Source: a virus
Strand: one strand, 5' to 3'
Length of the DNA stretch: 64,000 nt
IMG/VR virus record: IMGVR_UViG_3300030419_006105
Location: 1-64,000 of that record
How positions within the stretch are numbered: the first letter of the stretch is position 1; every line of letters begins with the position of its first letter. Below the pieces are notes generated by a model, which saw only the letters and a list, made by a program, of their open reading frames with translations, searched no databases and was not told where the DNA came from. Of the stretch, positions 1 through 64,000 are shown piece after piece. The translations under genes were made by a program, and so were the position numbers.

Positions 1-197
1 ATAAACTTAAACGACTTTGATTCATCTTTTTCGTCCCAGTTTTTATATACTGTAGGAGAAATATGAGGTATCCATACTTTTACTTTTCCACCTTTATCGG
101 GGTCGTTATTTTGAACTACTATACCTAGATAATTACCAAAATATTTTTTACTTTGATCTAAATCCGTATCAGGTGTTGCATTTACAAATATACTCAT
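1..197 (-). CDS. Baseplate hub/spike protein, gp5-like N-terminal OB fold (partial)
   Basis: This gene is cut by the window edge; only about 65 N-terminal residues are visible, read by hand from ATG 195-197. They contain the signature VVQNNDPDKGGKVKVWIPHI. An N-D-P-x-K-x-G-x-V-K-V-x-I-P stretch is typical of the OB-fold at the start of T4 gp5 and VgrG-like spike proteins. The gene starts 5 nt after the upstream structural gene ends and has no promoter of its own, so it is probably cotranscribed with it. Whether a lysozyme domain follows cannot be seen. The family call rests on one motif. Confidence 0.6.
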   Translation of the reverse strand, partial: MSIFVNATPDTDLDQSKKYFGNYLGIVVQNNDPDKGGKVKVWIPHISPTVYKNWDEKDESKSFKF

Positions 198-202
198 TGC
201 AA

Positions 203-1123
203 TTATTCTTGTGGAGAACCGTTATCAGGAAGAACTACTCTAGCTTTAACACCGGTAGATACACCCATTTCTACATCGAGAGAATATGGAGGTAATATTT
301 CTTCTATTGTCGACGAACCAGTTTGTTCTAATTGTGATTTAATTTCTCTATCTACTTCTTGTGCAGTTTGGGCTACTTTATCATTTACAACCTTTCCAGT
401 TCCAACTGGGTCTTCCTTAAACATCTTTTTACGACCATTACTTATACCTTGAGCTGCAGTAGCCACTTGAGTCTTAACTTCTACTTTAGCTTCGCTTATT
501 TTATCAGTAGATAATGTTTTAACACGATCAACACCTTTATGTTGCGCGCTTCTTTTACTAAATAAGTTTTTTATTGAATTATTAAAATCCTGAACCTCAG
601 CAACACTAGCAGGAGTAGCTCCAGGGCAGATATCTTTAATCTTTCCACGAATACGCTGTTTAAATAATGTAGTTTGATGTACTTTTAATTTTTGATAGGT
701 TAATTGTCTCAATTCAGCATCTATTTTAAACTCTAATTTATTTCTAAACTTTCCTAATATACCGTTAATACGATCTTCAAAATTTATAATAAAATCAACT
801 TCAGGGCTTTTATTCATTAAATCCCTTATAGCAGTATTAATACACCCTAGTACTTGTTGTTGTAATTGCATTATTAAACCTGCAGCTTGACCTTCTATAA
901 AATTTCTAGCTTGTGCTCCTAAACCATCTACTCCAGCTCCTTGACTTAAATCAATACCGGTAAAAGATTCTAACGTCTCATTAATAACTTGTTTTGGGGT
1001 TGCGTTTAGACCAGCTTTATAAGCCTGTCCGACTTGTGTAACCTGAGACGGAGTAATAGCATCTACTACATCAATTGCAGCTTGTTTTTGATCGTTAGCA
1101 AATGTGTCAAAGCTGAAAGCCAT
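203..1123 (-). CDS. Putative virion structural protein, unknown function
   Basis: A 306-residue protein that I do not recognise. It is rich in alanine, glutamine and charged residues and is predicted mostly helical, with possible coiled coil around residues 190-270 and no membrane segment or signal peptide. A structural role is inferred from position directly upstream of a gp5-like hub gene and from a late-promoter motif (AATAAATA, 1129-1136) five bases before the ATG. It is divergent from the early dpdA operon across a 49-base gap holding promoters for both directions. A baseplate-associated protein is most likely, but nothing in the sequence proves it. Confidence 0.7.
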   Translation of the reverse strand: MAFSFDTFANDQKQAAIDVVDAITPSQVTQVGQAYKAGLNATPKQVINETLESFTGIDLSQGAGVDGLGAQARNFIEGQAAGLIMQLQQQVLGCINTAIRDLMNKSPEVDFIINFEDRINGILGKFRNKLEFKIDAELRQLTYQKLKVHQTTLFKQRIRGKIKDICPGATPASVAEVQDFNNSIKNLFSKRSAQHKGVDRVKTLSTDKISEAKVEVKTQVATAAQGISNGRKKMFKEDPVGTGKVVNDKVAQTAQEVDREIKSQLEQTGSSTIEEILPPYSLDVEMGVSTGVKARVVLPDNGSPQE

Positions 1124-1128
1124 ATAAT

Positions 1129-1136
1129 TATTTATT
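1129..1136 (-). promoter_or_regulatory. Late promoter motif AATAAATA
   Basis: Matches the T4-type late -10 element (TATAAATA) in seven of eight positions. It lies 5 nt before the ATG at 1123, so the mRNA would start at or beside the start codon. Confidence 0.55.
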
Positions 1137-1138
1137 GC

Positions 1139-1166
1139 TTGACCTTTATTGTGAAACTACTATAAT
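1139..1166 (+). promoter_or_regulatory. Early sigma70-type promoter of the dpdA operon
   Basis: TTGACC (1139-1144), a 16-base spacer, then a perfect TATAAT (1161-1166). The ATG of dpdA follows after exactly six bases, so initiation at the usual distance would begin on the start codon itself (leaderless mRNA). The same layout recurs at folE, queD, the DUF366 gene, gene 43 and others in this window. Confidence 0.8.
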
Positions 1167-1172
1167 AATGGG

Positions 1173-2006
1173 ATGACGATTAAGGTATCTCATGAATCTC
1201 CAATAGCTCTTCTTCCAGAGTCTGTAGATTATAACGATTATCAGTATTGCTTAGTTCATCTTATGGAAGAACAAGAACAATATAAAGAATGGTTTCTAGA
1301 AAAATATCAAGCTAAAGTACCATATGGTGAAATTCTCTTAGATAATTCCATCTTCGAGCTTAAAGAAGCATTTGATTCAGAAAAATACGCTGTTTGGTGC
1401 GAGAGAATTAAACCTAATTATTATATTGTTCCAGATGTTTTAGAAGATTCATGGGCAACTATGACTAAAATGGAAGAGTGGGATAAACAATATGGAAATG
1501 ATTTACCTGGATTAAAAATTGGTGCTGTGCAAGGTAAAACTTGGACCGAAATTGTTGAGTGTTATAGGTTCATGACAGCGTATGCTGATTATATTGCTAT
1601 TAGCTTTGATTTAAGCATGTATCAAGTAACAGGTACTAGTGGTAAGATTGATATAAATCCAAAACTTAAAAGACAAATGACTGGTCGTCAGCACCTAGTA
1701 AAGAGATTAATTGATGAAGGATGGTGGGACTGGGAAAAACCTCATCACTTGTTAGGAGCATCTCTTGCAAGAGAATTTAAATGGTATGTAGATAATAATA
1801 TCTACAATATTAGAAGTCTGGATACCTCTAACCCTGTAGTAGCTGGTCTATTAGGTCATACCTATAATGGAGACTTTGGGCTTAATATTAAACCGTCAAC
1901 ACTATTAGCTGATTTGATTAACGCTCAACCAGACGAGGATGCAATAGAACGTATTGAATATAATACAAGTCAATTTAAGCGCATTATTAAAAGAGAAGAT
2001 TGGTAA
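1173..2006 (+). CDS. dpdA: DpdA-like 7-deazaguanine DNA transglycosylase (TGT paralog)
   Basis: A 277-residue protein resembling phage DpdA, the tRNA-guanine-transglycosylase relative that exchanges guanine in DNA for a 7-deazaguanine base. Visible family-like blocks are LLDNS (55-59), IVPDVLED (85-92), a VQG turn (119-121), HHLLGAS (191-197) and RSLDTSNP (214-221). It is shorter than tRNA TGTs and lacks an RNA-binding extension. The ATG at 1173 is fixed by the promoter six bases upstream. It heads an operon that ends with queF, and folE, queD, queE and queC lie elsewhere in the window, so substrate supply is encoded. The assignment rests on motif recognition and context; the catalytic aspartate was not identified by alignment. 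Confidence 0.75.
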   Translation: MTIKVSHESPIALLPESVDYNDYQYCLVHLMEEQEQYKEWFLEKYQAKVPYGEILLDNSIFELKEAFDSEKYAVWCERIKPNYYIVPDVLEDSWATMTKMEEWDKQYGNDLPGLKIGAVQGKTWTEIVECYRFMTAYADYIAISFDLSMYQVTGTSGKIDINPKLKRQMTGRQHLVKRLIDEGWWDWEKPHHLLGASLAREFKWYVDNNIYNIRSLDTSNPVVAGLLGHTYNGDFGLNIKPSTLLADLINAQPDEDAIERIEYNTSQFKRIIKREDW

Positions 2007-2587
2007 TGAAGTGGATAGCATTCTTTAGTCAGACTGGGTCTGAAATCGCGAACATCTCTAAAAAAATAAAAAGGTGGCCTGATCTTGTAGTCACTAATAA
2101 ACAGGATAATAAAGATGTAAATGTTGAACTACTATATCATTATAGAAAAGGTACTGAGGATAGTATAATTAGATTACCTAAATGGCCTAAAGAAATGGAT
2201 TATATTAGAGCAGCAGATGCTTTAAATTATTCTATTCTTAATGAGGATTGGAAGAAAGATGTGTTTGTAACTTTACATGGTTATCTTAGAATATTACCTC
2301 GTGATTTTACTAGATCGTCTAATATTTTTAACGGACATCCAGGAGCTATTCATATTCATCCTGAACTTAAAGGTTTTAATCCTCAAAAGAAAGCTTGGGA
2401 AGCAAACCATATTCGAGTCGGGTGCGTTATTCATAAAGTAACCCCCGAGCTCGATGATGGTCCTATTGTAGCTAAATCATTGATTGACAATAAGTTCAAT
2501 ACATATGAAGAGTTAGAAAAAGGACTACACGTTGAATCTACAAAACTTTGGATAAATTTTTTAAATGAAAGACTACGACACAATTAA
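2006..2587 (+). CDS. PurN/GART-like formyltransferase, putative modifier of a deazaguanine base
   Basis: A 193-residue protein with the formyltransferase fold and its catalytic set. NGHPG (109-113) supplies the Asn and His, and ELDDGPI (148-154) supplies the Asp of the N-x-H...D triad known from glycinamide ribonucleotide transformylase. These enzymes move a formyl group from 10-formyltetrahydrofolate to an amine. The ATG overlaps the dpdA stop by one base (TAATG), implying translational coupling; a TTG six bases upstream is a poorer start. Other de novo purine genes are absent from the operon and queF is nearby, so the aminomethyl group of preQ1 is an attractive acceptor. That is inference. 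A role in formylating an amino sugar of the glycan island is an alternative. Confidence 0.75.
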   Translation: MKWIAFFSQTGSEIANISKKIKRWPDLVVTNKQDNKDVNVELLYHYRKGTEDSIIRLPKWPKEMDYIRAADALNYSILNEDWKKDVFVTLHGYLRILPRDFTRSSNIFNGHPGAIHIHPELKGFNPQKKAWEANHIRVGCVIHKVTPELDDGPIVAKSLIDNKFNTYEELEKGLHVESTKLWINFLNERLRHN

Positions 2588-2915
2588 AACATCGGTTGAG
2601 AAAGATTACCCTGAGACATGTAATATGTTGAAGAATCTTTTAGAAGAAGAATATAGGCTCTTTATACGCAAACAATACGACTACGGTCCTACGAATATTT
2701 CCGTCGGTCAAGACTTATCTAAACCTGATGGCCAGCATGTTGCTAAGGCTGGACTAGTATTCCGTGTTAATGATAAAGTACAGAGACTCATTAATCTCAT
2801 CATTAAGAAACGTAGTACAGAAGCTGCCAATGAACCTATTGTTGATGCATGGAAAGATTCAAGTTTATATTGCAAAATTGCTCAGATAGTCGATAATGGT
2901 GTCTGGGGTAAATAA
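2565..2915 (+). CDS. DUF1599 / nucleotide modification associated domain 1 protein
   Basis: A 116-residue, all-helical protein. The block YRLFIRKQYDYGPTNIS near residues 31-47, then GLVFRVNDKVQRLINL near 63-78 and a closing NEPIVDAWKDSSLY near 90-103, match the DUF1599 pattern. That family is also called nucleotide modification associated domain 1 because it occurs beside DNA base-modification genes, and it resembles all-alpha NTP pyrophosphatases. Its reading frame begins inside the 3' end of the formyltransferase gene, so the two are probably translated together. A plausible role is hydrolysing or processing a nucleotide intermediate; no activity can be read from the sequence. Confidence 0.7.
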   Translation: MKDYDTIKTSVEKDYPETCNMLKNLLEEEYRLFIRKQYDYGPTNISVGQDLSKPDGQHVAKAGLVFRVNDKVQRLINLIIKKRSTEAANEPIVDAWKDSSLYCKIAQIVDNGVWGK

Positions 2916-3469
2916 TGTTAGTATCATTTACAGGTGCACAGAGTAGCGGAAAAACTACTCTGTTGCGTCGTTTTTTAGAAGATCATCCTTGGGGTAGTGT
3001 TGATGAAGTAACACGACGTATTCGTCGTGACGGTTTCGTTATTAACGACGACGGAATTGATTACAATGATACACAGTTAGCTATTTTCGCAGATCATTTA
3101 CAGAACATATTTACTTATAGCGGTAAACAAATGAATAATATTTTAGATCGCTGTATTGTAGATGGTTTTATTTATACGAGATATTTTCGTAAGTTAGGAA
3201 AAGTAAATGAATTTGTTGATAAAATGTTTAACTATGCTCTAAAGAGATATATAGAAAAATATGATTGTATTTTTTATACTAATCCATATGATGTTCCTCT
3301 TATTAATGACGGTGAAAGATCTATGAGCGAAAGCTTTAGGAATCAAATTATTGAATTATATGAACATTTAATATTAAATAAATATCCTAATATTTATATA
3401 CTTGAAGGTAGTGTAGAAAGTAGATATAATCAAATGGAAGAAATTATTGCTAATGTCAAAACTAGATAA
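2915..3469 (+). CDS. P-loop ATPase/kinase of the AAA_28 (NadR kinase-like) type
   Basis: A 184-residue protein with an N-terminal Walker A motif GAQSSGKTT (7-15) and a mid-protein ILDRCIVDGF stretch that looks like the acidic lid and substrate region of small-molecule kinases. Its length and layout resemble AAA_28/NadR-type ATPases. It starts on the TAATG junction with the DUF1599 gene and its end overlaps queF by 17 nt, so it is a true member of the modification operon. A related protein lies at 43697-44464, close to queE. Phosphorylating a nucleoside or base intermediate would fit the context, but the substrate is unknown. Confidence 0.65.
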   Translation: MLVSFTGAQSSGKTTLLRRFLEDHPWGSVDEVTRRIRRDGFVINDDGIDYNDTQLAIFADHLQNIFTYSGKQMNNILDRCIVDGFIYTRYFRKLGKVNEFVDKMFNYALKRYIEKYDCIFYTNPYDVPLINDGERSMSESFRNQIIELYEHLILNKYPNIYILEGSVESRYNQMEEIIANVKTR

Positions 3470-4364
3470 TAAAAACGTAAGTAAGCATTTAGGTAAAACG
3501 AGTCAATATAAATCTCAATATGACCCTAAATTACTAGTAAGAGAGCCACGATCAAGTAATCGCAAGCATCTAGGTATTAAAGAAAAGGATTTACCTTTTA
3601 TCGGTTGTGATGTATGGAATGGATATGAAATATCTGCTCTAGCGAATAACGGTGTACCTATATGCGGAGTTGCTAAAGTTGTATATCCAAGTGATAGTAA
3701 ATATATTGTTGAATCTAAATCAATGAAGTTGTATTGGAATAGTTTTAATATGACTAAAATGGGAGATACCTTCTCACAAGTATATAAAAATATAGAAGAA
3801 ACTGCTTCAAAAGATTTAAGCAAATATCTACAAACAGATGTACGTGTAACTGTATTTCCATGTCATACGGAATTTACTGATAATAATCCTTATAATGATA
3901 ATACGTATAAGAGATTAGAAAGATCAGATGAGATAGACCCTGCAGGGTATTATGTAGATGTTTACAGTGAAGACCCTAGTCTGTTAACTACTAAACATAA
4001 AAACGCTACAACTATACCTTTTAAGGCTATGTCATCTCTACTTAAAAGTAACTGTCGTGTTACTTCACAGCCTGATTGGGGTGATGTATTTATATCATTA
4101 GAAGGTACTGACCATCCTTCAGAAAAAGAACTATTAAAATATATTATCTCTTTTAGAGATGAATGTCATTTTCATGAAGAAATTTGCGAGACGATCTTTA
4201 CTAGATTAAATAATACGTTTAATCCTAGATCTCTATTAGTAGCATGTTTGTATGTAAGGAGAGGAGGATGGGATATTAATCCTATTAGAACCACTCACGA
4301 ATATCTAATAGATGAATTCTTCTGGGATGATAAAGTTCCGTGGATTAAGACACTTAGACAATAA
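3453..4364 (+). CDS. queF: NADPH-dependent 7-cyano-7-deazaguanine reductase QueF (bimodular type)
   Basis: Reduces the nitrile of preQ0 to the aminomethyl group of preQ1. The 303-residue length and order match the long, E. coli-type QueF. It has an N-terminal TSQYKSQYDPKLL block, ESKSMKLYWNSFN (87-99), the catalytic Cys in LLKSNC (Cys201) and the proton-donating Asp in QPDWG (Asp208), and a C-terminal RRGGWDINP. The start is the ATG at 3453; a TTG two codons upstream only lengthens the frame. It is last in the dpdA operon, followed by a strong terminator. Its presence shows the phage makes preQ1 rather than stopping at preQ0, which gives the adjacent formyltransferase an amine to act on. Confidence 0.93.
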   Translation: MSKLDNKNVSKHLGKTSQYKSQYDPKLLVREPRSSNRKHLGIKEKDLPFIGCDVWNGYEISALANNGVPICGVAKVVYPSDSKYIVESKSMKLYWNSFNMTKMGDTFSQVYKNIEETASKDLSKYLQTDVRVTVFPCHTEFTDNNPYNDNTYKRLERSDEIDPAGYYVDVYSEDPSLLTTKHKNATTIPFKAMSSLLKSNCRVTSQPDWGDVFISLEGTDHPSEKELLKYIISFRDECHFHEEICETIFTRLNNTFNPRSLLVACLYVRRGGWDINPIRTTHEYLIDEFFWDDKVPWIKTLRQ

Positions 4365-4399
4365 AAAAAAGGGCGCTCTTTCGAGCGCCCTTTGCTTTT
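4363..4399. terminator. Bidirectional intrinsic terminator between queF and gene 23
   Basis: An 8-bp GC-rich stem, GGGCGCTC (4371-4378) with GAGCGCCC (4383-4390), around a four-base loop. An A-tract precedes it and a T-rich tract follows, so it can terminate both the + operon ending at 4364 and the - operon ending at 4413. It is the only strong GC hairpin terminator I see in the window. Confidence 0.92.
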
Positions 4400-4412
4400 A
4401 ATCTTATACAGA

Positions 4413-5921
4413 TTATGAATAAGATGGGTTACCAGCAGCCGTAGCAACACCCAATCCAACAACAAATACTACATGGTAGTAGTTCGCTGCACCAAATAGG
4501 TGATCAACAACGCCGTAACGTGTTAACATACCCACTTTCGGATAGAATGAATCTGGATCAATCGAACGTTGAACCATAACTGGAATGTAAGGACAGTAAA
4601 TGATACCAGTATCATAATACTCAGGACCTTTATAACCAAGCAATGCGTACTCAATCTTAGCAGACTCAGTAGCAGTTGTTAAGTTGTAAGTAGCCTCTGT
4701 GCGTGTATCGCGGTAGATGTTAAAACGTCCACCAACGTTACCAACCTTAGCAACACCAACCGGTTGAGTGTTAACGTTACCGTCAACAGTCATCCATGAG
4801 AACTCAGGAAGCATCTCAAGCAGAGCGCAAACACGAGGAGTTGCAACGATAAAGTTAGCAGCACCACGACGGTTACGAACAGCAAGCCTGTTTGCTTCTA
4901 CGATCAACCTCTGATAGAAGTCACGGTTTCTTTCACCCATCCAACGAGCATCAGCTGTTGAAGACTTCCAGATTGAATAACCAATGTTCTTACCAGCGCC
5001 TGTAGCGGCCTTGATCATGCGAACAATCATTTCACGATCGATTTCAGCTTGAATCTCATAAGACATAGCATTTGTCAACTCAGCGTCAACATCAATACCA
5101 TTCATGTTCTTGAGATCCTGCTCTAACTCAACAGACCAACGAGCGTTCAACCTACGAGTACCAGCTTCAACAGCTGTCTTCTCGAAGCTCAACTCAATAG
5201 TTGGAGCTGTCTTACCGTTATCAAGCTCGAAAGCAGACAACGCAGCAGCGAAACCTTGATCAGTAGCATTGAAACCAGCAGACAACCAGTGAGTAGCTGG
5301 AACATCTGTATGGTTACTAGCTGTGCCATCTAAAGCTGCACCAAGTGTAGCAGTAGCAGAAGCACCTGTAAAGGCTGTATCCAAGTTATTGTGACCCATT
5401 TCACCAGTAGGTGCACCAGAAGAACCAGTGCCAGCAGTACCAGCGACAGAACTACCATAAGGTACGGGCGAAATAGTATTGCCATCGATCTTATTAGCAG
5501 TGTACTTATAACGAAGAGCAAATGCGAGACCAACCGGACCACTCATTGGCTGAACACCAACGATTTCGTTAGTAATCAACTCAGGGAATGTACGGCGAAT
5601 CATCGGAATAAGAATCTTCGGTAAACGAGCATCACTTGCAGCATATGTGTCGGCATCGTTATACGAGCCAGCACCCTGTCCAGCAGCCGGTGAAGGCGTA
5701 CCAAACGATCCACTAGCACCACCAGAGGTGTTAGCTTCCTTCAAACACCATTCCTCTTGGTTCTCAAGAAGGATGGCGGTGTTCAAACGCGTATGAGCGT
5801 TATCGATTGCTGAAACTTTATCAGAGGTATAATCCAATACAGGACTCCACTTCTCCAACAATGCTTGAGCTCGACTATTATCAATATAGTCTGTATTAGG
5901 ACGAGTTTCTGTTTCGTTCAT
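4413..5921 (-). CDS. gp23: Major capsid protein gp23
   Basis: A 502-residue T4-type major head protein that forms the hexamers of the capsid. Typical blocks are ALLEKWSPVLD near the N-terminus, the LLENQEEWCLKEA arm, EIVGVQPMSGPVGLAFALRY, and a C-terminal region with YCPYIPVMVQRSIDPDSFYP. The LKE at residues 60-62 fits the gp21 cleavage rule ([LI]-x-E) and would release an N-terminal propeptide, as in T4. A glycine/alanine-rich segment ending in DTYAASDARLPKIL (91-104) is partly repeated in the late protein at 48810-49736. It follows gp22 on the same strand. Local codon use is more GC-rich than the accessory regions, as expected for a highly expressed gene. Confidence 0.97.
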   Translation of the reverse strand: MNETETRPNTDYIDNSRAQALLEKWSPVLDYTSDKVSAIDNAHTRLNTAILLENQEEWCLKEANTSGGASGSFGTPSPAAGQGAGSYNDADTYAASDARLPKILIPMIRRTFPELITNEIVGVQPMSGPVGLAFALRYKYTANKIDGNTISPVPYGSSVAGTAGTGSSGAPTGEMGHNNLDTAFTGASATATLGAALDGTASNHTDVPATHWLSAGFNATDQGFAAALSAFELDNGKTAPTIELSFEKTAVEAGTRRLNARWSVELEQDLKNMNGIDVDAELTNAMSYEIQAEIDREMIVRMIKAATGAGKNIGYSIWKSSTADARWMGERNRDFYQRLIVEANRLAVRNRRGAANFIVATPRVCALLEMLPEFSWMTVDGNVNTQPVGVAKVGNVGGRFNIYRDTRTEATYNLTTATESAKIEYALLGYKGPEYYDTGIIYCPYIPVMVQRSIDPDSFYPKVGMLTRYGVVDHLFGAANYYHVVFVVGLGVATAAGNPSYS

Positions 5922-5989
5922 AATGTTATTTTCAATATTGTATCCACATTGGAGAATCAGGTAGTAAATACCTCATAGGTTAGATTACA

Positions 5990-6874
5990 TTACAGTCGCA
6001 TGTTAGCTAACTCTTGAGCATACATACTAGTTGCTGATTTAGGTGTATCTGAGCTCTCTGATACAGCTTCAACCTGTGCATCCTGTATTTTTGCTTCACT
6101 AGCAGCCTCTTCCTTAAGAATCTCAAGAGACTCTTGAGCTTTCTTATCGAACATATTAACCGTGTAATCAAAATTTTCTTCAATAAAAGAAAGATCTTTA
6201 TCTGCAAATGTCTTTCTGACGAAATTGCTCTTCTTTTCATCAAGACCAACAAGCTTCTTCTCTAAGAAAACATCTTTCTTAAGAGTTTCAACTTCAGTGG
6301 TTAATGAGCTATTTGCTTTAGTAAGTTCTTCAATATTCTTTTTAGACTCTTCAATAGTATTCTTCCCATCTTGAACAGCCTCTCTAATAGATTCATTAGC
6401 AAGTACCATATCTACTGAAAGCATTTTACGAATCTCTTCCAACACTCCCATGGCTCTCTTATTATTAGTAGCTTCTTCGATAGTAGCTGCTGGAACTGCT
6501 TCTGCGATATATGAGTCAAGATAATCAGAAACAGATTCAACAATTGTATCTTTTAAACCACCAGCCTCTTCATTAAGAGCAGTCTGATATTTACGAACAA
6601 CATTCTTAAGCTTACGAGCACGATCAGCATCTACGGCTTCAACAACTTTTTTGAGTTTTTTCGTGTGATCGTTGTCTATTGTTTCCATGAGCTGTTCCAA
6701 CTTCTTAGAATGCTCGTCGTCTTGAGCCGCTAAAGCAGCTTCAGTGGCGATCTGAGCACGCTCCTCAGATTTCTTTTCTACAGCTTCTGTAAACACTGCT
6801 TCGATTTGCTCTAGACTTTCTTCTGTGAGAACGTCTTTTCCAACTTCTTTAAGTAAATCAGTTATCTTGCTCAT
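5990..6874 (-). CDS. gp22: Prohead core scaffolding protein gp22
   Basis: A 294-residue, highly charged, helical and coiled-coil-rich protein between the gp21 protease and gp23 genes, the classic position of the T4 scaffold. It forms the internal core of the prohead and is degraded by gp21 during maturation. Long Glu/Lys-rich heptad-like stretches span about residues 25-115 and 150-260, and several [LI]-x-E sites could be cleaved. A short conserved-looking C-terminal peptide, MYAQELANMRL, may contact the shell. No promoter motif precedes it, so expression probably comes from the late promoters before the small core gene and gp21. The call rests on composition and synteny. Confidence 0.85.
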   Translation of the reverse strand: MSKITDLLKEVGKDVLTEESLEQIEAVFTEAVEKKSEERAQIATEAALAAQDDEHSKKLEQLMETIDNDHTKKLKKVVEAVDADRARKLKNVVRKYQTALNEEAGGLKDTIVESVSDYLDSYIAEAVPAATIEEATNNKRAMGVLEEIRKMLSVDMVLANESIREAVQDGKNTIEESKKNIEELTKANSSLTTEVETLKKDVFLEKKLVGLDEKKSNFVRKTFADKDLSFIEENFDYTVNMFDKKAQESLEILKEEAASEAKIQDAQVEAVSESSDTPKSATSMYAQELANMRL

Positions 6875-6876
6875 AA

Positions 6877-7023
6877 TTAAAATAAATTCTTTTTAGTTGC
6901 TTTTGCGATACTGGTTTTTAGTTTCGCCTCTACAACTGCTTTTAAATCTTTATTAGCAGCTGCATAGTTTTTGTCAATAATATTACTGACAAACGATTTG
7001 ATCTCTTGTTTTTGATCCATCAT
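6877..7023 (-). CDS. Small prohead core protein, gp67/gp68-like candidate
   Basis: A 48-codon frame in the gap between gp21 and gp22. The protein starts MMDQKQEIKSFVSNII, is helical and lysine-rich, and ends TKKNLF with its stop two bases before the gp22 ATG. A late motif GATAAATA (7027-7034) lies three bases before the first ATG and six before the second. The second ATG (7020) therefore fits the spacing seen at other late genes better. T4 encodes small core proteins gp67 and gp68 in this neighbourhood, and a helical lysine-rich peptide would suit such a role. Homology was not established. Confidence 0.6.
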   Translation of the reverse strand: MMDQKQEIKSFVSNIIDKNYAAANKDLKAVVEAKLKTSIAKATKKNLF

Positions 7024-7026
7024 AAT

Positions 7027-7034
7027 TATTTATC
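7027..7034 (-). promoter_or_regulatory. Late promoter motif GATAAATA
   Basis: T4-type late element, seven of eight matches to TATAAATA. It is six bases from the second of two adjacent ATGs of the small core gene, and would also serve gp22 and gp23 downstream. Confidence 0.55.
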
Positions 7035-7051
7035 GTTTCTTAATGGTTTTT

Positions 7052-7714
7052 TTAAATGTTTTTAATAAAAGCAATTATTTTATTTGTTAAATAATCACTC
7101 ACATCCTTAGACGGTAACTTCTTTAAACCCTCTTCAAATTTATCATAATGCTCTTCAAACTCACCTTTACGGTTTAAAATCCATTGTTTTGATTCTAAAA
7201 TACCGTTAACAAATGCATCAGAATATGACGGATCTGCTACACAATCAATAGCAACCAACTTCATTTCTGTAACATGACCAACATCAGAACCCGTATCCTG
7301 ATCAATTTTTCCTAATGCGCGAGATGACATACCAACACGAACACCATCTAAAACTAAATTCTTTACTATAGTACCTGTAGGGGTATTTAATACTTTACTC
7401 TTACCATAAAATATATTACCATCCTGTTTCATTTCGGTAACTATGTGACATGCTCTTTCTAGATCTACTTCCGCTGTAGTGGGATGATTCAATTCACCCA
7501 TGGCACGGTCTTGTTGAATCATTTCTTTGTCGTATCTACTTACTTCTTCAACCATATTATCTAAATCATAGATACGTTTATTTTTGTTAACATCAGACGC
7601 CATCATATAAGGGCCTTTGATATATAATCGTTCCCCTGACTTGGCATTCTTCTCTTCAACAATATATTCGAACTCAGACGGATCCGTTTTTTCGATTAAA
7701 AGTTTAAAGGCCAT
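7052..7714 (-). CDS. gp21: Prohead maturation protease gp21
   Basis: A 220-residue serine protease that cleaves scaffold and capsid propeptides after [LI]-x-E. The catalytic His lies in GELNHP (His77) and the nucleophile in VGMSSRALG (Ser130/131), the usual pattern for T4-type prohead proteases. It sits upstream of the core and scaffold genes and downstream of gp4. A late motif AATAAATA is 13 bases upstream of the ATG, a longer spacing than at other late genes. Besides gp22 and gp23, the N-termini of the late proteins at 46561-47784 and perhaps 48810-49736 may be substrates. Confidence 0.92.
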   Translation of the reverse strand: MAFKLLIEKTDPSEFEYIVEEKNAKSGERLYIKGPYMMASDVNKNKRIYDLDNMVEEVSRYDKEMIQQDRAMGELNHPTTAEVDLERACHIVTEMKQDGNIFYGKSKVLNTPTGTIVKNLVLDGVRVGMSSRALGKIDQDTGSDVGHVTEMKLVAIDCVADPSYSDAFVNGILESKQWILNRKGEFEEHYDKFEEGLKKLPSKDVSDYLTNKIIAFIKNI

Positions 7715-7727
7715 AACTGTTATAAAA

Positions 7728-7735
7728 TATTTATT
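7728..7735 (-). promoter_or_regulatory. Late promoter motif AATAAATA before gene 21
   Basis: Seven of eight matches to the T4 late element. The ATG is 13 bases downstream, so this transcript would have a short leader, unlike the other late promoters here. Confidence 0.45.
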
Positions 7736-7742
7736 GTCTGTT

Positions 7743-8204
7743 CTAGTTTTTTCCGCTAAATAATTGCTTTTCAGTAAGAATTAAGAACTTATATCCATGA
7801 TCATCTGCCCAATGTTTTGCAGCTTTCCACTTAGCTTGATTAATAGAATACGTGGCTTGTTCATGGAGTAAAGTACTTTGCTTTTTTCTTCCTCTCATAA
7901 CCGGTGGTTGTGTTTGACTGTAAGGTTTAATTTCTACTAAATATTTTACCCTATGTCCACGTTCATTTAAAACGAGACTATTATCAACATAGTACTTGTG
8001 AGTTCTAGTATCAACAGGACTAATATATGGTACTACTATACCTTCACTAGTCCATTCTAAAACGTTTGAATTATAATCACACCACTTAAAGAAACGAAGC
8101 TCCCAAGAACTTCTATACTGTGGATATTTTTTACCAAGGAATTTTTCTCTATATAAAGGTCGATATATACCTTGTTTAAAATTACCTTTTTTAGGAGGAG
8201 CCAT
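7743..8204 (-). CDS. gp4: Head completion protein gp4
   Basis: A 153-residue basic protein with the pattern of T4 gp4 (also named gp50/gp65), which completes DNA-filled heads before tail joining. The signature is YPQYRSSWELRFFKWCDYN near residues 29-47, followed by the KYYVDNSLVL and YLVEIKPYSQT blocks. Together these give the E...D...ExK arrangement of a TnsA-like nuclease fold. Its ATG overlaps the stop of the gp13-like gene (TAATG), so translation is coupled. The gene lies between neck and protease genes rather than beside the tail genes, a layout seen in T4 relatives outside the T-evens. Confidence 0.88.
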   Translation of the reverse strand: MAPPKKGNFKQGIYRPLYREKFLGKKYPQYRSSWELRFFKWCDYNSNVLEWTSEGIVVPYISPVDTRTHKYYVDNSLVLNERGHRVKYLVEIKPYSQTQPPVMRGRKKQSTLLHEQATYSINQAKWKAAKHWADDHGYKFLILTEKQLFSGKN

Positions 8205-9556
8205 TATCCTACAAAAAACATTGGAGGTGCAGCATCTCCAAATCCTGGAGATGCACCATTCATTAACTGCTCTTCTAGATATTTTTTCTCTTCTAAACCT
8301 TCTTGTAATATAGAAGCATCTAAACTTGTACCACCGAATAATTGAGCACCACCATACTTACCTCTAATCCTTCCTAATGTTATTTTTGTTAAAGCTAATG
8401 CATATTGATAGACCCAAGGCTCTACAATTAAGTCCACAATCGGTTTTTCTACATAGCAACTAACCACACCGTAAAAGTCATTACCACCAGTTTTTGGTTC
8501 TGGTATTAATCTCATAAACTGTGTCCGTTCATCAAATGTAAAATATCGCTTAGTAGATAGCATTTTCGATCGTGTGTCTAACCACTGTTTTAATATGTAC
8601 CAACTAATTAAATCAAAACCGTAGTTACCCATTGCGTAACTAAAGTACGTTTGTTGAGCTAATGTTTGTTCAATTGTAAATAATGTATTTAAACTATCAC
8701 TAGATGATTCATCATAGCTGTGAAGAGAAATTACTTTCCTACTTGACCTTGTTAACCCATCCCATCTACCTATTCTCGATACAGTAGATGTAAGAGCAGT
8801 AGTCGTTGTTTCATCTGCTAAAGTATCTTGTCTTGTAGCATTAATTGTTCCTGCTTGGGTAGTATTAGAATTAAGAACCACACCAACAGAAACACTATTA
8901 GTAAAACTACCAGCATGTGCTTCAGTTGCATCTCCAGGTACAGCACTAATTTCAAATATCTCAGTAGTGGTAGTATAGACATCACCATATTGAGTTAAAC
9001 TAACATCAACACTAGAAAGAGATGTATTAGCAGAAGATAAAGTAACCACTAAAGCTTTAGCTACATGAGCATTAGAATCAGCAAGGTTAATTGTAATTGT
9101 ATACTCAGATGGATCAATAACTGTATCACCTGAGTCAAATGAAAAAACTGGTATAAATCCAGTATCATCTGCTCCAAATGCTATGGAAGTTACTGAAGGT
9201 AAAATAGAACTTTGTCCTACTGTAACTTCAACTTCGTCAGTATATGTACCAGTTAGTTCTGAAGTTAACGTTAATAGATCGGATATATTAACTCCCTTAC
9301 CTGCTACATACTTACCACTATTAAATACTAAATGCTCTTCTGTATAACCCGCGTATTTACTAAACATCTCACAAGCCATTGCGATGTTAGTATATATTTG
9401 ATTACCATGAAGTTCTAAGCTAACAATAGGGTAACCTAAAGCATATGTAATCCGATCTGCTAGTCGAGAATAACTTTTAACTTGGTTAGCAAGATATGTA
9501 GAATATAAATGACTTCCAGCACTTAAATATGTATCTTTCCATGTATCTGTGGCCAC
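8204..9556 (-). CDS. Neck protein, gp13-like, with an inserted beta-rich domain
   Basis: A 450-residue protein. Residues about 25-85 (YALGYPIVSLELHGNQIYTN and following) and about 275-450 resemble the two halves of T4 gp13. The C-terminal half includes ALALTKITLGRIRGKYGG and EKKYLEEQL. gp13 joins gp14 on the portal to make the tail-attachment neck. Between the halves lie some 170 residues rich in Ser, Thr, Val and Asp with a beta-sandwich feel, making the protein clearly longer than T4 gp13 (about 310). The start is GTG: the late motif CATAAATA is five bases upstream, and an overlapping ATG is out of frame. The neck assignment is moderate. Confidence 0.65.
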   Translation of the reverse strand: MATDTWKDTYLSAGSHLYSTYLANQVKSYSRLADRITYALGYPIVSLELHGNQIYTNIAMACEMFSKYAGYTEEHLVFNSGKYVAGKGVNISDLLTLTSELTGTYTDEVEVTVGQSSILPSVTSIAFGADDTGFIPVFSFDSGDTVIDPSEYTITINLADSNAHVAKALVVTLSSANTSLSSVDVSLTQYGDVYTTTTEIFEISAVPGDATEAHAGSFTNSVSVGVVLNSNTTQAGTINATRQDTLADETTTTALTSTVSRIGRWDGLTRSSRKVISLHSYDESSSDSLNTLFTIEQTLAQQTYFSYAMGNYGFDLISWYILKQWLDTRSKMLSTKRYFTFDERTQFMRLIPEPKTGGNDFYGVVSCYVEKPIVDLIVEPWVYQYALALTKITLGRIRGKYGGAQLFGGTSLDASILQEGLEEKKYLEEQLMNGASPGFGDAAPPMFFVG

Positions 9557-9561
9557 ATAAT

Positions 9562-9569
9562 TATTTATG
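9562..9569 (-). promoter_or_regulatory. Late promoter motif CATAAATA
   Basis: Late element five bases before the GTG start at 9556. The fixed distance supports GTG as the true start codon of the neck gene. Confidence 0.55.
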
Positions 9570-11355
9570 TCGGCAACGCTGAAGTTTCTCCGCCTGGAGT
9601 TGGTACAGGTTCAGGAGCTGGACCCTCTCCACCTGGAGCTGCTCCAGGAGCTGCGGCAGGACCCATATCAGGTGGCATTTCTTCTCCTTCAGGACCAACT
9701 GCACCACCAGGTGCAGCGCCACCAGCTGGAGGTGTTGCACCTCCACCAGCAGCCCAATCAGCACCACCACCTCTAATTTGTTCTAACTCATGTTGTAATG
9801 CTGCATCTTTACGTAACCACTCTCTATTAGCCTTTATTTGTTCGTCAGTCCATCCAAGAAATTCTTTTTGACCATACCCTTGAGAAATAGATTCATTACC
9901 AGTAATGTTAGTAAAGTTATTAAGTTTAAGATCTAATACTTGTTGTTTACGTAATTCGAAATAATTACGTGGATGTACGAACTCTAAATCAAACCCGTTC
10001 TCCCTAAGTTCAAATTGCTTCCATACATTCCTTAATTTAAGGTGAGTAATAAATGCATCTTTTAAACCAGCAGCAAATTGCGCTTGTAGTCTAACGATAA
10101 AATTAGCGAACTTTAATTCTTCTCTTAACACATTAGCATCAGCACTATATTGCGAATTTTCTGTATCAACTCTATTAGTTGGTACCTTGAGTGCCTTATA
10201 TAACTTTTTAACAAAATAAACTAGGTCTTGTAATTCACCTAAATTTTGACCACCAGGTAGAGTATTAACTTCTGTACCAGTACTACCTTCTCTCTTTGGA
10301 AACCAGTAAGCATCTAATATAGATTGTGGATTAAATGACTGGACTCTTTTATCTTCATCAAGATTAAAAGATTTCTTACTCCAATAATTTTGCATTAACT
10401 TACGAATATAACTTTCTGCTTTTGGAGGACTCATTGTTCCAACATCAACATTAAATACTAATCGTTCTGGAGCTCTTACTAGACGATATATAATAATCGA
10501 ATCTTCAATTAATGATAACTGTCTATAAGCACGACGAGCATTTTCAATAAATGGTATTCTAAATGTTTTATTTTCATTCCATGTACCAGAATTAATATAT
10601 GTAATCTGATTTCGCTCCATAGGAATAAAATCCTTATCTTGCATAGTAGTGTGCTGGTATTGCTCATCTGCTTCTTTATGATGTTTAGCCTTTCTTAGCA
10701 AGTAAGCTTTAATATGCATATTTTGATAGTTATCATATACTGGGTCAATTGCTTGTGTCGGTACATTTATTACACCAAGTATACCTTCTTTAACATGCTT
10801 CTTATGAATAATGTTTTCAAAATACACTTCACCATCAACTAACAAGTTCCTTACATACTCCCATGCACGTTCTTTAAAATCAAATAAATTAATAAATTTA
10901 TTAAACTCTTCATTAAGTTGCTTATTAACTAAAGGATCAAAATCTCTTTCATCTCTTAACATGAGATTAATCATATTACCATTTTCATCTTCATTTAAGA
11001 ACTCATCACAAATTTCATCTAATGCATCTGCTACTTCAGCAAACTGTGCCATAGTTCTATAATCTCTAACCCTACGATACTTATCTACGTCTAGTGTCGC
11101 GTACATTAATTCGTTATACGCCTTATCAGCTAAGAACGAACCAACAGGGTGAGCTGATTCTGGTAATTTAGGAGCAACAATAGAGTGATGCGCTAAAAGC
11201 TCCTTGCGCATTGAACCTGCTTTATAAAAGTCTTCAAACTTCGGATTCTGTTGAGTTACGTCGTCTATAATAGCCGCAGGTGACCTATAGGGTAAATTGT
11301 TTTGAATAAATTTTTGTAACCCTGTTCCAAATGTTCCTTTTTGTCCGTCTGGCAT
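9565..11355 (-). CDS. gp20: Portal vertex protein gp20
   Basis: A 596-residue portal that forms the dodecameric DNA gate and initiates head assembly. T4-type portal blocks are visible, including a LVDGEVYFENIIHKKH region, the NQITYINSGTWNE stretch, RAPERLVFNVDVG, LPGGQNLGELQDLVYF and NRVDTENSQYSADANVLREELKF. The last 60-65 residues are an unusual Gly/Ala/Pro/Glu-rich low-complexity tail, coded by 9570-9770, the most GC-rich patch in the region. The gene follows the small beta-rich gene and gp15 on the same strand. A weak TTAAATA lies just before the ATG and is not called. Confidence 0.96.
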   Translation of the reverse strand: MPDGQKGTFGTGLQKFIQNNLPYRSPAAIIDDVTQQNPKFEDFYKAGSMRKELLAHHSIVAPKLPESAHPVGSFLADKAYNELMYATLDVDKYRRVRDYRTMAQFAEVADALDEICDEFLNEDENGNMINLMLRDERDFDPLVNKQLNEEFNKFINLFDFKERAWEYVRNLLVDGEVYFENIIHKKHVKEGILGVINVPTQAIDPVYDNYQNMHIKAYLLRKAKHHKEADEQYQHTTMQDKDFIPMERNQITYINSGTWNENKTFRIPFIENARRAYRQLSLIEDSIIIYRLVRAPERLVFNVDVGTMSPPKAESYIRKLMQNYWSKKSFNLDEDKRVQSFNPQSILDAYWFPKREGSTGTEVNTLPGGQNLGELQDLVYFVKKLYKALKVPTNRVDTENSQYSADANVLREELKFANFIVRLQAQFAAGLKDAFITHLKLRNVWKQFELRENGFDLEFVHPRNYFELRKQQVLDLKLNNFTNITGNESISQGYGQKEFLGWTDEQIKANREWLRKDAALQHELEQIRGGGADWAAGGGATPPAGGAAPGGAVGPEGEEMPPDMGPAAAPGAAPGGEGPAPEPVPTPGGETSALPT

Positions 11356-11371
11356 CTTATTTAATTAATTA

Positions 11372-11905
11372 TTAGCTGTTGATTGTTATTGCACTACCTA
11401 TATCTGTACTAAATTTTCCAACTCCTGCAGGATTTATTGCTATAATATCAACTTCACCTGTACCTGATAGCTGTGGAAACGTTATCTCCATCGTATTATA
11501 ATTATTTAATGTATATTTTGAAGAAGATAATATAATACCACTTAGTACCGGGCTAAGAGAAAGAGTACCCCCTGTAACTGATATAGCAGATAATCCTATA
11601 GCAGGAACAGTACTACCAATACCAACACTAGAAGCACCAGTAATATGAGTAAAACCGTATGTAGCAGACAAAGCATGACCTGATAAAAATAAATCACTAT
11701 TATTTGTACAACTAAGTACCACATACTCTACCGAATCTAAATTATAACCAGTAAACGTTTTAATAACTGAGAAACCACAAGTCAATGTAGTATATGTATT
11801 ATCAGCTGAAAACTGAGGCCTTGCGGATAACTCTCGGTTTTCAAAATTTGCACTAAACGACGTTACATCAGTTAATGCGCTATCATATTTTATAAATTTA
11901 CTCAT
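11372..11905 (-). CDS. Beta-rich Ig/IPT-like small structural protein
   Basis: A 177-residue protein rich in Ser, Thr, Gly and Val. The C-terminal segment around residues 130-170, with NTMEITFPQLSGTGEVDIIA followed by NPAGVGK, has the alternating pattern of IPT/TIG-type immunoglobulin folds. The ATG lies within the end of gene 15 (8 nt overlap) and the gene ends 16 bases before gp20. A role as a head or neck decoration protein is likely from position. I do not recognise a T4 counterpart, so this looks like a lineage-specific insertion between genes 15 and 20. Confidence 0.7.
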   Translation of the reverse strand: MSKFIKYDSALTDVTSFSANFENRELSARPQFSADNTYTTLTCGFSVIKTFTGYNLDSVEYVVLSCTNNSDLFLSGHALSATYGFTHITGASSVGIGSTVPAIGLSAISVTGGTLSLSPVLSGIILSSSKYTLNNYNTMEITFPQLSGTGEVDIIAINPAGVGKFSTDIGSAITINS

Positions 11906-12581
11906 AATTAAATCCGCTTACTGGTATAAAGTCTGTGTCAATTGTAAATATATTCTTAGTATCTGAGTCAGCTGGTCCTCTAAACAACCAACCTTTAATA
12001 GTAAAACTAGTATTAGCTATTACTCGTGCTGGTTGAGTAGATGATATTTCTATAGGATAATCAAGACTAATATCTCCTGACCATAATACTTCAGATCTAA
12101 TTTCATAATTACTAGCTAAGTTTTGTGATGTTGGAATAATCCAACTCATAACTATATATGGATTATTATAAGGTGCAAAGTTACTTATAATCTGATCCAT
12201 ATCAGTTTGAAATTTAGTCATGATAGACATATTAATATCTACATTTACAGGTAATGGCGTCTTTAAATGATCAGAATCAATAGAGCCGCCACTCACACTC
12301 GGTGATTTAGAATAATAAAAACCAGATATCTTATTAAATACTCTATCAGGATCTCTACTAATAGAACTATAATTTACGGCGACCACCGGAAGTTTAAGAG
12401 AACCTGCTCTATTAACTATATCATGAATAGCTCTTTCTTTAGGACCATAATAAAATGAGCATTTGATCTGATCAACAACATCTTTATCTTTATTATATCG
12501 ATTTATAACGATACTATTAAAAGCAGTAATAAACTGCCTTATCATATCTTTTAGCTCAAAACCATAATATTGGTTTTTCAT
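11898..12581 (-). CDS. gp15: Tail sheath stabilizer and completion protein gp15
   Basis: A 227-residue protein matching the layout of T4 gp15, the ring that caps the tail tube and sheath before heads attach. Visible blocks are the N-terminal YYGFELKDMIRQFITAFNSI, a central PLPVNVDINMSIMTKFQTDM with the following QIISNF helix, and a C-terminal TSFTIKGWLFRGP, which parallels the FEVNGW strand of T4 gp15. A late motif AATAAATA six bases upstream overlaps the 3' end of the helicase gene and probably starts the late capsid operon (15, beta protein, 20). Confidence 0.8.
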   Translation of the reverse strand: MKNQYYGFELKDMIRQFITAFNSIVINRYNKDKDVVDQIKCSFYYGPKERAIHDIVNRAGSLKLPVVAVNYSSISRDPDRVFNKISGFYYSKSPSVSGGSIDSDHLKTPLPVNVDINMSIMTKFQTDMDQIISNFAPYNNPYIVMSWIIPTSQNLASNYEIRSEVLWSGDISLDYPIEISSTQPARVIANTSFTIKGWLFRGPADSDTKNIFTIDTDFIPVSGFNYE

Positions 12582-12587
12582 TGTAAA

Positions 12588-12595
12588 TATTTATT
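12588..12595 (-). promoter_or_regulatory. Late promoter motif AATAAATA before gene 15
   Basis: Six bases upstream of the gene 15 ATG and overlapping the stop of the upstream helicase gene. It marks the switch from non-structural to structural genes on this strand. Confidence 0.55.
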
Positions 12596-14231
12596 AAATA
12601 AACCTGTCTATAAAATATGTTGGCAACAGATTCAAGTAATCAGGTAATAATTTTCTTATACCACCAGCGTCTAAAACATATGTAACACTAGCGTCATCTT
12701 CAGCTCTAGTACACCGACCACACTGTTGAACAAAGGTAGTAAACATCTTATTTGTATACCATTTTTTATTATTTTTAGACATCTCTTTAATCCGAACATC
12801 ACCTAAATCTGGCCATGGACATTTTAAAATAATACAAAAACGAGCAGCTGCACCTTTCAAATCAACTCCAAAATTCATAGAAGGACTAGCTAATACTGTA
12901 GGCTCACTTGTATCTAAATGTTCGGCTAATATATCAATATTATCTCTATTACCTCGTATTCTATATAAAATTCTATTATCTTTTAATCTATTTTTCAACA
13001 TTTTAGTTATGTTGTTAGACTGAGTATGTATCAATCCCTTATCATCTTTATGTTCTTGTAATATCTCTTTAACACAATCAACGATCTTAGGAAAATTATA
13101 ATCAAGATTTTTCTTATTCAACTGAAAGGTACCAAATAATATTGGAGATTGCCTAGGATCAAAAGTAGACGGTATATCAATATACTTATAATCATTTTCT
13201 TGCACGCCTAAGTTTCTCATTATCTGTTTATAATCTACAAACGTAGCAGACATTAAAATAATATTATCAGCATATTTAAAAATATGTTGAGCTAACATAT
13301 CAATCTTCTTAGGTATTAATTGTATATACTGTTTATTACGTATAGATGTTTTATGAATAATATATTCAGATTGTCTCCATGTATCAATCACTAATGATAA
13401 ATCACCTTTAAGGTCAGAAATAAACTTATACTCTCTCTTAATATCATCTCCTAAAGTTGAGGAGTGTTTATCGAACATACGAAGCAATTCTACATATCTA
13501 CTCTCTAAATCTTCTTTAAGAGTTACTAACTGTTTAAAAAATATATTTGAATTCTTACTATAAGATAATTTGAAACCATATTTGATAAGACGACCTAATT
13601 CAATACCACAACTAAATCTGCTTACAATAATATTTTCTAATTCTGAAGCTTCATCACATACTATAACTTGTCTATGCTTGAGATGATCTGGTTTATGAAA
13701 AAAGCTAGAATAATTCTCTACACTAATCTTAGCACTAATAGATTCATTTCTAGCTTCATAATAATCACAACGATTACAATCCCAACACTCTCTTTTTAAC
13801 TTACTACTAAAGATACATGGAGCTTGATCAGCTGAACTCCTATCATCAAAATTACATATATATGTTCCTTTACCTTTAAGAGGTTTAACGTCTTCAAAAT
13901 CTCTAGTATACTGATCTTGAAGTGCTTTAGTAGTTGTTAATATTGATGTACCATATCTCTTACTAGAAAAATCATCTGCATACTCATATACTAATTTACC
14001 ATTCTCCCAAGTAGTCTCGAAAGCAGCATAATTATTAACAAGCTTAGTTAGCCTAGAAGGTGGTTTATTTAAACCATTCGCAATAGTTTTAGCTATAAAA
14101 CTCTTACCACACCCAGTAGGACCCTGAACAACAATAAACTTATATTTCTTTAACCCATTTAGTATATTAGGGATAGCGTATTGTTGGCCAGATGAAGGTC
14201 TATAACCTTTAGGAAAATGTTTTATAGCCAT
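12594..14231 (-). CDS. DinG/XPD-like superfamily 2 DNA helicase with Cys cluster
   Basis: A 545-residue helicase. Walker A is QGPTGCGKS (about 36-44), the Walker B box reads VCDEAS where most relatives have DEAH, motif III is LMSATF, and motif VI is QQCGRCTRAEDD near the C-terminus. Between motifs I and II lie clustered cysteines (ICNFDD, APC, ECWDCNRC), the arrangement of the Fe-S domain in DinG/XPD 5'-3' helicases. Such enzymes unwind forked DNA and D-loops. It is upstream of gene 15 without a gap, downstream of a run of small genes. It is distinct from UvsW at 50202-51641 and replicative gp41 at the right edge. Confidence 0.82.
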   Translation of the reverse strand: MAIKHFPKGYRPSSGQQYAIPNILNGLKKYKFIVVQGPTGCGKSFIAKTIANGLNKPPSRLTKLVNNYAAFETTWENGKLVYEYADDFSSKRYGTSILTTTKALQDQYTRDFEDVKPLKGKGTYICNFDDRSSADQAPCIFSSKLKRECWDCNRCDYYEARNESISAKISVENYSSFFHKPDHLKHRQVIVCDEASELENIIVSRFSCGIELGRLIKYGFKLSYSKNSNIFFKQLVTLKEDLESRYVELLRMFDKHSSTLGDDIKREYKFISDLKGDLSLVIDTWRQSEYIIHKTSIRNKQYIQLIPKKIDMLAQHIFKYADNIILMSATFVDYKQIMRNLGVQENDYKYIDIPSTFDPRQSPILFGTFQLNKKNLDYNFPKIVDCVKEILQEHKDDKGLIHTQSNNITKMLKNRLKDNRILYRIRGNRDNIDILAEHLDTSEPTVLASPSMNFGVDLKGAAARFCIILKCPWPDLGDVRIKEMSKNNKKWYTNKMFTTFVQQCGRCTRAEDDASVTYVLDAGGIRKLLPDYLNLLPTYFIDRFI

Positions 14232-14238
14232 ATAAACA

Positions 14239-14565
14239 TTATAGCTTTTCTATAGAAAGAAGCAAGTCACAATATTTGTTTCGTTGATTAGTTATCATCC
14301 GATTAACTCTCGGCTTTAATAAAACATCATCAGTGTGAATATTATATAATGTATAATCAAAATAAATTACTTTATCCTCTTTAATTACATTAAAGGGATA
14401 TAAAATCTCTAATTTCTTTCCGGTAGTAAATAAAAGCTTAATATTAAAATCTCTAATATCAAATAATTGAACTTGACCAACACCTAATGTTCGTTTTTTA
14501 GAAGTTATTTTTACTGTACTCAGTAATAACTCTTTTAGTGTATTTTCTACAAGTTCAAATGTCAT
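14239..14565 (-). CDS. Hypothetical protein, 108 aa
   Basis: Not recognised. A 108-residue, beta- and charge-rich protein with no cysteine pair, membrane segment or clear motif. Its start overlaps the stop of the upstream gene by four bases (ATGA type), and its end is seven bases from the DinG-like helicase start. It therefore belongs to one translationally coupled run from 16280 down to 12594. The coupling and lack of any overlapping alternative support it as a real gene. Confidence 0.65.
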   Translation of the reverse strand: MTFELVENTLKELLLSTVKITSKKRTLGVGQVQLFDIRDFNIKLLFTTGKKLEILYPFNVIKEDKVIYFDYTLYNIHTDDVLLKPRVNRMITNQRNKYCDLLLSIEKL

Positions 14566-14939
14566 GTATTCATAAACGCCATTTTATCAGCTGATGACAT
14601 CGGCGCAATATGCTCATTCAAATACATCCAAAATGTATCATCAGCTTCTAGTGTACTTATTAAGTCAACAGTATCGCAATTAATTGTACGAAAACCTTGC
14701 ATCATTATATCCCATGTAATGATTAAATTTTCTTGATTAGGATTATATGCAGGAGCTTGCCTAGGGGGCTTATAATTTAAAACTGTTCGACCTTCGACTG
14801 AATTTAAAAGTTGTACATTATTTGTGCACAACATTCTACGGGATGCAGGACGACCTGGTTTAGGATTTCGTCTAGCAAATTTGACCTCACATACTTTATC
14901 TAAAAGTATGCTTTTTAAATTACTCAGTCCTACTATCAT
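14562..14939 (-). CDS. DUF2693-like SH3-fold protein
   Basis: A 125-residue protein. The order KVCEVKFARRN (14-24), MLCTNNVQLLNS, then ITWDIMMQGFRTINCDTVD near residue 75-93 resembles DUF2693, a small SH3-like beta-barrel family common in T4-like phages whose function is unknown. It overlaps the GroES-like gene by 20 bases and the next gene by four, so the three are coupled. The family assignment is from pattern memory only and is tentative. Confidence 0.55.
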   Translation of the reverse strand: MIVGLSNLKSILLDKVCEVKFARRNPKPGRPASRRMLCTNNVQLLNSVEGRTVLNYKPPRQAPAYNPNQENLIITWDIMMQGFRTINCDTVDLISTLEADDTFWMYLNEHIAPMSSADKMAFMNT

Positions 14940-15402
14940 CTTGTTCTAACTCTTCACATATACCAAAAAATCTATCCTCATTTAAAAATAAACAATTTCT
15001 AAGAGAAGAGTCAAAACCTGTAACAGCTAAATTATCAACTTTAATACCCTTGTCGTCTGGAAAACAAACTATATCACCTGGCTTCGTAAACTCGCATCGA
15101 GGACCAGCTAAAATAACTCTCGCCATTCTCCATGTACGCTGAACATGAGCTAAAGGAATATATACACTTCCTCGCTTTACTGATGTTCCAGAGTCATCTA
15201 AATCTACATATTGAGCTAAAACAATATCATCCATTACCTTGCTCAATTTATAACCATGCAAACTAAAACAATCTGTATTTTGATAAGTATCTAAATCTAT
15301 GAGACCTTTTTTGACAGAGTGATCGAACGCATCACGCTGACTATCTGTAAGATCCATTTTATCTAGAGCTGCGTCATATTTCTTCTGTTGTTCATTGTTC
15401 AT
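14920..15402 (-). CDS. GroES-like co-chaperonin (gp31 analog)
   Basis: A 160-residue protein. After a helical N-terminal extension of about 50 residues, the pattern follows the 10-kDa chaperonin barrel. It has VMDDIVLAQYVD (57-68), GSVYIPLAHVQ with a likely mobile-loop region around 68-90, RMARVILAGP (92-101), the FTKPGDIVCFPDDKGIKV turn (105-122) and a closing CLFLNEDRFFGICEE (137-151). The last matches the usual end of GroES. T4 gp31 replaces host GroES so that GroEL can fold gp23; this protein would do the same for the capsid protein encoded nearby. The N-terminal extension is unusual for the family. Confidence 0.72.
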   Translation of the reverse strand: MNNEQQKKYDAALDKMDLTDSQRDAFDHSVKKGLIDLDTYQNTDCFSLHGYKLSKVMDDIVLAQYVDLDDSGTSVKRGSVYIPLAHVQRTWRMARVILAGPRCEFTKPGDIVCFPDDKGIKVDNLAVTGFDSSLRNCLFLNEDRFFGICEELEQDDSRTE

Positions 15403-15766
15403 ATTTTTTAATATTTACACCAAAGTTTTCCGAATACAATTGTATTTCTCTTTGAGAAAGTTCGTACAATTTTGCAGTACGTTCAAAAGTTTTTTTATCT
15501 TTTTTTTCTTTCTTTATATACCTAATAAACTTCCTCTTCGTCTTAGGTATCAAGTTAAATAATAATTTATAATGTAATTCATTATTGAATACTAAACCAA
15601 ATTTATTAACGGTATTGTTTATTAATAGAGCACATTCCTTATTAATGAATGTAATATATCTATTAGTAATATAAGCAGAGTATAATTGAGAGTCAGAAAT
15701 ATTAATATCTATTTCTTTTCTCTCAAACGCAATGTTGTTTACAAAATCAAAAAAACTATTTACCAT
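15392..15766 (-). CDS. Hypothetical basic protein, 124 aa
   Basis: Not recognised. A lysine-, asparagine- and phenylalanine-rich protein of 124 residues with a strongly basic stretch KTKRKFIRYIKKEKKDKKT at about residues 74-92, which could bind nucleic acid. The start overlaps the pyrophosphatase stop by 11 bases and its end overlaps the GroES-like start by 11 bases, placing it firmly inside the coupled operon. No enzyme motif is visible. Confidence 0.65.
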   Translation of the reverse strand: MVNSFFDFVNNIAFERKEIDINISDSQLYSAYITNRYITFINKECALLINNTVNKFGLVFNNELHYKLLFNLIPKTKRKFIRYIKKEKKDKKTFERTAKLYELSQREIQLYSENFGVNIKKYEQ

Positions 15767-16280
15767 TATTACTACGCCACGCTAAATGGCTCTCCTTAAT
15801 AATTTTCTTAGTAGCAGTTTTAGATAACCAACCATTAATGGTCACCTTCTTATCTTCTAAATCTTTATAATGAGCGAAGAAGTTTAACGTCTTACTAACC
15901 CAGTGCGACTCTAAATCCTTTAGCGTCCTATATTCTCTAATATGACTAGTAGGTACACAAACAACTTTATAATCTTTATGACCGTTGTCATTCATATCTA
16001 GTGCAGCAATCGGTTTTACCTCTACTAACACTCCTGTATTAATAGGTGTGTTATTGTAAACAACAACATCAAGCGGGTCATTATCTAGCGCTAAGGTTTG
16101 AGGTATAAATCCATACGATGCAGTGTAGTTCATGGAACTATACAAGCATCTATTCAATTTAAATATATCTAACTGCTCGTCGTACTCATATTTTGTACTA
16201 GTACCCTTAGGTATTTCAATAATACAATTAATAGTACATGGGTGTTCATCACCAATTGGTATTCTATCTACTAAATTCAT
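15756..16280 (-). CDS. ppa: Inorganic pyrophosphatase, family I
   Basis: A 174-residue soluble pyrophosphatase that hydrolyses PPi to two phosphates and pulls nucleic-acid and nucleotide-sugar synthesis forward. The family signature DNDPLDVVV gives the metal-binding Asp66, Asp68 and Asp71, and DMNDNGHKDYK (95-105) supplies the second Asp/Lys set. Upstream YSSMNYTASYGFIPQTL and downstream LNFFAHYKDLE also match bacterial Ppa, and the length is close to the usual 175. A short hairpin with a T-run lies just upstream in the tandem repeat. Phage-encoded copies are uncommon. DNA polymerization and the nucleotidyl-transfer steps encoded in this window all release PPi. Confidence 0.93.
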   Translation of the reverse strand: MNLVDRIPIGDEHPCTINCIIEIPKGTSTKYEYDEQLDIFKLNRCLYSSMNYTASYGFIPQTLALDNDPLDVVVYNNTPINTGVLVEVKPIAALDMNDNGHKDYKVVCVPTSHIREYRTLKDLESHWVSKTLNFFAHYKDLEDKKVTINGWLSKTATKKIIKESHLAWRSNNGK

Positions 16281-16285
16281 AATTG

Positions 16286-16418
16286 TAAAAATTCCTTATA
16301 GGAATTTCATCAAAGTTTTGCGAAAAAATTTTGACCACGGGTTTGAGTCTGTAAAACATAAAACCCTAATAGGGAAATCCCCCGGGTTTTGCAAAAAAAT
16401 TTTGACTACAGACCTCGA
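16286..16418. repeat. Two diverged 71-bp tandem repeats, each with a hairpin
   Basis: The only long non-coding gap of the - strand operon (140 bases) holds two copies of a 71-base unit. Each copy has a palindrome (AAATTCCT/AGGAATTT at 16289-16307; CCCTAATAGGG at 16364-16374) with centres 71 bases apart. Each palindrome is followed by GTTTTGC, an A7-type run and TTTTGACYAC (16315 and 16386 onward). Read on the - strand, the proximal hairpin is followed by TTTTT and ends nine bases before the ppa ATG, so it could act as a weak terminator or leader hairpin. Confidence 0.75.
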
Positions 16419-16420
16419 TC

Positions 16421-17008
16421 TCACAGGGTCAGTTTTGTAGTTGCAATAAACGCGTCATCCACCATAGAATAGTAGGTATCCACCACTAATTTCATGAATT
16501 CTTCCACTTGTTCATCGGTTAAATTAGTGGAATATGCAAAAACTGGTGCGTTTCTACCTGCAACAACATTAATGGCAGTGTGACCAATAGCAACATTATC
16601 TTTTGAATAGGTAATACTAACGCTGCATTTGCCTTTTGGTTGAATTACCCCATTTTGTTCAAATTCTTTATGTACGATTAAGTCATCTCCATCTACTTCA
16701 ATGGGGGCGTTGAGATATTTCGTCGACAACAAGTTTGCAATTTGCGTGTTAAGTAATCTTTGAAAGAAAACAGCACCAAGAGGATCCAAATTAGGAAGCT
16801 CCCAGCAAAAATTAACAGCGTCATCAGAATATATAAAATCATTATTAAGTAAGTCTTCATTGTCGATCATTCCCTCTGTTTCAACCTTCATCGGTGCGCG
16901 AAACGCAACAATATTCCCAATCGGAAGGGTTTTTTTTCGAAAATATTTATAAGCAAACCGGTTGTGTATTAAATTCCCATCATACAGATCGATATCTCTT
17001 AAAATCAT
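16421..17008 (-). CDS. DUF366 family protein, probable deazaguanine-pathway partner
   Basis: A 195-residue protein with the DUF366 pattern: DLYDGNLIHNRFAYKYF near the N-terminus, then GNIVAFRAPMKVE, IDNEDLLNNDFIYSDDAVNF, LGAVFFQRLL, a GDDLIVH strand and KCSVSITYS with a closing IGHTAINV. From memory, DUF366 proteins have been linked to phage 7-deazaguanine gene sets (proposed name DpdL), which would suit this phage; I cannot verify that here. The start is taken as the ATG at 17008, not the upstream ATG at 17035. The 17008 codon sits seven bases after a TATAAT, and the nine extra residues would run back through that promoter. Confidence 0.72.
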   Translation of the reverse strand: MILRDIDLYDGNLIHNRFAYKYFRKKTLPIGNIVAFRAPMKVETEGMIDNEDLLNNDFIYSDDAVNFCWELPNLDPLGAVFFQRLLNTQIANLLSTKYLNAPIEVDGDDLIVHKEFEQNGVIQPKGKCSVSITYSKDNVAIGHTAINVVAGRNAPVFAYSTNLTDEQVEEFMKLVVDTYYSMVDDAFIATTKLTL

Positions 17009-17015
17009 ACTAAAT

Positions 17016-17043
17016 ATTATAACATAATAAATCAAAAAATCAA
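17016..17043 (-). promoter_or_regulatory. Early promoter of the DUF366 gene
   Basis: On the - strand: TTGATT (17043-17038), 16-base spacer, TATAAT (17021-17016), then seven bases to the ATG at 17008. The -35 box abuts the ATG of the divergent methyltransferase gene at 17044. Same leaderless design as the folE and queD promoters. Confidence 0.75.
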
Positions 17044-17649
17044 ATGAAACATTATTGTGATAAGATAGATAAAAAAAACATTACTGCTGAAGAATGGAAT
17101 AATATATATAAAGAAAATGGCTTTTACGGAAAAGGTTCTGGTCCGGGAAGCGCTGCTCAGAATAATAAAAAATTAATTCAATGGCTACAAACATTTATTG
17201 TAAATAATAATATACGAAGTATTGTTGATATAGGTTGTGGAGATTTACAATGGATGCCGCTCCTGTTGGAACAATTTACAGGACCAGAGACTATAAACTA
17301 TACCGGAATAGATTGTACAGAAATATTAATTAACAGCCATCAAGAAAAATATACAAACCACACATTTATATGTAAAGATATTTTTAGTGACGACTTTGAG
17401 CACGGAGGTGAATATGACTTACTACTTTGTAAGGACGTACTACAGCACAACATGAATAATCCTAAAGCTGTAATTGAACCTATAAGCAATATAAATTCAA
17501 GATATAAAATGTTAATAACACCGACAAACGGTCCCGGCGCGGGAGCATTAATAAGACACAATTTTACAAATTATACTTGGATTACTGATTACAAAAGCGA
17601 TGAAAGAAAAAGTATATATCTCAATACTAATACTGCTTTAAAATGTTAG
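17044..17649 (+). CDS. Class I SAM-dependent methyltransferase
   Basis: A 201-residue protein with motif I VDIGCGDLQW (about 57-66), an acidic strand end GIDCTE near residue 85, and a DLLLCKDVLQH stretch typical of motif IV in small-molecule methyltransferases. It is divergent from the DUF366 gene and convergent with the GT25 gene, whose end abuts it with no gap. The GSGPG region near residue 30 may help bind the substrate. Substrate unknown. A glycan O-methyltransferase is most likely from the neighbourhood, although shared upstream DNA with a putative deazaguanine gene leaves base modification open. Confidence 0.78.
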   Translation: MKHYCDKIDKKNITAEEWNNIYKENGFYGKGSGPGSAAQNNKKLIQWLQTFIVNNNIRSIVDIGCGDLQWMPLLLEQFTGPETINYTGIDCTEILINSHQEKYTNHTFICKDIFSDDFEHGGEYDLLLCKDVLQHNMNNPKAVIEPISNINSRYKMLITPTNGPGAGALIRHNFTNYTWITDYKSDERKSIYLNTNTALKC

Positions 17650-18417
17650 TTATAATATGTTTGGATCAAAATTATCTCGCTTATATTTTTCTGGTCGGGT
17701 TATAAATTCTTTACTGATAATTTCTTCTCCGTCAATTTGACTTTCAAATATTGTACCTCGAGCTAAAAACGGATGAAAAACATACGCATTATAAAATTGT
17801 CTAGCAAATATTGTTGCTGACATTGTTCCTATAATACCATCAGACGACTTCATAATAGGGAAATATTTGGTAAGCAAGTATTTAGCCGAGTTAACAGTCA
17901 ATGAATAACAAACTGTACCACCATATTCTTTATACCCGGTGTAAAAGTAATCGTTAACTAATTTTCTATGACTGACTAAAGATTGTTCACGTTTACTATC
18001 AAATCCTCTCCATGAATGAAAATGAATTATGTCCCAATCAGATGGAATATCTTCTTTCCAGTCAAGAGCATTTTTACATAAATCTATATCTAACGATACG
18101 TCATCTTCTACTACGAGAAAAGTTTTAACTCCATCCCTTATAGCGTTTCTATACGCTTTTATATGACCATAAGAGCAACAAAGTTCAGTTAAGGATAATG
18201 GATAGGGGCTATTAGGATAATCTCCTTGCATGGCCCAGTTTTCTCGGAGATGTTTAAACCGAGGTTTATTTTTTGCAAAAAGATTCTCTGGGATTAGACT
18301 ACGAACAAATTCATAATTATCAATATTACATTGCTCAAAATGTTTTTTAATATATTCTTTACGCTCAGGATCTTGACCCCACACTACATATATTTTATTG
18401 AACAACGTATCTAGCAT
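17650..18417 (-). CDS. Glycosyltransferase family 25 (LPS biosynthesis type)
   Basis: A 255-residue GT25-like protein. The N-terminal NKIYVVWGQDPERKEYIKKH, then LTELCCSYGHIKAYRNAI and the donor-binding FLVVEDDVSLD (about 100-110), are characteristic of beta-glycosyltransferases in bacterial LPS synthesis. It is the last gene of a short - strand run from 20642, and its start overlaps the preceding gene by seven bases. It ends directly against the convergent methyltransferase stop without a terminator. Confidence 0.85.
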   Translation of the reverse strand: MLDTLFNKIYVVWGQDPERKEYIKKHFEQCNIDNYEFVRSLIPENLFAKNKPRFKHLRENWAMQGDYPNSPYPLSLTELCCSYGHIKAYRNAIRDGVKTFLVVEDDVSLDIDLCKNALDWKEDIPSDWDIIHFHSWRGFDSKREQSLVSHRKLVNDYFYTGYKEYGGTVCYSLTVNSAKYLLTKYFPIMKSSDGIIGTMSATIFARQFYNAYVFHPFLARGTIFESQIDGEEIISKEFITRPEKYKRDNFDPNIL

Positions 18418-19124
18418 TCTTTTAAATTATTATTGTATATGTTTTCATTGTCAATACAATACGGTAAACAATCAGTTTCAATGTGAGTAGTTAAGGATGG
18501 TATAGGAGAGAAGCACTTATCAAAAACATATAATAAATTCTGATAATGATCCCAATACAACGACTCAGTAATAGACGTAAAGATACTATAATGTTTAGTA
18601 AACATATGTTTTGTAAAAGCAAATGTTACTGTAGTACTTTTGACCGATCTCCAGTGCCAATTTTTAGTCACTACTATTTCACTGAACTGATTATATTCTT
18701 TTTTATTTTCATATAGATTTGGATAATCGATCGGGTGACAAAAGTATTGCGGGTATGTTGTTAGAAAGTCTTTTATATTATCTAAACAATTATTATAATG
18801 TAAATAATCATCATCACACATATAAATTAATTCATCCTTATCAGTAACATCGTTGATAATATACAATAAACATTCTTTATTAATACGAACTGCACAACCA
18901 TAATTAAATGACTTTATGTTATAGTTTATTTTATATTTGTTACAAATAGTTTGTATAGTATCTAAAGGATCATCACCATCAAGAAAAAAAATTATTTCAT
19001 CATTTATATCCATCTGTTTTACTACAGATAATAAACAAGCAGATACCATATCTTGTATACTGTTGCATAGTGGTCTACTATTTAGGCGAGATTCATTAAA
19101 ACAAACTTTATATAAAATTTTCAT
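18411..19124 (-). CDS. GT-A type glycosyltransferase
   Basis: A 237-residue protein with a GT-A layout. An N-terminal VSACLLSVVKQMDINDEIIF strand-helix is followed by a FLDGDDP turn near residue 48 and a YMCDDDYLHY acidic motif near residue 103 that would bind the nucleotide-sugar metal. It is flanked by the GT25 gene and a GT4-like gene on the same strand and is translated in a coupled run. Acceptor and donor are unknown. Confidence 0.72.
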   Translation of the reverse strand: MKILYKVCFNESRLNSRPLCNSIQDMVSACLLSVVKQMDINDEIIFFLDGDDPLDTIQTICNKYKINYNIKSFNYGCAVRINKECLLYIINDVTDKDELIYMCDDDYLHYNNCLDNIKDFLTTYPQYFCHPIDYPNLYENKKEYNQFSEIVVTKNWHWRSVKSTTVTFAFTKHMFTKHYSIFTSITESLYWDHYQNLLYVFDKCFSPIPSLTTHIETDCLPYCIDNENIYNNNLKEC

Positions 19125-19125
19125 A

Positions 19126-20259
19126 TTATATATTTGTTAACTCGTAAAACAGTTTTTTAGAATTTTGTTGATTTATATGTTTAAAATATTTTCTAACTAA
19201 ATCAGGTTTATGATTTTTTAAATTTTTCTTATAATTTAAAATCTCATCATTTAAGTGATCCTGGTTAACTGTCCACCCTATATGATGTGGGAATCGGAGA
19301 CGATATTTTAAATACCATTGCTTTTCTGATTCTGAATATAAATTATTAATTTGAGAAATTTCACTATATTTACGAGCACCTGGTAGTAACGCTCCTGGTC
19401 CAATATTATCAAATTCACAATCTAAAAACACTACTAAATCTGGATCTATCCATTCTAAGAACATAGGAATTTTTGTAACATATAATAAAGCTCCTACAGA
19501 CATTCCTTCATATACATAATGTCCCCACCCTTCATAATAACTAGGACCTAAATGAATAGAGTGTTTATTTATTTGATTTGTAATTTCTTCATCAGATAAA
19601 AATTTATCTATATATGTAATGTTTGGTTTTTTAGATAATGAACTATAATATCCATTACTCTGTAATATAGTAATAGGTATATTTTCACAATTACCATTAA
19701 ATGATTCAAATACTCTCTCAGTTCCTTTTTGTTGACTCTGACCAGCGACGTGTAAAAATAGATCCTTTGTATCAAGTAAAGATTTTGTTGATACTATATT
19801 TGAAGAACTAGAATCATATCTATCTCGTGAAATAAAACCACAGTTAATTACGTTTTTATTATATGGAGATAATAACTGCTTAGCAAAGGTAGATTTAGTT
19901 ATAATTTTATCAAAATGTCTTAAATCAGAAAAAGTATTTAACTGAGTCCATTCTTCATTAGCTATTAAAATATTTTTTTTATTTCTATCCATCCAATTAA
20001 TATCAAATTCTTGAATGAATATACCGACTTCATAATTAGCAAAAATATTATTAGATTCTCCAGGTGTAGATAACTCTGACCCCATATACACCACATCAAC
20101 GTCGTAATGATCAAATAATAAGTCTTGAATTAATTGTAAATCATGAAGTAGACCTACACCTTGATGAGAAGTATACAAACACGCTTTAGGTCGAACTGCT
20201 TGCACAGGGCCACCGAACACCATACCTGCAGGAGCTTGTAATGAGGAATTCCTCAACAT
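19126..20259 (-). CDS. GT-B type (GT4-like) glycosyltransferase
   Basis: A 377-residue protein with a two-lobed GT-B pattern. The C-terminal lobe carries DLFLHVAGQSQQKGTERVFE, SIHLGPSYYEGWGHYVYEGM and GALLYVTKIP, resembling the E-x7-E donor site of GT4 enzymes. The N-terminus (ACLYTSHQGVGLLHDL) fits the acceptor lobe. About 25 N-terminal residues before the fold are proline- and alanine-rich; a similar leader precedes the glycosyltransferase at 54944-56191. No promoter of the early type lies directly upstream. Confidence 0.75.
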   Translation of the reverse strand: MLRNSSLQAPAGMVFGGPVQAVRPKACLYTSHQGVGLLHDLQLIQDLLFDHYDVDVVYMGSELSTPGESNNIFANYEVGIFIQEFDINWMDRNKKNILIANEEWTQLNTFSDLRHFDKIITKSTFAKQLLSPYNKNVINCGFISRDRYDSSSSNIVSTKSLLDTKDLFLHVAGQSQQKGTERVFESFNGNCENIPITILQSNGYYSSLSKKPNITYIDKFLSDEEITNQINKHSIHLGPSYYEGWGHYVYEGMSVGALLYVTKIPMFLEWIDPDLVVFLDCEFDNIGPGALLPGARKYSEISQINNLYSESEKQWYLKYRLRFPHHIGWTVNQDHLNDEILNYKKNLKNHKPDLVRKYFKHINQQNSKKLFYELTNI

Positions 20260-20273
20260 AAATCTTTATATTT

Positions 20274-20642
20274 TTATCGTAAAAGATTTTCTTTATAACC
20301 TAGCATTTGCCATTCTTGTGTATCAGCCTCCCAATACACTACAATACCAATTGGAAGTTCAGCTGTATCAACGAACTCATCATCAACAATACCTTTTTTA
20401 AATTTAGCAGTTTCTACAAGAAATACTTTTTCTTTAAAATAAACAGCGCGCGTTTTTCGCTTATATTTGTTTTCATAAGCTTCCTTGTCTGAGAGTTTTG
20501 TCCAGTCCCAAGTTAACGGATTCCAAAAAAGGGTGAGATTATCTTTTACCTTTGCTTGTAATGTCTTAGTACCAAGAAATTGTATCTCTTGTATTGATTT
20601 TGCAGTTGGCTTATACTCAACACCATTGAAATATATGTCCAT
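20274..20642 (-). CDS. Hypothetical protein, 122 aa
   Basis: Not recognised. A 122-residue, lysine- and tryptophan-containing beta-rich protein beginning MDIYFNGVEYKPTAKSI. A basic YENKYKRKTR stretch lies mid-protein. It heads the - strand run 20642-17650, divergent from the radical SAM gene across only 18 bases. Its position suggests a small accessory to the glycan genes, with no functional evidence. Confidence 0.6.
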   Translation of the reverse strand: MDIYFNGVEYKPTAKSIQEIQFLGTKTLQAKVKDNLTLFWNPLTWDWTKLSDKEAYENKYKRKTRAVYFKEKVFLVETAKFKKGIVDDEFVDTAELPIGIVVYWEADTQEWQMLGYKENLLR

Positions 20643-20660
20643 ATCTATAATTAGTTATAC

Positions 20661-21719
20661 ATGTCTGATGATCTTTCAACTAGGTTTTGCGAACACCCAT
20701 GGACTTTTCTAGAAATACAAGAAAAGGGGTTATATAATTGTTGTCCTAGATGGGTAAATCATAATCGCATAGGAGATTTAACTCCAACTTTAGATTTTTA
20801 CGATGAATGGAATAGTAAAAGAAGTAAAGCATTCCGTAGAAGTATTCTTGATGGTTCATTTAGCTTATGTAATTCAGAAGAATGCCCAAAAATACAAAAT
20901 GGTACACTACCAAAAAGAGATGATGTACTAGCTGGTAAATATGGAGATGAATTAAAATTTATTTTAGAGTTTGAGATGGATGTAGCACAACCTCCAAACA
21001 CTATAAACTTATGCTATGATAAATCTTGTAACTTAAGATGTCCAAGTTGTAGAAAAAATCTAATACAATACGGTGAAAAATCAGAACCAAATAGATATAA
21101 GCAAGCGTTAATGATTAACAAACGGTTACTAAGAATGATACATAGTAAACCACACAAAGTTAATTTAAATATAACTGGGTCTGGTGATCCATTTGGTTCT
21201 CCATCTTTCTATGAGTTAATGAAAAGAATTGACTTAAAGAAAAACCCGGAAATAAGCTTATGTCTACAAACTAACGGAGTTTTATTCGATGAAAAAAGAT
21301 GGTCTAAATTAAAAAATTTACATAAACGTACGGATCATATTAGTACTATTATTAGTTTAGATGCTGGAATTAAGGATCACTATGATAAAGTAAGAGTCGG
21401 TGGTGATTGGGAAAAATTAATGAAAAATCTTACGTTTATACGCACATTAAATTTAAAAGAGGTCAGATTAGATATGTGTGTACAAAATAACAACTATAAA
21501 AGTATACCAGAGTTTATTCAAATTGCTCAAGCGCATGATTTTTATTCTTATACTTCAAGAATATATAATTGGGGCACATTTACAGATAAAGAATATAATT
21601 ATCATAACATTTTTGACTCAAAACACCCGGATCATGTTAAGTTTTTAAAAATACTAAACCAAGACTATCACTGGCATAAACACGACTGGGGTAATCTAAC
21701 AGATTTTATAACAGATTAA
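20661..21719 (+). CDS. Radical SAM protein with N-terminal twitch/SPASM-like Cys region
   Basis: A 352-residue radical SAM enzyme. The 4Fe-4S motif is CNLRCPSC (C-x3-C-x2-C) at about 122-129, followed by a TGSGDPFGS glycine-rich segment. An N-terminal block (FCEHPW...NCCPRW) with extra cysteines resembles the auxiliary-cluster region of twitch-domain proteins. It heads a + strand run with three glycosyltransferase-like genes, the next starting on its stop. Radical chemistry on a sugar or a peptide substrate is possible; nothing identifies which. Confidence 0.8.
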   Translation: MSDDLSTRFCEHPWTFLEIQEKGLYNCCPRWVNHNRIGDLTPTLDFYDEWNSKRSKAFRRSILDGSFSLCNSEECPKIQNGTLPKRDDVLAGKYGDELKFILEFEMDVAQPPNTINLCYDKSCNLRCPSCRKNLIQYGEKSEPNRYKQALMINKRLLRMIHSKPHKVNLNITGSGDPFGSPSFYELMKRIDLKKNPEISLCLQTNGVLFDEKRWSKLKNLHKRTDHISTIISLDAGIKDHYDKVRVGGDWEKLMKNLTFIRTLNLKEVRLDMCVQNNNYKSIPEFIQIAQAHDFYSYTSRIYNWGTFTDKEYNYHNIFDSKHPDHVKFLKILNQDYHWHKHDWGNLTDFITD

Positions 21720-22825
21720 TGAAATTAGCAGTATTATTATATGGGCAACCTAGATTTTGGGATATAAGTCACGAAAGTATTATACAGGAAACGACTTTTG
21801 ATAACTGTACTACTGATTACTATTTTCATTTTTGGGACAAAATATCATATCATAGTAATGATCCAGAATATCAATTAACACAAGAAGATAAAGATAATAT
21901 AATTGCTACATATAAACCAAAAAAACATTTATTTACTGATTATAAACCATTAGAAAAAGCATGTGAAGAAGTTTATAAAGTAATAGAGCAATGTAAAAAT
22001 AAATTAAACTACTTTTATGATAGTTCTGGTAAAATGGAAAAGTTGAGTTTAAGTAAAAGTATTTTTGAAACATGCGCGCCAGAGCATTTAACATACTATC
22101 TAGGACAATTTGTATCATTAGAACTAGGAGCAAAGCTAATAAATGAAGAATATGATTATATTTTTAGAATTAGAACAGACTTATTATTTGTCACTCCTGA
22201 TTTATATGAGGATAAAACCTTTTATAAAAAAGATAAACGATTATTTTACCATAGATTAGAAAAAAGAGAAAAAGGTATTTTTTGTAAATACGGAGATTTA
22301 CAAATATGGGAAGGTGCAAAAGATGTATCTGGTAACCACACTGATCATCAACCTCAAAAAAGAACAACATACGAAGAATTGTCTTTTTTAGACAATAAAA
22401 TGTATGCTAAAAAACGTAATAGCGGAGAATGTGATATCTATAACCCTAAAACTCAATACCTACACATGAAGGACTGGTATATTATTGGTAGTGGAGATGA
22501 AATGTTGTGGTGTATAAAACAATATGTAACAACTATTATGATTATGATTGAAAAATCAGCAAAATTCCTTAAAAAAGATGGAATAGATATTAACTGGTCG
22601 GCTGGAGAAATTGTTTGTGGGGAAGTATTAGGTTTAAATGGTATACATGCAGGAGAATTAGCTCATGAATATATCAATAAAATGATTATACCTAACAGAA
22701 TATTAAAAATTGCAAATAAACACACAAAAGAGTGTATATTAGATAGACCTCATATAAGGGTATTAGCAGATAGTAATGTTTCTATTAAAAAACAATATTT
22801 AGATCTTATAGCAAATAAAAAATGA
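21719..22825 (+). CDS. Glycosyltransferase-like protein, phage paralog family A member 1
   Basis: A 368-residue protein, one of four related genes in this island (with 23697, 24770 and 25837). They share an N-terminal hydrophobic strand ending in GQPR/GQAR/GQSR/GEPR, a FHFWD-type motif near residue 40 and a downstream YIFRIRTDLLF-type strand with an R-[TS]-D turn. That R-T-D turn could replace the DxD metal site of GT-A enzymes. Its start overlaps the radical SAM stop by one base (TAATG) and its end overlaps the next gene (ATGA). A role in building a surface glycan is inferred from the neighbours. Confidence 0.65.
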   Translation: MKLAVLLYGQPRFWDISHESIIQETTFDNCTTDYYFHFWDKISYHSNDPEYQLTQEDKDNIIATYKPKKHLFTDYKPLEKACEEVYKVIEQCKNKLNYFYDSSGKMEKLSLSKSIFETCAPEHLTYYLGQFVSLELGAKLINEEYDYIFRIRTDLLFVTPDLYEDKTFYKKDKRLFYHRLEKREKGIFCKYGDLQIWEGAKDVSGNHTDHQPQKRTTYEELSFLDNKMYAKKRNSGECDIYNPKTQYLHMKDWYIIGSGDEMLWCIKQYVTTIMIMIEKSAKFLKKDGIDINWSAGEIVCGEVLGLNGIHAGELAHEYINKMIIPNRILKIANKHTKECILDRPHIRVLADSNVSIKKQYLDLIANKK

Positions 22826-23700
22826 TTGTATCATTAACTACAATACCTAAACGGATAAAACATATACACTTAGTTATACAATCATTAAAAAGGCAAACAA
22901 AAAAACCGACTAAAATTCTACTATGGATACCGCATTTATTTAAAAATAAAGAAGAATATATAATACCAGAATTTTTAAAAAATGAAAAACTCGTAGAGAT
23001 TATAAGATGTGATGATCTAGGGCCTGCGACAAAATTTATACACACTATAAAATATCTAAAAAAGAATAAAGACTTTATAGTAGTAGATGACGATACAATA
23101 TATAGTCAATATCTAATTGAAGATTTAACAGCTTTACCTAATTTGTATGGTGCTAAATGTATAAAGGGAACTGCATTTGATGAATGGAATCAAAAATCTA
23201 TTAAATCAAGAGATCCTGATTATATAAATAGACAACGAAAATCAATTAGAGTAACTACTGTACCTAATAAATTTAAAAATAGAGAAAAATTAGATAATTA
23301 CAACTGTATTAATATTCGAAAAGTACCGATAATTTGTGGATGTGATGGGATGTTGCTAAATACCTCCTTTTTTAATAATGATATTTATAACGTACAAGAG
23401 CGTTTTTTTCATTGCGATGATATATGGTTGTCAGGTTATTTAGCTGCAAATAATATAGATAAGTATGTTGTTCCATGCAGAGAGATACAGTATGATAAAT
23501 CTACAAATAAATGGAAAGATATACCAGACGATTGCGCGGGAGGTGCTATTCAATTTTACTTAAATACAAACAAAACAACAATATTTAAAGAGGGACAAAT
23601 GCCTCATACCCGGTACCTAAGTGATTACGGAAAAATTGACGGTGGTAAATATGAGACAATAAAAAACTATAAAACAGCAATTAATTATTTTAAAAAATGA
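22822..23700 (+). CDS. GT-A type glycosyltransferase
   Basis: A 292-residue protein beginning MIVSLTTIPKRIKHIHLVIQ, the start pattern of a GT-A family often found in capsule and LPS clusters. The DxD-type motif is FIVVDDDTIY at about 85-94, and a later GCDGMLLN and HCDDIWLSGYL fit acceptor-side acidic residues. It is coupled to both neighbours by four-base ATGA overlaps, so the run 20661-24773 is translated as one unit. Confidence 0.78.
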   Translation: MIVSLTTIPKRIKHIHLVIQSLKRQTKKPTKILLWIPHLFKNKEEYIIPEFLKNEKLVEIIRCDDLGPATKFIHTIKYLKKNKDFIVVDDDTIYSQYLIEDLTALPNLYGAKCIKGTAFDEWNQKSIKSRDPDYINRQRKSIRVTTVPNKFKNREKLDNYNCINIRKVPIICGCDGMLLNTSFFNNDIYNVQERFFHCDDIWLSGYLAANNIDKYVVPCREIQYDKSTNKWKDIPDDCAGGAIQFYLNTNKTTIFKEGQMPHTRYLSDYGKIDGGKYETIKNYKTAINYFKK

Positions 23701-24773
23701 ATAAACCTAAAGTAGCAGTTTTATTATTTGGTCAAGCGAGATACATCGATGTTAATTATCAAGCTTTAAAAAAAGAATTTGCTTTTGATGATGGTACTCC
23801 ATTTGATATATTTGCTCATTTTTGGGAGGATACTGGATTCTCTCCTAAAGGTGAAAAAGAAGGTATTCTAGTTAATTATAACGACAAAATCCGTAAAGCA
23901 TCTGAACACTTAAACATAAAAAAATTATCAATAGATAACAATGACCAGTTAGATGAATATGTATTACACATAGAAAATATAATACGAATACTAAATAAAC
24001 AAATTTTTAATGGTACGAAGAATCCAGAAAAAAGATATAAATGGGGACAGCATTTAAGTTTATTAAAAGCATATAATTTACTAAAAAGATATGAAGACAA
24101 ATTAAATCTAGGACCACCAGATACAAACGGAGATCCACAAAGATACGATATTGTTATTAAAGGGAGAACAGACTTTACATATAAAACTATTGAATGCTTT
24201 AAAAATGAACAAGAATACTACAAGGCAAAAAACGATAATTATATTAATTTTGAATTTTTTGATGAACCTATGATAAAAACAAGTGGTGTTCAATTTCAAC
24301 AGTACAATAGACCACTTGATAAATGGGATAATAACCCGAACATAAAAATTAAAAAAGGAGAATATGTAGATTTTGATACATTAAATTGGAAGCGTGATAA
24401 AAATAATATATTTCGTATTGCAGATATAAGTTTAGCAGCAAATAGAAAAGCAGCAAAACATTTTTTTGCAGAATATCTTAATGTATACTTAGAAACATTT
24501 TTAAATGACTACTTTAATAGAGACAATAAAACATATGACAGACATGATGCTGTACAAGGAGATGTAACATACTATAATAATATTAAAGTATATAAAACTA
24601 AGTGTAGATTTTTTAGATTAGCAAGAGATTGGGACTGTAAATTATGTTGGAGAAATACATCAAAAAACGGTACTGTAGTCTTTCCTTCTTCTGAACAAGA
24701 AACATATGAGTTTATATTATCGGAAGTTAAAAGAATAAGTAGTACCGGAAAGGAACCAGCACCATTTGGTTAA
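23697..24773 (+). CDS. Glycosyltransferase-like protein, phage paralog family A member 2
   Basis: A 358-residue paralog of the genes at 21719, 24770 and 25837. It shares VAVLLFGQARYIDVNYQALK at the start, FAHFWEDTG near residue 41 and YDIVIKGRTDFTY near residue 155. A cysteine pair (CKLCW) lies near the C-terminus. Its stop codon shares the palindrome TTAA (24770-24773) with the stop of the convergent paralog 24770-25840, so transcription must read or collide across this point without a terminator. Confidence 0.65.
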   Translation: MNKPKVAVLLFGQARYIDVNYQALKKEFAFDDGTPFDIFAHFWEDTGFSPKGEKEGILVNYNDKIRKASEHLNIKKLSIDNNDQLDEYVLHIENIIRILNKQIFNGTKNPEKRYKWGQHLSLLKAYNLLKRYEDKLNLGPPDTNGDPQRYDIVIKGRTDFTYKTIECFKNEQEYYKAKNDNYINFEFFDEPMIKTSGVQFQQYNRPLDKWDNNPNIKIKKGEYVDFDTLNWKRDKNNIFRIADISLAANRKAAKHFFAEYLNVYLETFLNDYFNRDNKTYDRHDAVQGDVTYYNNIKVYKTKCRFFRLARDWDCKLCWRNTSKNGTVVFPSSEQETYEFILSEVKRISSTGKEPAPFG

Positions 24774-25840
24774 AGTTGTGGCATTTTAAAAGCTCGTGCA
24801 TGACCACGTTTTTTATCTGTACTCCATCTTTTAACTAAATCATATTTTAATTTATTTGTTCTAGTATGATAAGGGGTAACTAAAATTTTTCCATCTACAT
24901 CTACATCTTCTTTAATTTCTTTCTTATTAAGAAGTCTAACATCTCGTCTTTTTTTCATACACACCGCTTGTATGTCGTTATTCAATAAAATTTGTCCTTG
25001 CATACTATGTTCAGAATTAGTTATACATTTTTTCATCTTATTTTTATTTTGTAAAAGATCTTTAGCTAAAGAATAATGAAAATTTTCAAACCATCTACCG
25101 AAATATACATCTGCAGCTTCTCTAGAAGCAATTAATGTCCAATCATTATGACATAATCTTACATAATATTCTTCTATATAAGATTCCCACCAGTCTTTAT
25201 CTTCAAATTCTCTATATTTTTTATTATGAAATGAATAAATTGTTTTGGTATACACCTCTTTAGTACTATCAAAAGCTTTTTTTGTTAAATTTAAAAATCT
25301 TAACGCCGTACATTTTACAAAATTAGTATATAAATTATTATTATTAAAATAATAATCATATTTTACCTTATTATACTCTTCTTCAGTTTCATAACACTCA
25401 GGTATTCTATAAATTATATCAGATCTAGTTTTTACTACTAAATCATATTTTATATTATTACGTTTCTCATAATCTCTAATTAAATTATAAGCTGTCTTAA
25501 TGCTAAAATGTTGACCGAAGGTATATCTTAAATTTTCTCTACTATTTTGTAATGGATTATCTCTACATATTATATTATCATAGAAATCTTTTATACCATC
25601 ACACATTTTATCTAATTTTTCGTAATTAGTAATTTTTACGTTTTTAAACTCTTCCTTTAATATACCACGTACGTTGGCATCCATCGGTTCCTCAATACCC
25701 ATAGGAGTATAACCAGTATTATTCCAAAAATGGATAAAATAATCCACTTCTACACCATTAAATGTAAATTCTTGTTTTATTAATGGCCAAGTAATATCAA
25801 AAAACCTACTTTGACCGAATATTATTACTGCTAATTTCAT
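24770..25840 (-). CDS. Glycosyltransferase-like protein, phage paralog family A member 3
   Basis: A 356-residue paralog with AVIIFGQSRFFDITWPLIKQ at the start, YFIHFWNNTGY near residue 38 and YDLVVKTRSDIIY near residue 150. It is closest in layout to the convergent neighbour 23697-24773, so the pair looks like an inverted duplication. It is the last gene of the long - strand operon that begins at 42677 and is coupled to the upstream paralog by ATGA. Confidence 0.65.
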   Translation of the reverse strand: MKLAVIIFGQSRFFDITWPLIKQEFTFNGVEVDYFIHFWNNTGYTPMGIEEPMDANVRGILKEEFKNVKITNYEKLDKMCDGIKDFYDNIICRDNPLQNSRENLRYTFGQHFSIKTAYNLIRDYEKRNNIKYDLVVKTRSDIIYRIPECYETEEEYNKVKYDYYFNNNNLYTNFVKCTALRFLNLTKKAFDSTKEVYTKTIYSFHNKKYREFEDKDWWESYIEEYYVRLCHNDWTLIASREAADVYFGRWFENFHYSLAKDLLQNKNKMKKCITNSEHSMQGQILLNNDIQAVCMKKRRDVRLLNKKEIKEDVDVDGKILVTPYHTRTNKLKYDLVKRWSTDKKRGHARAFKMPQL

Positions 25841-26709
25841 TGATAATTAGTTCTATTAGATTTCATTTGTTTAAGTTTATAGCCAAAACCTCCAATCGGA
25901 GCTCCTAGTTCAGTTTTTTTATTTTTACTAAGAATTAAAGGAACAGCGTTGTGAGAGCTTCTAAAAACTATTATATTTTTGTTTGGTGATGGTTTCTCTT
26001 TCACATAAATTAAAATATTACACAATCGAGTTACAAAATCTTCTAATAAATCTGTATTAATTATAGCTGAAGATGAAACAAAAAAACAATATTCGGTAAA
26101 TGGTGATTTTTCTCCTAAAACATTACGTACTGAAATTGATGGAAATTGTACATAACGAGATAGCTTATTTTTATTTATAATAGTTTCTATTGATTTATAA
26201 TTAATATTATAAAATTCGACATCTGATCTAGATCTAATAATTATATCATAGTGTATGTCGTTTTTATCAGAATAATCGGTCATTAATTTAAGAGATTTAT
26301 ACATGCTAATAAGTTGAGAATATGGTGGGTAGTTAGTTGTTTTAACTAACTGAGTAAATATATCCTTATTATTAACTTTGATATCTTTAAATTCAGCGTT
26401 TTGTTCTATTTTTAATTTTGAAATATGATCCCACGCATAGTCTATATATTCATCTAAACAATCTTTATTTTCACATACCCCTATAGTTGGTTTAAATTCT
26501 AATTCTAAGTCATGTTTATTAATTTTTTCGAGTACTGGTTTATCTATTATATCAGATTGTCGTTTAGTTATATTATCCCAAAAATGATAGAATATATCTA
26601 CATTACATTCATTGTTTATATCATTTTTTATAAAATTATGAATACTATTCGCTGCACGTTCTCGATATCTCGGTTCACCACTTAAACATATTGCTATATT
26701 AATACTCAT
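25837..26709 (-). CDS. Glycosyltransferase-like protein, phage paralog family A member 4 (divergent)
   Basis: A 290-residue, shorter and more divergent member of the same family. It begins INIAICLSGEPRYRERAANS, has VDIFYHFWDNIT near residue 45 and HYDIIIRSRSDVEF near residue 160. It lacks about 60 C-terminal residues seen in the longer paralogs. It lies 11 bases after the GT2-like gene upstream with no clear Shine-Dalgarno sequence. Confidence 0.62.
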   Translation of the reverse strand: MSINIAICLSGEPRYRERAANSIHNFIKNDINNECNVDIFYHFWDNITKRQSDIIDKPVLEKINKHDLELEFKPTIGVCENKDCLDEYIDYAWDHISKLKIEQNAEFKDIKVNNKDIFTQLVKTTNYPPYSQLISMYKSLKLMTDYSDKNDIHYDIIIRSRSDVEFYNINYKSIETIINKNKLSRYVQFPSISVRNVLGEKSPFTEYCFFVSSSAIINTDLLEDFVTRLCNILIYVKEKPSPNKNIIVFRSSHNAVPLILSKNKKTELGAPIGGFGYKLKQMKSNRTNYQ

Positions 26710-26720
26710 TTAAAAAAAAT

Positions 26721-27572
26721 TCATTGCTTATTATAGTCATTAAACTTTTTTACACTTATAATGTCATATTTATCACTCACTGTATCAACAAAATTATTTA
26801 CCTTAGTTTGCTGAAAATGTTGTATTGCGGTAAATAGATCTTTAATATTTTGCGATCTTTCAGATTTTAAATTATCATATATTTCTCTACAATTAACTGT
26901 ACGACCAACATATACTAAATCCTCATAGGTTTTATCTTTAGACTGTTCAATCTCTTTTAACAATATATTATATTTTTTAATATCTATATTTTTAAGATTA
27001 CTCTTATAACTATAAACTCTTTTAACATCAGGATTAACATGCTGTGTTAATATATTAACAAATACGTGCCGATTAATTTTTTTAGCAACATTATTTAACC
27101 ATTTATCTGCCATGCCTGAGACAAAATAAGGAGGTGTTACATAACCAATAACGTCTACCCAGGCTCTATGTAAGAATGGATGAGTAGCGAAACATGTAGG
27201 GTTATGTCCATCATGACCATACACTAAAGCAATCTTATCTTCAATTTGGTTATAGGCATTTAATACTATTTTATCCCAATCTCGAGTTCTTACTATTAAA
27301 TCATCACTACCTAAAAACAGAATATCCCCTTCAGCTAGTTTATAGCATTCGTTGATTGTTTGACTTAAGATAATACGATCACCAAAAACATACTTTATAT
27401 TATATTTTTCTTTTAATTCCTCAGCACGATCTTTAGATGGTAAATCATCGTTATCTATATAAAAAATAACTTCTATAGAACTAGGATCACTAGCAGTATC
27501 AAAAACACTATGTACATATCTAGTCATATTATCAGGTCTACCACGTGTTGGTACTAAAGAAGAAAATTTCAT
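26721..27572 (-). CDS. GT2-like glycosyltransferase, family B member 1
   Basis: A 283-residue GT2-like protein. SLVPTRGRPDNMTRYVHSVF opens the fold, FYIDNDDLPSK (about 36-46) and ILFLGSDDLI (about 84-93) give the two acidic sites of the nucleotide-sugar pocket, and THPFLHRAWVDVIGYV is shared with the next gene. It is a tandem duplicate of 27569-28405, to which it is coupled by ATGA, and is related to 35220-35912. The donor sugar is unknown. Confidence 0.78.
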   Translation of the reverse strand: MKFSSLVPTRGRPDNMTRYVHSVFDTASDPSSIEVIFYIDNDDLPSKDRAEELKEKYNIKYVFGDRIILSQTINECYKLAEGDILFLGSDDLIVRTRDWDKIVLNAYNQIEDKIALVYGHDGHNPTCFATHPFLHRAWVDVIGYVTPPYFVSGMADKWLNNVAKKINRHVFVNILTQHVNPDVKRVYSYKSNLKNIDIKKYNILLKEIEQSKDKTYEDLVYVGRTVNCREIYDNLKSERSQNIKDLFTAIQHFQQTKVNNFVDTVSDKYDIISVKKFNDYNKQ

Positions 27573-28405
27573 TTATTAAAATATTTCTGTTGTACCTCAA
27601 TTGGGTATTCTTTTTTAGTTTTTTCGGCAAAATGAAGTAACTTATATAATTGAAACTTATGTATAGCGTCTTTTAATTTATTAATATCATTTTTTCTTTC
27701 TTGACCTAAAGAGTCGTATAACCGTTTAGGGTTATTTTCTTTATCATGATATAGTAAACTTAAATCATGGGTAGTTTTATCATGTTTCCTTTTAGTAAAT
27801 TCTTGAGTTTTGTTATGTCTATACGATACATGTTGATGAAATACCGGTACAAAAAAACGTCTTTGAATTTTTTCCGTAATTGCGTTTATCCATTTATCAG
27901 TAACAACACTAAATTGATTATTACACCATGTTTGCTTGTTATTACCTGTACCAAAATATTGTGGGGTAACATAACCTAAAACCTCTAACCATCTTCTATG
28001 TAAAAAAGGATGTGTAGCAACTAATTTATCCCTATGAAAACCATCAAGACCATAAATTAAACAAATTTTATCTTCTACTTTATTAAATGCATCTATAATA
28101 ATATCATCCCAGCCCTTAGTTAACATTATTATGTCGTCACTACCACAGAAAAATATATCACCTTCAGATAATTTATGACAATCATTTATTGCTTTACTTA
28201 AAGGTACCCTATTTTCAAAGAGATATTTTATATTATATCTTTCTTTTAATTTATCTGCACATTCTTTAGAGGGTAAATCATCATTATCTATATAAAATAT
28301 TATTTCTACATCATTAGAGTTATTCGCAGTATTAAAAATTGTTTCTGCAAATTCAGTCATACCGACTACTCTACCACGAGTAGGTACTAAACAAGAAATC
28401 TTCAT
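27569..28405 (-). CDS. GT2-like glycosyltransferase, family B member 2
   Basis: A 278-residue tandem paralog of the downstream gene, sharing CLVPTRGRVVGMTEFAETIF, the FYIDNDDLPSK and FFCGSDDIIML acidic sites, and THPFLHRRWLEVLGYVTPQY. An insertion (NNKQTWCNNQFSV) near residue 160 and a different C-terminus suggest a changed acceptor. It starts on the last base of the cytidylyltransferase gene, within the 19-gene operon. Confidence 0.78.
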   Translation of the reverse strand: MKISCLVPTRGRVVGMTEFAETIFNTANNSNDVEIIFYIDNDDLPSKECADKLKERYNIKYLFENRVPLSKAINDCHKLSEGDIFFCGSDDIIMLTKGWDDIIIDAFNKVEDKICLIYGLDGFHRDKLVATHPFLHRRWLEVLGYVTPQYFGTGNNKQTWCNNQFSVVTDKWINAITEKIQRRFFVPVFHQHVSYRHNKTQEFTKRKHDKTTHDLSLLYHDKENNPKRLYDSLGQERKNDINKLKDAIHKFQLYKLLHFAEKTKKEYPIEVQQKYFNK

Positions 28406-29049
28406 TATAAATACCCCTCAGCAATATCAAAATCTAACTGTGTATCTAAATCAATATACTCCATTCTATCCCTTATTATATAAAAGTATGGAGTAGCACC
28501 TATCCTACATCTAAACCTATCATAGGCCCTTTTAGATATACCATACAGCCCTGTTGTCTCTTTAATTACTGGCGGAGCATCTTGAGATCTAGGTAAGATA
28601 TTAGGTTGATAATTAACAGGCTGATCTTTATGCCAAAACCACCCAAATTCTTCTGTAGCTGTAAGTATAGAATCATGCTTTGAACTATGAGTTAACTTAT
28701 CTACACACTCTCTAATAGTCTCTGGTTTTAAAAATGGTGCTGTAGCATATAATTGAAAGTAAAAATCATAATGCCCTATAAAATCTATATCATAATGAAA
28801 AACATCATTACCGTTGGCAGTATCTAATGTTAGTTCAGGTTTACGTTTAATGCATATAATCTGATTTTCAGTACAATAACTATTAATCTCAGCACTATCA
28901 GTATCTACATATATATCATCAAAGCATTCTGCTTGAATACAATGATCTATAATATATTGATATAAAGGTTTATCTCCTAAGAGTCGGAAATTCTTATTTT
29001 TAACTCTTGTCGAATTACTCTTTATTGGAATTGTTGCACAGACTTTCAT
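28405..29049 (-). CDS. NeuA-like CMP-sugar synthetase (acylneuraminate cytidylyltransferase family)
   Basis: A 214-residue protein that would activate a nonulosonic or related acid with CTP. The pattern MKVCATIPIKSNSTRVKNKN matches the N-terminal CTP-binding loop of NeuA/KdsB-type enzymes, and a DDIYVDTDSAEI strand follows near residue 41. The start chosen is the ATG at 29049, which overlaps the previous stop as ATGA; the frame opens ten codons earlier with an unlikely basic leader. No matching synthase (NeuB-type) is in the window, so the sugar acid may come from the host or from another phage locus. Confidence 0.82.
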   Translation of the reverse strand: MKVCATIPIKSNSTRVKNKNFRLLGDKPLYQYIIDHCIQAECFDDIYVDTDSAEINSYCTENQIICIKRKPELTLDTANGNDVFHYDIDFIGHYDFYFQLYATAPFLKPETIRECVDKLTHSSKHDSILTATEEFGWFWHKDQPVNYQPNILPRSQDAPPVIKETTGLYGISKRAYDRFRCRIGATPYFYIIRDRMEYIDLDTQLDFDIAEGYL

Positions 29050-29480
29050 AATATGTCTTTTAACTCTGTAGAAGAACACGATTTAGGTAAATCAATGAGC
29101 TTAATATCTATATTATGCTCTTTACATAAAGCTAATTCTACTGGATCCCACGACTCTAATGTAACATCTCCGCTGTTAAAAAATGTTAATTTATTTTGTT
29201 TATATTTTTCACGTATATTTAAAAGAGTTTCAGCAGAACGATATTCAAAATCTACAGCTAACATAACCTCATCAACAGCTTTTATGTTTTGAAGTATTAT
29301 CATTCTATGCTCTTCATCCATAAACAATTTCGACCCCTTAACTTGAACTTGTTTGTCGTTATTAACAATACAAACTAAATAATCACATAATTCTTTTGAT
29401 GAATTAATATAATCTAAATGACCTTTATGTATAGGGTTAAAAAATCCCGATACAATACCAATATGCATATTATCATTCAT
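29046..29480 (-). CDS. Cytidylyltransferase-fold nucleotidyltransferase (TagD/HldE-C-like)
   Basis: A 144-residue protein with the HIGH-type site GFFNPIHKGHLDYI (12-25) and KGSKLFMDEEHRMIIL near residue 48, as in glycerol-3-phosphate cytidylyltransferases and the adenylyl domain of HldE. A C-terminal PKSCSSTELK gives the ISST-like nucleotide loop. It follows a GHMP kinase gene with an ATGA overlap. A kinase plus nucleotidyltransferase pair is the usual way to make a nucleotide-activated heptose, which is the favoured interpretation. Confidence 0.8.
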   Translation of the reverse strand: MNDNMHIGIVSGFFNPIHKGHLDYINSSKELCDYLVCIVNNDKQVQVKGSKLFMDEEHRMIILQNIKAVDEVMLAVDFEYRSAETLLNIREKYKQNKLTFFNSGDVTLESWDPVELALCKEHNIDIKLIDLPKSCSSTELKDIL

Positions 29481-30430
29481 GATAATACTGTTTGACTCCC
29501 TTCTTTATCAAATTCAAAATTCAACACCCTATCTTTATAAATATGATTTATCTTGTTAATCACTTTAGGTGGTCCTACTACACAGATAAAACCACAACCA
29601 CCACTACCAAGTAACTTAGCTCCATATGCTCCATTATCTAATACATTACTAATAATAGTATCTACTTCACCGGTAGATATTAAATCAGATATTTTTCTTT
29701 TTTCTTCCCAAGAATTTTTTATTAACTTTCCAATACCTTGTACATCTTCATTAGAAAAACATTTTAAGCCTTCTTTTGCGATATCTAATAAACCTGTCTT
29801 ATCAATATTCTCATGAGACTTTGCTATCTCACTTGTATCTCTTTGAATATTAGTATATATTAAAGTTAAAGATTGCTTAAATTCAGAAATAAATTCTTTA
29901 CTTATAGGTAATGGTTTAACTAAAAAGTTTCCATCAGGTTTAATAACAATACTATTAAGACCACCGTAACCAGCCCATATTTGATCTTGTATTCCACCAC
30001 TATCTTTTAATACATTTCTTTCAATATCTATAGCTTGATTAATAATAGTGTTTATATCAACCGATTTATTTAAAAGTTTATATATACTATGTATTAAAGA
30101 TACACAAAATGATGAAGAACCGCCTAAACCAGTCCTCGAGGGAATATCATTAAATGTTATTAAGTCTATATGTTGAAAAATATTAAAATATTTTAATGTC
30201 TCTCTAATTAATGGATTGTTAATGTGTTCTACATCATCGACAATATCATAATTACTATAAGCTACATAAGTCCGACGATCTAAAAATCTAGGACGATATC
30301 GTAAACCTGTAAAAGCATATTTGTTAATAGTCGTTCCTATTAACAATGAACCATGTTTACTATAAAAATCTTTATAGTCGGTCGATCCACCGAAAAACGA
30401 AATTCTTAATGGTGATCTTGAAATAAACAT
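29477..30430 (-). CDS. GHMP sugar kinase, HddA-like (heptose-7-phosphate kinase type)
   Basis: A 317-residue GHMP-superfamily kinase. The N-terminal RSPLRISFFGGSTDY, the ATP-loop RTGLGGSSSFCVSL (about 98-111) and the C-terminal GAYGAKLLGSGGCGF match D-glycero-D-manno-heptose kinases and related sugar kinases. It is coupled to the nucleotidyltransferase by four bases and overlaps the epimerase gene by one. The pair suggests an NDP-heptose for the glycan, although isomerase and phosphatase steps are not seen here and may be host-supplied. Confidence 0.85.
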   Translation of the reverse strand: MFISRSPLRISFFGGSTDYKDFYSKHGSLLIGTTINKYAFTGLRYRPRFLDRRTYVAYSNYDIVDDVEHINNPLIRETLKYFNIFQHIDLITFNDIPSRTGLGGSSSFCVSLIHSIYKLLNKSVDINTIINQAIDIERNVLKDSGGIQDQIWAGYGGLNSIVIKPDGNFLVKPLPISKEFISEFKQSLTLIYTNIQRDTSEIAKSHENIDKTGLLDIAKEGLKCFSNEDVQGIGKLIKNSWEEKRKISDLISTGEVDTIISNVLDNGAYGAKLLGSGGCGFICVVGPPKVINKINHIYKDRVLNFEFDKEGSQTVLS

Positions 30431-31389
30431 TAATAATTTTTAATCACATCATCATATATATTCTTAGGTAAAAAATTATAAAAATTATCCATCTCTTTTA
30501 TTCCTGTAACTAAGTCAATATCTGGTTTATATCCTGTTTTATATAACTTATTACTACTAACTTCATAATCTCTTTTATCAGGATCAGTTTTATTTTCGTT
30601 AATTATATACTCTGTATCGAGTGTTGTAGATATTGTTTCTGCTAATTGCTTTTTTGTACAATTAATTTCATCATTACCTAAATTATAAACATTACCTGTT
30701 AAATTTTTACCACCTCTCCACCACTGAAATATACCATGATAAAAGGCTTTACAAATATCCTTAACGTGTATATAATTACGACGAAAATGGGCGTCAAAAA
30801 TTTCTATTTTTCTCTCTGTTTTCGCTCTATAAGTAAGATTATTAATAAGTAAATCTAACCTTGGCCGTGGTGACCATCCAAATACAGTAGCCAACCTAAA
30901 CACTATAGTATTATTATGTGATTCTAATAGTACATTCTCTGTGTTCTGTTTATCTATACCGTATAAAGAAATAGGATTTGACGGTGTTTCTTCAGTACAT
31001 ATATCACTACCAGTACTTCCATAACCAGAATTAGTGTTAGGGTATATAATTAATGCATTTGAATTTACTCTTTTAACAAATTTAGTAAACCAATTATAAT
31101 TAACATCAGTAGATACAGTTGGCATTTTATCACAAGCTGGTGCACCCACAATAGCTGCTAATGGAATAATAACATCAGCAGTTTTTATATCTTCATTTAA
31201 ACGAGCTGACCAATGTAAAACATCTTCTTTATTAAAAACTGTATCACGAAAACTATTGTAAACTAAAGGTCCTTGATCATACATGAGATTATCATAACAG
31301 TGTATATCTGCTGCTGTAAATTTTTCTCTTAAATAAGGTACAAGCGTAGAACCAATATAGCCTGCTGCTCCAGTAATTAATATTTTCAT
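30430..31389 (-). CDS. NAD-dependent sugar epimerase/dehydratase (SDR)
   Basis: A 319-residue extended short-chain dehydrogenase. The Rossmann motif ITGAAGYIGS (4-13) binds NAD, NTNSGYGS supplies the Ser/Thr region and SLYGIDKQ gives the catalytic Y-x3-K. The length and NVYNLGNDEINCTK block fit nucleotide-sugar epimerases such as GalE/WcaG relatives. It overlaps the 3-dehydratase gene by four bases, so both probably act on the same nucleotide-sugar. Confidence 0.85.
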   Translation of the reverse strand: MKILITGAAGYIGSTLVPYLREKFTAADIHCYDNLMYDQGPLVYNSFRDTVFNKEDVLHWSARLNEDIKTADVIIPLAAIVGAPACDKMPTVSTDVNYNWFTKFVKRVNSNALIIYPNTNSGYGSTGSDICTEETPSNPISLYGIDKQNTENVLLESHNNTIVFRLATVFGWSPRPRLDLLINNLTYRAKTERKIEIFDAHFRRNYIHVKDICKAFYHGIFQWWRGGKNLTGNVYNLGNDEINCTKKQLAETISTTLDTEYIINENKTDPDKRDYEVSSNKLYKTGYKPDIDLVTGIKEMDNFYNFLPKNIYDDVIKNY

Positions 31390-32561
31390 GCGTTATTTAA
31401 TAAATCTAATAATTTGTCAATTTTACTTGATTGTAATGACGGGTAATTACCTATATACCAACTATATTTGTGTATATGTTCAACTACCGGAAATTCTGTT
31501 AAGTCAAAATTATAATTATCTTGTATATATGGCTGTCTTAACTGATTTCCACCACCTGAAAGTCCTCGTCTAAATTCAATCTTATTATCAATTAAGATCT
31601 TTTCTACATTATCACGTGTTTCATTAGTAGGATTATCATCAGGATTTAAAATAACGATAAATGCATAATTACTATTACCTTCTGTATCAAATTTAGTATA
31701 ATATTTATTCGGATTTAAACGCTTAATAAAATAATTAAAATTATTTGTACGCTTTTGTACATTCTCACTTAATCTCTTGATTTGATTTAAACCTAACACG
31801 GCATTAATCTCTGTTGAACGTATATTAAAAGCAGGATTAACAAAAAAGAAATCTGGATTTACAGTTGGATATCTTTTGTGATAATTTTTAACTATATTTT
31901 CATTAGTACATTCTCTTAACATTCCATGAGATCTAAATATCCTACAATGCTCATACAGCTCTTCATTATTAGTAGACACCATTCCACCTTCAATAGTAGT
32001 CATATGATGCGCAAAGAAGAAAGAAAAATTACTAGCGTCTCCAAACGTACCTACTAACTGACCATTATGTGTCGTACCATGAGATTCACACACATCTTCA
32101 ATTAATAATATATTTTTTTCCTTACATATATTAATAATATTATCAGTTAATCCATTTAAACCTAAAATATGAGTCAGTAATATAGCTTTAGTATTATCAT
32201 TAATTTTCTGTAGTAATAATTCCTCGTTTAAAGCAAGGTTATGATAATTAATATCAACAAAAACTGGAGTAAACCCATTTTGAATAACACTAGATACATC
32301 ACTAATCCAGTTTAACGGAGATAATATCACTTCTCCTCCACCATATAAATGCTTAATAGCTAACATGGTCACTTGATTAGCACTATGTCCTGAATTAACA
32401 AACACACTTTTTTTAGTACCTAACCAATCAGACCAAGCTTTTTCAAATTCTACAACTTTAGGACCATTAGTAAGCTTGGGTATTTTCTTCTGAGAAAGGA
32501 AAGATATTATTGCATCAACATCTTCACGGACAATATTATCTTCCATTAATGGTATATACAT
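31386..32561 (-). CDS. DegT/AHBA-family PLP enzyme with His in place of Lys: ColD/RfbH-like sugar 3-dehydratase
   Basis: A 391-residue fold-type I PLP enzyme. VFVNSGHSANQVTML (phosphate-binding region near 53-67) and LLIEDVCESHG (PLP-ring Asp at about 156) are standard for sugar aminotransferases. At the Schiff-base position the sequence reads FFAHHMTTIEGGM, so His185 stands where aminotransferases have Lys. That substitution is known from ColD and RfbH, which remove the 3-hydroxyl of a 4-keto-hexose instead of transaminating it. The product would be a 3-deoxy or 3,6-dideoxy sugar. RfbH relatives also need a reductase partner and an extra Fe-S cluster, not evident here, so a ColD-type mechanism is likelier. 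Confidence 0.83.
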   Translation of the reverse strand: MYIPLMEDNIVREDVDAIISFLSQKKIPKLTNGPKVVEFEKAWSDWLGTKKSVFVNSGHSANQVTMLAIKHLYGGGEVILSPLNWISDVSSVIQNGFTPVFVDINYHNLALNEELLLQKINDNTKAILLTHILGLNGLTDNIINICKEKNILLIEDVCESHGTTHNGQLVGTFGDASNFSFFFAHHMTTIEGGMVSTNNEELYEHCRIFRSHGMLRECTNENIVKNYHKRYPTVNPDFFFVNPAFNIRSTEINAVLGLNQIKRLSENVQKRTNNFNYFIKRLNPNKYYTKFDTEGNSNYAFIVILNPDDNPTNETRDNVEKILIDNKIEFRRGLSGGGNQLRQPYIQDNYNFDLTEFPVVEHIHKYSWYIGNYPSLQSSKIDKLLDLLNNA

Positions 32562-32565
32562 AAAA

Positions 32566-33075
32566 CTATTTAAAAGTTAATAATCGAGTAGCAAGTTTAG
32601 CTGAAATATTTTCTCCTCTAATTCTAAAAACTCTATTATGGTTATGAGGTCTATTAGTGATATTGAGAATTTGATATGCGGCATCTTCAGGTGTTATTAA
32701 CTCTAAAGAACCATATGGGACTGAATTTCCTGATTTTAAATCTGTACAAATACCAGAACCTAACAGTATAGGTAAACGTACAATTTTACATCTACAACTA
32801 TTTGTTAATAAATATGCTTCTGCAAGTTGTTTATAGTACGTATAAGGATTATTTTGTTCACTATACGTAGAAATAAAAACTATTTCATATGCAATATGTT
32901 TCTCAACAAATTCAACAAATTTATCATAACACTTTGCCTGAGTTTCTCTATCTTTATCTAAAAAATTCCATGTATGATAAATATATACCTTTTCACTAGT
33001 ATTGGATTTTAAATTTAATTCCCTAAGAGCGTCTCCTAGCTGTCCACGACCATTACATAAAACTATATCTGCCAT
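32566..33075 (-). CDS. Short NAD(P)-binding SDR-like protein, RmlD-like
   Basis: A 169-residue protein, about half the usual length of an extended SDR. It keeps an altered N-terminal nucleotide motif NGRGQLGDAL, resembling the GxxGQLG of dTDP-4-dehydrorhamnose reductases, and a Y-x3-K (YYKQLAEAY). The C-terminal half (GSLELITPEDAAYQIL and INISAK-like ending) resembles the substrate end of RmlD. It may be a compact reductase for the keto-deoxysugar made by the neighbouring 3-dehydratase, or an internal-deletion derivative. It is intact and coupled to the radical SAM gene. Confidence 0.65.
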   Translation of the reverse strand: MADIVLCNGRGQLGDALRELNLKSNTSEKVYIYHTWNFLDKDRETQAKCYDKFVEFVEKHIAYEIVFISTYSEQNNPYTYYKQLAEAYLLTNSCRCKIVRLPILLGSGICTDLKSGNSVPYGSLELITPEDAAYQILNITNRPHNHNRVFRIRGENISAKLATRLLTFK

Positions 33076-34280
33076 TATACAAATTCTGGATGAGTAATAC
33101 TATTTCGAACCTCTTCACCTAATGCTAATAAATCTTGTTCATTAATATTGTCTACATTTTCATGTAGATACCACATCATTTTATTACTTTCATGAGGTTT
33201 ACATAATTTAGTACAGTTCTTAAAACACTCTACATTGTCAATAGTATTCATTATAGATTTTCTAGTAGGTAAATCATTCCAAATCTCTTTGAAACTCTTT
33301 TCATGTAAACTTCCATAACTATATTGTTTATATCCTCTATGATTTGGACACACATAAACATGACCATCAGCTCCAATACATGGAGACAATTGAGAACCTA
33401 AACACTTTTTATATGTACGACCATATAGAGAAGGATCTTTTTCTAAATCAGTTATTTTATAACCGTTTATTTGAAATTTTTTCCCTAAAATACTCTTTGC
33501 CTCCATAAGTTTAGGCTGTACTTCTTTGTTCCAAAATTCAACATCACGCTGTACACCATCTTCTCGTTCACGGTTTACAACTTCTGGTTTATATTGACAA
33601 TAATTAATATCAAAATCTTTAAAATTATTCGCAAAATCAACAATCTCTGTATATGTATCTGGAGTAATAACAAACCCAACACCTATATCTATTTTTTTAC
33701 CTTTATTATTATTGACTTCAATTAATTTAGAAAGATTAGAAGTCATTTTATCCCATCCTTGATTCTTACGAGCTCGACGAATACTATTATAGGTTTCTTT
33801 CGTACCAGCGTCAACAGAAAATCTAACCCATGTCATATTATCTACTATAGTATCAAATAAATCCCATTTATCTAAAAGAGTACCGTTAGTAAACATACCC
33901 ATTTTGATATTATTCTCTCCTAAGTATGTAATTGCTTTACCTAAGTGAGGATTAATAGTAGGTTCTCCACCACCAGTCCAATTAACAGCACGAACACCCA
34001 TATCAACAAAATCTTTACACGCGTTTAATAAAATATTCTCAGGCATAACTGATTTGTTATACGTTTCTAAATTTTTTGATTCTGGTAAATGTATATAAGA
34101 AGAAATACAAAAGTAACAACCATGATTACATGTGTTACTAGGATCTAATTCTATTAATACAGGAGCAGTATTACCTGTCTTAATAAATTGTAAAGCTCTA
34201 TCTGCATTGGCTACAATCTTAGCTTGAGGATTAAAAATTTTAGTACCTCTAGTAAGTGCATTTTTTATCTCTGTAACCAT
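33075..34280 (-). CDS. Radical SAM/SPASM domain protein
   Basis: A 401-residue radical SAM enzyme. SNTCNHGCYFC (C-x3-C-x2-C near residue 50) binds the reactive cluster, WTGGGEPTINP follows, and the C-terminal SPASM region has SPCIGADGHVYVCPNHRG and further cysteines (ECFKNCTKLC) for auxiliary clusters. It resembles SPASM proteins of antibiotic- and glycan-modifying pathways. It starts inside the end of the exostosin-like gene (16-base overlap). A radical dehydrogenation or epimerization of a sugar is plausible, but the substrate is unknown. Confidence 0.87.
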   Translation of the reverse strand: MVTEIKNALTRGTKIFNPQAKIVANADRALQFIKTGNTAPVLIELDPSNTCNHGCYFCISSYIHLPESKNLETYNKSVMPENILLNACKDFVDMGVRAVNWTGGGEPTINPHLGKAITYLGENNIKMGMFTNGTLLDKWDLFDTIVDNMTWVRFSVDAGTKETYNSIRRARKNQGWDKMTSNLSKLIEVNNNKGKKIDIGVGFVITPDTYTEIVDFANNFKDFDINYCQYKPEVVNREREDGVQRDVEFWNKEVQPKLMEAKSILGKKFQINGYKITDLEKDPSLYGRTYKKCLGSQLSPCIGADGHVYVCPNHRGYKQYSYGSLHEKSFKEIWNDLPTRKSIMNTIDNVECFKNCTKLCKPHESNKMMWYLHENVDNINEQDLLALGEEVRNSITHPEFV

Positions 34281-35227
34281 TTTAAAAAATATAGCGTTGG
34301 ATCTTCAAAATATGTACGTAATACATTATCAAAATATTTACGTGCTAAAATCGCTCGCTCTTTTAATTCATTAATATCTGTTTTATAGATTTCTAATAGA
34401 CTATTATATAAAAAGGTCTCTCCTAATCCAGGTTGTCCAATTTGGAGATCACAAATTCTATAGAAAAAACTAGTATCATAATGATCATCTCCAACAATAT
34501 AAAAATCATGATCGGATACAAGAACAGGTACTCTAGTAAAATAACAACTCTCAAATAATCTAGTACTATCTATACCAGAACCACGAGGGCAAAGAGATAT
34601 AATATTATTTTGCATAGTACTTCTATATTGTTTTTGAATATCTGAATTTGACTCTGAAGGTCCTTCCCATTTGTTATTAATATGTAACTCGCTTTTTATA
34701 TCTTTAAACTGGTTTAAAGTATTAGCTAATACAACTCTAACTTTATGATTAATAAAACCTCTAAAACCCATACTTACATCAGTAGGAAAAGAAAATTCTT
34801 CAGTCTGATCTTTTAGATCTACTAACATATGTGAAAAAGTAGGTCTAATAAACATCTTTTTTATATTAGAATATCGCTTTAATGGGCCATTTATAGTTAA
34901 AATACTATTATGAAGCCATTGAGGGATAGGCTCACCACCTGCACCATGCTCTTGACCACCTTCCCCTTCATAATCCCATATATGTCGTTCTTCATTTCCA
35001 TCAAAATATGGAAATTTATTTTTATCATATAAAGTAATAGAATTTTTACTAATAGAATCATTAGTAATTTGACCCATGTAAAAATAATCTGCCTTTTCTG
35101 GTGGTACTATATTGCAATAGTCGGTAATACCTTTATTACTTAATGGTACAGTGTTAATATAATATGGATCAGAATCGTGTACATGAGGTTGCGCATGCGG
35201 GTATATATATAAATTAATTTTATTCAT
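34265..35227 (-). CDS. Exostosin-like glycosyltransferase (GT47 type)
   Basis: A 320-residue protein. The C-terminal half has ISLCPRGSGIDSTRLFESCY followed by VPVLVSD (about 215-245), the donor-binding signature of exostosin-family enzymes. The N-terminal half begins INLYIYPHAQPHVHD. The whole resembles the exostosin-like glycosyltransferases of bacterial and giant-virus glycan loci. The gene overlaps both neighbours in the operon. Confidence 0.8.
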   Translation of the reverse strand: MNKINLYIYPHAQPHVHDSDPYYINTVPLSNKGITDYCNIVPPEKADYFYMGQITNDSISKNSITLYDKNKFPYFDGNEERHIWDYEGEGGQEHGAGGEPIPQWLHNSILTINGPLKRYSNIKKMFIRPTFSHMLVDLKDQTEEFSFPTDVSMGFRGFINHKVRVVLANTLNQFKDIKSELHINNKWEGPSESNSDIQKQYRSTMQNNIISLCPRGSGIDSTRLFESCYFTRVPVLVSDHDFYIVGDDHYDTSFFYRICDLQIGQPGLGETFLYNSLLEIYKTDINELKERAILARKYFDNVLRTYFEDPTLYFLKWLQR

Positions 35228-35912
35228 CTAATACCTTACGAAGTTTTTCTACTAGAAGATCTCTTTTATCTTTATTATCAGTAAATGCCTGATAAGAATG
35301 TCTATTCATATTAGCAGAACCTTCAACATAAGTATTATCTCTATCTCCCTTACCTACTAACCAATGCATGTGCTCTACAACAACATCAGGCTCAGGATAA
35401 TATCTATCAATTTTCTTAAAAATATATGTTAACCATTCATCACCATAATTACAATCAATTTCAGGTGGTAAATAATGACCAAATACATCTAAAGCCTTTC
35501 TACTTATAACAGGATGTGTGGCAAGTTTTGCAGGATCTTGATATAAATCATTAAGAGAAAATAAACATACTTTATCCTTTACAAACTTAAAATTATGTTC
35601 TAGTAAAACGTCCCAATTTTTAGTTCTAAATAGAATATCATCAGCTCCTCCCATAATTAAATCTCCAGAACTTATTTTAAAAAGTTCATTACATGCTTCT
35701 CCTAAAGACACTCTAGGTCCAACAATATGTTTTATAGGTATTGTAAATTTATCTTTATTATTATCGACAAATTTAATACTTTGTACATCATCTTCATCAA
35801 TATAAAGTAACACTTCTACATTATTAGACTCAGATGTCATATGATGTAAACTCTCATACATAGCTTTGAGTTTTTTAGCTCGTTTACGTGTAGGTATAAG
35901 TATACTAATCAT
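35220..35912 (-). CDS. GT2-like glycosyltransferase, family B member 3
   Basis: A 230-residue GT2-like protein related to 26721-27572 and 27569-28405. It has SILIPTRKRAKKLKAMYESL at the start, LYIDEDDVQS near residue 36, LIMGGADDILFRTKNWD near residue 84 and ATHPVISRKALDVFGHYLPP. It is shorter at the C-terminus than the tandem pair. It is separated from them by about 7.6 kb of sugar-synthesis genes, suggesting an older duplication. Confidence 0.78.
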   Translation of the reverse strand: MISILIPTRKRAKKLKAMYESLHHMTSESNNVEVLLYIDEDDVQSIKFVDNNKDKFTIPIKHIVGPRVSLGEACNELFKISSGDLIMGGADDILFRTKNWDVLLEHNFKFVKDKVCLFSLNDLYQDPAKLATHPVISRKALDVFGHYLPPEIDCNYGDEWLTYIFKKIDRYYPEPDVVVEHMHWLVGKGDRDNTYVEGSANMNRHSYQAFTDNKDKRDLLVEKLRKVLDE

Positions 35913-36877
35913 AATTTAGTTTCTACTCTCATCTTATCATAATCTAATTCTTTTTTATTAAGAAAGAAATATTTGTTTATTAATGTTTTCATTCCCTCAG
36001 GATCTAATGGCATATCATTTTCATCATATGCTTCTCGATTATGTGATGATATATTATTACATTCTTCATAACCAATACCAGATTTAATAAAATCCACATT
36101 TGTAATAAAATCTAAAGCATTTCTATTATGTAATAAATTATTCCATGTTGTACCATGTTGAGGAGAAACATGTTGAAAACCAGTTGAAGGACCTTCAATA
36201 GCTTTTAAGTGTTCTATTTGTTGATCTTTCATGACATACCATTTAGTATTAACTGCGGCCGCTAAATATCTAAATGTTGATTCTGTACAATGAGCTCTAA
36301 ATACATCAGGTATAAGTTTATTATTATAAGCTTCATACATTTCATTACTAAACATAGTAACATGACAATTGAGAGCATGACCTAGTGGTACATATAAATC
36401 ATCTCCTACCACTTGTACATCTGGACTTTGGTACTTATATTTTGGACTAATAGTTTGTAAAGCTTCATCTGAATCTGTTTGTAAACTTATAAGACTATTA
36501 TTATATTTTTTAAATGTATTATACGTATTTTTTAAAATAGTATTATCTAAAGTATTAGTAACTGGATTATAAAAACTACAACCCGAATCTACATACAAAT
36601 AAGACTCTGCAGGTCCTTTTTCTTTAACAAACTCTTGTATAGCTTTGTTAAACGTTGTATTTACAGTATATATTTCGTGATGATAAACGTATGATATTTT
36701 ATCTTTGTATCGCTTATATAAATTATTAAATAATGTAGGATCGCTTTTACAAGCAGAAAGTAATACTCGATAATCTTCAAAATCTTGATCTAAAAAACTA
36801 TTAATACATTTAATATAATGATCTAACGGTGGTGTATTACCTAAACCACATATATTATAAACTAAAAGATTTTTCAT
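35909..36877 (-). CDS. GT2-like glycosyltransferase
   Basis: A 322-residue protein with a GT-A beginning (LLVYNICGLGNTPPLDHYIK and CINSFLDQDFEDYRVLLSAC), a YLYVDSGCSFYNP strand near residue 93 that may hold the metal site, and a long C-terminal region of unknown role. It is coupled by ATGA overlaps to the TPP-enzyme gene upstream and the GT2 gene downstream. Confidence in the fold is moderate, as the DxD motif is not canonical. Confidence 0.65.
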   Translation of the reverse strand: MKNLLVYNICGLGNTPPLDHYIKCINSFLDQDFEDYRVLLSACKSDPTLFNNLYKRYKDKISYVYHHEIYTVNTTFNKAIQEFVKEKGPAESYLYVDSGCSFYNPVTNTLDNTILKNTYNTFKKYNNSLISLQTDSDEALQTISPKYKYQSPDVQVVGDDLYVPLGHALNCHVTMFSNEMYEAYNNKLIPDVFRAHCTESTFRYLAAAVNTKWYVMKDQQIEHLKAIEGPSTGFQHVSPQHGTTWNNLLHNRNALDFITNVDFIKSGIGYEECNNISSHNREAYDENDMPLDPEGMKTLINKYFFLNKKELDYDKMRVETKL

Positions 36878-38757
36878 TTTACAATATCAGGGTAGGCTGG
36901 GTTATCCCAATCCTCTAAAGGCTCGATATACATATTTTCTAAAAACTCATCTCGATCAACATATGGATACATGTCTTCAATAGGTGTTTTCCATCCAAAA
37001 ATTCTTGGTTCATATGTATGATATTCATGACAGTTTACATCACATACAACAATACCATCATATTCTAAGACTTCTTTAATTTTATCCTCCATCTCATCAT
37101 GATTGTTGATAGTAACAGTTTTAATACCATACGCATCACAAATTTTCATAAAATCAGGAGGATTATAACCTGCAGGACCACATGCTTCGGCACGACCTTC
37201 AAAATTTGTTTCTTGAAACGCTTTTGTAATACCATAGATATGATTGTTAATAATGAACGTTTTAGCTTTTATGTTATAATTAACATAAGTTTGTAGCTCT
37301 TGTATGTTCATATTAAAACCACCATCACCAATAGTACATATAACCTGTCTATCTGGGTCAGCTAAATAACAACCCATAGCTGCTGCATGAGAAAAACCCA
37401 TTGGTGAGTTACCATTATTAGTTAAATTACGTTGTCCATATTTTGTTTCAAACGAATGATTACTAACAACAATATTACCACCACAATCACCTATCAATAC
37501 TGCATTACTATCTGCATATTTCGATAGAGTTCGCATAAAAGCATACGGATGTACATTTTCTTTTTGATCGAAAAATTCTGGTTTAACTGGATCGTATTTT
37601 ATTTTCCAATCCATTGCGCGTTTAGTCCATTTTTCAAACTTATTCGGTAAATCTGTTGCAGTAACATCTAATGTACCATCAGGATTTAACCACCCACCAC
37701 TAGCAGTCGGTGATGTAATTAGTTTATAACGTTTAATTAAACGCTGTATAAACACTTTAGCATCACAATATACATTTACATCAAAAGGTACTTGTTGTAA
37801 CTTTGGCTGTAATAATGCTTTATCTACATCTACTACATACTTTTTAGCTCCTCGTGCAAATGAATGAATATTACCACCTGTAATTCTACCAGATATTCTA
37901 CTTCCAATAGCTAATAATAAATCAGAATTTTGTATAGCAAAATTTCTTCCTGCTCCACCATATGTACCAATTCTACCACCATAGAATTCATAATCAGATG
38001 TAACAGCATCTAAAGCATTCCATGTTGGAAAGCATGGTATTTTTAATAAGTTACCTAATTCTCTAAAATCATCTACTGCATCAGATAATCTAACACCACC
38101 ACCTATCATTAAAACAGGTCGTTCACTACGTACTAAATCATACAAAAAATCATCAATTTTATCGTCTATATCCTTATAATCATAAGTAGGTAATTCTGTT
38201 TTAACATCAAAACCTAATAGTTCATTAGGATCAATCATAGTCTTTTGTATGTTTAATGGAATATCTAGTAATATAGGGCCAGGTCTACCTTCCTGACATA
38301 AATGATAAGCTTTTTCTAATTCATACTTAACATTATTAGCATCATCAATCATAACAGCATATTTTGTAACAGGTTCTGCCATGCTAACAATATCTGTCTC
38401 TTGAAAACCTACCTGTCTTATAGAAGGGTCAGGTCTTAAAAATTGAGAGTTAATTTGACCTGTAATAAAAATACAAGGAATTGAATCATAAAAACAATTC
38501 CCCATAGATGTAAGTAGATTCATACCACCAGGGCCGCTAGTCGCCATAGCGACACCTGGTCGTCCTGAAACTTTAGCATAACCTTCAGCGGCAAAACCAC
38601 CTCCTTGCTCATGCATTACTGCAACGTAATCAGTTTCATCGTTTCTAGTAAATGCATCAATTAGATCACCATTTGCAGCACCATATACTACAAACATTTT
38701 ATCTATTCCCTTGTCGGCGAGAAAGCCTATGACATAGTCAGCTAATTTTAACTTCAT
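36874..38757 (-). CDS. Thiamine-diphosphate enzyme, acetolactate-synthase-like
   Basis: A 627-residue ThDP enzyme. The catalytic Glu lies in AVMHEQGGGFAAEGYAK (about 46-62), TSGPGGMNLLTSMGNCFYDS follows, and IGDGGFNMNIQEL with a downstream NNHIYG (about 463-505) is the ThDP/Mg binding motif. It looks like the large subunit of acetolactate synthase, with no small regulatory subunit nearby. In glycan loci such enzymes can attach a two-carbon acetyl branch to a keto-deoxysugar (YerE for yersiniose). With a ColD-like dehydratase, an epimerase and RmlC in the same operon, that role is favoured. Supply of acetolactate toward the PanB reaction is the alternative. Confidence 0.88.
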   Translation of the reverse strand: MKLKLADYVIGFLADKGIDKMFVVYGAANGDLIDAFTRNDETDYVAVMHEQGGGFAAEGYAKVSGRPGVAMATSGPGGMNLLTSMGNCFYDSIPCIFITGQINSQFLRPDPSIRQVGFQETDIVSMAEPVTKYAVMIDDANNVKYELEKAYHLCQEGRPGPILLDIPLNIQKTMIDPNELLGFDVKTELPTYDYKDIDDKIDDFLYDLVRSERPVLMIGGGVRLSDAVDDFRELGNLLKIPCFPTWNALDAVTSDYEFYGGRIGTYGGAGRNFAIQNSDLLLAIGSRISGRITGGNIHSFARGAKKYVVDVDKALLQPKLQQVPFDVNVYCDAKVFIQRLIKRYKLITSPTASGGWLNPDGTLDVTATDLPNKFEKWTKRAMDWKIKYDPVKPEFFDQKENVHPYAFMRTLSKYADSNAVLIGDCGGNIVVSNHSFETKYGQRNLTNNGNSPMGFSHAAAMGCYLADPDRQVICTIGDGGFNMNIQELQTYVNYNIKAKTFIINNHIYGITKAFQETNFEGRAEACGPAGYNPPDFMKICDAYGIKTVTINNHDEMEDKIKEVLEYDGIVVCDVNCHEYHTYEPRIFGWKTPIEDMYPYVDRDEFLENMYIEPLEDWDNPAYPDIVK

Positions 38758-38760
38758 ATA

Positions 38761-39768
38761 TTAAAACGTATGTGTTTTTACATTGTCAGGAGTATCATAT
38801 TTCCATCGATCATCACTAACGAGTTTATCTAACTCGTCTTCATTAATCTCATAAAACTGTTCTGCAGTTGGAAATTGACCTGCACGTACTTCAGCGGCAT
38901 ATTCTTTAAGAGAGTCTTCAATTAACGCCCCTGCTTCACAATAACGCTTAACGAATTTAGATTTAAACTCAAAGAACATACCAATTAAATCATGTTGAAT
39001 TACTAATTGACCATCAACCTGATCACCAGCACCTATACCATAAATTGGAATATCTAATTTCTCAGCAATATATTGAGCTGACTCTCTCGGCATTGCTTCA
39101 AGTAGTAAAAATGAGCAACCTGCATCTTGTAAGCGAAGAGCTTGATCTAAAATAATGTCAGCTGATTCTTTCGTCTTACCTTGTACACGATAACCACCAA
39201 GCTTAGCTCGAGTATGAGGAGTTAAACCCAAATGACTCATAGTAATAATACCAGAAGACGAAATAGCCTTTACACGGTCAACCATTGCACCTTCAATCTT
39301 AACACAATCCATACCAGCAGTAATAAATTTACCAGCATTCCGTACAGCTAATTCATTAGATTCTTGATATGACATAAAAGGCATATCTCCAATAAGGAAA
39401 GCAGTTTGATTTGCACGCCAAACTGCTTTACAATGTGACAACATATCATCCATAGTTACTGGAATCGTCGTCTTATACCCTAGAGTAGTCATACCTAAGG
39501 AATCTCCCACTAAAATAGCATCTACACCAGCACGATCAGCTAATAACGCTTGTGGATAATCATACGCTGTACATAGTACTGTTTTAATACCCTTTTTCTT
39601 ATGATTTTTAAGTGTTAAGATAGTAACTTTCGTTCGCTCTTCAATGGGTTGATCACCGCGTGGTGGTAAATTTGGCTTCTCCGTAGGCAAATACTGGCCT
39701 AATGGCACAGCCTTCGCTGGAGTAGGGCTGTGCAAATCCTCATCTTTTGATTTATTATCAGTACTCAT
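38761..39768 (-). CDS. panB: 3-methyl-2-oxobutanoate hydroxymethyltransferase (PanB-like)
   Basis: A 335-residue protein closely matching ketopantoate hydroxymethyltransferase, which adds a hydroxymethyl group from methylene-tetrahydrofolate to ketoisovalerate in coenzyme A synthesis. Blocks are VLCTAYDYPQALLADRAGVD, ILVGDSLGMTTLGY (metal-binding Asp), DMPFMSYQES, CVKIEGA, SHLGLTPHT and IYGIGAGDQVDGQLVI. It also has an N-terminal extension of about 45 polar, proline-rich residues that PanB does not need. It is next to an acetolactate-synthase-like gene, a combination that echoes pantothenate supply. Use as an aldolase in glycan synthesis is equally possible. Unusual in a phage. Confidence 0.9.
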   Translation of the reverse strand: MSTDNKSKDEDLHSPTPAKAVPLGQYLPTEKPNLPPRGDQPIEERTKVTILTLKNHKKKGIKTVLCTAYDYPQALLADRAGVDAILVGDSLGMTTLGYKTTIPVTMDDMLSHCKAVWRANQTAFLIGDMPFMSYQESNELAVRNAGKFITAGMDCVKIEGAMVDRVKAISSSGIITMSHLGLTPHTRAKLGGYRVQGKTKESADIILDQALRLQDAGCSFLLLEAMPRESAQYIAEKLDIPIYGIGAGDQVDGQLVIQHDLIGMFFEFKSKFVKRYCEAGALIEDSLKEYAAEVRAGQFPTAEQFYEINEDELDKLVSDDRWKYDTPDNVKTHTF

Positions 39769-39772
39769 AATA

Positions 39773-41263
39773 TTATGTAAATTTTCTCTGTAACGTTATG
39801 CTAAGCATTTTATCTACTTCTTTCTGAAAATCAACACCTATTTTTTCGGTCATTTTTTTAATGTAAGAAGGAGATTTAAAATATTTTATAAAAGCTTCGT
39901 CTCTAAATTTTAAGATTTGTGAGTGAGTTAAATCTTCAGTAGGTAAATTAAATGTTTCATATGCATGTTGAGAATAACCAATCCATCCGATATCGTTATT
40001 TTCTGGTAAAGCTTGTGGATTATTTTTACTAAAATCTCTATGTAGTTGAGATCCAGGATATGCCATAGCACAATACATATTAACCCACTCTGTTTTTAAC
40101 TCTAAAGCTAAATCTAAAGTCTCATTCATTGTTTCATATGTATCTTTTGGTAGACCAAAAATATAATTACCAGTTGAATAGATATCATGATTAGATATTT
40201 TTTCAATAATACTTCGTATATTAAGTTCTTGAAATTTACCTTTAACAACTTCTTGTCTTACTACTTGATTAGCAGATTCAATACCTAAACCTAACCAATT
40301 AACACCAGCATTTTTTAAAATTTCTAAATATTGTTCCTTTACTGTATCAATCCTAGCATATGCCCATATATTAAAATTGTAATTTCTTTCAGCGATTAAT
40401 TTACATAATTCAACATAATGTTGTTTTTTAAAAACAAACATCTCATCAGCTATTTTAATATTTTTAATATTATTTTCTGCGAAGAAGTCTAATTTTTTAA
40501 TTATATTTTGAGGTGACCAATGACGAAAAGTATTATTTTTTGTATCACCGTTGTTAAATGGTGAGTTAATCATACAAAAATTACATTTAAATGGACAACC
40601 TAAGCTAGTATATATAGAACCAAACGGAGATGTTTCATTATTATTAGTCCAACTATGCCAATTAGCAGTTCTATATCGATGAATATCTAAATATTCTACA
40701 GGAAGCATATCTAATTCTTCATCTAAATTTTGTATTAAAGGAGCTGGTGGTGTACTTGCTATTTGTCCAGTAGTTTTATCTGTATACCATAAACCAGGAA
40801 CTTGTTGTAATTGAGAATTATCTGTATAGTCAGTTACTTTTAAAAAATTATAAATAGTATGAGGACCTTCTCCTTGACAAACAAAAGAATTAGGATCATC
40901 TTCTATAGTTTTTCTAGGGAGAGAAGATGGATGTGGACCAGTATACATTCTAATTATATTACTATCCTTAAGTAGGTCCATTATCTCCATAATCCCTACC
41001 ATATTTTGAGTTGAAGCTGATGGTTGTTGACCGAACGCAACTAAACAAACAACTTTAGGGTTAAGTTCTAAAATAGTAGTAGCTGCTTGTTCGCTGTTTA
41101 TTCTTAAAGCCTCACAATCTAACAAATCAACTGAAAACCCTCTATCAGAGACATACTTAGATAACATTGCAGCCCATATAGGAGGCTCAATTGCTGAAAA
41201 ATCCTTACTTAAATCTTGATAGACTTTTTTAGAAGAATTCGGATGTACAAATAAAATATCCAC
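39773..41263 (-). CDS. Cobalamin-binding radical SAM protein
   Basis: A 496-residue B12-dependent radical SAM enzyme. The N-terminal Rossmann-like region MDILFVHPNSSKKVYQDLSK through about residue 140 resembles B12-binding domains without a clear DxHxxG base-off motif. TSLGCPFKCNFC (C-x3-C-x2-C near residue 216) binds the cluster, and the barrel ends around 400. Relatives include C-methyltransferases and other enzymes of antibiotic and glycan pathways. It shares its operon with a dehydratase, RmlC and a ThDP enzyme, so a sugar C-methylation is a candidate reaction. Confidence 0.85.
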   Translation of the reverse strand: MDILFVHPNSSKKVYQDLSKDFSAIEPPIWAAMLSKYVSDRGFSVDLLDCEALRINSEQAATTILELNPKVVCLVAFGQQPSASTQNMVGIMEIMDLLKDSNIIRMYTGPHPSSLPRKTIEDDPNSFVCQGEGPHTIYNFLKVTDYTDNSQLQQVPGLWYTDKTTGQIASTPPAPLIQNLDEELDMLPVEYLDIHRYRTANWHSWTNNNETSPFGSIYTSLGCPFKCNFCMINSPFNNGDTKNNTFRHWSPQNIIKKLDFFAENNIKNIKIADEMFVFKKQHYVELCKLIAERNYNFNIWAYARIDTVKEQYLEILKNAGVNWLGLGIESANQVVRQEVVKGKFQELNIRSIIEKISNHDIYSTGNYIFGLPKDTYETMNETLDLALELKTEWVNMYCAMAYPGSQLHRDFSKNNPQALPENNDIGWIGYSQHAYETFNLPTEDLTHSQILKFRDEAFIKYFKSPSYIKKMTEKIGVDFQKEVDKMLSITLQRKFT

Positions 41264-41826
41264 TATCTGTCTCTATCTGATAAAATTGCATTTGAAGGTG
41301 ATATAGGCCAAGAAATATTATATTCAGGATCATTCCATTTAATAGATATTTGTTCCTCTTCAGGAGTATAATCTTCTGTCAACTTATAATGAAATATACA
41401 ATCGTTTGATAGACATAAATGTCCATTAACACATCCTGGTGGTATTAATATTTGTTGACGGTTTTTATCATTAATATAAAATTTATCATAATGTTTATAA
41501 GTTGGAGAATCTTTTCTTACATCTAATACAACCACATAAATAGACCCTCTTAAACATTGTATTAGTTTATATGTTTTACTATCTCCATGTAACCCTCTAA
41601 TAACGTTTTTTGTTGAAAAAGAAGCACTATCTACTACAAACTGTTTCCCGGGTGCGGAAGGTGTTCCACGAAAATCATCATATACACTAAACATTTTTCT
41701 ATAATAATCAGCGCAAAATGTTTCTACATTTTCACCTCTATTATCATAATGTATAACCGGTTGTACTACAGTAACATCTTTAATGATACTATCATCCACC
41801 TTAACTACTCTGTATTCATTACTCAT
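41263..41826 (-). CDS. RmlC-like dTDP-4-dehydrorhamnose 3,5-epimerase family cupin
   Basis: A 187-residue cupin. NVIRGLHGDSKTYKLIQCL carries the catalytic His region of RmlC, YVVVLDVRKDSPTYKHYDKF follows, and ILIPPGCVNGHLCLSN plus ISIKWNDPEYNISWPI complete the epimerase pattern. The length equals standard RmlC. It may epimerize C3 and/or C5 of the 4-keto intermediate used by the neighbouring dehydratase. It abuts the radical SAM gene with a one-base overlap. Confidence 0.87.
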   Translation of the reverse strand: MSNEYRVVKVDDSIIKDVTVVQPVIHYDNRGENVETFCADYYRKMFSVYDDFRGTPSAPGKQFVVDSASFSTKNVIRGLHGDSKTYKLIQCLRGSIYVVVLDVRKDSPTYKHYDKFYINDKNRQQILIPPGCVNGHLCLSNDCIFHYKLTEDYTPEEEQISIKWNDPEYNISWPISPSNAILSDRDR

Positions 41827-41831
41827 ATACT

Positions 41832-42677
41832 TTAACTAATGGCAGCAGCCATTAATAATTTATTTGCAGTATGTTTTTTATCAAATTTCTCGAGATTATC
41901 TTCGGTATGCCAATATACCTTTTTAATAGTACCTACATTATCAACGTCAAACTGTAGGATCTTTTTACCACATAATAAACCTTCTATAGATGTACGACCT
42001 AAAAATATACCTGACACAACATCACATTGTCTATAGTATTTTTCTACTTTCCAAGTAGGTTCATGTGTTACAAAATTAGGATGTACGGTACTATAATCAT
42101 TTCTACCTACATGCATAACTTTAAAATTTTGTTTTTCAGATAATTCTAACAAGTATTTTAAAGGTTTATATCGCAAATAATCTAAACTACCTGGAAATAA
42201 AACTATTTTATCTTTAATACTCTTTTTCTTTTTACAATTTTGTGGATTAAATCGAGTTAAATCAAATGGATTATATATTAACTGAGCATTTGCTCCTGGT
42301 ATTTTTTGTTTTATAAATTCAACAATAGAAGGTCGTATACCTACATAGGTATCTATTTTTGAATCAACAATTGGTTCCTCTAAATCAATAACTTCAGAGT
42401 GTATAACGTTAATAAACTTTTTAGATTTAACATTCTTAATAAAATCCCATATTGCTTTACCGTGAGAAAATATTACTAAATCATATTCTTCGTCATACAA
42501 TGTACCCCTGGTTAAAAAAGATATATTAGATGTTTTATCTTGTAATGGAGAATCAGGAAACGGAGAAAAAATAGATACTTTATGACCTAAATCTCTCAAA
42601 GCTGTTGAGAGCTCATAAAAATATAATTCCGACCCTGTATATTCCCTATAACTAAGGCAACCTATAAGTATATTCAC
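41832..42677 (-). CDS. GT4-like glycosyltransferase, first gene of the long glycan operon
   Basis: A 281-residue GT-B enzyme starting MNILIGCLSYREYTGSELYF, with the donor-side pattern KIVLFPGSLDYLRYKPLKYL and a later SGIFLGRTSIEGLLCGKKIL near residue 225. The start is GTG at 42677, fixed by a TATAAT seven bases upstream. It heads 19 closely packed genes down to 24770. At about 280 residues it is shorter than typical GT4 proteins (about 350-400), so the acceptor lobe is reduced. Confidence 0.78.
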   Translation of the reverse strand: MNILIGCLSYREYTGSELYFYELSTALRDLGHKVSIFSPFPDSPLQDKTSNISFLTRGTLYDEEYDLVIFSHGKAIWDFIKNVKSKKFINVIHSEVIDLEEPIVDSKIDTYVGIRPSIVEFIKQKIPGANAQLIYNPFDLTRFNPQNCKKKKSIKDKIVLFPGSLDYLRYKPLKYLLELSEKQNFKVMHVGRNDYSTVHPNFVTHEPTWKVEKYYRQCDVVSGIFLGRTSIEGLLCGKKILQFDVDNVGTIKKVYWHTEDNLEKFDKKHTANKLLMAAAIS

Positions 42678-42684
42678 TGTAATT

Positions 42685-42712
42685 ATTATAATTGTAAACC
42701 ACGAAAAAGCAA
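42685..42712 (-). promoter_or_regulatory. Early promoter of the 19-gene glycan operon
   Basis: On the - strand: TTGCTT (42712-42707), 16-base spacer, TATAAT (42690-42685), then seven bases to the GTG at 42677. It is the only promoter of this strength I find for the - strand from here to 24770. Confidence 0.72.
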
Positions 42713-42719
42713 ATAAATA
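42712..42719 (+). promoter_or_regulatory. Late-type motif AATAAATA before phoH
   Basis: Seven of eight matches to the late element, nine bases before the phoH ATG. It overlaps the -35 box of the divergent glycan promoter, so use of one could hinder the other. Confidence 0.4.
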
Positions 42720-42728
42720 CTTAAAGTT

Positions 42729-43526
42729 ATGGCGAAACGAACTCGTGTTGCAGCTAATAGCTCAACTAAAAAGACATCGTTAACTGGACGTAAAGTTAGT
42801 AAGAAAACAAAGATTAGTAAAAATGAAATTACAGACAGTATACAAAAAAATACATTTCTTGATTATACAATACAACAAAAATATAATCTAACACCTACAC
42901 ATGATAACTTCTTAGAAGTTTGCTTTAAAGACGACTGCAAATTATCATTAATAGATGGACCTGCAGGGTCAGCAAAAACGTATCTATCTGTTTATATCGC
43001 TCTACAATTACTACGAACTCACAAAATAGAAGAAATAATATACATCCGAAGTGTTGTAGAATCTGCTTCTAAAAGTATGGGGTCTCTCCCAGGTGAAGTT
43101 GAAGATAAATTTTTACCATGGAGTTTACCATTACTAGAAAAACTAAATGAGTTACTCGATAAACCTACAATTACTAATTTAATGTCAGAAAGTTTTATTA
43201 AATGTATTCCTGTTAATTATACTAGAGGATTAACTTTTAAAAATGCATGTGTATTAATTGACGAAGCACAAAATTTAACTAAAGAAGAACTTACAACAAT
43301 ATTAACTAGATTTGGAAGTAATTCAAAATATATGGTTATTGGAGATTCCCGACAAAGCGATATTGGTAATAGATCTGGTTTTAAGGTAATATATGATGCG
43401 TTTGATACAAAAGAATCTATTGAACATGGTATGAATGTATTTAAATTTACAGAACTTGAAATTGTTAGATCTGAAATATTAAAATATATTGTAAAGGTTT
43501 TACAAAAATTAAAGGTGAAAAGTTAA
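42729..43526 (+). CDS. phoH: PhoH-like P-loop ATPase
   Basis: A 265-residue PhoH-family protein. A basic, lysine/threonine-rich N-terminal 45 residues precede the ATPase core. Walker A is IDGPAGSAKT (about 77-86), IYIRSVVES and SMGSLPGEVEDKF follow, and the Walker B is CVLIDEAQNLT (about 176-186), all hallmarks of PhoH. These genes are widespread in marine phages, and the biochemical role in infection is unsettled. Its 3' end overlaps the convergent 63-codon gene by 18 bases. Confidence 0.93.
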   Translation: MAKRTRVAANSSTKKTSLTGRKVSKKTKISKNEITDSIQKNTFLDYTIQQKYNLTPTHDNFLEVCFKDDCKLSLIDGPAGSAKTYLSVYIALQLLRTHKIEEIIYIRSVVESASKSMGSLPGEVEDKFLPWSLPLLEKLNELLDKPTITNLMSESFIKCIPVNYTRGLTFKNACVLIDEAQNLTKEELTTILTRFGSNSKYMVIGDSRQSDIGNRSGFKVIYDAFDTKESIEHGMNVFKFTELEIVRSEILKYIVKVLQKLKVKS

Positions 43527-43700
43527 TGCTTTGCGCATTCTTTCAAATAATGTCCTTTTATTTTGACCACTCTCAATTAATCTAGAATATTCTGCTTTAA
43601 AAGCTTCTATAAATTCTGGAGATAAATCAAACTTACGAGGATAAAACGATCTTACTCTTTTTATCATATATTTCTCGCATAATTTATCGTAATCAGTCAT
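43509..43700 (-). CDS. Hypothetical protein, 63 aa
   Basis: Not recognised. A 63-residue basic helical protein (MTDYDKLCEKYMIKRVRSFY...). It starts on an ATGA overlap with the kinase gene upstream, which supports it as a real gene, and its tail overlaps the convergent phoH gene. It may be an accessory of the queD-queE-kinase operon, but there is no direct evidence. Confidence 0.6.
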   Translation of the reverse strand: MTDYDKLCEKYMIKRVRSFYPRKFDLSPEFIEAFKAEYSRLIESGQNKRTLFERMRKALTFHL

Positions 43701-44464
43701 CGATAATTATTTAATCGATTCTGCTGTTTATCTTTAGCTATTTTTTCTTGTAATTTCTTCTTTAATACAGAATCCTCTTCTGGGTCAACATCTTTCCATA
43801 CTTCTTCTAGTTTTTTAATTTCTTCTAAAGTTTCTTCATCTAAAATATTACCGGGAGCTGATGCTTCACCTGACGGATCAATATATAATTTTAATATTTC
43901 TATACGCTCTGTACGACTACCAAATACTTCAATAATAGCTGGTTTATCATCTACTATAAAAAACGTAGTTTTAGGGTTTTCTTCATGATCTCGATGAACA
44001 GCTTTAAAAATATTATCTATCTCTTCTATAGTTTGAGGATTAGTTTCTCTTAAATCATCTTCCTCTAAAGGAACAAGAGCTACCTTTGTAATAGGTGTAA
44101 AAAATATAATATCTAAATTTCGAAAACTTTCTCTTACCAGTGGAATACACTTTTTAATAAACTCATCGTCGATGTCATTATCTCGTTGCTCTGCTGCCCA
44201 TAAACTATACACCAAATTATCTAATGGGCATCGATCAAAAATAACATTCTGACCTCGCCTATATTTTTGTTGCTCCTCAATCATAAAATTGAGAATTTCC
44301 CATTGAGTTTTTTTATTAGTCTTAGAGGAATGATCTAAATCATTTTCTTTAATAATGTCCCTATACGTTTTTTTGGGTGTAACATAATTAGGCCATTGTC
44401 CTAGAAAGTCTTTAATTAAAGTAGTCTTTCCCTGACAAGCTGTACCACTAATTGCAATCCTCAT
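43697..44464 (-). CDS. P-loop ATPase/kinase, AAA_28/NadR-like, with C-terminal extension
   Basis: A 255-residue protein. Walker A is SGTACQGKTT (6-15), an IFDRCPLDNL acidic-lid motif lies near residue 75 and IIFFTPITKVAL near residue 113, the same order as the protein at 2915-3469. Some 75 extra C-terminal residues are acidic and coiled-coil-like. It lies 17 bases downstream of queE on the same strand. Having two such kinases, each beside deazaguanine genes, suggests a linked role such as phosphorylating a modified nucleoside. The substrate is unproven. Confidence 0.7.
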   Translation of the reverse strand: MRIAISGTACQGKTTLIKDFLGQWPNYVTPKKTYRDIIKENDLDHSSKTNKKTQWEILNFMIEEQQKYRRGQNVIFDRCPLDNLVYSLWAAEQRDNDIDDEFIKKCIPLVRESFRNLDIIFFTPITKVALVPLEEDDLRETNPQTIEEIDNIFKAVHRDHEENPKTTFFIVDDKPAIIEVFGSRTERIEILKLYIDPSGEASAPGNILDEETLEEIKKLEEVWKDVDPEEDSVLKKKLQEKIAKDKQQNRLNNYR

Positions 44465-44481
44465 ATATTATATTTATTAAG

Positions 44482-45243
44482 TTAAACTTTTAAAGCCATA
44501 TCCCATACAAGTAAATGCAATCTAGGACTAAATTTAAAATATTCTTGTTTAGCATACTCAGCTACTTCTTCAGCTATTTCAATATGCTCTTTTCTACTAC
44601 CTGCACAAGGCATTAACCAAACCCTTTCTCTTGGTATATTAAACTTCTCAACATACTTCTGTAAGACCTCTTCTAAATCTTCTTTCTTACTAATAACAAA
44701 CTTAAAACCTGACCCATTTGTTACATGCCATTTTAATACATCTGGTTTATATCGACGGTCTTCTGGATCACCATTATTACTAAGCTTAGGAGAAGTAGTA
44801 AAAGTTGCATCAACTCTTAACCATTCTGGATCTGGCATTATTGTTGCATTAGTTTCAAAATCTATCCGTGGTATAGTACCCCACTCTACATCTATATAAG
44901 CTAAAAATTTAAGTAATTTTGGTTGTTGTACAAGTGGTTCACCACCTGTTATCTTCCATATAGCACCATTATCTAAGTGTTTTTTATATCCTTCCTCTTC
45001 TAATAACGTTCTAAGTTCTTCAAAACTTAATTTATTTTTTACACTCCATGATATATAGCTATCACAACCATGAGGTGAATCTTCTGTTGCAAATCCTTGA
45101 CATGTAAGATTACACATAGATAATCTCATAAAAACAGACGGCCAACCAACATATTCACCTTCACCCTCTACCGTATAAAATACCTTATCGTCAGATAAAA
45201 ATATTTTTTCGTCTTTAAGCTCCTCCTTATAAAGATTTGTCAT
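44482..45243 (-). CDS. queE: 7-carboxy-7-deazaguanine synthase QueE (radical SAM)
   Basis: A 253-residue radical SAM enzyme that contracts carboxytetrahydropterin to CDG. FYTVEGEGEYVGWPSVFMRL (22-41) is the usual QueE opening, WKITGGEPLVQQ lies near residue 97, and FETNATIMP and SPKLSNNG follow. The cluster cysteines are C44-NLT-C48 with the third at C60, so the last spacing is 11 residues (ATEDSPHG insert) instead of the short spacing of ordinary radical SAM motifs. QueE proteins are known for variant cluster loops, so it may still be active. The start lies inside the 3' end of the small gene between queD and queE. Confidence 0.9.
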   Translation of the reverse strand: MTNLYKEELKDEKIFLSDDKVFYTVEGEGEYVGWPSVFMRLSMCNLTCQGFATEDSPHGCDSYISWSVKNKLSFEELRTLLEEEGYKKHLDNGAIWKITGGEPLVQQPKLLKFLAYIDVEWGTIPRIDFETNATIMPDPEWLRVDATFTTSPKLSNNGDPEDRRYKPDVLKWHVTNGSGFKFVISKKEDLEEVLQKYVEKFNIPRERVWLMPCAGSRKEHIEIAEEVAEYAKQEYFKFSPRLHLLVWDMALKV

Positions 45244-45376
45244 TTAAATATAAATCTTTTATATCTCGTGTCTCTGGTTTAACCTCTTTCTTCTTAGGTT
45301 TACCCCAATCAATACTATCCCAGTTATCATTAACTTGACAAGTATCTTCTTTTCGTCTTTTACTACCTTTACTCAT
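45227..45376 (-). CDS. Small basic protein coupled between queD and queE
   Basis: A 49-residue frame not long enough for most gene lists. It begins MSKGSKRRKEDTCQVNDNWD and contains WDSIDWGKPKKKEVKPETRD. The ATG overlaps the queD stop by one base (TAATG) and its end overlaps the queE start by 17 bases, so all three would be translated from one message. It is strongly charged with a single cysteine and no known motif. Tight coupling on both sides is the main evidence that it is real. Confidence 0.6.
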   Translation of the reverse strand: MSKGSKRRKEDTCQVNDNWDSIDWGKPKKKEVKPETRDIKDLYLNDKSL

Positions 45377-45861
45377 TAGTTTTGAACCCATTCGTATTGA
45401 GTATCTGATAAAGCTCTGGCATATTCAATATGATATATAGCAGAATTTTTCTCATGCTCAAAAACTTCTACCTTCTTACACCAACATCTATTATCAGTTG
45501 ATTCCTTTACATAATCATCAGCAGCTTTCCAGCAATATTGTGCAAATTTTTCAATACCAACTCCATCAGACATAATACGTAAATCAATTATACCTAATTC
45601 ATTTAATTCTTCAAATTTATTTAAATATGGATCGTTTGCATCAATAACCGTAGTATGATCAAATTGATTTTCTAATATTTTCTTTAAATGTTTCAAATCT
45701 CCAAAATCAACAACCCAATTATTTTCATCTAATTCTTTAGCTTCAAACCAAAATTTACCAACTAATCGATAACCATGTACAAACCGACAATGTGAATCTG
45801 CTTTTGGTTGTCTAAAGGCGCAGCTGCCTAATTCAATAATCTTTGTACTATTAAAAGACAT
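45376..45861 (-). CDS. queD: 6-carboxy-5,6,7,8-tetrahydropterin synthase QueD
   Basis: A 161-residue member of the QueD/PTPS family that converts dihydroneopterin triphosphate to carboxytetrahydropterin. The catalytic-Cys region reads SHCRFVHGY (23-31), NNWVVDFGDLKHLKKILENQ and FDHTTVID follow, and a C-terminal VEVFEHEKNSAIY provides the Glu. In standard QueD the zinc site is HGH; here it is HGY, so one His ligand is replaced. A marine phage subfamily may share this, which I recall but cannot verify. It heads the queD-small-queE-kinase operon, divergent from folE across 72 bases with back-to-back promoters. Confidence 0.85.
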   Translation of the reverse strand: MSFNSTKIIELGSCAFRQPKADSHCRFVHGYRLVGKFWFEAKELDENNWVVDFGDLKHLKKILENQFDHTTVIDANDPYLNKFEELNELGIIDLRIMSDGVGIEKFAQYCWKAADDYVKESTDNRCWCKKVEVFEHEKNSAIYHIEYARALSDTQYEWVQN

Positions 45862-45868
45862 AAGATCT

Positions 45869-45896
45869 ATTATACATTAATCTAAAATAAAATCAA
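45869..45896 (-). promoter_or_regulatory. Early promoter of the queD operon
   Basis: On the - strand: TTGATT (45896-45891), 16-base spacer, TATAAT (45874-45869), seven bases to the queD ATG at 45861. It is back to back with the folE promoter, the two -35 boxes being only three bases apart. Confidence 0.8.
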
Positions 45897-45899
45897 GGG

Positions 45900-45927
45900 T
45901 TGAATTTAAAAAAAAATTTCATATAAT
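45900..45927 (+). promoter_or_regulatory. Early promoter of folE
   Basis: TTGAAT (45900-45905), 16-base spacer, TATAAT (45922-45927), six bases to the ATG at 45934. Leaderless layout, divergent from the queD promoter. Confidence 0.8.
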
Positions 45928-45933
45928 AAACTC

Positions 45934-46569
45934 ATGAGTGAATTACTGCAATATGCAAATGGTAACTTACCGCGAACTGAAGAAGAAAAAGAAATAATTA
46001 TTGATAAAGCCGCGGCTGCATATGAAAAATATATGGATGCTTTAGGGTTTGATTGGAGAAATGATCCTAATAGCGCTGATACCCCAAGACGTGTAGCAAA
46101 AGCTTTTGTTAATGACTTAGCAGAAGGTTGTTATAATGTACCTCCTAAAATTACAGCATTTGATAATGTTGATAAATATGATGGATTAGTTTTTCAAGGT
46201 AATATAAAAGTTAATTCTTTTTGCTCACATCACCATTTACCGTTTATCGGGCAAGCTCATGTATCTTACATACCTGGAAAAGACGGAAAAGTAATTGGTT
46301 TAAGTAAAATAAATCGAATTGTCGAATGGTTTTCGAGACGTCCGCAAGTACAAGAAAACTTAACTATGCAAATTCATAATTATATGAATGAAGTATGTAA
46401 AGATAATAAAGGAATTGCTGTTTTAGTATCAGCTAACCATACTTGTGCTGGTCTAAGAGGAGTAAAACATGATAGTATTATGAAAACTGCTAGAATGTCA
46501 GGAGCATTTTTAGATAAAACTGATTTAACCAGACAAGAGTTTTATGATTTTATAAGAGACTTAAAGTGA
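45934..46569 (+). CDS. folE: GTP cyclohydrolase I (FolE)
   Basis: A 211-residue enzyme that opens GTP to dihydroneopterin triphosphate, the first step to both folate and 7-deazaguanine. DPNSADTPRRVAKAFVNDL (near residues 46-64), NSFCSHHHLPFIGQAHVSYI with the zinc Cys and His (about 93-112), GLSKINRIVEWFSRRPQVQE and the zinc Cys in SANHTCAGLRG are all present. The length is typical. The gene is monocistronic; its stop overlaps the convergent nucleotidyltransferase gene end by nine bases. Its promoter matches that of queD, so both are expected to be expressed together. Confidence 0.96.
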   Translation: MSELLQYANGNLPRTEEEKEIIIDKAAAAYEKYMDALGFDWRNDPNSADTPRRVAKAFVNDLAEGCYNVPPKITAFDNVDKYDGLVFQGNIKVNSFCSHHHLPFIGQAHVSYIPGKDGKVIGLSKINRIVEWFSRRPQVQENLTMQIHNYMNEVCKDNKGIAVLVSANHTCAGLRGVKHDSIMKTARMSGAFLDKTDLTRQEFYDFIRDLK

Positions 46570-47784
46570 GTCAAAAATTTCTTTAATTTGTGCAGGGTCG
46601 ATATGCTCCGGTATATCGGCTTTTATTTTCTCAAAATTATCAAAATTATCTCTTATATTACTCGCACTATAAGGGGTACCATCTGCTTTTAATGTAACAT
46701 CAACAGCAGACTGTGCTGGATCAACTATATCAATTTCTAATCCTTCTTTTTCAGCCCATGGTTGTGCATGTGACCATCTTTTCCAATCATTATCTTTTCT
46801 ACTAGCACCTAACACAACTGTTGTACCTGGATCTAACGTCTTTAATGTCTCATATGCTGATGTAACGGGGGATGGGAACTGTGAGATACTAACAGTTACG
46901 TTATTAAGAGGTTGTGTATATAATTCAAATATTTGTTTTGCAGCATCTGGTGTAATCAATTTACCATCACTAGTTCTTCTTTCACTTTTAGCTGAAGGAG
47001 CTGAGATTAATACATGAACATGACCGTCAGGATACAATTGACTATACTCTTTAACCATTTCGTAATGGCCTTTATGAGGTGGTTTAAAACTACCAGGAAC
47101 AAGAACGACTACTCTACTGTTTTTTTTTACATCTTCAATAGCAGTATTAGCAGCAATAGAAAGTTTACTTTGTAAGTCTTGTAACTCAAAATTTTCTAAA
47201 ATAGAATCTATCTTAGAATCAAACCCTTCACTCAATCCATAATCAACTACAATTTTGCGTAAAATTTTTGCTATCTCTTTTGCGTTTTCAGGTTGTACAT
47301 CTTGTGTAATTGCTTCTCTTTCAGAATCTGATAAACTAACATTATCTAAATCTACAAACAATGACTTACGAGCAAGATTAACATAAAAAGTTTCACCTTC
47401 TGTAGTCATAGGATCTGGAGTTGGTTCTTCTTCTGGTTGTTGAGTGAAATCATCTTTACTTGCTGGCTCAAATTCACCACCTGTTTCAGGACCCTTTCTA
47501 GGTGTAAATTCATCATCTTCAGCTTCAAGTACTTTACCTTTAGGTTTATTACTTGACATAGCAACTTTAGCTAATTGCTTTCCAGCAGCCATAGTAGCCT
47601 TTTTTAATCCTTGCAAAAGCTTTTTCTGCACTGGAGTAGGTTTTTTAGTAGGATCTGTCTTACCAGCGATTTCAGCTGCTCTAGCTGCAGCTATTGCAGC
47701 TTGAGTACCAGCTTGTTTTTGTTGATATTTATTAGCACCGGCCTCACTTAATAGATTGTCTATTTTCGTGGTAAACTTACTCAT
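46561..47784 (-). CDS. Late protein with C-terminal HIGH-type nucleotidyltransferase domain
   Basis: A 407-residue protein in two parts. Residues 1-215 are Ala/Lys/Glu/Pro-rich, with an opening MSKFTTKIDNLLSEA that resembles the T4 capsid-targeting peptide, ending in an [LI]-x-E site (LSE, 12-14) where gp21 could cut. Residues 220-400 form a nucleotidyltransferase fold: VVLVPGSFKPPHKGHYEMV gives the HIGH-like site (236-240) and PYSASNIRD (371-379) the second nucleotide loop, as in NMN and pantetheine adenylyltransferases. A perfect late element TATAAATA lies six bases upstream. A packaged, injected enzyme is suggested; the substrate is unknown. Confidence 0.75.
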   Translation of the reverse strand: MSKFTTKIDNLLSEAGANKYQQKQAGTQAAIAAARAAEIAGKTDPTKKPTPVQKKLLQGLKKATMAAGKQLAKVAMSSNKPKGKVLEAEDDEFTPRKGPETGGEFEPASKDDFTQQPEEEPTPDPMTTEGETFYVNLARKSLFVDLDNVSLSDSEREAITQDVQPENAKEIAKILRKIVVDYGLSEGFDSKIDSILENFELQDLQSKLSIAANTAIEDVKKNSRVVVLVPGSFKPPHKGHYEMVKEYSQLYPDGHVHVLISAPSAKSERRTSDGKLITPDAAKQIFELYTQPLNNVTVSISQFPSPVTSAYETLKTLDPGTTVVLGASRKDNDWKRWSHAQPWAEKEGLEIDIVDPAQSAVDVTLKADGTPYSASNIRDNFDNFEKIKADIPEHIDPAQIKEIFDSL

Positions 47785-47790
47785 TGTAAT

Positions 47791-47798
47791 TATTTATA
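47791..47798 (-). promoter_or_regulatory. Late promoter, perfect TATAAATA
   Basis: The only perfect T4-type late element found. It is six bases before the ATG at 47784 and overlaps the last codons of the upstream gene. Confidence 0.7.
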
Positions 47799-48336
47799 GG
47801 AGAGAAAGTTTATTTCTTATGTCTTCGAAATATGTTTTGTCTAAAAATGTAAGCTCATATTTCTTACAAAAATAATGTAGTCTGTTAAAATAATAGTCTG
47901 TATTTTGTATCTTCTTAAGCTTGCGAAGTAATATTATGCTTAATTCTTCTTTATAACCATCACATTTGCATTTTTTCTTGAGTTCCTTAAGAGAATACAT
48001 TTCTCTTATTATTAATACTGGAAATTTTTTCTCAAAAGTCTGTAAAAACGACGAGTATTTCGTATTTAAATCAACATCAACATCAAAATATATAACAGGT
48101 TTATTCTTTTTATTATGAGCTTTAAGAACCTCGCATGTATAATGTATAAAATAATGAAAAATATATTTTTTATGTAGAGAATTGTTAAATTTAAGCTCAG
48201 GAGAAAATTCAGAAATTTTATCTATAGAAATATTATGAATATAATTAATTACTGGAGTAAAATTTACTAAATTAAAATAGGAACCAGGTATTCTATAACT
48301 TAATCCCGGTATTTTCGTTAATTCTTCTAAGTGCAT
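47794..48336 (-). CDS. Hypothetical protein, 180 aa
   Basis: Not recognised. A 180-residue protein rich in Tyr, Phe, Lys and Ile. A central strand PVIYFDVDVDLN (about 79-90) has alternating acidic residues that could be a metal site. A KKKCKCDGY segment near residue 119 is the only cysteine cluster. It overlaps the 3' end of the nuclease gene by 44 bases, implying coupled expression, and has no promoter of its own. Confidence 0.62.
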   Translation of the reverse strand: MHLEELTKIPGLSYRIPGSYFNLVNFTPVINYIHNISIDKISEFSPELKFNNSLHKKYIFHYFIHYTCEVLKAHNKKNKPVIYFDVDVDLNTKYSSFLQTFEKKFPVLIIREMYSLKELKKKCKCDGYKEELSIILLRKLKKIQNTDYYFNRLHYFCKKYELTFLDKTYFEDIRNKLSLL

Positions 48337-48796
48337 CTGCGTTATTCTGCCAAAACTCTGTATAATTAGTTATAATATATTTGTTAGCATAACGCAAGTA
48401 ATTTTTAAATCGGAAATAATGTGACATTGTAGTTGGAAATAAAATAAAACTACCCCTCCTTGTCACTTTGATAACAAGAAACCAACAACTACCACTCTCT
48501 GCTTGCTTGATCCATTTATTAAGAGTTTTATTATCGGTAAACAATTGATGAAAATCAAATGATTTATAACTTTTACACTCGATTTTAAATTTCGATAAAC
48601 ACGGTGGTACCATGATATCTCCATCCATCATCCGTTTTTGATCTTCCGTTAGTTTATCAAGTCTGTGAAGATTAGCGCCTCCAGTATAGGCTCCGGAATT
48701 TGGAACTCTAATAAAATTTTCATTAAACGTTTCACTTAAATCTTTTGCAACTTCGCGTTCCCAAGCGTTACCTTTTTGTTTCGCTGCGCTAGGCAT
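48293..48796 (-). CDS. PD-(D/E)XK nuclease, Holliday junction resolvase-like
   Basis: A 167-residue protein with KQKGNAWEREVAKDL (6-20, the leading Glu), RVPNSGAYTGG (35-45), MDGDIMVP (catalytic Asp near 60) and FKIECKSYKSF (E-x-K near 73). This order is typical of archaeal-type Hjc resolvases and related phage nucleases, which cut branched DNA. T4 uses gp49 for this task, so it may be the replacement that trims branched DNA before packaging. A weak late-like AGTAAATA lies three bases upstream. Cutting specificity is unknown. Confidence 0.72.
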   Translation of the reverse strand: MPSAAKQKGNAWEREVAKDLSETFNENFIRVPNSGAYTGGANLHRLDKLTEDQKRMMDGDIMVPPCLSKFKIECKSYKSFDFHQLFTDNKTLNKWIKQAESGSCWFLVIKVTRRGSFILFPTTMSHYFRFKNYLRYANKYIITNYTEFWQNNADALRRINENTGIKL

Positions 48797-48809
48797 ATAT
48801 ATTTACTTA

Positions 48810-49736
48810 TCACTTAACCAGATCTTGCAAGTTAATAGCTTGCTTAACTGCATCTTTCGGAATTTGAGCTGTCCAATAATTACCTTCATCAGCAGGTTGT
48901 AATTCAGGTAATTTATCTCTATCTAATATAAGTAAATAACCTCTACCGGTTTCTTTATATACATGAAATGCAAATCTACCAGCTAATTGAATATCATCCG
49001 AAACATACGAACCAGTAATACCTTTGCGCGTATTACCAGCTCCACGTGAAACAACAAAACCATGTTTAATTAAATTTTTGTATTCCGCAGAAGAAATCCC
49101 GCGATAGACTTCGCTAGGGTCGTTTTGTAGTTTAGCAATTTTAGCAACGATATTTTCGTGTTCTTCTCCTTCTGGTGGGAATAAAAGGTAGTCATATATA
49201 CTTTTTTCGTTAATTGTAAAATTTTTAATAATACCATGATATTCAAATGTACTATCATCATCAATTACATTTTCGTCATTATGTAATTTGTTTAAATTTA
49301 AATTATTAATAGGGATAGATAAAATAACAATTTGATCTAACCAAGAATCCGGAACTACATCGTTTGTTTCTGCGTAACTATAAGCAACGTCAGGATCTTT
49401 AGCTAGATAAACTACCCCAGGCTTACTATCTTCCCAATTAGTCTGGGCTCCAGATCCTCCTAAACCATTTTTTTGTATACTCTTTAATAACGGTTTATAC
49501 GTTGCGTGATATAAAATGTCATTACTTTCGTTTAGTTTTTTTTTACGCTTTTTAGTTTTAACTTTACCTTGTCGCTTTATTGTAACACCTAAAACCTTAG
49601 GTATTCTATTATCTCCTGGTGCATAAGTATCAGTAGCTTCATAATCTCCTCCACCTTGTCCTCCACCAGCAGCCATTCCTGCAGAAGCTGTAGTATTATC
49701 CGTTAAATACTGTTTAACTGCTTCATCGAATTTCAT
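48810..49736 (-). CDS. Late protein with two ADP-ribosyltransferase-like domains and a capsid-arm-like N-terminus
   Basis: A 308-residue protein. Residues 26-55 resemble residues 81-110 of gp23 (shared GQG, DTYA and R-x-PK-x-L; 16 of 30 identical by eye), and a basic TKKRKKK linker follows. Domain 1 (about 72-175) opens with ILYHATYKPL, then VVYLAKDPDVAYSYA and FEYHG, an H-Y-E pattern like ART-fold proteins. Domain 2 (about 208-300) has VYRGISSAEYK, ITGSYVSDD and a closing NYWTAQIP, an R-S-E-like pattern with no clear ExE. A late promoter and head-type N-terminus suggest packaging, like T4 Alt. Target unknown. Confidence 0.68.
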   Translation of the reverse strand: MKFDEAVKQYLTDNTTASAGMAAGGGQGGGDYEATDTYAPGDNRIPKVLGVTIKRQGKVKTKKRKKKLNESNDILYHATYKPLLKSIQKNGLGGSGAQTNWEDSKPGVVYLAKDPDVAYSYAETNDVVPDSWLDQIVILSIPINNLNLNKLHNDENVIDDDSTFEYHGIIKNFTINEKSIYDYLLFPPEGEEHENIVAKIAKLQNDPSEVYRGISSAEYKNLIKHGFVVSRGAGNTRKGITGSYVSDDIQLAGRFAFHVYKETGRGYLLILDRDKLPELQPADEGNYWTAQIPKDAVKQAINLQDLVK

Positions 49737-49742
49737 TATAAT

Positions 49743-49750
49743 TATTTATC
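49743..49750 (-). promoter_or_regulatory. Late promoter motif GATAAATA
   Basis: Seven of eight matches to the late element, six bases before the ATG at 49736. It faces away from the early promoter of the + strand recombination operon. Confidence 0.55.
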
Positions 49751-49767
49751 TCTATCTTTACAATTAG

Positions 49768-49794
49768 TTGCACTTACGAGGATATAACTATAAT
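49768..49794 (+). promoter_or_regulatory. Early promoter of the uvsW-55-47-46 operon
   Basis: TTGCAC (49768-49773), a 15-base spacer (one shorter than its siblings), TATAAT (49789-49794), six bases to the ATG at 49801. It covers a possible TTG start of the first gene, which argues for the ATG. Confidence 0.65.
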
Positions 49795-49800
49795 AAATAT

Positions 49801-50205
49801 ATGGATGTTAGTGAGATTATTAATCAATATCTTGAAGAAGCTAATATAGATACAGATTTAGATCGATTAGAAGTTGTTACTACTCAGGAAAGATTAGTAA
49901 ATAATAAACATAAATGGTCAGCTCGATTAATAAATCATAAAATTAATTTAAATAATTTTAAGTTAAAGAGAACTTCTATTCTTGAGGAAAAAATTACCGA
50001 ATTTCAAAATACAGAACCCGTAAAAGTTAATAGATCAATAGCAGAAAAAGCTGTTCAAAATAAAAAAGAAATTAGAGTTTTAGATTTAAAAATTAAAAAT
50101 GAACAACTAATTATTGACTACCTAGAAAACATCTACAAAAATATAAGTTTCGCTACTAATGATATTAAAAATTTAGTAGAACTTATGAAGCTTGAAACAC
50201 AATGA
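49801..50205 (+). CDS. Hypothetical coiled-coil protein, 134 aa
   Basis: A 134-residue, Lys/Glu/Asn-rich helical protein with heptad-like repeats over about residues 35-125. It opens MDVSEIINQYLEEANIDTDL. It is first in the recombination operon and overlaps the uvsW start by four bases. The size, charge and position would suit a small mediator such as T4 UvsY, but no sequence similarity was recognised. The ATG at 49801 is chosen because a TATAAT lies six bases upstream; the TTG at 49768 is inside the promoter. Confidence 0.7.
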   Translation: MDVSEIINQYLEEANIDTDLDRLEVVTTQERLVNNKHKWSARLINHKINLNNFKLKRTSILEEKITEFQNTEPVKVNRSIAEKAVQNKKEIRVLDLKIKNEQLIIDYLENIYKNISFATNDIKNLVELMKLETQ

Positions 50206-51641
50206 TTAATATTAAATTTAATTCTTCTTCTCATGCTGTTATTGACGGACCTGAGCTTGATATTATACGTGAACATTTTAGCGTAAAAAATGACGCTGTA
50301 CATTTTCAGCGTCGTTACGGAAGATTTGTTCCTCCAAGAACATATGTTATCACTAATCAAGGGAAAGTAGAAATAGGTCTAATAGAAGAAATAATAAAAT
50401 TTTGTTTACAAAAACAGATAAAATTTGAATTACAAAAAGAAATAAAAGAAATACTTTATCCATCTTTATCTAAAAAACATACAACACCATATGATTTAAA
50501 ATTAAAATTAAGAGACTATCAACAAGAAATAATTGAAAAATGTATTAATGCTGGACGTGGTACAGTAGTCTTAGCAACCGCTGGAGGTAAAACTCTTACT
50601 ATGGCTAGTCTTTTAGAATTTTATTACAAAAATTATAGTAAAAATTTTAAATGTTTAATTATTGTTCCTGATTTAGGTCTAGTAAATCAAACAAATGGAG
50701 ATTTTAAAGAATATGGTACATCGTTTACAACATCAAAATGGACAGGTAAAAACGAATTAGATTTATCTTCTAATGTTGTGGTAGCGAATTTAGGTATTTT
50801 ACAAAGTTCAAAACAATCTATAGATTGGATTAAACATATAGATCTTCTTATTATTGACGAAGTACATAAATTAAGAAGAGGAAATAAAGTAAATAAAATT
50901 TTAAAAAACGTAAACACTAATAATCGATTTGGATTCACTGGGACATTACCACCAGATAATTTAGATAAATGGAATATTTTTGGTAAAATAGGTCCTCAGT
51001 TGTTTGAAAAAAAAGCTCATGAGCTAAGAAAGGATAATTATGTAGCACCAGCTAAAGTTCATGTATTAGAATTAAATTATAACACTCCATGTGAGCAAAT
51101 ATATCATGGAAACAATAGTAATGCTTATTATCTACAGGAAAATGAATTTATACGTAGTAGTGAATATAGAAATAATTTAATTGCTAAATTATGCAATAAG
51201 CTTGACAATAACGGATTAATATTAGTCGACTATATTGAACATGGAGAACTTTTGTTAGAAGCTCTCCAAGGAATTTGCAAGTATAAAGATGTATATTTTA
51301 TACAAGGTAGTGTAGATACAGATCAACGTAAAGATATACAAGACTATATGGAGGCACAAAAGAATGTAGTTGTAATTGCTATTTCAAAAATATTTTCTAC
51401 AGGTATTAATATTAAGAATTTACACTACATTATATTTGGTGGTGGTGGAAAAGCTAAAATAAAAATAATACAGAGCATAGGTCGAGGCCTACGCTTGCAT
51501 ATTGATAAAGAAGAGCTTATAATCTTTGATATAGCTGATAACTTACGATATGGTCAACGTCATGTAGAACAAAGATTATCATTATATGACAGTGAACATA
51601 TAGAATATACATTTACACAATTTAATGAAACAAAAAAATAA
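50202..51641 (+). CDS. uvsW: UvsW-like DNA/RNA helicase
   Basis: A 479-residue superfamily 2 helicase. LRDYQQEIIEKCINAGRGTV leads to Walker A ATAGGKT (about 124-130), IIVPDLGLVNQ, then LLIIDEVHKLR (DEVH near 213-216) and GFTGTLPP. Motif VI is IIQSIGRGLRLH near the C-terminus. UvsW unwinds R-loops and branched DNA and shuts off origin-dependent replication in T4. It overlaps both neighbours and is cotranscribed with genes 55, 47 and 46. Confidence 0.93.
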   Translation: MINIKFNSSSHAVIDGPELDIIREHFSVKNDAVHFQRRYGRFVPPRTYVITNQGKVEIGLIEEIIKFCLQKQIKFELQKEIKEILYPSLSKKHTTPYDLKLKLRDYQQEIIEKCINAGRGTVVLATAGGKTLTMASLLEFYYKNYSKNFKCLIIVPDLGLVNQTNGDFKEYGTSFTTSKWTGKNELDLSSNVVVANLGILQSSKQSIDWIKHIDLLIIDEVHKLRRGNKVNKILKNVNTNNRFGFTGTLPPDNLDKWNIFGKIGPQLFEKKAHELRKDNYVAPAKVHVLELNYNTPCEQIYHGNNSNAYYLQENEFIRSSEYRNNLIAKLCNKLDNNGLILVDYIEHGELLLEALQGICKYKDVYFIQGSVDTDQRKDIQDYMEAQKNVVVIAISKIFSTGINIKNLHYIIFGGGGKAKIKIIQSIGRGLRLHIDKEELIIFDIADNLRYGQRHVEQRLSLYDSEHIEYTFTQFNETKK

Positions 51642-52065
51642 AAAGAAAAACAAAAAGACTTATTATGTTAGTCCAAAAGAGTTTTTACAACTATTAAAAA
51701 ATTATTATGAAACAGATGATTTAGTAGATGAACTAGCAGAAGCTACATATAAAATTGCTGTTGGTTTAAGTTATTCACCTAATTTCATAAATTATAGCTA
51801 CAAAGATGAAATGATTGGTGATGCTATAGTAAAAATGATAGCAGCTGTTAAAAATAAAAAATTTAATCTTGAATCTACATCGAATCCGTTTTCTTATTTT
51901 ACTACAATTGCATATCACGCTTTTATTAATAGAATAAAAAAAGAAAAAAAGTATAGAGAAACTATTAATTCTTACCAAGAGCAATTATATAGCGATTTAG
52001 ATATAACCGATAGTACTCCAAGTAAAGCTCCTCAAAAGGATTACGATAAAGAATTATACACATAA
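51625..52065 (+). CDS. gp55: Late-transcription sigma factor gp55
   Basis: A 146-residue protein matching T4 gp55, the small sigma that directs host RNA polymerase to TATAAATA late promoters. EMIGDAIVKMIAAVKNKKFN with the following NPFSYFTTIAYHAFINRI is the diagnostic region-2 pattern near residues 67-112. A lysine-rich N-terminus precedes it. It overlaps uvsW by 17 bases and gene 47 by one. Its presence explains the NATAAATA motifs before the structural genes and the packaged enzymes. Confidence 0.93.
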   Translation: MKQKNKKKNKKTYYVSPKEFLQLLKNYYETDDLVDELAEATYKIAVGLSYSPNFINYSYKDEMIGDAIVKMIAAVKNKKFNLESTSNPFSYFTTIAYHAFINRIKKEKKYRETINSYQEQLYSDLDITDSTPSKAPQKDYDKELYT

Positions 52066-53111
52066 TGTCATCTGACATCCATAAAATTGGTTTTTTTACT
52101 GATTTACATTTAGGCCAGCATCAAAATAGTGAAAAATGGCATGATGTAGCGTATAAATGGGCAAAATGGTATACTAAAGAGCTAAAAAGTAAAAAAATCA
52201 GTAAAATAATTTTTGGAGGGGATTTATTTCATTATAGAGACGAAATAAATGTTAAAACTTTATTTTTTGCAAATAAATTATTAGATTTATTTAATGATTT
52301 TGAAATATTAATGATTCCAGGTAATCATGATGCATATTATAAAGATAATTCAACAGTTCATTCATTATCAATTTTAAGTAATAGACACAATATAACTATT
52401 TTTGATAAACCTCATGTCGAAAATATATGTGGAAAACAAGTAGGATTTTGCCCATGGGGTACAGAGCCAAAAGATATACCCGAGAATTGCGATTTAATAG
52501 TCGGTCATTTTGAGTTACAAAACTTTAGCTTTAATTCTTTTAAGGTTTGTGAATCTGGAATGACATCAGATGATGTTTTAGCTAGATCTAACCTAATATT
52601 TTCAGGTCATTTTCATAAAAGACAGCATCGAAAGTATGATAACGGAGAAATTATATTTGCTGGTAATCCATTTGAAATGGACTTTAATGATATTAATGAT
52701 CAAAAGGGTTATTATATATTAGATTTTAAATCTGACGATATAAAATATAAATTTTATAAAAATGAAGTTTCTCCAGTTCATATAAAGGTAACATTATCAA
52801 ATTTAGAAAAACTTAAAGAAATAGCATCTAAAAAAGGGTGGTCAAACTTAGCAGTAAAGATTGTAATTGATAAAGATATAAAATCTAATTTATTAGATAA
52901 AATTATCTCATCGATAAATTTTGAAGCTCCTTTTTCATTGACTACTGATTATTTAAATCAATTTAGTATAGGAGATAAATTAAACATAACTAATGAGTTC
53001 GGTGACTTGAATGTCAAACAATGTATTATAGAATACATAGAGTCTTTAGATATTGACAACAAAACAGAAGTAATAAGACGAACTGTACAGTTATATAATA
53101 ATTTTTCATGA
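52065..53111 (+). CDS. gp47: Recombination endonuclease subunit gp47 (Mre11/SbcD-like)
   Basis: A 348-residue metallophosphoesterase that works with gp46 to resect DNA ends for recombination-dependent replication. FFTDLHLGQHQ (10-20), IIFGGDLFHYRDE near 46, MIPGNHDAYY near 82 and FSGHFHKRQH near 180 are the metal-binding motifs. It overlaps the start of gene 46 by four bases and the end of gene 55 by one. Confidence 0.96.
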   Translation: MSSDIHKIGFFTDLHLGQHQNSEKWHDVAYKWAKWYTKELKSKKISKIIFGGDLFHYRDEINVKTLFFANKLLDLFNDFEILMIPGNHDAYYKDNSTVHSLSILSNRHNITIFDKPHVENICGKQVGFCPWGTEPKDIPENCDLIVGHFELQNFSFNSFKVCESGMTSDDVLARSNLIFSGHFHKRQHRKYDNGEIIFAGNPFEMDFNDINDQKGYYILDFKSDDIKYKFYKNEVSPVHIKVTLSNLEKLKEIASKKGWSNLAVKIVIDKDIKSNLLDKIISSINFEAPFSLTTDYLNQFSIGDKLNITNEFGDLNVKQCIIEYIESLDIDNKTEVIRRTVQLYNNFS

Positions 53112-54934
53112 AGTATGTAGATTTTAACTCGGTGAAAATCCGTAATTTTCTTTCTATTGGATCAAAGCCGGTGGAAATTGACTTTAGATACGGTTTAAAC
53201 ATTATTACTGGTGTTAATAAGGATAAAGAAGATAGAAGAAACGGGGTTGGTAAGTCGACAGTAGCTGATGCCATACATTTTGCTATTTTTGGAGAGACTA
53301 TTCGTGAACTATCAAAAGATTTTATTGTAAATTCTATTAATAAGAAAAATACATACGTAGAATTAAATTTTTCTATAAATGAAAATAATAAAATACAAAA
53401 CTACAAAATAGTTCGCAAACTTAAACCTACAAAATGTTATCTATATGTTAATGATGTAGATTTAACAGAGAGTACTATACCTAACACAAATAAAAAGATA
53501 AAAAATCTATTAAATAGCTCTCCTGAGGTATTTCAAAACTGTGTTATTATGTCTCTTAATACAACCTTACCATTTATGGCACAGCGTAAGGTAGAAAAGA
53601 GAAAATTTATAGAAGGTATACTTAATTTAGAAATATTTTCTGAAATGTTACTATCAGCTCGTGCTGAATACAACGAAGTACAAAAAAAGTACGAACATAT
53701 TACTAAGGATTATGATCACGCAAATAATATATGTAAATTATTAAATGATCAAAAGGAAAATATAGTTAAGACTGTAAAAGAGCAAAGAAAGAAAATATTA
53801 TCTCGCATTGATATTATTAACACAGAAATAGAAGAGAATAAATCTAAAATACAAAATATTAATAAAGAATTATTTGAAAAAAGTAAAAGTAAATTTAAAG
53901 TTATAACTGAGAAAATTACTGACATATCAACCCAACTTTCTAATGTAAAAACTAAAATTACAAGACATGAAACTGAAATAGATTTTCATACTAAAAAGCT
54001 TGATGCTATTGGTACATCAAAAGATGTATGTCCTACATGTTTACATCAAATTACAAGTAATGATAGAGATCATATTAAAAATGAAAAAAATATTATAGAG
54101 AAAGATATTAAAAACTGTAAAGAGGATATAGAAAGTTTAAATAAACAAATTACTAATATAAGAGAATTAAAACAAAATAATTTAAACGCACAAAAACAAA
54201 TTAATGAATATATTTCTAATATTAAAGCTGTAAACAATAATAATAAATTAGCAAAAACATATATTGTAAATTTAAATAAAGACTTAGAAAAAAATAATAA
54301 AGAACTTAAAGAATTACAAGATAGAGAGACAAGTTTAGAGATAAAAGAACTAGATAATAAAATTAATATTAATCTTAAAGAAGTACAACAATTAGAAAAA
54401 GATTCTACTAGTATTCACAATGACTTATCTATGTTAGAAGTTGTAAAATATATTTTATCAGAAGAGGGAGTTAAGTCATTTATTGTTAAAAAGATATTAG
54501 ATGTTCTTAATAACAGATTATTGTACTATTTACAGAAAATGGATGCAAATTGTGTTTGTAGATTTAACGAATACTTTGAAGAAGAAATTGTAAACGAAAA
54601 AGGAGAGAGTTGTTCTTACTTTAATTTTTCTGGTGCTGAAAGAAAGAATATTGACTTAGCTATATTATTTACATTTATGGATATTAGAAGACTTCAAGGA
54701 GACATTGCATATAATTTAGTTATGTTTGATGAATTGCTTGATAGTTCTTTAGATGAAAAAGGTGTTGAATTAGTTCTTAATATAATAAAAGAAAGAGTAG
54801 AGACATATAATGAGAGTATTTATATTATTTCTCATAGAAAGGAATCAGTAAAAGCTGCCACTGGTGATGTAGTAGTACTAGAAAAGAAAAACGGTATAAC
54901 TACAAGAGTTGACTTTACTAATAAATCTGAATAA
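53108..54934 (+). CDS. gp46: Recombination endonuclease subunit gp46 (Rad50/SbcC-like)
   Basis: A 608-residue SMC-like ATPase. Walker A is NGVGKST (about 46-52). Long coiled-coil arms flank a zinc-hook motif CPTCL near residue 308, a signature FSGAERKNIDLAI lies near 514, and Walker B is LVMFDELLDSSLD near 536-548. It forms the gp46/gp47 complex. It is last in this operon, nine bases before the next gene. Confidence 0.96.
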   Translation: MKYVDFNSVKIRNFLSIGSKPVEIDFRYGLNIITGVNKDKEDRRNGVGKSTVADAIHFAIFGETIRELSKDFIVNSINKKNTYVELNFSINENNKIQNYKIVRKLKPTKCYLYVNDVDLTESTIPNTNKKIKNLLNSSPEVFQNCVIMSLNTTLPFMAQRKVEKRKFIEGILNLEIFSEMLLSARAEYNEVQKKYEHITKDYDHANNICKLLNDQKENIVKTVKEQRKKILSRIDIINTEIEENKSKIQNINKELFEKSKSKFKVITEKITDISTQLSNVKTKITRHETEIDFHTKKLDAIGTSKDVCPTCLHQITSNDRDHIKNEKNIIEKDIKNCKEDIESLNKQITNIRELKQNNLNAQKQINEYISNIKAVNNNNKLAKTYIVNLNKDLEKNNKELKELQDRETSLEIKELDNKININLKEVQQLEKDSTSIHNDLSMLEVVKYILSEEGVKSFIVKKILDVLNNRLLYYLQKMDANCVCRFNEYFEEEIVNEKGESCSYFNFSGAERKNIDLAILFTFMDIRRLQGDIAYNLVMFDELLDSSLDEKGVELVLNIIKERVETYNESIYIISHRKESVKAATGDVVVLEKKNGITTRVDFTNKSE

Positions 54935-54943
54935 ATCTATATA

Positions 54944-56191
54944 ATGCTTACCCCTTTTCGACAAGCTCATGTACCATTTAGCAACGTTACTCCTAACAAT
55001 CCGTTAATGGCAGGAGTAGTTCAACCACAAGCATTAGGTCACCGACCACAAAAAAAAATTACTGCTGATGCTCACACACATTCTGCCCCAGATTTACCTC
55101 GAGGTATAAACTTTTATGCTGACTATTCAGGTTGTGGTCATTGGAGAATGATATGGCCAGAATTATTACTCAACTGTTACGGTAAAGCTAACGTACAAGG
55201 TGGTACAGTAATGATTGGTGATAAAAATTTTTATAAAGATATAAAGACCATACGTATACAGAGACAGGCGACTAATTCTCAATTAAGTTATATTAAATGG
55301 CTTAAAACTATACAAGCAGAAATGAAATTTAAAATCGTTTATGAAATTGACGATTTAATTTTTAGTGAAGATATACCGCAGTATAATAAATTTAGATTTG
55401 CATTTGAAGACTCAAGCATTAGAAAAACTAGCATGGAAATCATGCAGATTTGTGACGAAATTACAGTTACAAATCAATTCATGAAAGATTACTATATAGA
55501 AAAAACCGGGAACAAAAATGTAACTGTTATTCCTAATTTTATTCCAAGATTTTGGATGGATAGATATTTTGACTCTAATAGTATAAGAGAAAATTATCAA
55601 AAATTTAAAGGTAAGCCTCGTGTTGTATATTGTGGTAGTGGAGCTCATTTTGACGTTGAAAATAAAATTGGACAAAAGGATGATTTTTTTCATGTTAATG
55701 ATATTATTCGTCAAACCGTAAATGATTTTCAATGGGTTTTTGTAGGTGGTTTTCCTTTAACTTTACGAGATTTAATACAGCAAAAAAAGATTGAATACCA
55801 TGAATGGTCTAATTTAGTCGATTATCCTGCTTATATTAGTAAGCTAAAACCAACAGTTTTTTACGCTCCACTGGAAGATAGTAATTTTAATAGAGCTAAA
55901 AGTGATTTAAAATTTATTGAAGCTTGTGCATTTGGTATTCCAAGTATTTGTCAGGATTTATGTACATATGAAACTGCATTTCATAAGTTTAAGACTGGAG
56001 ATGATTTAATTAATAAAATTAAATTAATTACCGGAGATACAAAAAAATATTATAAAGAAGTTAAAAGAGCTAGAGATTATATGAATAAAAGATGGATGGA
56101 AGATAATATTGACCATTACACTGAACTTTATTCCCTTCCATATGCAGATCCAAACCGAAAATTACTCAATCTCCAAAACGGAATTAGTTGA
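54944..56191 (+). CDS. GT-B (GT4-like) glycosyltransferase inside the replication core
   Basis: A 415-residue protein. About 45 N-terminal polar, Pro/Gln-rich residues precede a GT-B pattern: YADYSGCGHWRMIWPELLL, KIVYEIDDLIFSEDIP (about 127-142), VTVIPNFIPRFWMD and a C-terminal KSDLKFIEACAFGIPSICQD with the donor-side acidic residues. Relatives are common in marine T4-like phages. It lies between gene 46 and gene 43, far from the glycan island. A late-like AATAAATC lies just upstream of its ATG. Transfer to a phage glycan, a virion protein or a modified base is possible. Confidence 0.75.
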   Translation: MLTPFRQAHVPFSNVTPNNPLMAGVVQPQALGHRPQKKITADAHTHSAPDLPRGINFYADYSGCGHWRMIWPELLLNCYGKANVQGGTVMIGDKNFYKDIKTIRIQRQATNSQLSYIKWLKTIQAEMKFKIVYEIDDLIFSEDIPQYNKFRFAFEDSSIRKTSMEIMQICDEITVTNQFMKDYYIEKTGNKNVTVIPNFIPRFWMDRYFDSNSIRENYQKFKGKPRVVYCGSGAHFDVENKIGQKDDFFHVNDIIRQTVNDFQWVFVGGFPLTLRDLIQQKKIEYHEWSNLVDYPAYISKLKPTVFYAPLEDSNFNRAKSDLKFIEACAFGIPSICQDLCTYETAFHKFKTGDDLINKIKLITGDTKKYYKEVKRARDYMNKRWMEDNIDHYTELYSLPYADPNRKLLNLQNGIS

Positions 56192-56216
56192 TTTATTTTT
56201 AAATTTTTCGTATACT
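56188..56216 (+). promoter_or_regulatory. Early promoter of gene 43
   Basis: TTGATT (56188-56193), a 17-base spacer, TATACT (56211-56216), then seven bases to GTG 56224. The -35 box overlaps the last bases of the upstream glycosyltransferase gene. Placement supports the GTG start. Confidence 0.65.
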
Positions 56217-56223
56217 TAATAAA

Positions 56224-58881
56224 GTGTATAGAAATTTAGCCTACATACCTAATCAACGAGTCATGAGACTCTACACATGGGATGAGGATGGAGTACGAAT
56301 AGAAACTGATTGTCCATATCAACCATATTTTTATTATGAAACAAACTCAAATAGATATGACGGAGTGTCGTTATATGGTACTAAATTAAGAAAAGTCTTC
56401 GCTAATAGTAATTTAGATCGCCGTAAAAAAATTGAAGATTTAAATGATCATAAAATTTATGAAAACATTACCCCGTATCAGCAATTTTTAGTAGATAGGT
56501 TTTGGGAAGTAAATGAAACTGACGATTTTAGTAAATTTCCTTTAAAGGTTTGGTTTTTTGATATTGAGACATATTCCCCTGACGAGTTTCCGAAACCAGA
56601 AGAAGCTAGTCATATGATAAATGTTATCACCATATATGACACTGTAAAGAAAACATATTATACATGGGGAATTAATCCATATACTCCGAAGACAGATGAT
56701 GTAGTTTATTTTCATTGCAACAATGAAGTCGATTTGTTGCAACGATTTTTAGATTTTTATTGTGAAGATAGACCAGATATATTATCCGGGTGGAATAGTG
56801 AAATATTTGATGTTCCGTATGTAATAAATCGAGTTAGAAATCTCTTAGGAGAAGATGCAACAAGACTGTTTTCACCAGTTCATGACGAAATAATGAAACC
56901 AATTTACCAGAGAGTGTACAAAGGTAATTTTGGTAAAACTACTACAAAATACGTTGTAGAAGGTATATCTATGCTTGATTATCTTGACGTGTATAAAACC
57001 TTCAGCATGGGTATGAGAGACAGTTATAAGCTAGATAACATAGCCCATATAGAACTAGGAGAGAACAAGGTAGATATAGGAGAAACTAACCTCGCATCCC
57101 TATCTATACAAGATTGGGACAAATTTGTTGATTATAATATTCATGACGTAAGACTACTAGTACGATTGGAAGCAAAGCTAATGTATATGGATTTAGCTAG
57201 AATGTTATCATATATTGGATTAACACCGTTTAACGCTGCTTTAGGTACAATTAGTACTGTTAATGGTAGGGCTATAGTTGAAGCCCGAAAGCAAGATCCT
57301 CCAAGGGTTATACCAACTTTTATAAAAGGAGACGATAGAACCGAAAAATATGAAGGTGCATATGTCGGTGAACCAAAACGTGGTTTTCAAGATAATATTA
57401 TCTCTTTTGATGCTAATTCTCTATACCCTAGTGTGATGGTAACTTTAAATTTAAGCCCAGAAACGAAAGTAGGAAGCATTGTTGGAACAGATAATGACAA
57501 GGTTTATGTAAAGACTGTAAATAACAAGGATATTGAAATGTCTTATAGTGATTTCAATAAATGGTGTACAAAAAATGAAATTGTAATTACTCGCGCAAAA
57601 AAATTATTCTCACAAAAAACCAAAGGAATCTTTCCTAGAATTACAGATCATTTTTATGCAATACGTTCTGGTAAAAAACAAGAATGGAACGAAGCTCGTG
57701 AAGAATTACATCAATTATCTGTGAAAATAGAGAACGAAACAGATGAGAAAAAATTAGACATCTTAAGAGAAAAATCAAAAGCTACACAGTTTAAGATTGA
57801 CCAACTTTGGATTTGGCAATTTACACTAAAAATTCTTATTAACCGAATTTATGGTTATTTTGGTAATAAAATATCACAAATGGGTGATGGTGATATTGCA
57901 AGATCAATTACTTTAACTGGCAGAGATGTAATTAAACAAAGTAATATTATTCTAAGAAATTATATTAAAAAGGTAACTGATTTAACTGACAAAGACTTAG
58001 ATAAAAATGATCCAATTATTTATAATGACACAGATAGTTCATATTGTACAATTACACCTATTTTGAATCATATGGGTATACCCTTACATATTGATAATAA
58101 AATTGATGATAGAGTATATAAAATAGTACAAGATATAGAAGATGATTTAAATGTTAATATTGAAAAATGGGCCAGGGAAACTCTATTAACTAAAGACCCA
58201 CGGTTTGTATTTAAACGAGAGTCTATTTGTGATAAAGGAATATTTTTACAGAAAAAAAGATATGTACTTCATAAATTAGATGACGAAGGAGTTGTATGTA
58301 ATAAATTCAAATATACAGGTGTTGAAGTAGTGAGAACTACAATGCCTAATGCAATAAAACCATATGTGAAGAAAATTATTGAGCATATGATTATGACTAA
58401 AAACCAAAATAGTACTAATGAATTATTTGAAGAAACATATGAAATTTTTAAGTCTCTTCCTATTAGGGATATTGCATTTGTAATGGGTGTTAAAGAGTAT
58501 GAGAAATATAGTATATATGCTAAAAACTGGGAAGTTAAAAAGGGAACACCTATACATGTTAAATCATCTATATACTATAACAAACTATTAGAGCATTATG
58601 GTATATCTCAAAAATACGAAGCTATTGGTTCAGGAGACAAAATACGATACTTTTATACAGTAACTCCAAATAAATTTGGTTTAAACTCTCTTGGATTTAA
58701 ATATGATTTTCCAGAGGAGTTTGAACAAGACTTTAAAATAGACTATGAAAAGATGTTTGATAAGATTGTTTATAGTGTTATTGATAGATTTTATGAAAAT
58801 GTAAATTGGAAATCTTTTAAACCCGGTCAAGCAGTAAACATGGACCTATTTGATTTCTTTAAAACAGAAGTTGCAAATTAA
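56224..58881 (+). CDS. gp43: DNA polymerase gp43, family B
   Basis: An 885-residue replicative polymerase with 3'-5' exonuclease. Exo I is VWFFDIETYS (about 109-118), Exo II GWNSEIFDVPY near 190, and Exo III around the YNIHDV segment near 305. Polymerase motif A is SFDANSLYPSVM (about 394-405), motif B INRIYGYFGN near 539 and motif C IYNDTDSSY near 600, with both catalytic Asp residues. GTG is the start codon. It is intact: no intron, split or homing gene interrupts it, unlike some T4-like phages. Confidence 0.98.
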   Translation: MYRNLAYIPNQRVMRLYTWDEDGVRIETDCPYQPYFYYETNSNRYDGVSLYGTKLRKVFANSNLDRRKKIEDLNDHKIYENITPYQQFLVDRFWEVNETDDFSKFPLKVWFFDIETYSPDEFPKPEEASHMINVITIYDTVKKTYYTWGINPYTPKTDDVVYFHCNNEVDLLQRFLDFYCEDRPDILSGWNSEIFDVPYVINRVRNLLGEDATRLFSPVHDEIMKPIYQRVYKGNFGKTTTKYVVEGISMLDYLDVYKTFSMGMRDSYKLDNIAHIELGENKVDIGETNLASLSIQDWDKFVDYNIHDVRLLVRLEAKLMYMDLARMLSYIGLTPFNAALGTISTVNGRAIVEARKQDPPRVIPTFIKGDDRTEKYEGAYVGEPKRGFQDNIISFDANSLYPSVMVTLNLSPETKVGSIVGTDNDKVYVKTVNNKDIEMSYSDFNKWCTKNEIVITRAKKLFSQKTKGIFPRITDHFYAIRSGKKQEWNEAREELHQLSVKIENETDEKKLDILREKSKATQFKIDQLWIWQFTLKILINRIYGYFGNKISQMGDGDIARSITLTGRDVIKQSNIILRNYIKKVTDLTDKDLDKNDPIIYNDTDSSYCTITPILNHMGIPLHIDNKIDDRVYKIVQDIEDDLNVNIEKWARETLLTKDPRFVFKRESICDKGIFLQKKRYVLHKLDDEGVVCNKFKYTGVEVVRTTMPNAIKPYVKKIIEHMIMTKNQNSTNELFEETYEIFKSLPIRDIAFVMGVKEYEKYSIYAKNWEVKKGTPIHVKSSIYYNKLLEHYGISQKYEAIGSGDKIRYFYTVTPNKFGLNSLGFKYDFPEEFEQDFKIDYEKMFDKIVYSVIDRFYENVNWKSFKPGQAVNMDLFDFFKTEVAN

Positions 58882-58898
58882 TTTTCACAGCGTATAAT
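58871..58898 (+). promoter_or_regulatory. Early promoter of the uvsX-queC-41 operon
   Basis: TTGCAA (58871-58876, inside the gene 43 end), 16-base spacer, TATAAT (58893-58898), six bases to the ATG at 58905. It would drive replication genes and queC together. Confidence 0.8.
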
Positions 58899-58904
58899 AC
58901 TTAC

Positions 58905-59258
58905 ATGGACATTATCACATACATTGATAGTATAGGTAGAACTTGCTTTGGAGAGTTAGAAGAACGAACAGACGAGTTCATTAAAGTAAAGGCACCAGCC
59001 ATGATTATGGTAACTCCTAACGATGCCGCAAATATGAAGGTTGATGTTATGCCACTATTTTTTACAGAATTTTCTAATGGTGTACAACCCATTTTTATTT
59101 ATAAAAATTCACAATTTGTAGAAGTTACTATAGATATTTCTGAAAAGATTTTACAGCATTATCATGCTAAAATTAATACGAATGGTGAACCGAATCCTGA
59201 ACCAGTTGCTGAAGCTTTAGAGGAAGAAGTACCTGAGGTAACACTATTTGAAGATTAA
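58905..59258 (+). CDS. Conserved-type small protein between genes 43 and uvsX
   Basis: A 117-residue protein with a beta-rich first half (MDIITYIDSIGRTCFGELEE, VKAPAMIMVTP) that feels like an Sm/OB-type barrel, and an acidic C-terminal tail ending EVTLFED. Acidic tails of this kind occur on replication accessory proteins that bind helicases or clamps. It is first in the operon that continues with uvsX and gene 41. Position suggests a replication accessory; function unknown. Confidence 0.72.
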   Translation: MDIITYIDSIGRTCFGELEERTDEFIKVKAPAMIMVTPNDAANMKVDVMPLFFTEFSNGVQPIFIYKNSQFVEVTIDISEKILQHYHAKINTNGEPNPEPVAEALEEEVPEVTLFED

Positions 59259-59259
59259 T

Positions 59260-60348
59260 ATGGCTTCTCTCGCTGATAAAGCGTTCGCTAAATTACAAAA
59301 ATTAAATCAGAACGCAACTACATTAGAAAATAATACTCTAAGTAATGTAACCGAATGGATTGATACTGGATGTTTAGTACTTAATTCAATAGTATCAGGT
59401 TCGATTTATGGTGGTGTACCTAAGGGTAGAATTACCATTTTTGCTGGAGATTCTGGTTGCGGTAAAACATTTATTTTAAATAAAATATTAGCGAACGCTC
59501 AGCAAAAGGGAATGATTCCAATCATATTTGATACGGAGGTTGCTGTAGAAAATGAAGGTGCAGAAAATGTTGGATTAGATACATCAAACGTAAAGTACGT
59601 ACCAGTTGATACAGTAGAAAATTGTCGTAATCAAATTATGACCTTTTTAGATGAAGTTGAAAAAGAACCAGAACTACATGGTAAGTTTATTATTTCAATT
59701 GACTCTTTAGGTAATTTAGCGTCATCAAAAGAAATTCATGATGCTGAATCTAATAAAGGCGCCATGGATATGGGGCTAAGAGCTAAACAGCTTAAATCCA
59801 TGATGCGTATGGTTACGTTTAAAGCAGCTGTTACTGGTACAACTGTAATTTGTAGTAATCATACTTATGCTGATCCTGGTGCACTCCATCCTACCTTAGT
59901 TAAGTCCCAGGCTGGTGGCTCTGGTCCCATATACATGGCGTCTATATTAGTACAAATGGCAGCGAAAAAAGAACGAACTGATACAGGTAATGATAGTGAT
60001 GAAGCTTTAACCGAGAGTAGAAATTACTCTGGTGTTACTCTTCGTATGTTAACAGTAAAAAATAGATTTATACCTGCATTCCTTCAAGGTGAAGCATACT
60101 TAAACTTTAAAACTGGTTTAGAAAAATACTCAGGTCTAAAAGACGTTGCTGTAGCTCACGGCATTATTCAGCAAAACGGTTCTACATATAGTATGGGAGA
60201 TAAAAAATTAGGTTATTATAAAAATTGGCGCAACGATGATGAGACGTGGAATAATATATTACCTAAGTTAGAATCTTCTATAAGTGAGAAGTACCGATAT
60301 GGTAAATCACTTAATGAAGTAGCTATATTAGAACAAGACGATGAGTAA
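59260..60348 (+). CDS. uvsX: UvsX, RecA-like recombinase
   Basis: A 362-residue recombinase. Walker A is FAGDSGCGKT (about 62-71), FDTEVAVENEGAE lies near 90, Walker B is IISIDSLGNLAS (about 143-154), and SNHTYADPGALHPT with a SQAGGSGPIYMAS L2 region follows, as in T4 UvsX. The start is the ATG at 59260, two bases after the previous stop; an ATG four codons upstream would overlap the preceding gene. UvsX drives strand exchange with gp46/47 and UvsW, all encoded here. Confidence 0.95.
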   Translation: MASLADKAFAKLQKLNQNATTLENNTLSNVTEWIDTGCLVLNSIVSGSIYGGVPKGRITIFAGDSGCGKTFILNKILANAQQKGMIPIIFDTEVAVENEGAENVGLDTSNVKYVPVDTVENCRNQIMTFLDEVEKEPELHGKFIISIDSLGNLASSKEIHDAESNKGAMDMGLRAKQLKSMMRMVTFKAAVTGTTVICSNHTYADPGALHPTLVKSQAGGSGPIYMASILVQMAAKKERTDTGNDSDEALTESRNYSGVTLRMLTVKNRFIPAFLQGEAYLNFKTGLEKYSGLKDVAVAHGIIQQNGSTYSMGDKKLGYYKNWRNDDETWNNILPKLESSISEKYRYGKSLNEVAILEQDDE

Positions 60349-61036
60349 AGCAGTAGTTCCTATTTCGGGTGGTTTAGATAGTTCAATAATTCTAAGCTTA
60401 GCATCTCAAAAGCATGATGAAGTTTATGCATTAACTTATGACTATGGTCAAAAGCATAGAAAAGAAATCATAGCTGCTAGTAGTCAAATAAATGAATATG
60501 ATAATATAGAAGATCATGTAACTATAGATATTAGATTCTTTAGAGATATTGCTTCAACTTCTTCTCTTACTAATAATAATATTAAAGTGGCACATGCGAG
60601 GGATGTGTTAGGAGACGCTCAAACAGTAAATTATGTTCCATTTAGAAATATGATGATGCTATCAATTGCATGCTCATATGCAGAGTCAGTAGAAGCAGAT
60701 GTCGTATATCATGGATCAGCTCTAGTAGATAGTCAAGCTGGTTATTGGGACGGTAGTGCAGAATTTTTAGAACAAATTAATAACGTAACAGCGTTAAACC
60801 GTAAAAATAGAATACGGATAGAAGCACCATTAATTACATTATCTAAACAAGAAATTGTAAAGTTAGGTATCGATAATAATATAAATTTTGAAGACACATG
60901 GACATGTTATGAAGGGAAAGATAAAGCATGTGGTTATTGTACGGCATGTAGTTCTCGAATACAAGGCTTTTTGCAAAATAATATTAAAGACCCAATAGAA
61001 TATGAACGCGACGATATCCCCTGGAAAGGAACTTGA
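60341..61036 (+). CDS. queC: 7-cyano-7-deazaguanine (preQ0) synthase QueC
   Basis: A 231-residue PP-loop ATPase that turns CDG through the amide (ADG) into preQ0. The ATP-binding VPISGGLDSSIIL (6-18), YDYGQKHRKEI (39-49) and VNYVPFRNMMML (105-116) blocks and the C-terminal zinc motif ending ACGYCTACSSR are all typical. It overlaps uvsX by eight bases and is cotranscribed with replication genes. The nearby amidotransferase (61958) may feed it ammonia; in some phages the two are fused as Gat-QueC. Confidence 0.95.
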   Translation: MSKAVVPISGGLDSSIILSLASQKHDEVYALTYDYGQKHRKEIIAASSQINEYDNIEDHVTIDIRFFRDIASTSSLTNNNIKVAHARDVLGDAQTVNYVPFRNMMMLSIACSYAESVEADVVYHGSALVDSQAGYWDGSAEFLEQINNVTALNRKNRIRIEAPLITLSKQEIVKLGIDNNINFEDTWTCYEGKDKACGYCTACSSRIQGFLQNNIKDPIEYERDDIPWKGT

Positions 61037-61955
61037 GTATAGTGATGTACTGTTAGTACCTAAGTACAGTATATTACAGTCTCGTAAAGACGCAAATACT
61101 ACTCTATATGTAGGTAAGTTTAAATTTAATTTACCAGTTGTTCCTGCAAATATGGAGACTGTAATAAGTTTAGAACTTGCCAAAAAATTAGATGAGTTAG
61201 GTTATTTTTATATTATGCACCGATTTGAAGATGTAGTAAGATCGTGCGAATATATGAATAGAAATAAGTTTAAATGTATTAGTTTAAGTATTGGTGTTAA
61301 TTCACAATCTTATGAACAAATAGATAAAATTTTAGACAAAAAATTACGAGTAGATATTTTTACAATTGATGTAGCACATGGACATCATGTTAAAGTACAA
61401 AACATGATTCACTACATAAAAAATAAATTACCGAGTTGTGTTATTATAGCTGGTAATGTAGGGACATATGAAGGTTTTAAATATCTTGAAAAAGCAGGTG
61501 CAGATATTGTAAAAGTAGGAATTGGTTCTGGAGTAATATGTACAACTAGATTTAAAACAGGTTTTGGTACACCTATGTTTTCAACCATAACAAAAATAGC
61601 ACAATCAGATAATACTGCTAAAATTATGGCAGATGGTGGTTGTAAACATTTTGGTGATATTGCTAAAGCGTTTGTGGCAGGTGCTGATATGGTTATGGCA
61701 GGTTCTTTTTTTGCATCATGTATTGATTCACCAGCAAAGTTAGTTAACGGTATTAAACAATATTACGGTAGTACATCTTATAATCAAAAACAAGATAGGT
61801 TAAATTTTGTTGAAGGTAGAGAAGTTGAGTTAAACCTAGCACCAGAATATGAAATTAGATTAAAAGAAATACAAAGCGCTTTACAAAGCTCTCTTTCTTA
61901 TGCTGGTGGTTATGATTTAACTTGCCTTAAACAAGTAAAGTATATAACATTATAA
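61002..61955 (+). CDS. GMP reductase / IMP dehydrogenase family protein, GuaC-like
   Basis: A 317-residue TIM-barrel oxidoreductase without CBS domains. EYSDVLLVPKYSILQSRKDA opens the barrel, VPANMETV follows, FTIDVAHGHH lies near 123, the active-site loop is VGIGSGVICTTRFKTGFG (about 172-189), and MADGGCKHFGDIAKAFVAGA follows. The CTTRxKTG loop and short length favour GMP reductase (GMP to IMP) over IMP dehydrogenase. It overlaps queC by 35 bases and nearly abuts the amidotransferase. It may tune purine pools for GTP-derived deazaguanine, or recover guanine nucleotides after base exchange. This is inference. Confidence 0.85.
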   Translation: MNATISPGKELEYSDVLLVPKYSILQSRKDANTTLYVGKFKFNLPVVPANMETVISLELAKKLDELGYFYIMHRFEDVVRSCEYMNRNKFKCISLSIGVNSQSYEQIDKILDKKLRVDIFTIDVAHGHHVKVQNMIHYIKNKLPSCVIIAGNVGTYEGFKYLEKAGADIVKVGIGSGVICTTRFKTGFGTPMFSTITKIAQSDNTAKIMADGGCKHFGDIAKAFVAGADMVMAGSFFASCIDSPAKLVNGIKQYYGSTSYNQKQDRLNFVEGREVELNLAPEYEIRLKEIQSALQSSLSYAGGYDLTCLKQVKYITL

Positions 61956-61957
61956 TT

Positions 61958-62623
61958 ATGTGTGGAATATTTGGATCAAACAATATAGAAACGTTTAGAG
62001 AGCTGTATATTAAAAACACAGAACGTGGTAATTTTGTACGCAGTATAACAAAATTATTCCCTGCAGGAACTAGAAATAATATACGAGTAGAAACTAATTA
62101 CGAGCAAGATTTAGGTAAACATATACATGAAAATCCGTTTTGCATGTATTACTTAGGTCACTTACAATCACCAACATCTAAAGTAAGAGATTTTAATAAA
62201 ACAACTAGCCATCCGTTTAATTTAAATAATCAATATCTTGCTCATAATGGAGTATTAGAAAATGATAGAGATTTAATTGAAGAATATAACCTAGAAGGAT
62301 ATAATGATGTGGATAGTAGTGTAATATTACCGTTAATAGAAAAGATTGGATTTGAAGACGCAATATCTTCTTTACAAGGAACGTTTAGTTGTTGGTATTA
62401 TAATAGTAACACTGGGAGTTTACGGATATTTAGATCTGGTTCTACATTATTTTCTAACGGTGGAGATTTTAGTTCAATACAACCAGAAACTGACCACGAA
62501 AGAGTCAATAGCTTAGGATATAAATATATAAACGAAGGGTCTATATTAGAATATAACTTTACTTCTAACACTTTTAAGGAGGTTAATCAGTTTGAACTTA
62601 ATAAGACTCCGTTCTTTTTATGA
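61958..62623 (+). CDS. Class II glutamine amidotransferase, stand-alone (Gat)
   Basis: A 221-residue Ntn-type glutaminase. Cys2 is exposed after Met removal (MCGIFGS), and the glutamine-site blocks YYLGHLQSPTS, TSHPFNLNNQYLAHNGVLEN and NDVDSSVILPLIEKIG match the GlmS/PurF/AsnB amidotransferase half. The synthase half that normally follows is missing. Only the guaC-like gene separates it from queC, and Gat-QueC fusions are known in phages that make amidated deazaguanine. It could thus supply NH3 to QueC. A different partner in glycan synthesis is an alternative. Confidence 0.88.
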   Translation: MCGIFGSNNIETFRELYIKNTERGNFVRSITKLFPAGTRNNIRVETNYEQDLGKHIHENPFCMYYLGHLQSPTSKVRDFNKTTSHPFNLNNQYLAHNGVLENDRDLIEEYNLEGYNDVDSSVILPLIEKIGFEDAISSLQGTFSCWYYNSNTGSLRIFRSGSTLFSNGGDFSSIQPETDHERVNSLGYKYINEGSILEYNFTSNTFKEVNQFELNKTPFFL

Positions 62624-63324
62624 AAACTTTAATAGCAACAGCTACTAAACATGATATAGACGGGTTTAAAAATACTAGACTATCAAAAAGTTTAACATAT
62701 CACAAAGAAAATCAAAGCGTTGTAAACTATGAATTAGAACCAACATTTAATAATACAACTGGTTTATGTTCTGTATATAATAATTATCTAACGAAAAAAT
62801 ACCTAAAGAAATATGACTGTATATTATTTGTACATGATGATTTACATATCGATAGTGTTAATTTTTTAACATGCATAAGAGAGTATTTTAAAAAGGGTTA
62901 TGATGTAGTAGGATTAGCTGGCGGTAGTAAAATACAAATTAAAAAACCATGTCTATGGCATATTTTATGTAAACCGGAAACCCTATCAGGAGTTGTAGCT
63001 CATTACAAAAACAAAACAGATTATTATCAAACTATATTTGGACAAGTACCAAAAGAAGTTGTATTATTAGACGGTTTATTTTTAGCTGTAAAGACAAAAT
63101 CATTAGCATTACATAATATACGATTTGATGAAAATATAAAAGGATTCCATCATTATGATCTAAAATTTTGTTTAGATTGCCATTTAGCAGGTATGCGTTT
63201 GACGACAGCTCCAATACAAGTAATTCATGACTCACCAGGCTTAACTAAATTCACAGAAGAATTTGCAAAATCAGAGGAGTACCTATATAATGTACTCGTA
63301 AAACATGCTGACCAGCGAAAATAA
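62620..63324 (+). CDS. Glycosyltransferase-like protein (GT2-type)
   Basis: A 234-residue protein. DCILFVHDDLHIDSVNFL (near residue 67) and VVLLDGLFLAVKTKSL (about 147-162), followed by FHHYDLKFCLDCHLAGMRLT, resemble a family of GT-A enzymes with an F-V-H-D-D metal site. It overlaps the amidotransferase gene by four bases and precedes gene 41. A glycosyltransferase in a deazaguanine/replication operon could glycosylate a modified base, as T4 glucosylates hydroxymethylcytosine, but there is no direct evidence. Confidence 0.68.
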   Translation: MKTLIATATKHDIDGFKNTRLSKSLTYHKENQSVVNYELEPTFNNTTGLCSVYNNYLTKKYLKKYDCILFVHDDLHIDSVNFLTCIREYFKKGYDVVGLAGGSKIQIKKPCLWHILCKPETLSGVVAHYKNKTDYYQTIFGQVPKEVVLLDGLFLAVKTKSLALHNIRFDENIKGFHHYDLKFCLDCHLAGMRLTTAPIQVIHDSPGLTKFTEEFAKSEEYLYNVLVKHADQRK

Positions 63325-64000
63325 TTATTTAGATATAGATCTTGATTATTTAGAGAAAATAGTATTTAAAAATTGTCTTGAAGATGATATTTATTTAAAT
63401 TCTATTATTGATAATCTTAATTATAAGTTTTTTAAAAATAAAGACTTTCAACAGATTATTAAATTAATTCAAGCTCTATATAAGAAGAATAATAAGAGAC
63501 CAACGCGTACAGAATTAGAATTATACTTAAATAATGATCAGTTAAAAGAACATTATAATAAAAGTAAAATAATAATTAATGACGTTGATTCAGATTTAAC
63601 ATCTGAAGATTTATATGCTTATACAGAAAAATACTTGCAAGAGCAAGCTGTATTTAATACATTTTTAGAAATTGTTGATAGTAAAGAGAGAGATGTAAAA
63701 ACAATACATGATAAGTTTAATAAAGCTTGTAATATTTCTATTACTACAAATGTAGGTCATAATTATTTTAAAGACATTGAAGAACATATAACCAATTTAA
63801 CTACAAGAGAACATAAAATTAAAACTGGGTGGGATTGGTTAGATGAAAGATTAGATGGAGGTTTCCTGGAAGCTGGTAGAAGTATGTATGTATTTGCAGG
63901 TCCGACTAATGTAGGTAAATCTATATTCTTAAGCAATATAGCCACGACTGCAGCAAGTGAAGGAAAAAATGTACTAGTAATTTCTCTTGAAATGTCAGAA
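63305..64000 (+). CDS. gp41: Replicative DNA helicase gp41 (DnaB-like), partial
   Basis: The start of the T4-type helicase, cut by the right edge; 232 residues are visible. From ATG 63305 the frame reads MLTSENNYLDIDLDYLEKIV. The DnaB-like N-terminal domain spans about 1-150. KTGWDWLDERLDGG (about 174-187), Walker A FAGPTNVGKS (about 196-205) and VISLEMSE mark the RecA-like motor. The start overlaps the glycosyltransferase gene by 20 bases; an ATG at 63290 is out of frame and stops at once. It closes the operon uvsX-queC-41. Confidence 0.93.
   Translation, partial: MLTSENNYLDIDLDYLEKIVFKNCLEDDIYLNSIIDNLNYKFFKNKDFQQIIKLIQALYKKNNKRPTRTELELYLNNDQLKEHYNKSKIIINDVDSDLTSEDLYAYTEKYLQEQAVFNTFLEIVDSKERDVKTIHDKFNKACNISITTNVGHNYFKDIEEHITNLTTREHKIKTGWDWLDERLDGGFLEAGRSMYVFAGPTNVGKSIFLSNIATTAASEGKNVLVISLEMSE

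What the first reader, a model, noticed from the sequence alone, without database searches (positions are those of the whole stretch)
1173..2587. Formyltransferase coupled to DpdA: candidate for a formylated preQ1 base
A PurN-like enzyme with its N-x-H...D catalytic set starts on the dpdA stop codon (TAATG), and queF in the same operon provides preQ1, which has the free aminomethyl group such an enzyme needs. From memory, a (formylamino)methyl-7-deazaguanine has been described in phage DNA; I cannot confirm the source here. This operon looks like a self-contained genetic basis for it in a T4-type phage.
Basis: partly seen in the sequence, partly recalled or inferred. Interest (0 to 1): 0.85.

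Follow-up and report, generated by a model that had tools for sequence, protein, structure and literature searches.

The report
Phage enzyme that formylates a DNA base
This marine T4-like phage carries the genes to swap guanine in its DNA for the modified base preQ1 and then very probably to cap that base with a formyl group; the chemistry is already reported from other phages, but the enzyme that does it has, as far as we know, not been proven, and here its family is shown to be widespread and tightly tied to this pathway.

Summary
Window 1173-2006 encodes a DNA guanine transglycosylase (predicted TGT fold; nearest relatives are the immuto and Campylobacter CP220-type proteins, the group called DpdA3). 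On its stop codon (TAATG, 2004-2008) starts a 193-aa formyltransferase with the full N-x-H...D set. queF follows in the same operon (3453-4364), and folE, queD, queE and queC are elsewhere in the window. The formyltransferase is not PurN (42 bits against a 150-bit cut-off). In 98 relatives the catalytic triad is invariant and the folate-site arginine nearly so (95/98), but two residues that PurN uses for its substrate are replaced (N13 to E, 98/98; E173 to S/A, 97/98). Relatives lie downstream of dpdA in 86/86 scorable loci and are followed by queF in 71/71; none was found in 84,980 bacterial and archaeal genomes. It is not new in kind: fdPreQ1 and a predicted dPreQ1 formyltransferase (DpdN) were reported by Cui et al. 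2023 (recalled; not readable here). New here: the family's size and viral-only spread, the specificity-residue swap, a DpdN-linked partner protein (sometimes fused), a near-universal kinase-like DpdA3 partner, and a queC-amidotransferase pair.

The parts
1173..2006 (+). dpdA, DNA guanine transglycosylase of the DpdA3 (CP220/immuto) group
   Evidence: 48% identical to the immuto protein annotated DpdA, 37% to CP220; TGT fold, top 17 PDB hits; D57-N58-S59, Q120-G121, H192-L193-L194-G195 and D217 at least 97% invariant in 123 sequences
2006..2587 (+). formyltransferase (DpdN-type), proposed preQ1/dPreQ1 N-formyltransferase; catalytic N109, H111, D150
   Evidence: Formyl_trans_N 9.6e-11; PurN fold; triad 98/98, R95 in 95/98, E13 98/98; PurN equivalog cut-off not met
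2004..2008 (+). TAATG stop/start overlap of dpdA and dpdN
   Evidence: read directly
2565..2915 (+). 116-aa phrog_1485-like protein of unknown function; DpdN partner candidate
   Evidence: phrog_1485 6e-9; in 48 of 98 DpdN loci and 0 of 32 DpdA loci without DpdN; fused to DpdN in 4 loci
2915..3469 (+). AAA_28 P-loop kinase-like protein, near-universal DpdA3 partner
   Evidence: Pfam AAA_28 7e-14; present in 96 of 98 scorable DpdA3 loci, including CP220 without DpdN or QueF
3453..4364 (+). queF, NADPH-dependent preQ0 nitrile reductase (makes preQ1)
   Evidence: QueF_N/QueF Pfam hits; NADPH motif ESKSMKLYWNS and catalytic KSNC...QPDWG present (sequence)
44482..45243 (-). queE (radical SAM, Cys-X3-Cys-X11-Cys)
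   Evidence: phrog_2076 QueE-like 3e-46; NCBIfam QueE models below their cut-offs
45376..45861 (-). queD-like
   Evidence: PTPS 1.3e-18; phrog_2389
45934..46569 (+). folE, GTP cyclohydrolase I
   Evidence: PF01227 1.2e-46
60341..61036 (+). queC
   Evidence: PF06508 7e-58; TIGR00364 equivalog cut-off met, 169.7 against 150.3
61958..62623 (+). class-II glutamine amidotransferase beside queC
   Evidence: GATase_6 7e-11; near queC in all 11 long records with a homologue

Best explanation
The phage makes preQ0 from GTP (FolE, QueD, QueE, QueC) and QueF reduces it to preQ1. The DpdA3 transglycosylase exchanges guanines in phage DNA for the deazaguanine. The PurN-fold enzyme DpdN transfers a formyl group from 10-formyl-tetrahydrofolate to the aminomethyl nitrogen, giving 2'-deoxy-7-(formylamino)methyl-7-deazaguanine (fdPreQ1), an uncharged bulky base that should block restriction enzymes. 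Supported by computation: the gene set, folds, intact catalytic residues, the strict DpdA/QueF linkage, and loss of residues that bind the PurN substrate. Inferred: the formyl donor, the acceptor and the product. Open: whether formylation precedes or follows insertion into DNA.
For: 86/86 scorable loci have dpdA upstream on the same strand and 71/71 have queF downstream; 5 of 5 DpdA3 loci without QueF also lack DpdN, while 18 have QueF without DpdN, so DpdN occurs only where preQ1 can be made (Fisher p = 5e-4, not corrected for relatedness). Triad N109/H111/D150 98/98, folate-site R95 95/98, PurN substrate residues replaced. The family forms one clade (support 100/100) apart from PurN, Fmt, ArnA and the cyanophage formyltransferase. 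PurN fold and TGT fold. No relative in 84,980 bacterial and archaeal genomes against at least 555 viral stretches. Same gene order in cultured Flavobacterium phage immuto. It is the only Formyl_trans_N protein in the phage record.
Against: No biochemistry or mass spectrometry for this phage. The folds come from predictions with shallow alignments (26-28 sequences). A queC-linked glutamine amidotransferase could instead or also make archaeosine (G+), as proposed for Gat-QueC phages (PMC6884629). QueF misses the NCBIfam equivalog cut-off (260 against 293 bits), though its motifs are intact. The sampled loci are partly related, so counts are not independent events.
Confidence: 0.82

Rival explanations
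1. The enzyme is a phage PurN (GAR transformylase) that boosts purine synthesis during infection, as annotated in cyanophages such as P-SSM2; its place beside dpdA is incidental.
For: PurN is the closest solved fold and the best NCBIfam hit; cyanophages carry PurN-like genes.
Against: 42 bits against a PurN cut-off of 150. N13 is replaced by E in 98/98 and E173 by S/A in 97/98, whereas the P-SSM2 sequence keeps the N and E (sequence). Strict linkage to dpdA and queF. Separate clade with 100/100 support.
Confidence: 0.04
2. The enzyme formylates an amino sugar nucleotide for the large glycosyltransferase and sugar-nucleotide cluster at about 17-42.7 kb.
For: Such a cluster appears to be present in the window (ORF starts), and some sugar formyltransferases share the fold.
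Against: It is not in that cluster. The sugar formyltransferase model scores 22.9 against a 238 cut-off. The protein is 193 aa, only a catalytic domain, while the sugar enzymes matched are about 240-310 aa. It follows dpdA and precedes queF across loci.
Confidence: 0.03
3. DpdN acts on the free base preQ1 and DpdA3 then inserts formyl-preQ1, rather than DpdN acting on DNA; same final base, different order.
For: Invariant E13 at the PurN phosphate-binding position could read the N1/N2 face of a free guanine-like base (inference). Median pI of the family is 6.2, not typical of DNA binders.
Against: The window protein itself is basic (pI 9.0). Cui et al. named the enzyme a dPreQ1 (DNA-level) formyltransferase (recalled). 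The partner protein could provide DNA contact.
Confidence: 0.4
4. The final base is archaeosine or a mixture: the queC-linked glutamine amidotransferase with QueC makes G+, and DpdN acts on something else.
For: The queC-amidotransferase pair is conserved in 11 of 11 long records with a homologue, and in a DpdA2-type Vibrio phage.
Against: QueF with an intact NADPH motif and DpdN would be unexplained. The amidotransferase does not hit PHROG 10428, the Gat-QueC-like family whose C-terminal part QueC matches. The pair also occurs where DpdN is absent (G011), so it probably serves a shared step.
Confidence: 0.07

Closest known systems
DpdN, predicted dPreQ1 formyltransferase, and the base fdPreQ1 (Cui et al. 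2023, Nucleic Acids Res 51:9214, doi 10.1093/nar/gkad657; cited in PMC12783734; content recalled, not readable here)
   Same: Formyltransferase coupled to a DpdA transglycosylase and preQ1 supply; same predicted product.
   Different: Uncultured T4-like phage; new sequence group, 40% identical to the immuto enzyme.
Flavobacterium phage vB_FspM_immuto_2-6A cassette (NC_055915)
   Same: Order dpdA - formyltransferase - kinase-like - queF, with folE, queD and queE upstream.
   Different: A small unknown gene sits between dpdA and the formyltransferase; no phrog_1485-like gene; family A DNA polymerase beside the cassette, whereas the window phage has a family B polymerase.
Campylobacter phage CP220 DpdA3 locus
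   Same: Related DpdA (37%) with the kinase-like gene next to it.
   Different: No formyltransferase or queF at the locus; [quoted passage not shown]
PurN, GAR transformylase
   Same: Fold, catalytic N-x-H...D, folate-site arginine.
   Different: Substrate residues replaced; score far below the equivalog cut-off; viral only.
Vibrio phage nt-1 / Schizotequatrovirus DpdA2 system (PMC6884629)
   Same: T4-like phages with folE, transglycosylase, queF, queC and amidotransferase.
   Different: DpdA2-type transglycosylase, no formyltransferase at the locus; nt-1 carries dG+, dPreQ0 and dADG.

Membership tests
DpdN (dPreQ1 formyltransferase) | Formyl_trans_N domain with catalytic N-x-H...D | tested here: met
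DpdN (dPreQ1 formyltransferase) | encoded with dpdA and queF | tested here: met
   86/86 and 71/71 scorable loci
DpdN (dPreQ1 formyltransferase) | orthology to the published type protein | tested here: inconclusive
   Orthologous to the immuto enzyme (40%; one clade), but I could not read which protein was used as type
DpdN (dPreQ1 formyltransferase) | fdPreQ1 present in phage DNA | not testable with these tools
   needs mass spectrometry
PurN (TIGR00639) | equivalog score cut-off 150.1 bits | tested here: not met
   42.4 bits
PurN (TIGR00639) | GAR-binding residues N13 and E173 | tested here: not met
   E13 in 98/98; S/A at 173 in 97/98 (role of these residues from established PurN structures, recalled)
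Sugar N-formyltransferase | family model score (NF005755, 238 bits) | tested here: not met
   22.9 bits
DpdA3 | sequence relation to the CP220-type group, not to 9g or nt-1 | tested here: met
   tblastn hits only immuto, Campylobacter and weak Bacillus phages; that CP220 is the DpdA3 type group is recalled
DpdA3 | TGT fold and catalytic aspartates | tested here: met
   fold; D57 and D217 invariant; assignment as catalytic is by motif, since profile alignment to E. coli Tgt was weak
DpdA3 | complete replacement of guanine in DNA | not testable with these tools
   needs nucleoside analysis
QueF (nitrile reductase) | Pfam QueF_N and QueF above gathering score | tested here: met
QueF (nitrile reductase) | TIGR03138 equivalog cut-off 293 | tested here: not met
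   260 bits, nearly full length; NADPH and catalytic motifs are present in the sequence

The most novel reading that the evidence does not exclude
DpdN and the phrog_1485-like protein form a two-part, sometimes fused, base formylation enzyme in which an invariant glutamate at the former phosphate-binding loop reads the guanine face of preQ1, and the kinase-like partner of DpdA3 is an unrecognised core component of large-scale base exchange. fdPreQ1 would then be a common DNA base of aquatic T4-like phages.
Probability: 0.25. Interest if true: 0.6.

Novelty: new member of a known kind. Interest (0 to 1): 0.42.

Why it matters
As recalled, the formyltransferase step was predicted but not demonstrated. 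This work gives a large viral-only family, a clear residue signature that separates it from PurN, and a minimal gene set for testing in E. coli. It suggests formylated deazaguanine is widespread in uncultured T4-like phages, and it names three unassigned partner genes of the pathway.

Tried and rejected
Megablast of the first 12 kb against phages: no match. Pfam and PDB sequence searches for the DpdA protein: nothing significant; resolved by fold search. hhalign of the DpdA family against single E. coli Tgt: weak (E 0.021), so residue mapping rests on motifs and fold. Profile searches of the phrog_1485-like protein in Pfam and PDB: nothing; my guess that it is a DUF1599-type domain was not supported. 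Guanine salvage by a phage phosphoribosyltransferase was tested as a role for the kinase: none found in this record. Cui et al. 2023 is not held. Papers naming DpdN or fdPreQ1 in the held library: none found.

Full report
Observation. Both ORFs and the TAATG overlap are present as described. The window belongs to a 116,366-base IMG/VR virus record, a T4-like phage by its gp23-type capsid (31-36% to cyanophage capsids), G+C 31%. The gene order is dpdA (1173-2006), formyltransferase (2006-2587), phrog_1485-like (2565-2915), AAA_28 kinase-like (2915-3469), queF (3453-4364). The other preQ0 genes are folE 45934-46569, queD 45376-45861, queE 44482-45243 and queC 60341-61036. The operon alone is not self-contained, but the genome is.

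What the two proteins are. The transglycosylase has no Pfam hit, but a confident model (pLDDT 91) has tRNA-guanine transglycosylase structures as its top 17 PDB matches. By sequence it belongs with immuto (48%) and Campylobacter CP220 (37%) proteins, not with 9g or nt-1. The second protein has a PurN fold (model pLDDT 88) and a Formyl_trans_N hit. It scores 42 bits against the PurN equivalog cut-off of 150, and far below the Fmt, PurU and sugar formyltransferase cut-offs.

Residues. In 98 non-redundant relatives N109, H111 and D150 (E. coli PurN N106, H108, D144) are invariant, and the folate-site arginine R95 (PurN R90) is kept in 95. Positions that in PurN contact glycinamide ribonucleotide (recalled from PurN structures) are changed: N13 is E in all 98, E173 is S or A in 97. 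The cyanophage P-SSM2 formyltransferase keeps the PurN letters (sequence) and falls outside the family, which is one clade with 100/100 support (sparse outgroup). The formyl-donor half is therefore kept and the acceptor half rebuilt.

Linkage. Relatives come from viral contigs only: at least 555 matched stretches, none in 84,980 bacterial and archaeal genomes; plasmid hits are ordinary purN and purU genes where annotated. Among 130 non-redundant loci, DpdA lies upstream in 86/86 scorable cases and QueF downstream in 71/71. DpdA3 loci split into 75 with DpdN and QueF, 18 with QueF only, 5 with neither, and none with DpdN but no QueF. This is the pattern expected if DpdN needs preQ1. The counts are not phylogenetically independent.

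Mechanism. FolE, QueD, QueE and QueC make preQ0; QueF, with its NADPH motif and catalytic Cys/Asp intact (sequence), makes preQ1; DpdA3 puts it in DNA; DpdN formylates the amine. The donor, product and order are inferred. The order is open: an invariant glutamate at the former phosphate loop suits recognition of a guanine face, and the family's median pI (6.2) does not argue for DNA binding, but the window protein is basic (pI 9.0).

Partners. The phrog_1485-like gene is found in 48 of 98 DpdN loci and in none of 32 DpdA loci without DpdN, and is fused to DpdN in four loci. It is not exclusive to the pathway: a 40% relative sits among replication genes of Microcystis phage Mel-JY01. The kinase-like gene accompanies DpdA3 in 96 of 98 scorable loci, even where DpdN and QueF are absent. 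A class-II glutamine amidotransferase sits near queC in this phage and in all ten other long records with a homologue, and in a Vibrio DpdA2 phage.

Known or new. From memory, Cui et al. 2023 reported fdPreQ1 in phage DNA, proposed DpdN as dPreQ1 formyltransferase and defined DpdA3; only DpdM was validated there. I confirmed the paper's existence, not its content. The finding is thus a new member of a known kind, with stronger comparative support for an apparently unproven step. Interest 0.42.

Noticed in passing
window 60341-62623: queC is followed by a GMP reductase-like gene and a class-II glutamine amidotransferase; queC and the amidotransferase lie close together in all 11 long records with a homologue and in a Vibrio DpdA2 phage, which suggests a split Gat-QueC or an ammonia donor for QueC.
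   Followed up: partly
window 45376-45861: The QueD-like protein lacks two of the three zinc histidines of the PTPS/QueD family (SHR to F/Y-RQ, HGH to HGY); the same holds in all 18 phage QueD sequences aligned, while the catalytic Cys stays (ligand roles recalled).
   Followed up: partly
window 2915-3469: AAA_28 kinase-like gene, weakly similar to the NadR kinase domain, accompanies DpdA3 in nearly all loci including CP220; role unknown.
   Followed up: partly
window 2565-2915; L151, L152, L153, L155: phrog_1485-like protein tied to DpdN and fused to its C-terminus in four loci.
   Followed up: partly
L112, L117, L173, L174, L182: A GMP reductase-like gene is inserted between dpdN and the kinase-like gene in some relatives.
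   Followed up: no
window 43697-44464: A second AAA_28 kinase-like gene lies next to queE and queD.
   Followed up: no
window 16400-42700: Large cluster of apparent glycosyltransferase, sugar-nucleotide and related genes, judged from translated starts only.
   Followed up: no
L070, L104, L110, L120: DpdA3 loci without QueF and DpdN, three of them with the kinase-like gene; probably a different deazaguanine end product.
   Followed up: no

What the first reader, a model, noticed from the sequence alone, without database searches (positions are those of the whole stretch)
48810..49736. Probable packaged effector with two ADP-ribosyltransferase-like domains
A late gene encodes two ART-like domains (YHAT at 76 and YRG at 211) behind an N-terminus that shares 16 of 30 residues by eye with the gp23 arm (residues 81-110). 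T4 packages and injects the ART Alt to modify host RNA polymerase. This protein could be an independently built analog, with a capsid-mimicking segment as its packaging signal. A double-ART layout of this size is not one I know.
Basis: partly seen in the sequence, partly recalled or inferred. Interest (0 to 1): 0.8.

Follow-up and report, generated by a model that had tools for sequence, protein, structure and literature searches.

The report
Capsid-tagged phage protein carrying swappable enzymes
A gene found in many uncultivated T4-like phages carries a copy of the start of the virus's own shell protein at its front end, and behind it interchangeable enzyme domains; it probably loads those enzymes into the virus head for delivery into the host, and this copy carries two of them in a row.

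Summary
ORF 48810-49736(-) has a real gp23-like segment: residues 22-55 match gp23 at 47% identity, and reciprocal profiles find only these two proteins among the record's 221 ORFs (E 3e-10 and 5e-8). Domain B (206-308) fits the ADP-ribosyltransferase (ART) fold and keeps R212/S246/E284 in all homologs. Domain A (71-174) is ART-like only by weak sequence evidence. The larger finding is that the gp23-like N-terminus is a module. It defines a single-copy gene, divergent from uvsY-uvsW-55-47-46, with late-promoter motifs, in dozens of uncultivated T4-like phages. After a Lys-rich linker the gene carries nothing, A, B, A+B or other cargo. Near-identical phages (94-98% flanks) differ by clean gain or loss of one cassette. 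A prohead-protease motif ([LI]xE) lies at both cassette borders here (LNE70|S, INE177|K). Best explanation: a capsid-targeting protein that loads exchangeable effectors into the prohead, where the protease frees them for injection. The 'double ART' is two stacked cassettes predicted to be cut apart. Packaging, cleavage and enzymatic activity are inferred, not shown. [quoted passage not shown]

The parts
48810..49736 (-). Whole gene, 308 aa: targeting module (1-67) + cassette A (68-174) + cassette B (175-308)
49743..49750 (-). GATAAATA, T4-type late-promoter-like box just upstream of the ATG
   Evidence: ATAAATA in the last 40 nt before the start in 52/73 distinct homologous loci; 2.9 in shuffles
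49698..49736 (-). Residues 1-13, N-terminal helix MKFDEAVKQYLTD, like a capsid targeting sequence; ends in D where outer clades and gp23 have [LI]xE
   Evidence: helix 3-15 predicted (low confidence); clade comparison; T4 CTS rules from PMC9026906
49572..49673 (-). Residues 22-55, gp23-like arm GG..DTYAPGDNRIPKVLGVTIKR; aligns with about residues 66-100 of T4 gp23 (N-fist and start of N-arm)
49536..49571 (-). Residues 56-67, Lys/Arg-rich linker, end of the constant module
49527..49535 (-). LNE(70)|S, prohead-protease-like [LI]xE motif at the module/cassette A border; travels with the cassette
   Evidence: motif L/I-X-E from PMC9026906
49215..49526 (-). Domain A (71-174), YHAT...VYLAKDPDVAYSYA...FEYHGII; ART-like by weak sequence evidence
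49206..49214 (-). INE(177)|K, second [LI]xE motif at the cassette A/B border
48813..49205 (-). Domain B (178-308), ART fold from 206; R212, S246, E284 invariant
4413..5921 (-). gp23 major capsid protein, source of the mimicked segment (5592-5693)
   Evidence: PHROG 138, E 2e-86
7052..7714 (-). gp21-like head maturation protease that would cut at [LI]xE
   Evidence: PHROG 207, E 2e-55
49801..50205 (+). UvsY-like gene, divergent neighbour that marks the conserved slot
50202..51641 (+). UvsW helicase, slot marker
48293..48796 (-). RusA-like resolvase on the other side of the slot

Best explanation
This is a cargo carrier of the phage head. It is made late. Its N-terminal helix and gp23-like arm bring it into the prohead with the capsid protein (inferred). 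The arm imitates the N-terminal segment of mature gp23, which in T4 clamps neighbouring subunits, so it can dock on the shell; the Lys-rich linker lies on the inside toward the DNA (inferred). The gp21-type protease cuts at LNE70|S and INE177|K (motif shown, cutting inferred) and frees ART domain A and ART domain B from the tag. They stay in the head with the DNA and enter the host at infection, where at least domain B modifies a host target using NAD+, as T4 Alt does (inferred). The cargo part is a plug-in slot: cassettes that bring their own protease site are gained and lost in otherwise near-identical phages (shown). The double domain is two stacked cassettes.
For: Segment homology with gp23, with no other hit in the proteome. 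One module gene per record in the 33 further records searched, with gp23 the only other match. Same module in front of no cargo, A, B, A+B, a VYRGT domain, a ParB-like domain, DUF5661 and others. Fixed slot divergent from uvsY-uvsW-55-47-46 in about 40 loci; T4 has head genes inh and hoc divergent from uvsW. Late box. L232 (module+A) against L178/L194 (module only): 98% and 96% identity on the two sides, with cassette LNES...FTI-stop present or absent. Window against L004 (module+B): 96% and 95% identity on the two sides, cassette A present or absent. [LI]xE at both borders (shuffles give both in 0.14%), and absent at that place in the four closely related cargo-free forms. Domain B matches Tpt1/KptA and toxin/PARP-type ARTs and keeps R-S-E; dN/dS 0.083 for B and 0.14 for the arm. 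In T4, CTS-tagged internal proteins and Alt are packaged, cut at L/I-X-E and ejected (PMC9026906); IPs are diverse cargo with a conserved CTS (PMC3012670).
Against: No virion proteomics or expression data. At the end of the N-terminal helix the window clade has YLTD, not [LI]xE; for T4 IPIII an Asp at that position still allows targeting but blocks processing (PMC9026906), so the tag would be removed only at LNE70. [quoted passage not shown] A third [LI]xE match (LPE278) lies inside domain B. Domain A's fold is unconfirmed. In outer clades most genes carry little or no cargo, so the oldest function of the module may be structural.
Confidence: 0.6

Rival explanations
1. The module is a small shell or decoration protein that binds the capsid where gp23 N-arms bind. 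The ART domains are held on or in the capsid and are not released or injected.
For: Cargo-free forms of 55-95 aa are common. In T4 the gp23 N-termini end on the outer surface after expansion (PMC9958956). T4 Hoc is encoded at a comparable place.
Against: The [LI]xE motif at the cargo junction travels with the cargo. A Lys-rich linker fits contact with DNA. Enzymes under strong constraint would have little use on the outside of a marine phage capsid.
Confidence: 0.2
2. The protein is an assembly regulator or core-to-shell linker: the arm competes with or caps gp23 during prohead assembly, and the cargo domains modify capsid or scaffold proteins of the phage itself.
For: Single-copy gene at a fixed slot in a broad clade, arm under purifying selection. 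T4 Inh, encoded divergently from uvsW, regulates the prohead protease.
Against: Cargo is gained and lost between near-identical phages, as expected for host-directed effectors and not for an assembly function.
Confidence: 0.12
3. The N-terminus is an evolutionary leftover of a gp23 duplication next to uvsY-uvsW, and the protein is an ordinary intracellular late ART that is not packaged.
For: In cyanophages gp22-gp23 lie just upstream of uvsY-uvsW, so a local gp23 remnant is conceivable.
Against: The arm is conserved in front of unrelated cargo and on its own, with dN/dS 0.14. Gp23's roughly 60-residue propeptide is replaced by a short helix, not merely lost.
Confidence: 0.06

Closest known systems
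T4 Alt (packaged, injected ADP-ribosyltransferase)
   Same: ART domain, late head-associated expression, predicted trimming at [LI]xE, predicted delivery with the DNA.
   Different: No sequence match to Alt, ModA or ModB among phage records at E <= 10. Alt's propeptide is 6 residues (ITE-6; PMC5694885), with no gp23-like arm. Here there are two small cassettes instead of one large enzyme.
T4 internal proteins IPI-III and their capsid targeting sequence
   Same: Constant N-terminal tag plus diverse cargo, predicted release by the prohead protease (PMC3012670, PMC9026906).
   Different: The T4 tag is about 10 residues cut right behind the helix. Here the tag is about 67 residues, includes a gp23 arm and Lys-rich linker, and in this clade lacks the cut behind the helix. 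One gene slot instead of several IP genes.
T4 gp23 N-fist/N-arm and vertex protein gp24
   Same: Sequence of the arm (gp23). Short propeptide followed by an arm resembles the gp24 layout (MAKINELLRE|S).
   Different: No HK97-fold body; the arm is fused to enzyme cargo.
Encapsulin cargo-loading peptides
   Same: A short peptide docks diverse enzymes to an HK97-type shell (general knowledge; PMC8346489 found, abstract only).
   Different: Those peptides are not described as copies of the shell protein, and there is no maturation protease step.
Tpt1/KptA and toxin-type ARTs (fold of domain B)
   Same: Best structural matches, Z up to 7.8 over about 85 residues.
   Different: 10-19% identity; no N-terminal KptA lobe; domain B's target unknown.

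Membership tests
ADP-ribosyltransferase superfamily (domain B) | ART beta-sandwich fold | tested here: met
   Model core pLDDT 66-79; the top 34 ranked PDB matches are all Tpt1/KptA, CT/LT or pertussis ARTs or the structural-genomics protein CC0527, Z 7.8 to 4.0. Moderate confidence: Z is under 8.
ADP-ribosyltransferase superfamily (domain B) | R-S-E catalytic residues | tested here: met
   R212, S246 (and S243), E284 invariant in the 31-sequence alignment and in the domain alignment; alignment to a known R-S-E enzyme residue by residue was not made.
ADP-ribosyltransferase superfamily (domain B) | NAD+-dependent transfer | not testable with these tools
   needs an assay
ADP-ribosyltransferase superfamily (domain A) | ART fold | tested here: inconclusive
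   Model pLDDT 51; no PDB match with Z >= 2. Weak sequence hits are all to ARTs: Pfam exotoxin-A catalytic E 0.017, PDB E 1.4.
ADP-ribosyltransferase superfamily (domain A) | H-Y-E catalytic residues | tested here: inconclusive
   H77, Y110, E165 present. The Lak phage homolog keeps the H, has F in place of Y110 (GVFLATD) and F in place of E165.
T4-type CTS / internal protein | propeptide cut at L/I-X-E right behind the N-terminal helix | tested here: not met
   YLTD in the window clade; [LI]xE present there in sister and outer clades.
T4-type CTS / internal protein | L/I-X-E site between targeting part and mature protein | tested here: met
   LNE70|S and INE177|K; head maturation protease encoded at 7052-7714.
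T4-type CTS / internal protein | late expression | tested here: met
   GATAAATA before the ATG; enrichment in homologs. Motif only, no transcription data.
T4-type CTS / internal protein | presence in the virion and ejection into the host | not testable with these tools
   uncultivated virus
T4 Alt family | sequence homology to Alt | tested here: not met
   No Alt, ModA or ModB hit with the whole protein at E <= 10.
gp23/gp24 capsid proteins | HK97-fold body | tested here: not met
   Only residues 20-56 match gp23; the rest is linker and cargo.

The most novel reading that the evidence does not exclude
A large group of uncultivated T4-like phages uses a piece of its own major capsid protein as a cargo-loading tag. 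One fixed gene slot holds this tag followed by interchangeable effector cassettes that bring their own prohead-protease site and can be stacked, giving a readable list of each phage's injected effectors.
Probability: 0.55. Interest if true: 0.85.

Novelty: new variant of a known kind. Interest (0 to 1): 0.73.

Why it matters
Which proteins a phage injects is usually unknown until someone does virion proteomics. If this module is a head-loading tag, the injected cargo of many uncultivated phages can be read from sequence: find the tag, then read the domain behind it. It would also show a second solution to the T4 cargo problem, in which the phage copies the docking segment of its own shell protein instead of a separate targeting peptide. 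The cargo already seen includes ART domains, which fits host takeover or counter-defence.

Tried and rejected
Chance similarity to gp23: rejected by reciprocal profiles and recurrence. A second protein with the segment in this record: none. Module in cultivated phages: tblastn found none (low-complexity masking may hide some); the profile found none in Rhodothermus phage RM378 or in the T4 and cyanophage stretches read. The small cyanophage gene behind gp23 in P-TIM68 looked possible but is unrelated. T4 Inh as a gp23-arm protein: no similarity. NCBIfam and PADLOC gave nothing for either domain; PHROG 13493 (unknown function) E 3e-4 for the stretch covering domain A. The viral structure library was uninformative for the low-confidence model. 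A fold for domain A: model too poor, nothing found. ART-B without the module: of 48 loci, 45 have the module by pattern, two carry a degenerate form, and one is cut off. I did not fetch any bacterial toxin sequence as a yardstick for domain A. The neighbour nucleotidyltransferase as a second CTS-tagged protein: its LSE|A start is seen only here and in L143, so dropped. Papers describing such a module: none found in the library.

Full report
What is in the sequence. The ORF at 48810-49736(-) encodes 308 aa. Its parts are an N-terminal helix (1-13), a Gly-rich stretch and gp23-like arm (to 55), a Lys-rich linker (to 67), LNE70|S, domain A (71-174), INE177|K and domain B (178-308).

The gp23 resemblance is real. 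Searching the 116,366-base record with the protein gives only itself and gp23 (47% over residues 22-55, E 3.4e-5). A profile from 84 other module proteins finds this protein (E 9e-28) and gp23 (E 3e-10), and no other ORF at E <= 10; the reverse profile from 62 gp23 arms finds gp23 and this protein (E 5e-8) only. Aligned to T4, the segment corresponds to about gp23 residues 66-100, just behind the maturation cut. In T4 that region is the N-fist and the start of the N-arm; the N-fist contacts four neighbouring subunits, and these N-termini move outward when the head expands (PMC9958956).

The segment is a module. They share a short helix, a Gly-rich stretch, [DG]D[TS]YAPGDxRxPKxLG and a Lys-rich tail. 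Behind this come domain B alone, domain A alone, A+B, a VYRGT domain, a ParB-like domain, DUF5661 (E 3.5e-16), other short tails, or nothing. Each of the 33 other virus records searched has one such gene; the only other match is the gp23-sized protein.

It is one gene at one place. In about 40 loci the module gene lies directly beside, and divergent from, uvsY-uvsW-55-47-46, over UvsW identities of 42 to 87%. In T4 the genes divergent from uvsW are inh and hoc, both head-related; in cyanophages gp22 and gp23 lie just upstream of uvsY-uvsW. A T4-like late box (ATAAATA) lies within 40 nt of the start in 52 of 73 distinct loci, against 2.9 in shuffles.

Cargo is swapped as cassettes. L232 (module+A) and L178/L194 (module only) are 98% identical upstream through the linker and 96% downstream; the difference is exactly LNES...FTI-stop. 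The window and L004 (module+B) are 96% and 95% identical on the two sides; the difference is about 310 bp, domain A. So the double form arose by stacking A in front of B, or single forms arose by loss. B is under strong constraint (dN/dS 0.083), as is the arm (0.14).

Protease motifs. T4 gp21 cuts after L/I-X-E (PMC9026906), and this phage encodes a head maturation protease at 7052-7714 (PHROG 207, E 2e-55). The protein has three such motifs: 68-70 and 175-177, exactly at the two borders, and 276-278 inside domain B. Both borders being hit happens in 0.14% of shuffles. In this clade cargo-bearing forms have the motif behind the linker, and the cargo-free forms L178/L194, L049, L132 and L192 do not; these counts are related sequences, not independent events. 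At the end of the helix the clade has YLTD, while sister and outer clades have [LI]xE there. In T4 IPIII an Asp at that position allows targeting but blocks cutting (PMC9026906).

Domains. Full-length AlphaFold2 gives mean pLDDT 45, but domain B's core reaches 66-79. Aligned to PDB chains, 206-308 matches Tpt1/KptA (Z 7.8, 3.0 A, 86 residues), CT/LT, pertussis-type and PARP ARTs almost exclusively. R212, S246 and E284 are invariant. Domain A stays open: Pfam exotoxin-A catalytic domain E 0.017, PDB E 1.4, a homolog in Lak phages that has F in place of both Y110 and E165, and no fold match.

Interpretation. Shown: the module, its gp23 origin or mimicry, its fixed slot, cassette exchange, motif positions and domain B's fold. 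Inferred: packaging, cutting, ejection and enzymatic action on the host. The system works like T4 internal proteins and Alt, but a defining CTS feature (cut right behind the helix) is not met and there is no sequence homology to Alt, so I do not file it there. The phage group resembles the Far-T4 phages (PMC4360716), but I did not test that placement.

Noticed in passing
L284 (Synechococcus phage S-CBP42, internal virion protein), around 901-1041: A domain A-like YHAT...GVYTATD stretch lies inside an annotated internal virion protein of a T7-like phage (E 3; PARP Pfam E 0.16): possibly another ejected ART-like domain.
   Followed up: partly
L283 (Prevotella phage Lak-B5), 901-1077: Full-length homolog of domain A in the Lak megaphages, with F in place of Y110 and of E165 of domain A.
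   Followed up: partly
L061, L072, L134, L161: Cargo-free module proteins end in IPIQRRTFTYF, resembling gp23 IPMIRRTFPEL, so the whole small protein looks like a gp23 arm with a Lys-rich insertion.
   Followed up: partly
L055, L064, L126, L181, L203: Module fused to a domain with a DGNHR motif (ParB/sulfiredoxin-like by eye); a conserved [LAS]xGE[ED] stretch follows the linker and might be that clade's protease site.
   Followed up: no
window 46561-47784(-): Nucleotidyltransferase-like protein with a long variable N-terminus in the same operon; it starts like a CTS with LSE|A here, but this is not conserved in relatives.
   Followed up: partly
window 17000-43000: Large island of glycosyltransferase, sugar-nucleotide, radical SAM and thiamine-diphosphate enzyme-like genes between the structural and replication genes.
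   Followed up: no
window 44482-46569 and 60341-61036: QueE, QueD, FolE and QueC-like genes (identified by eye): possible deazaguanine modification of the phage DNA.
   Followed up: no
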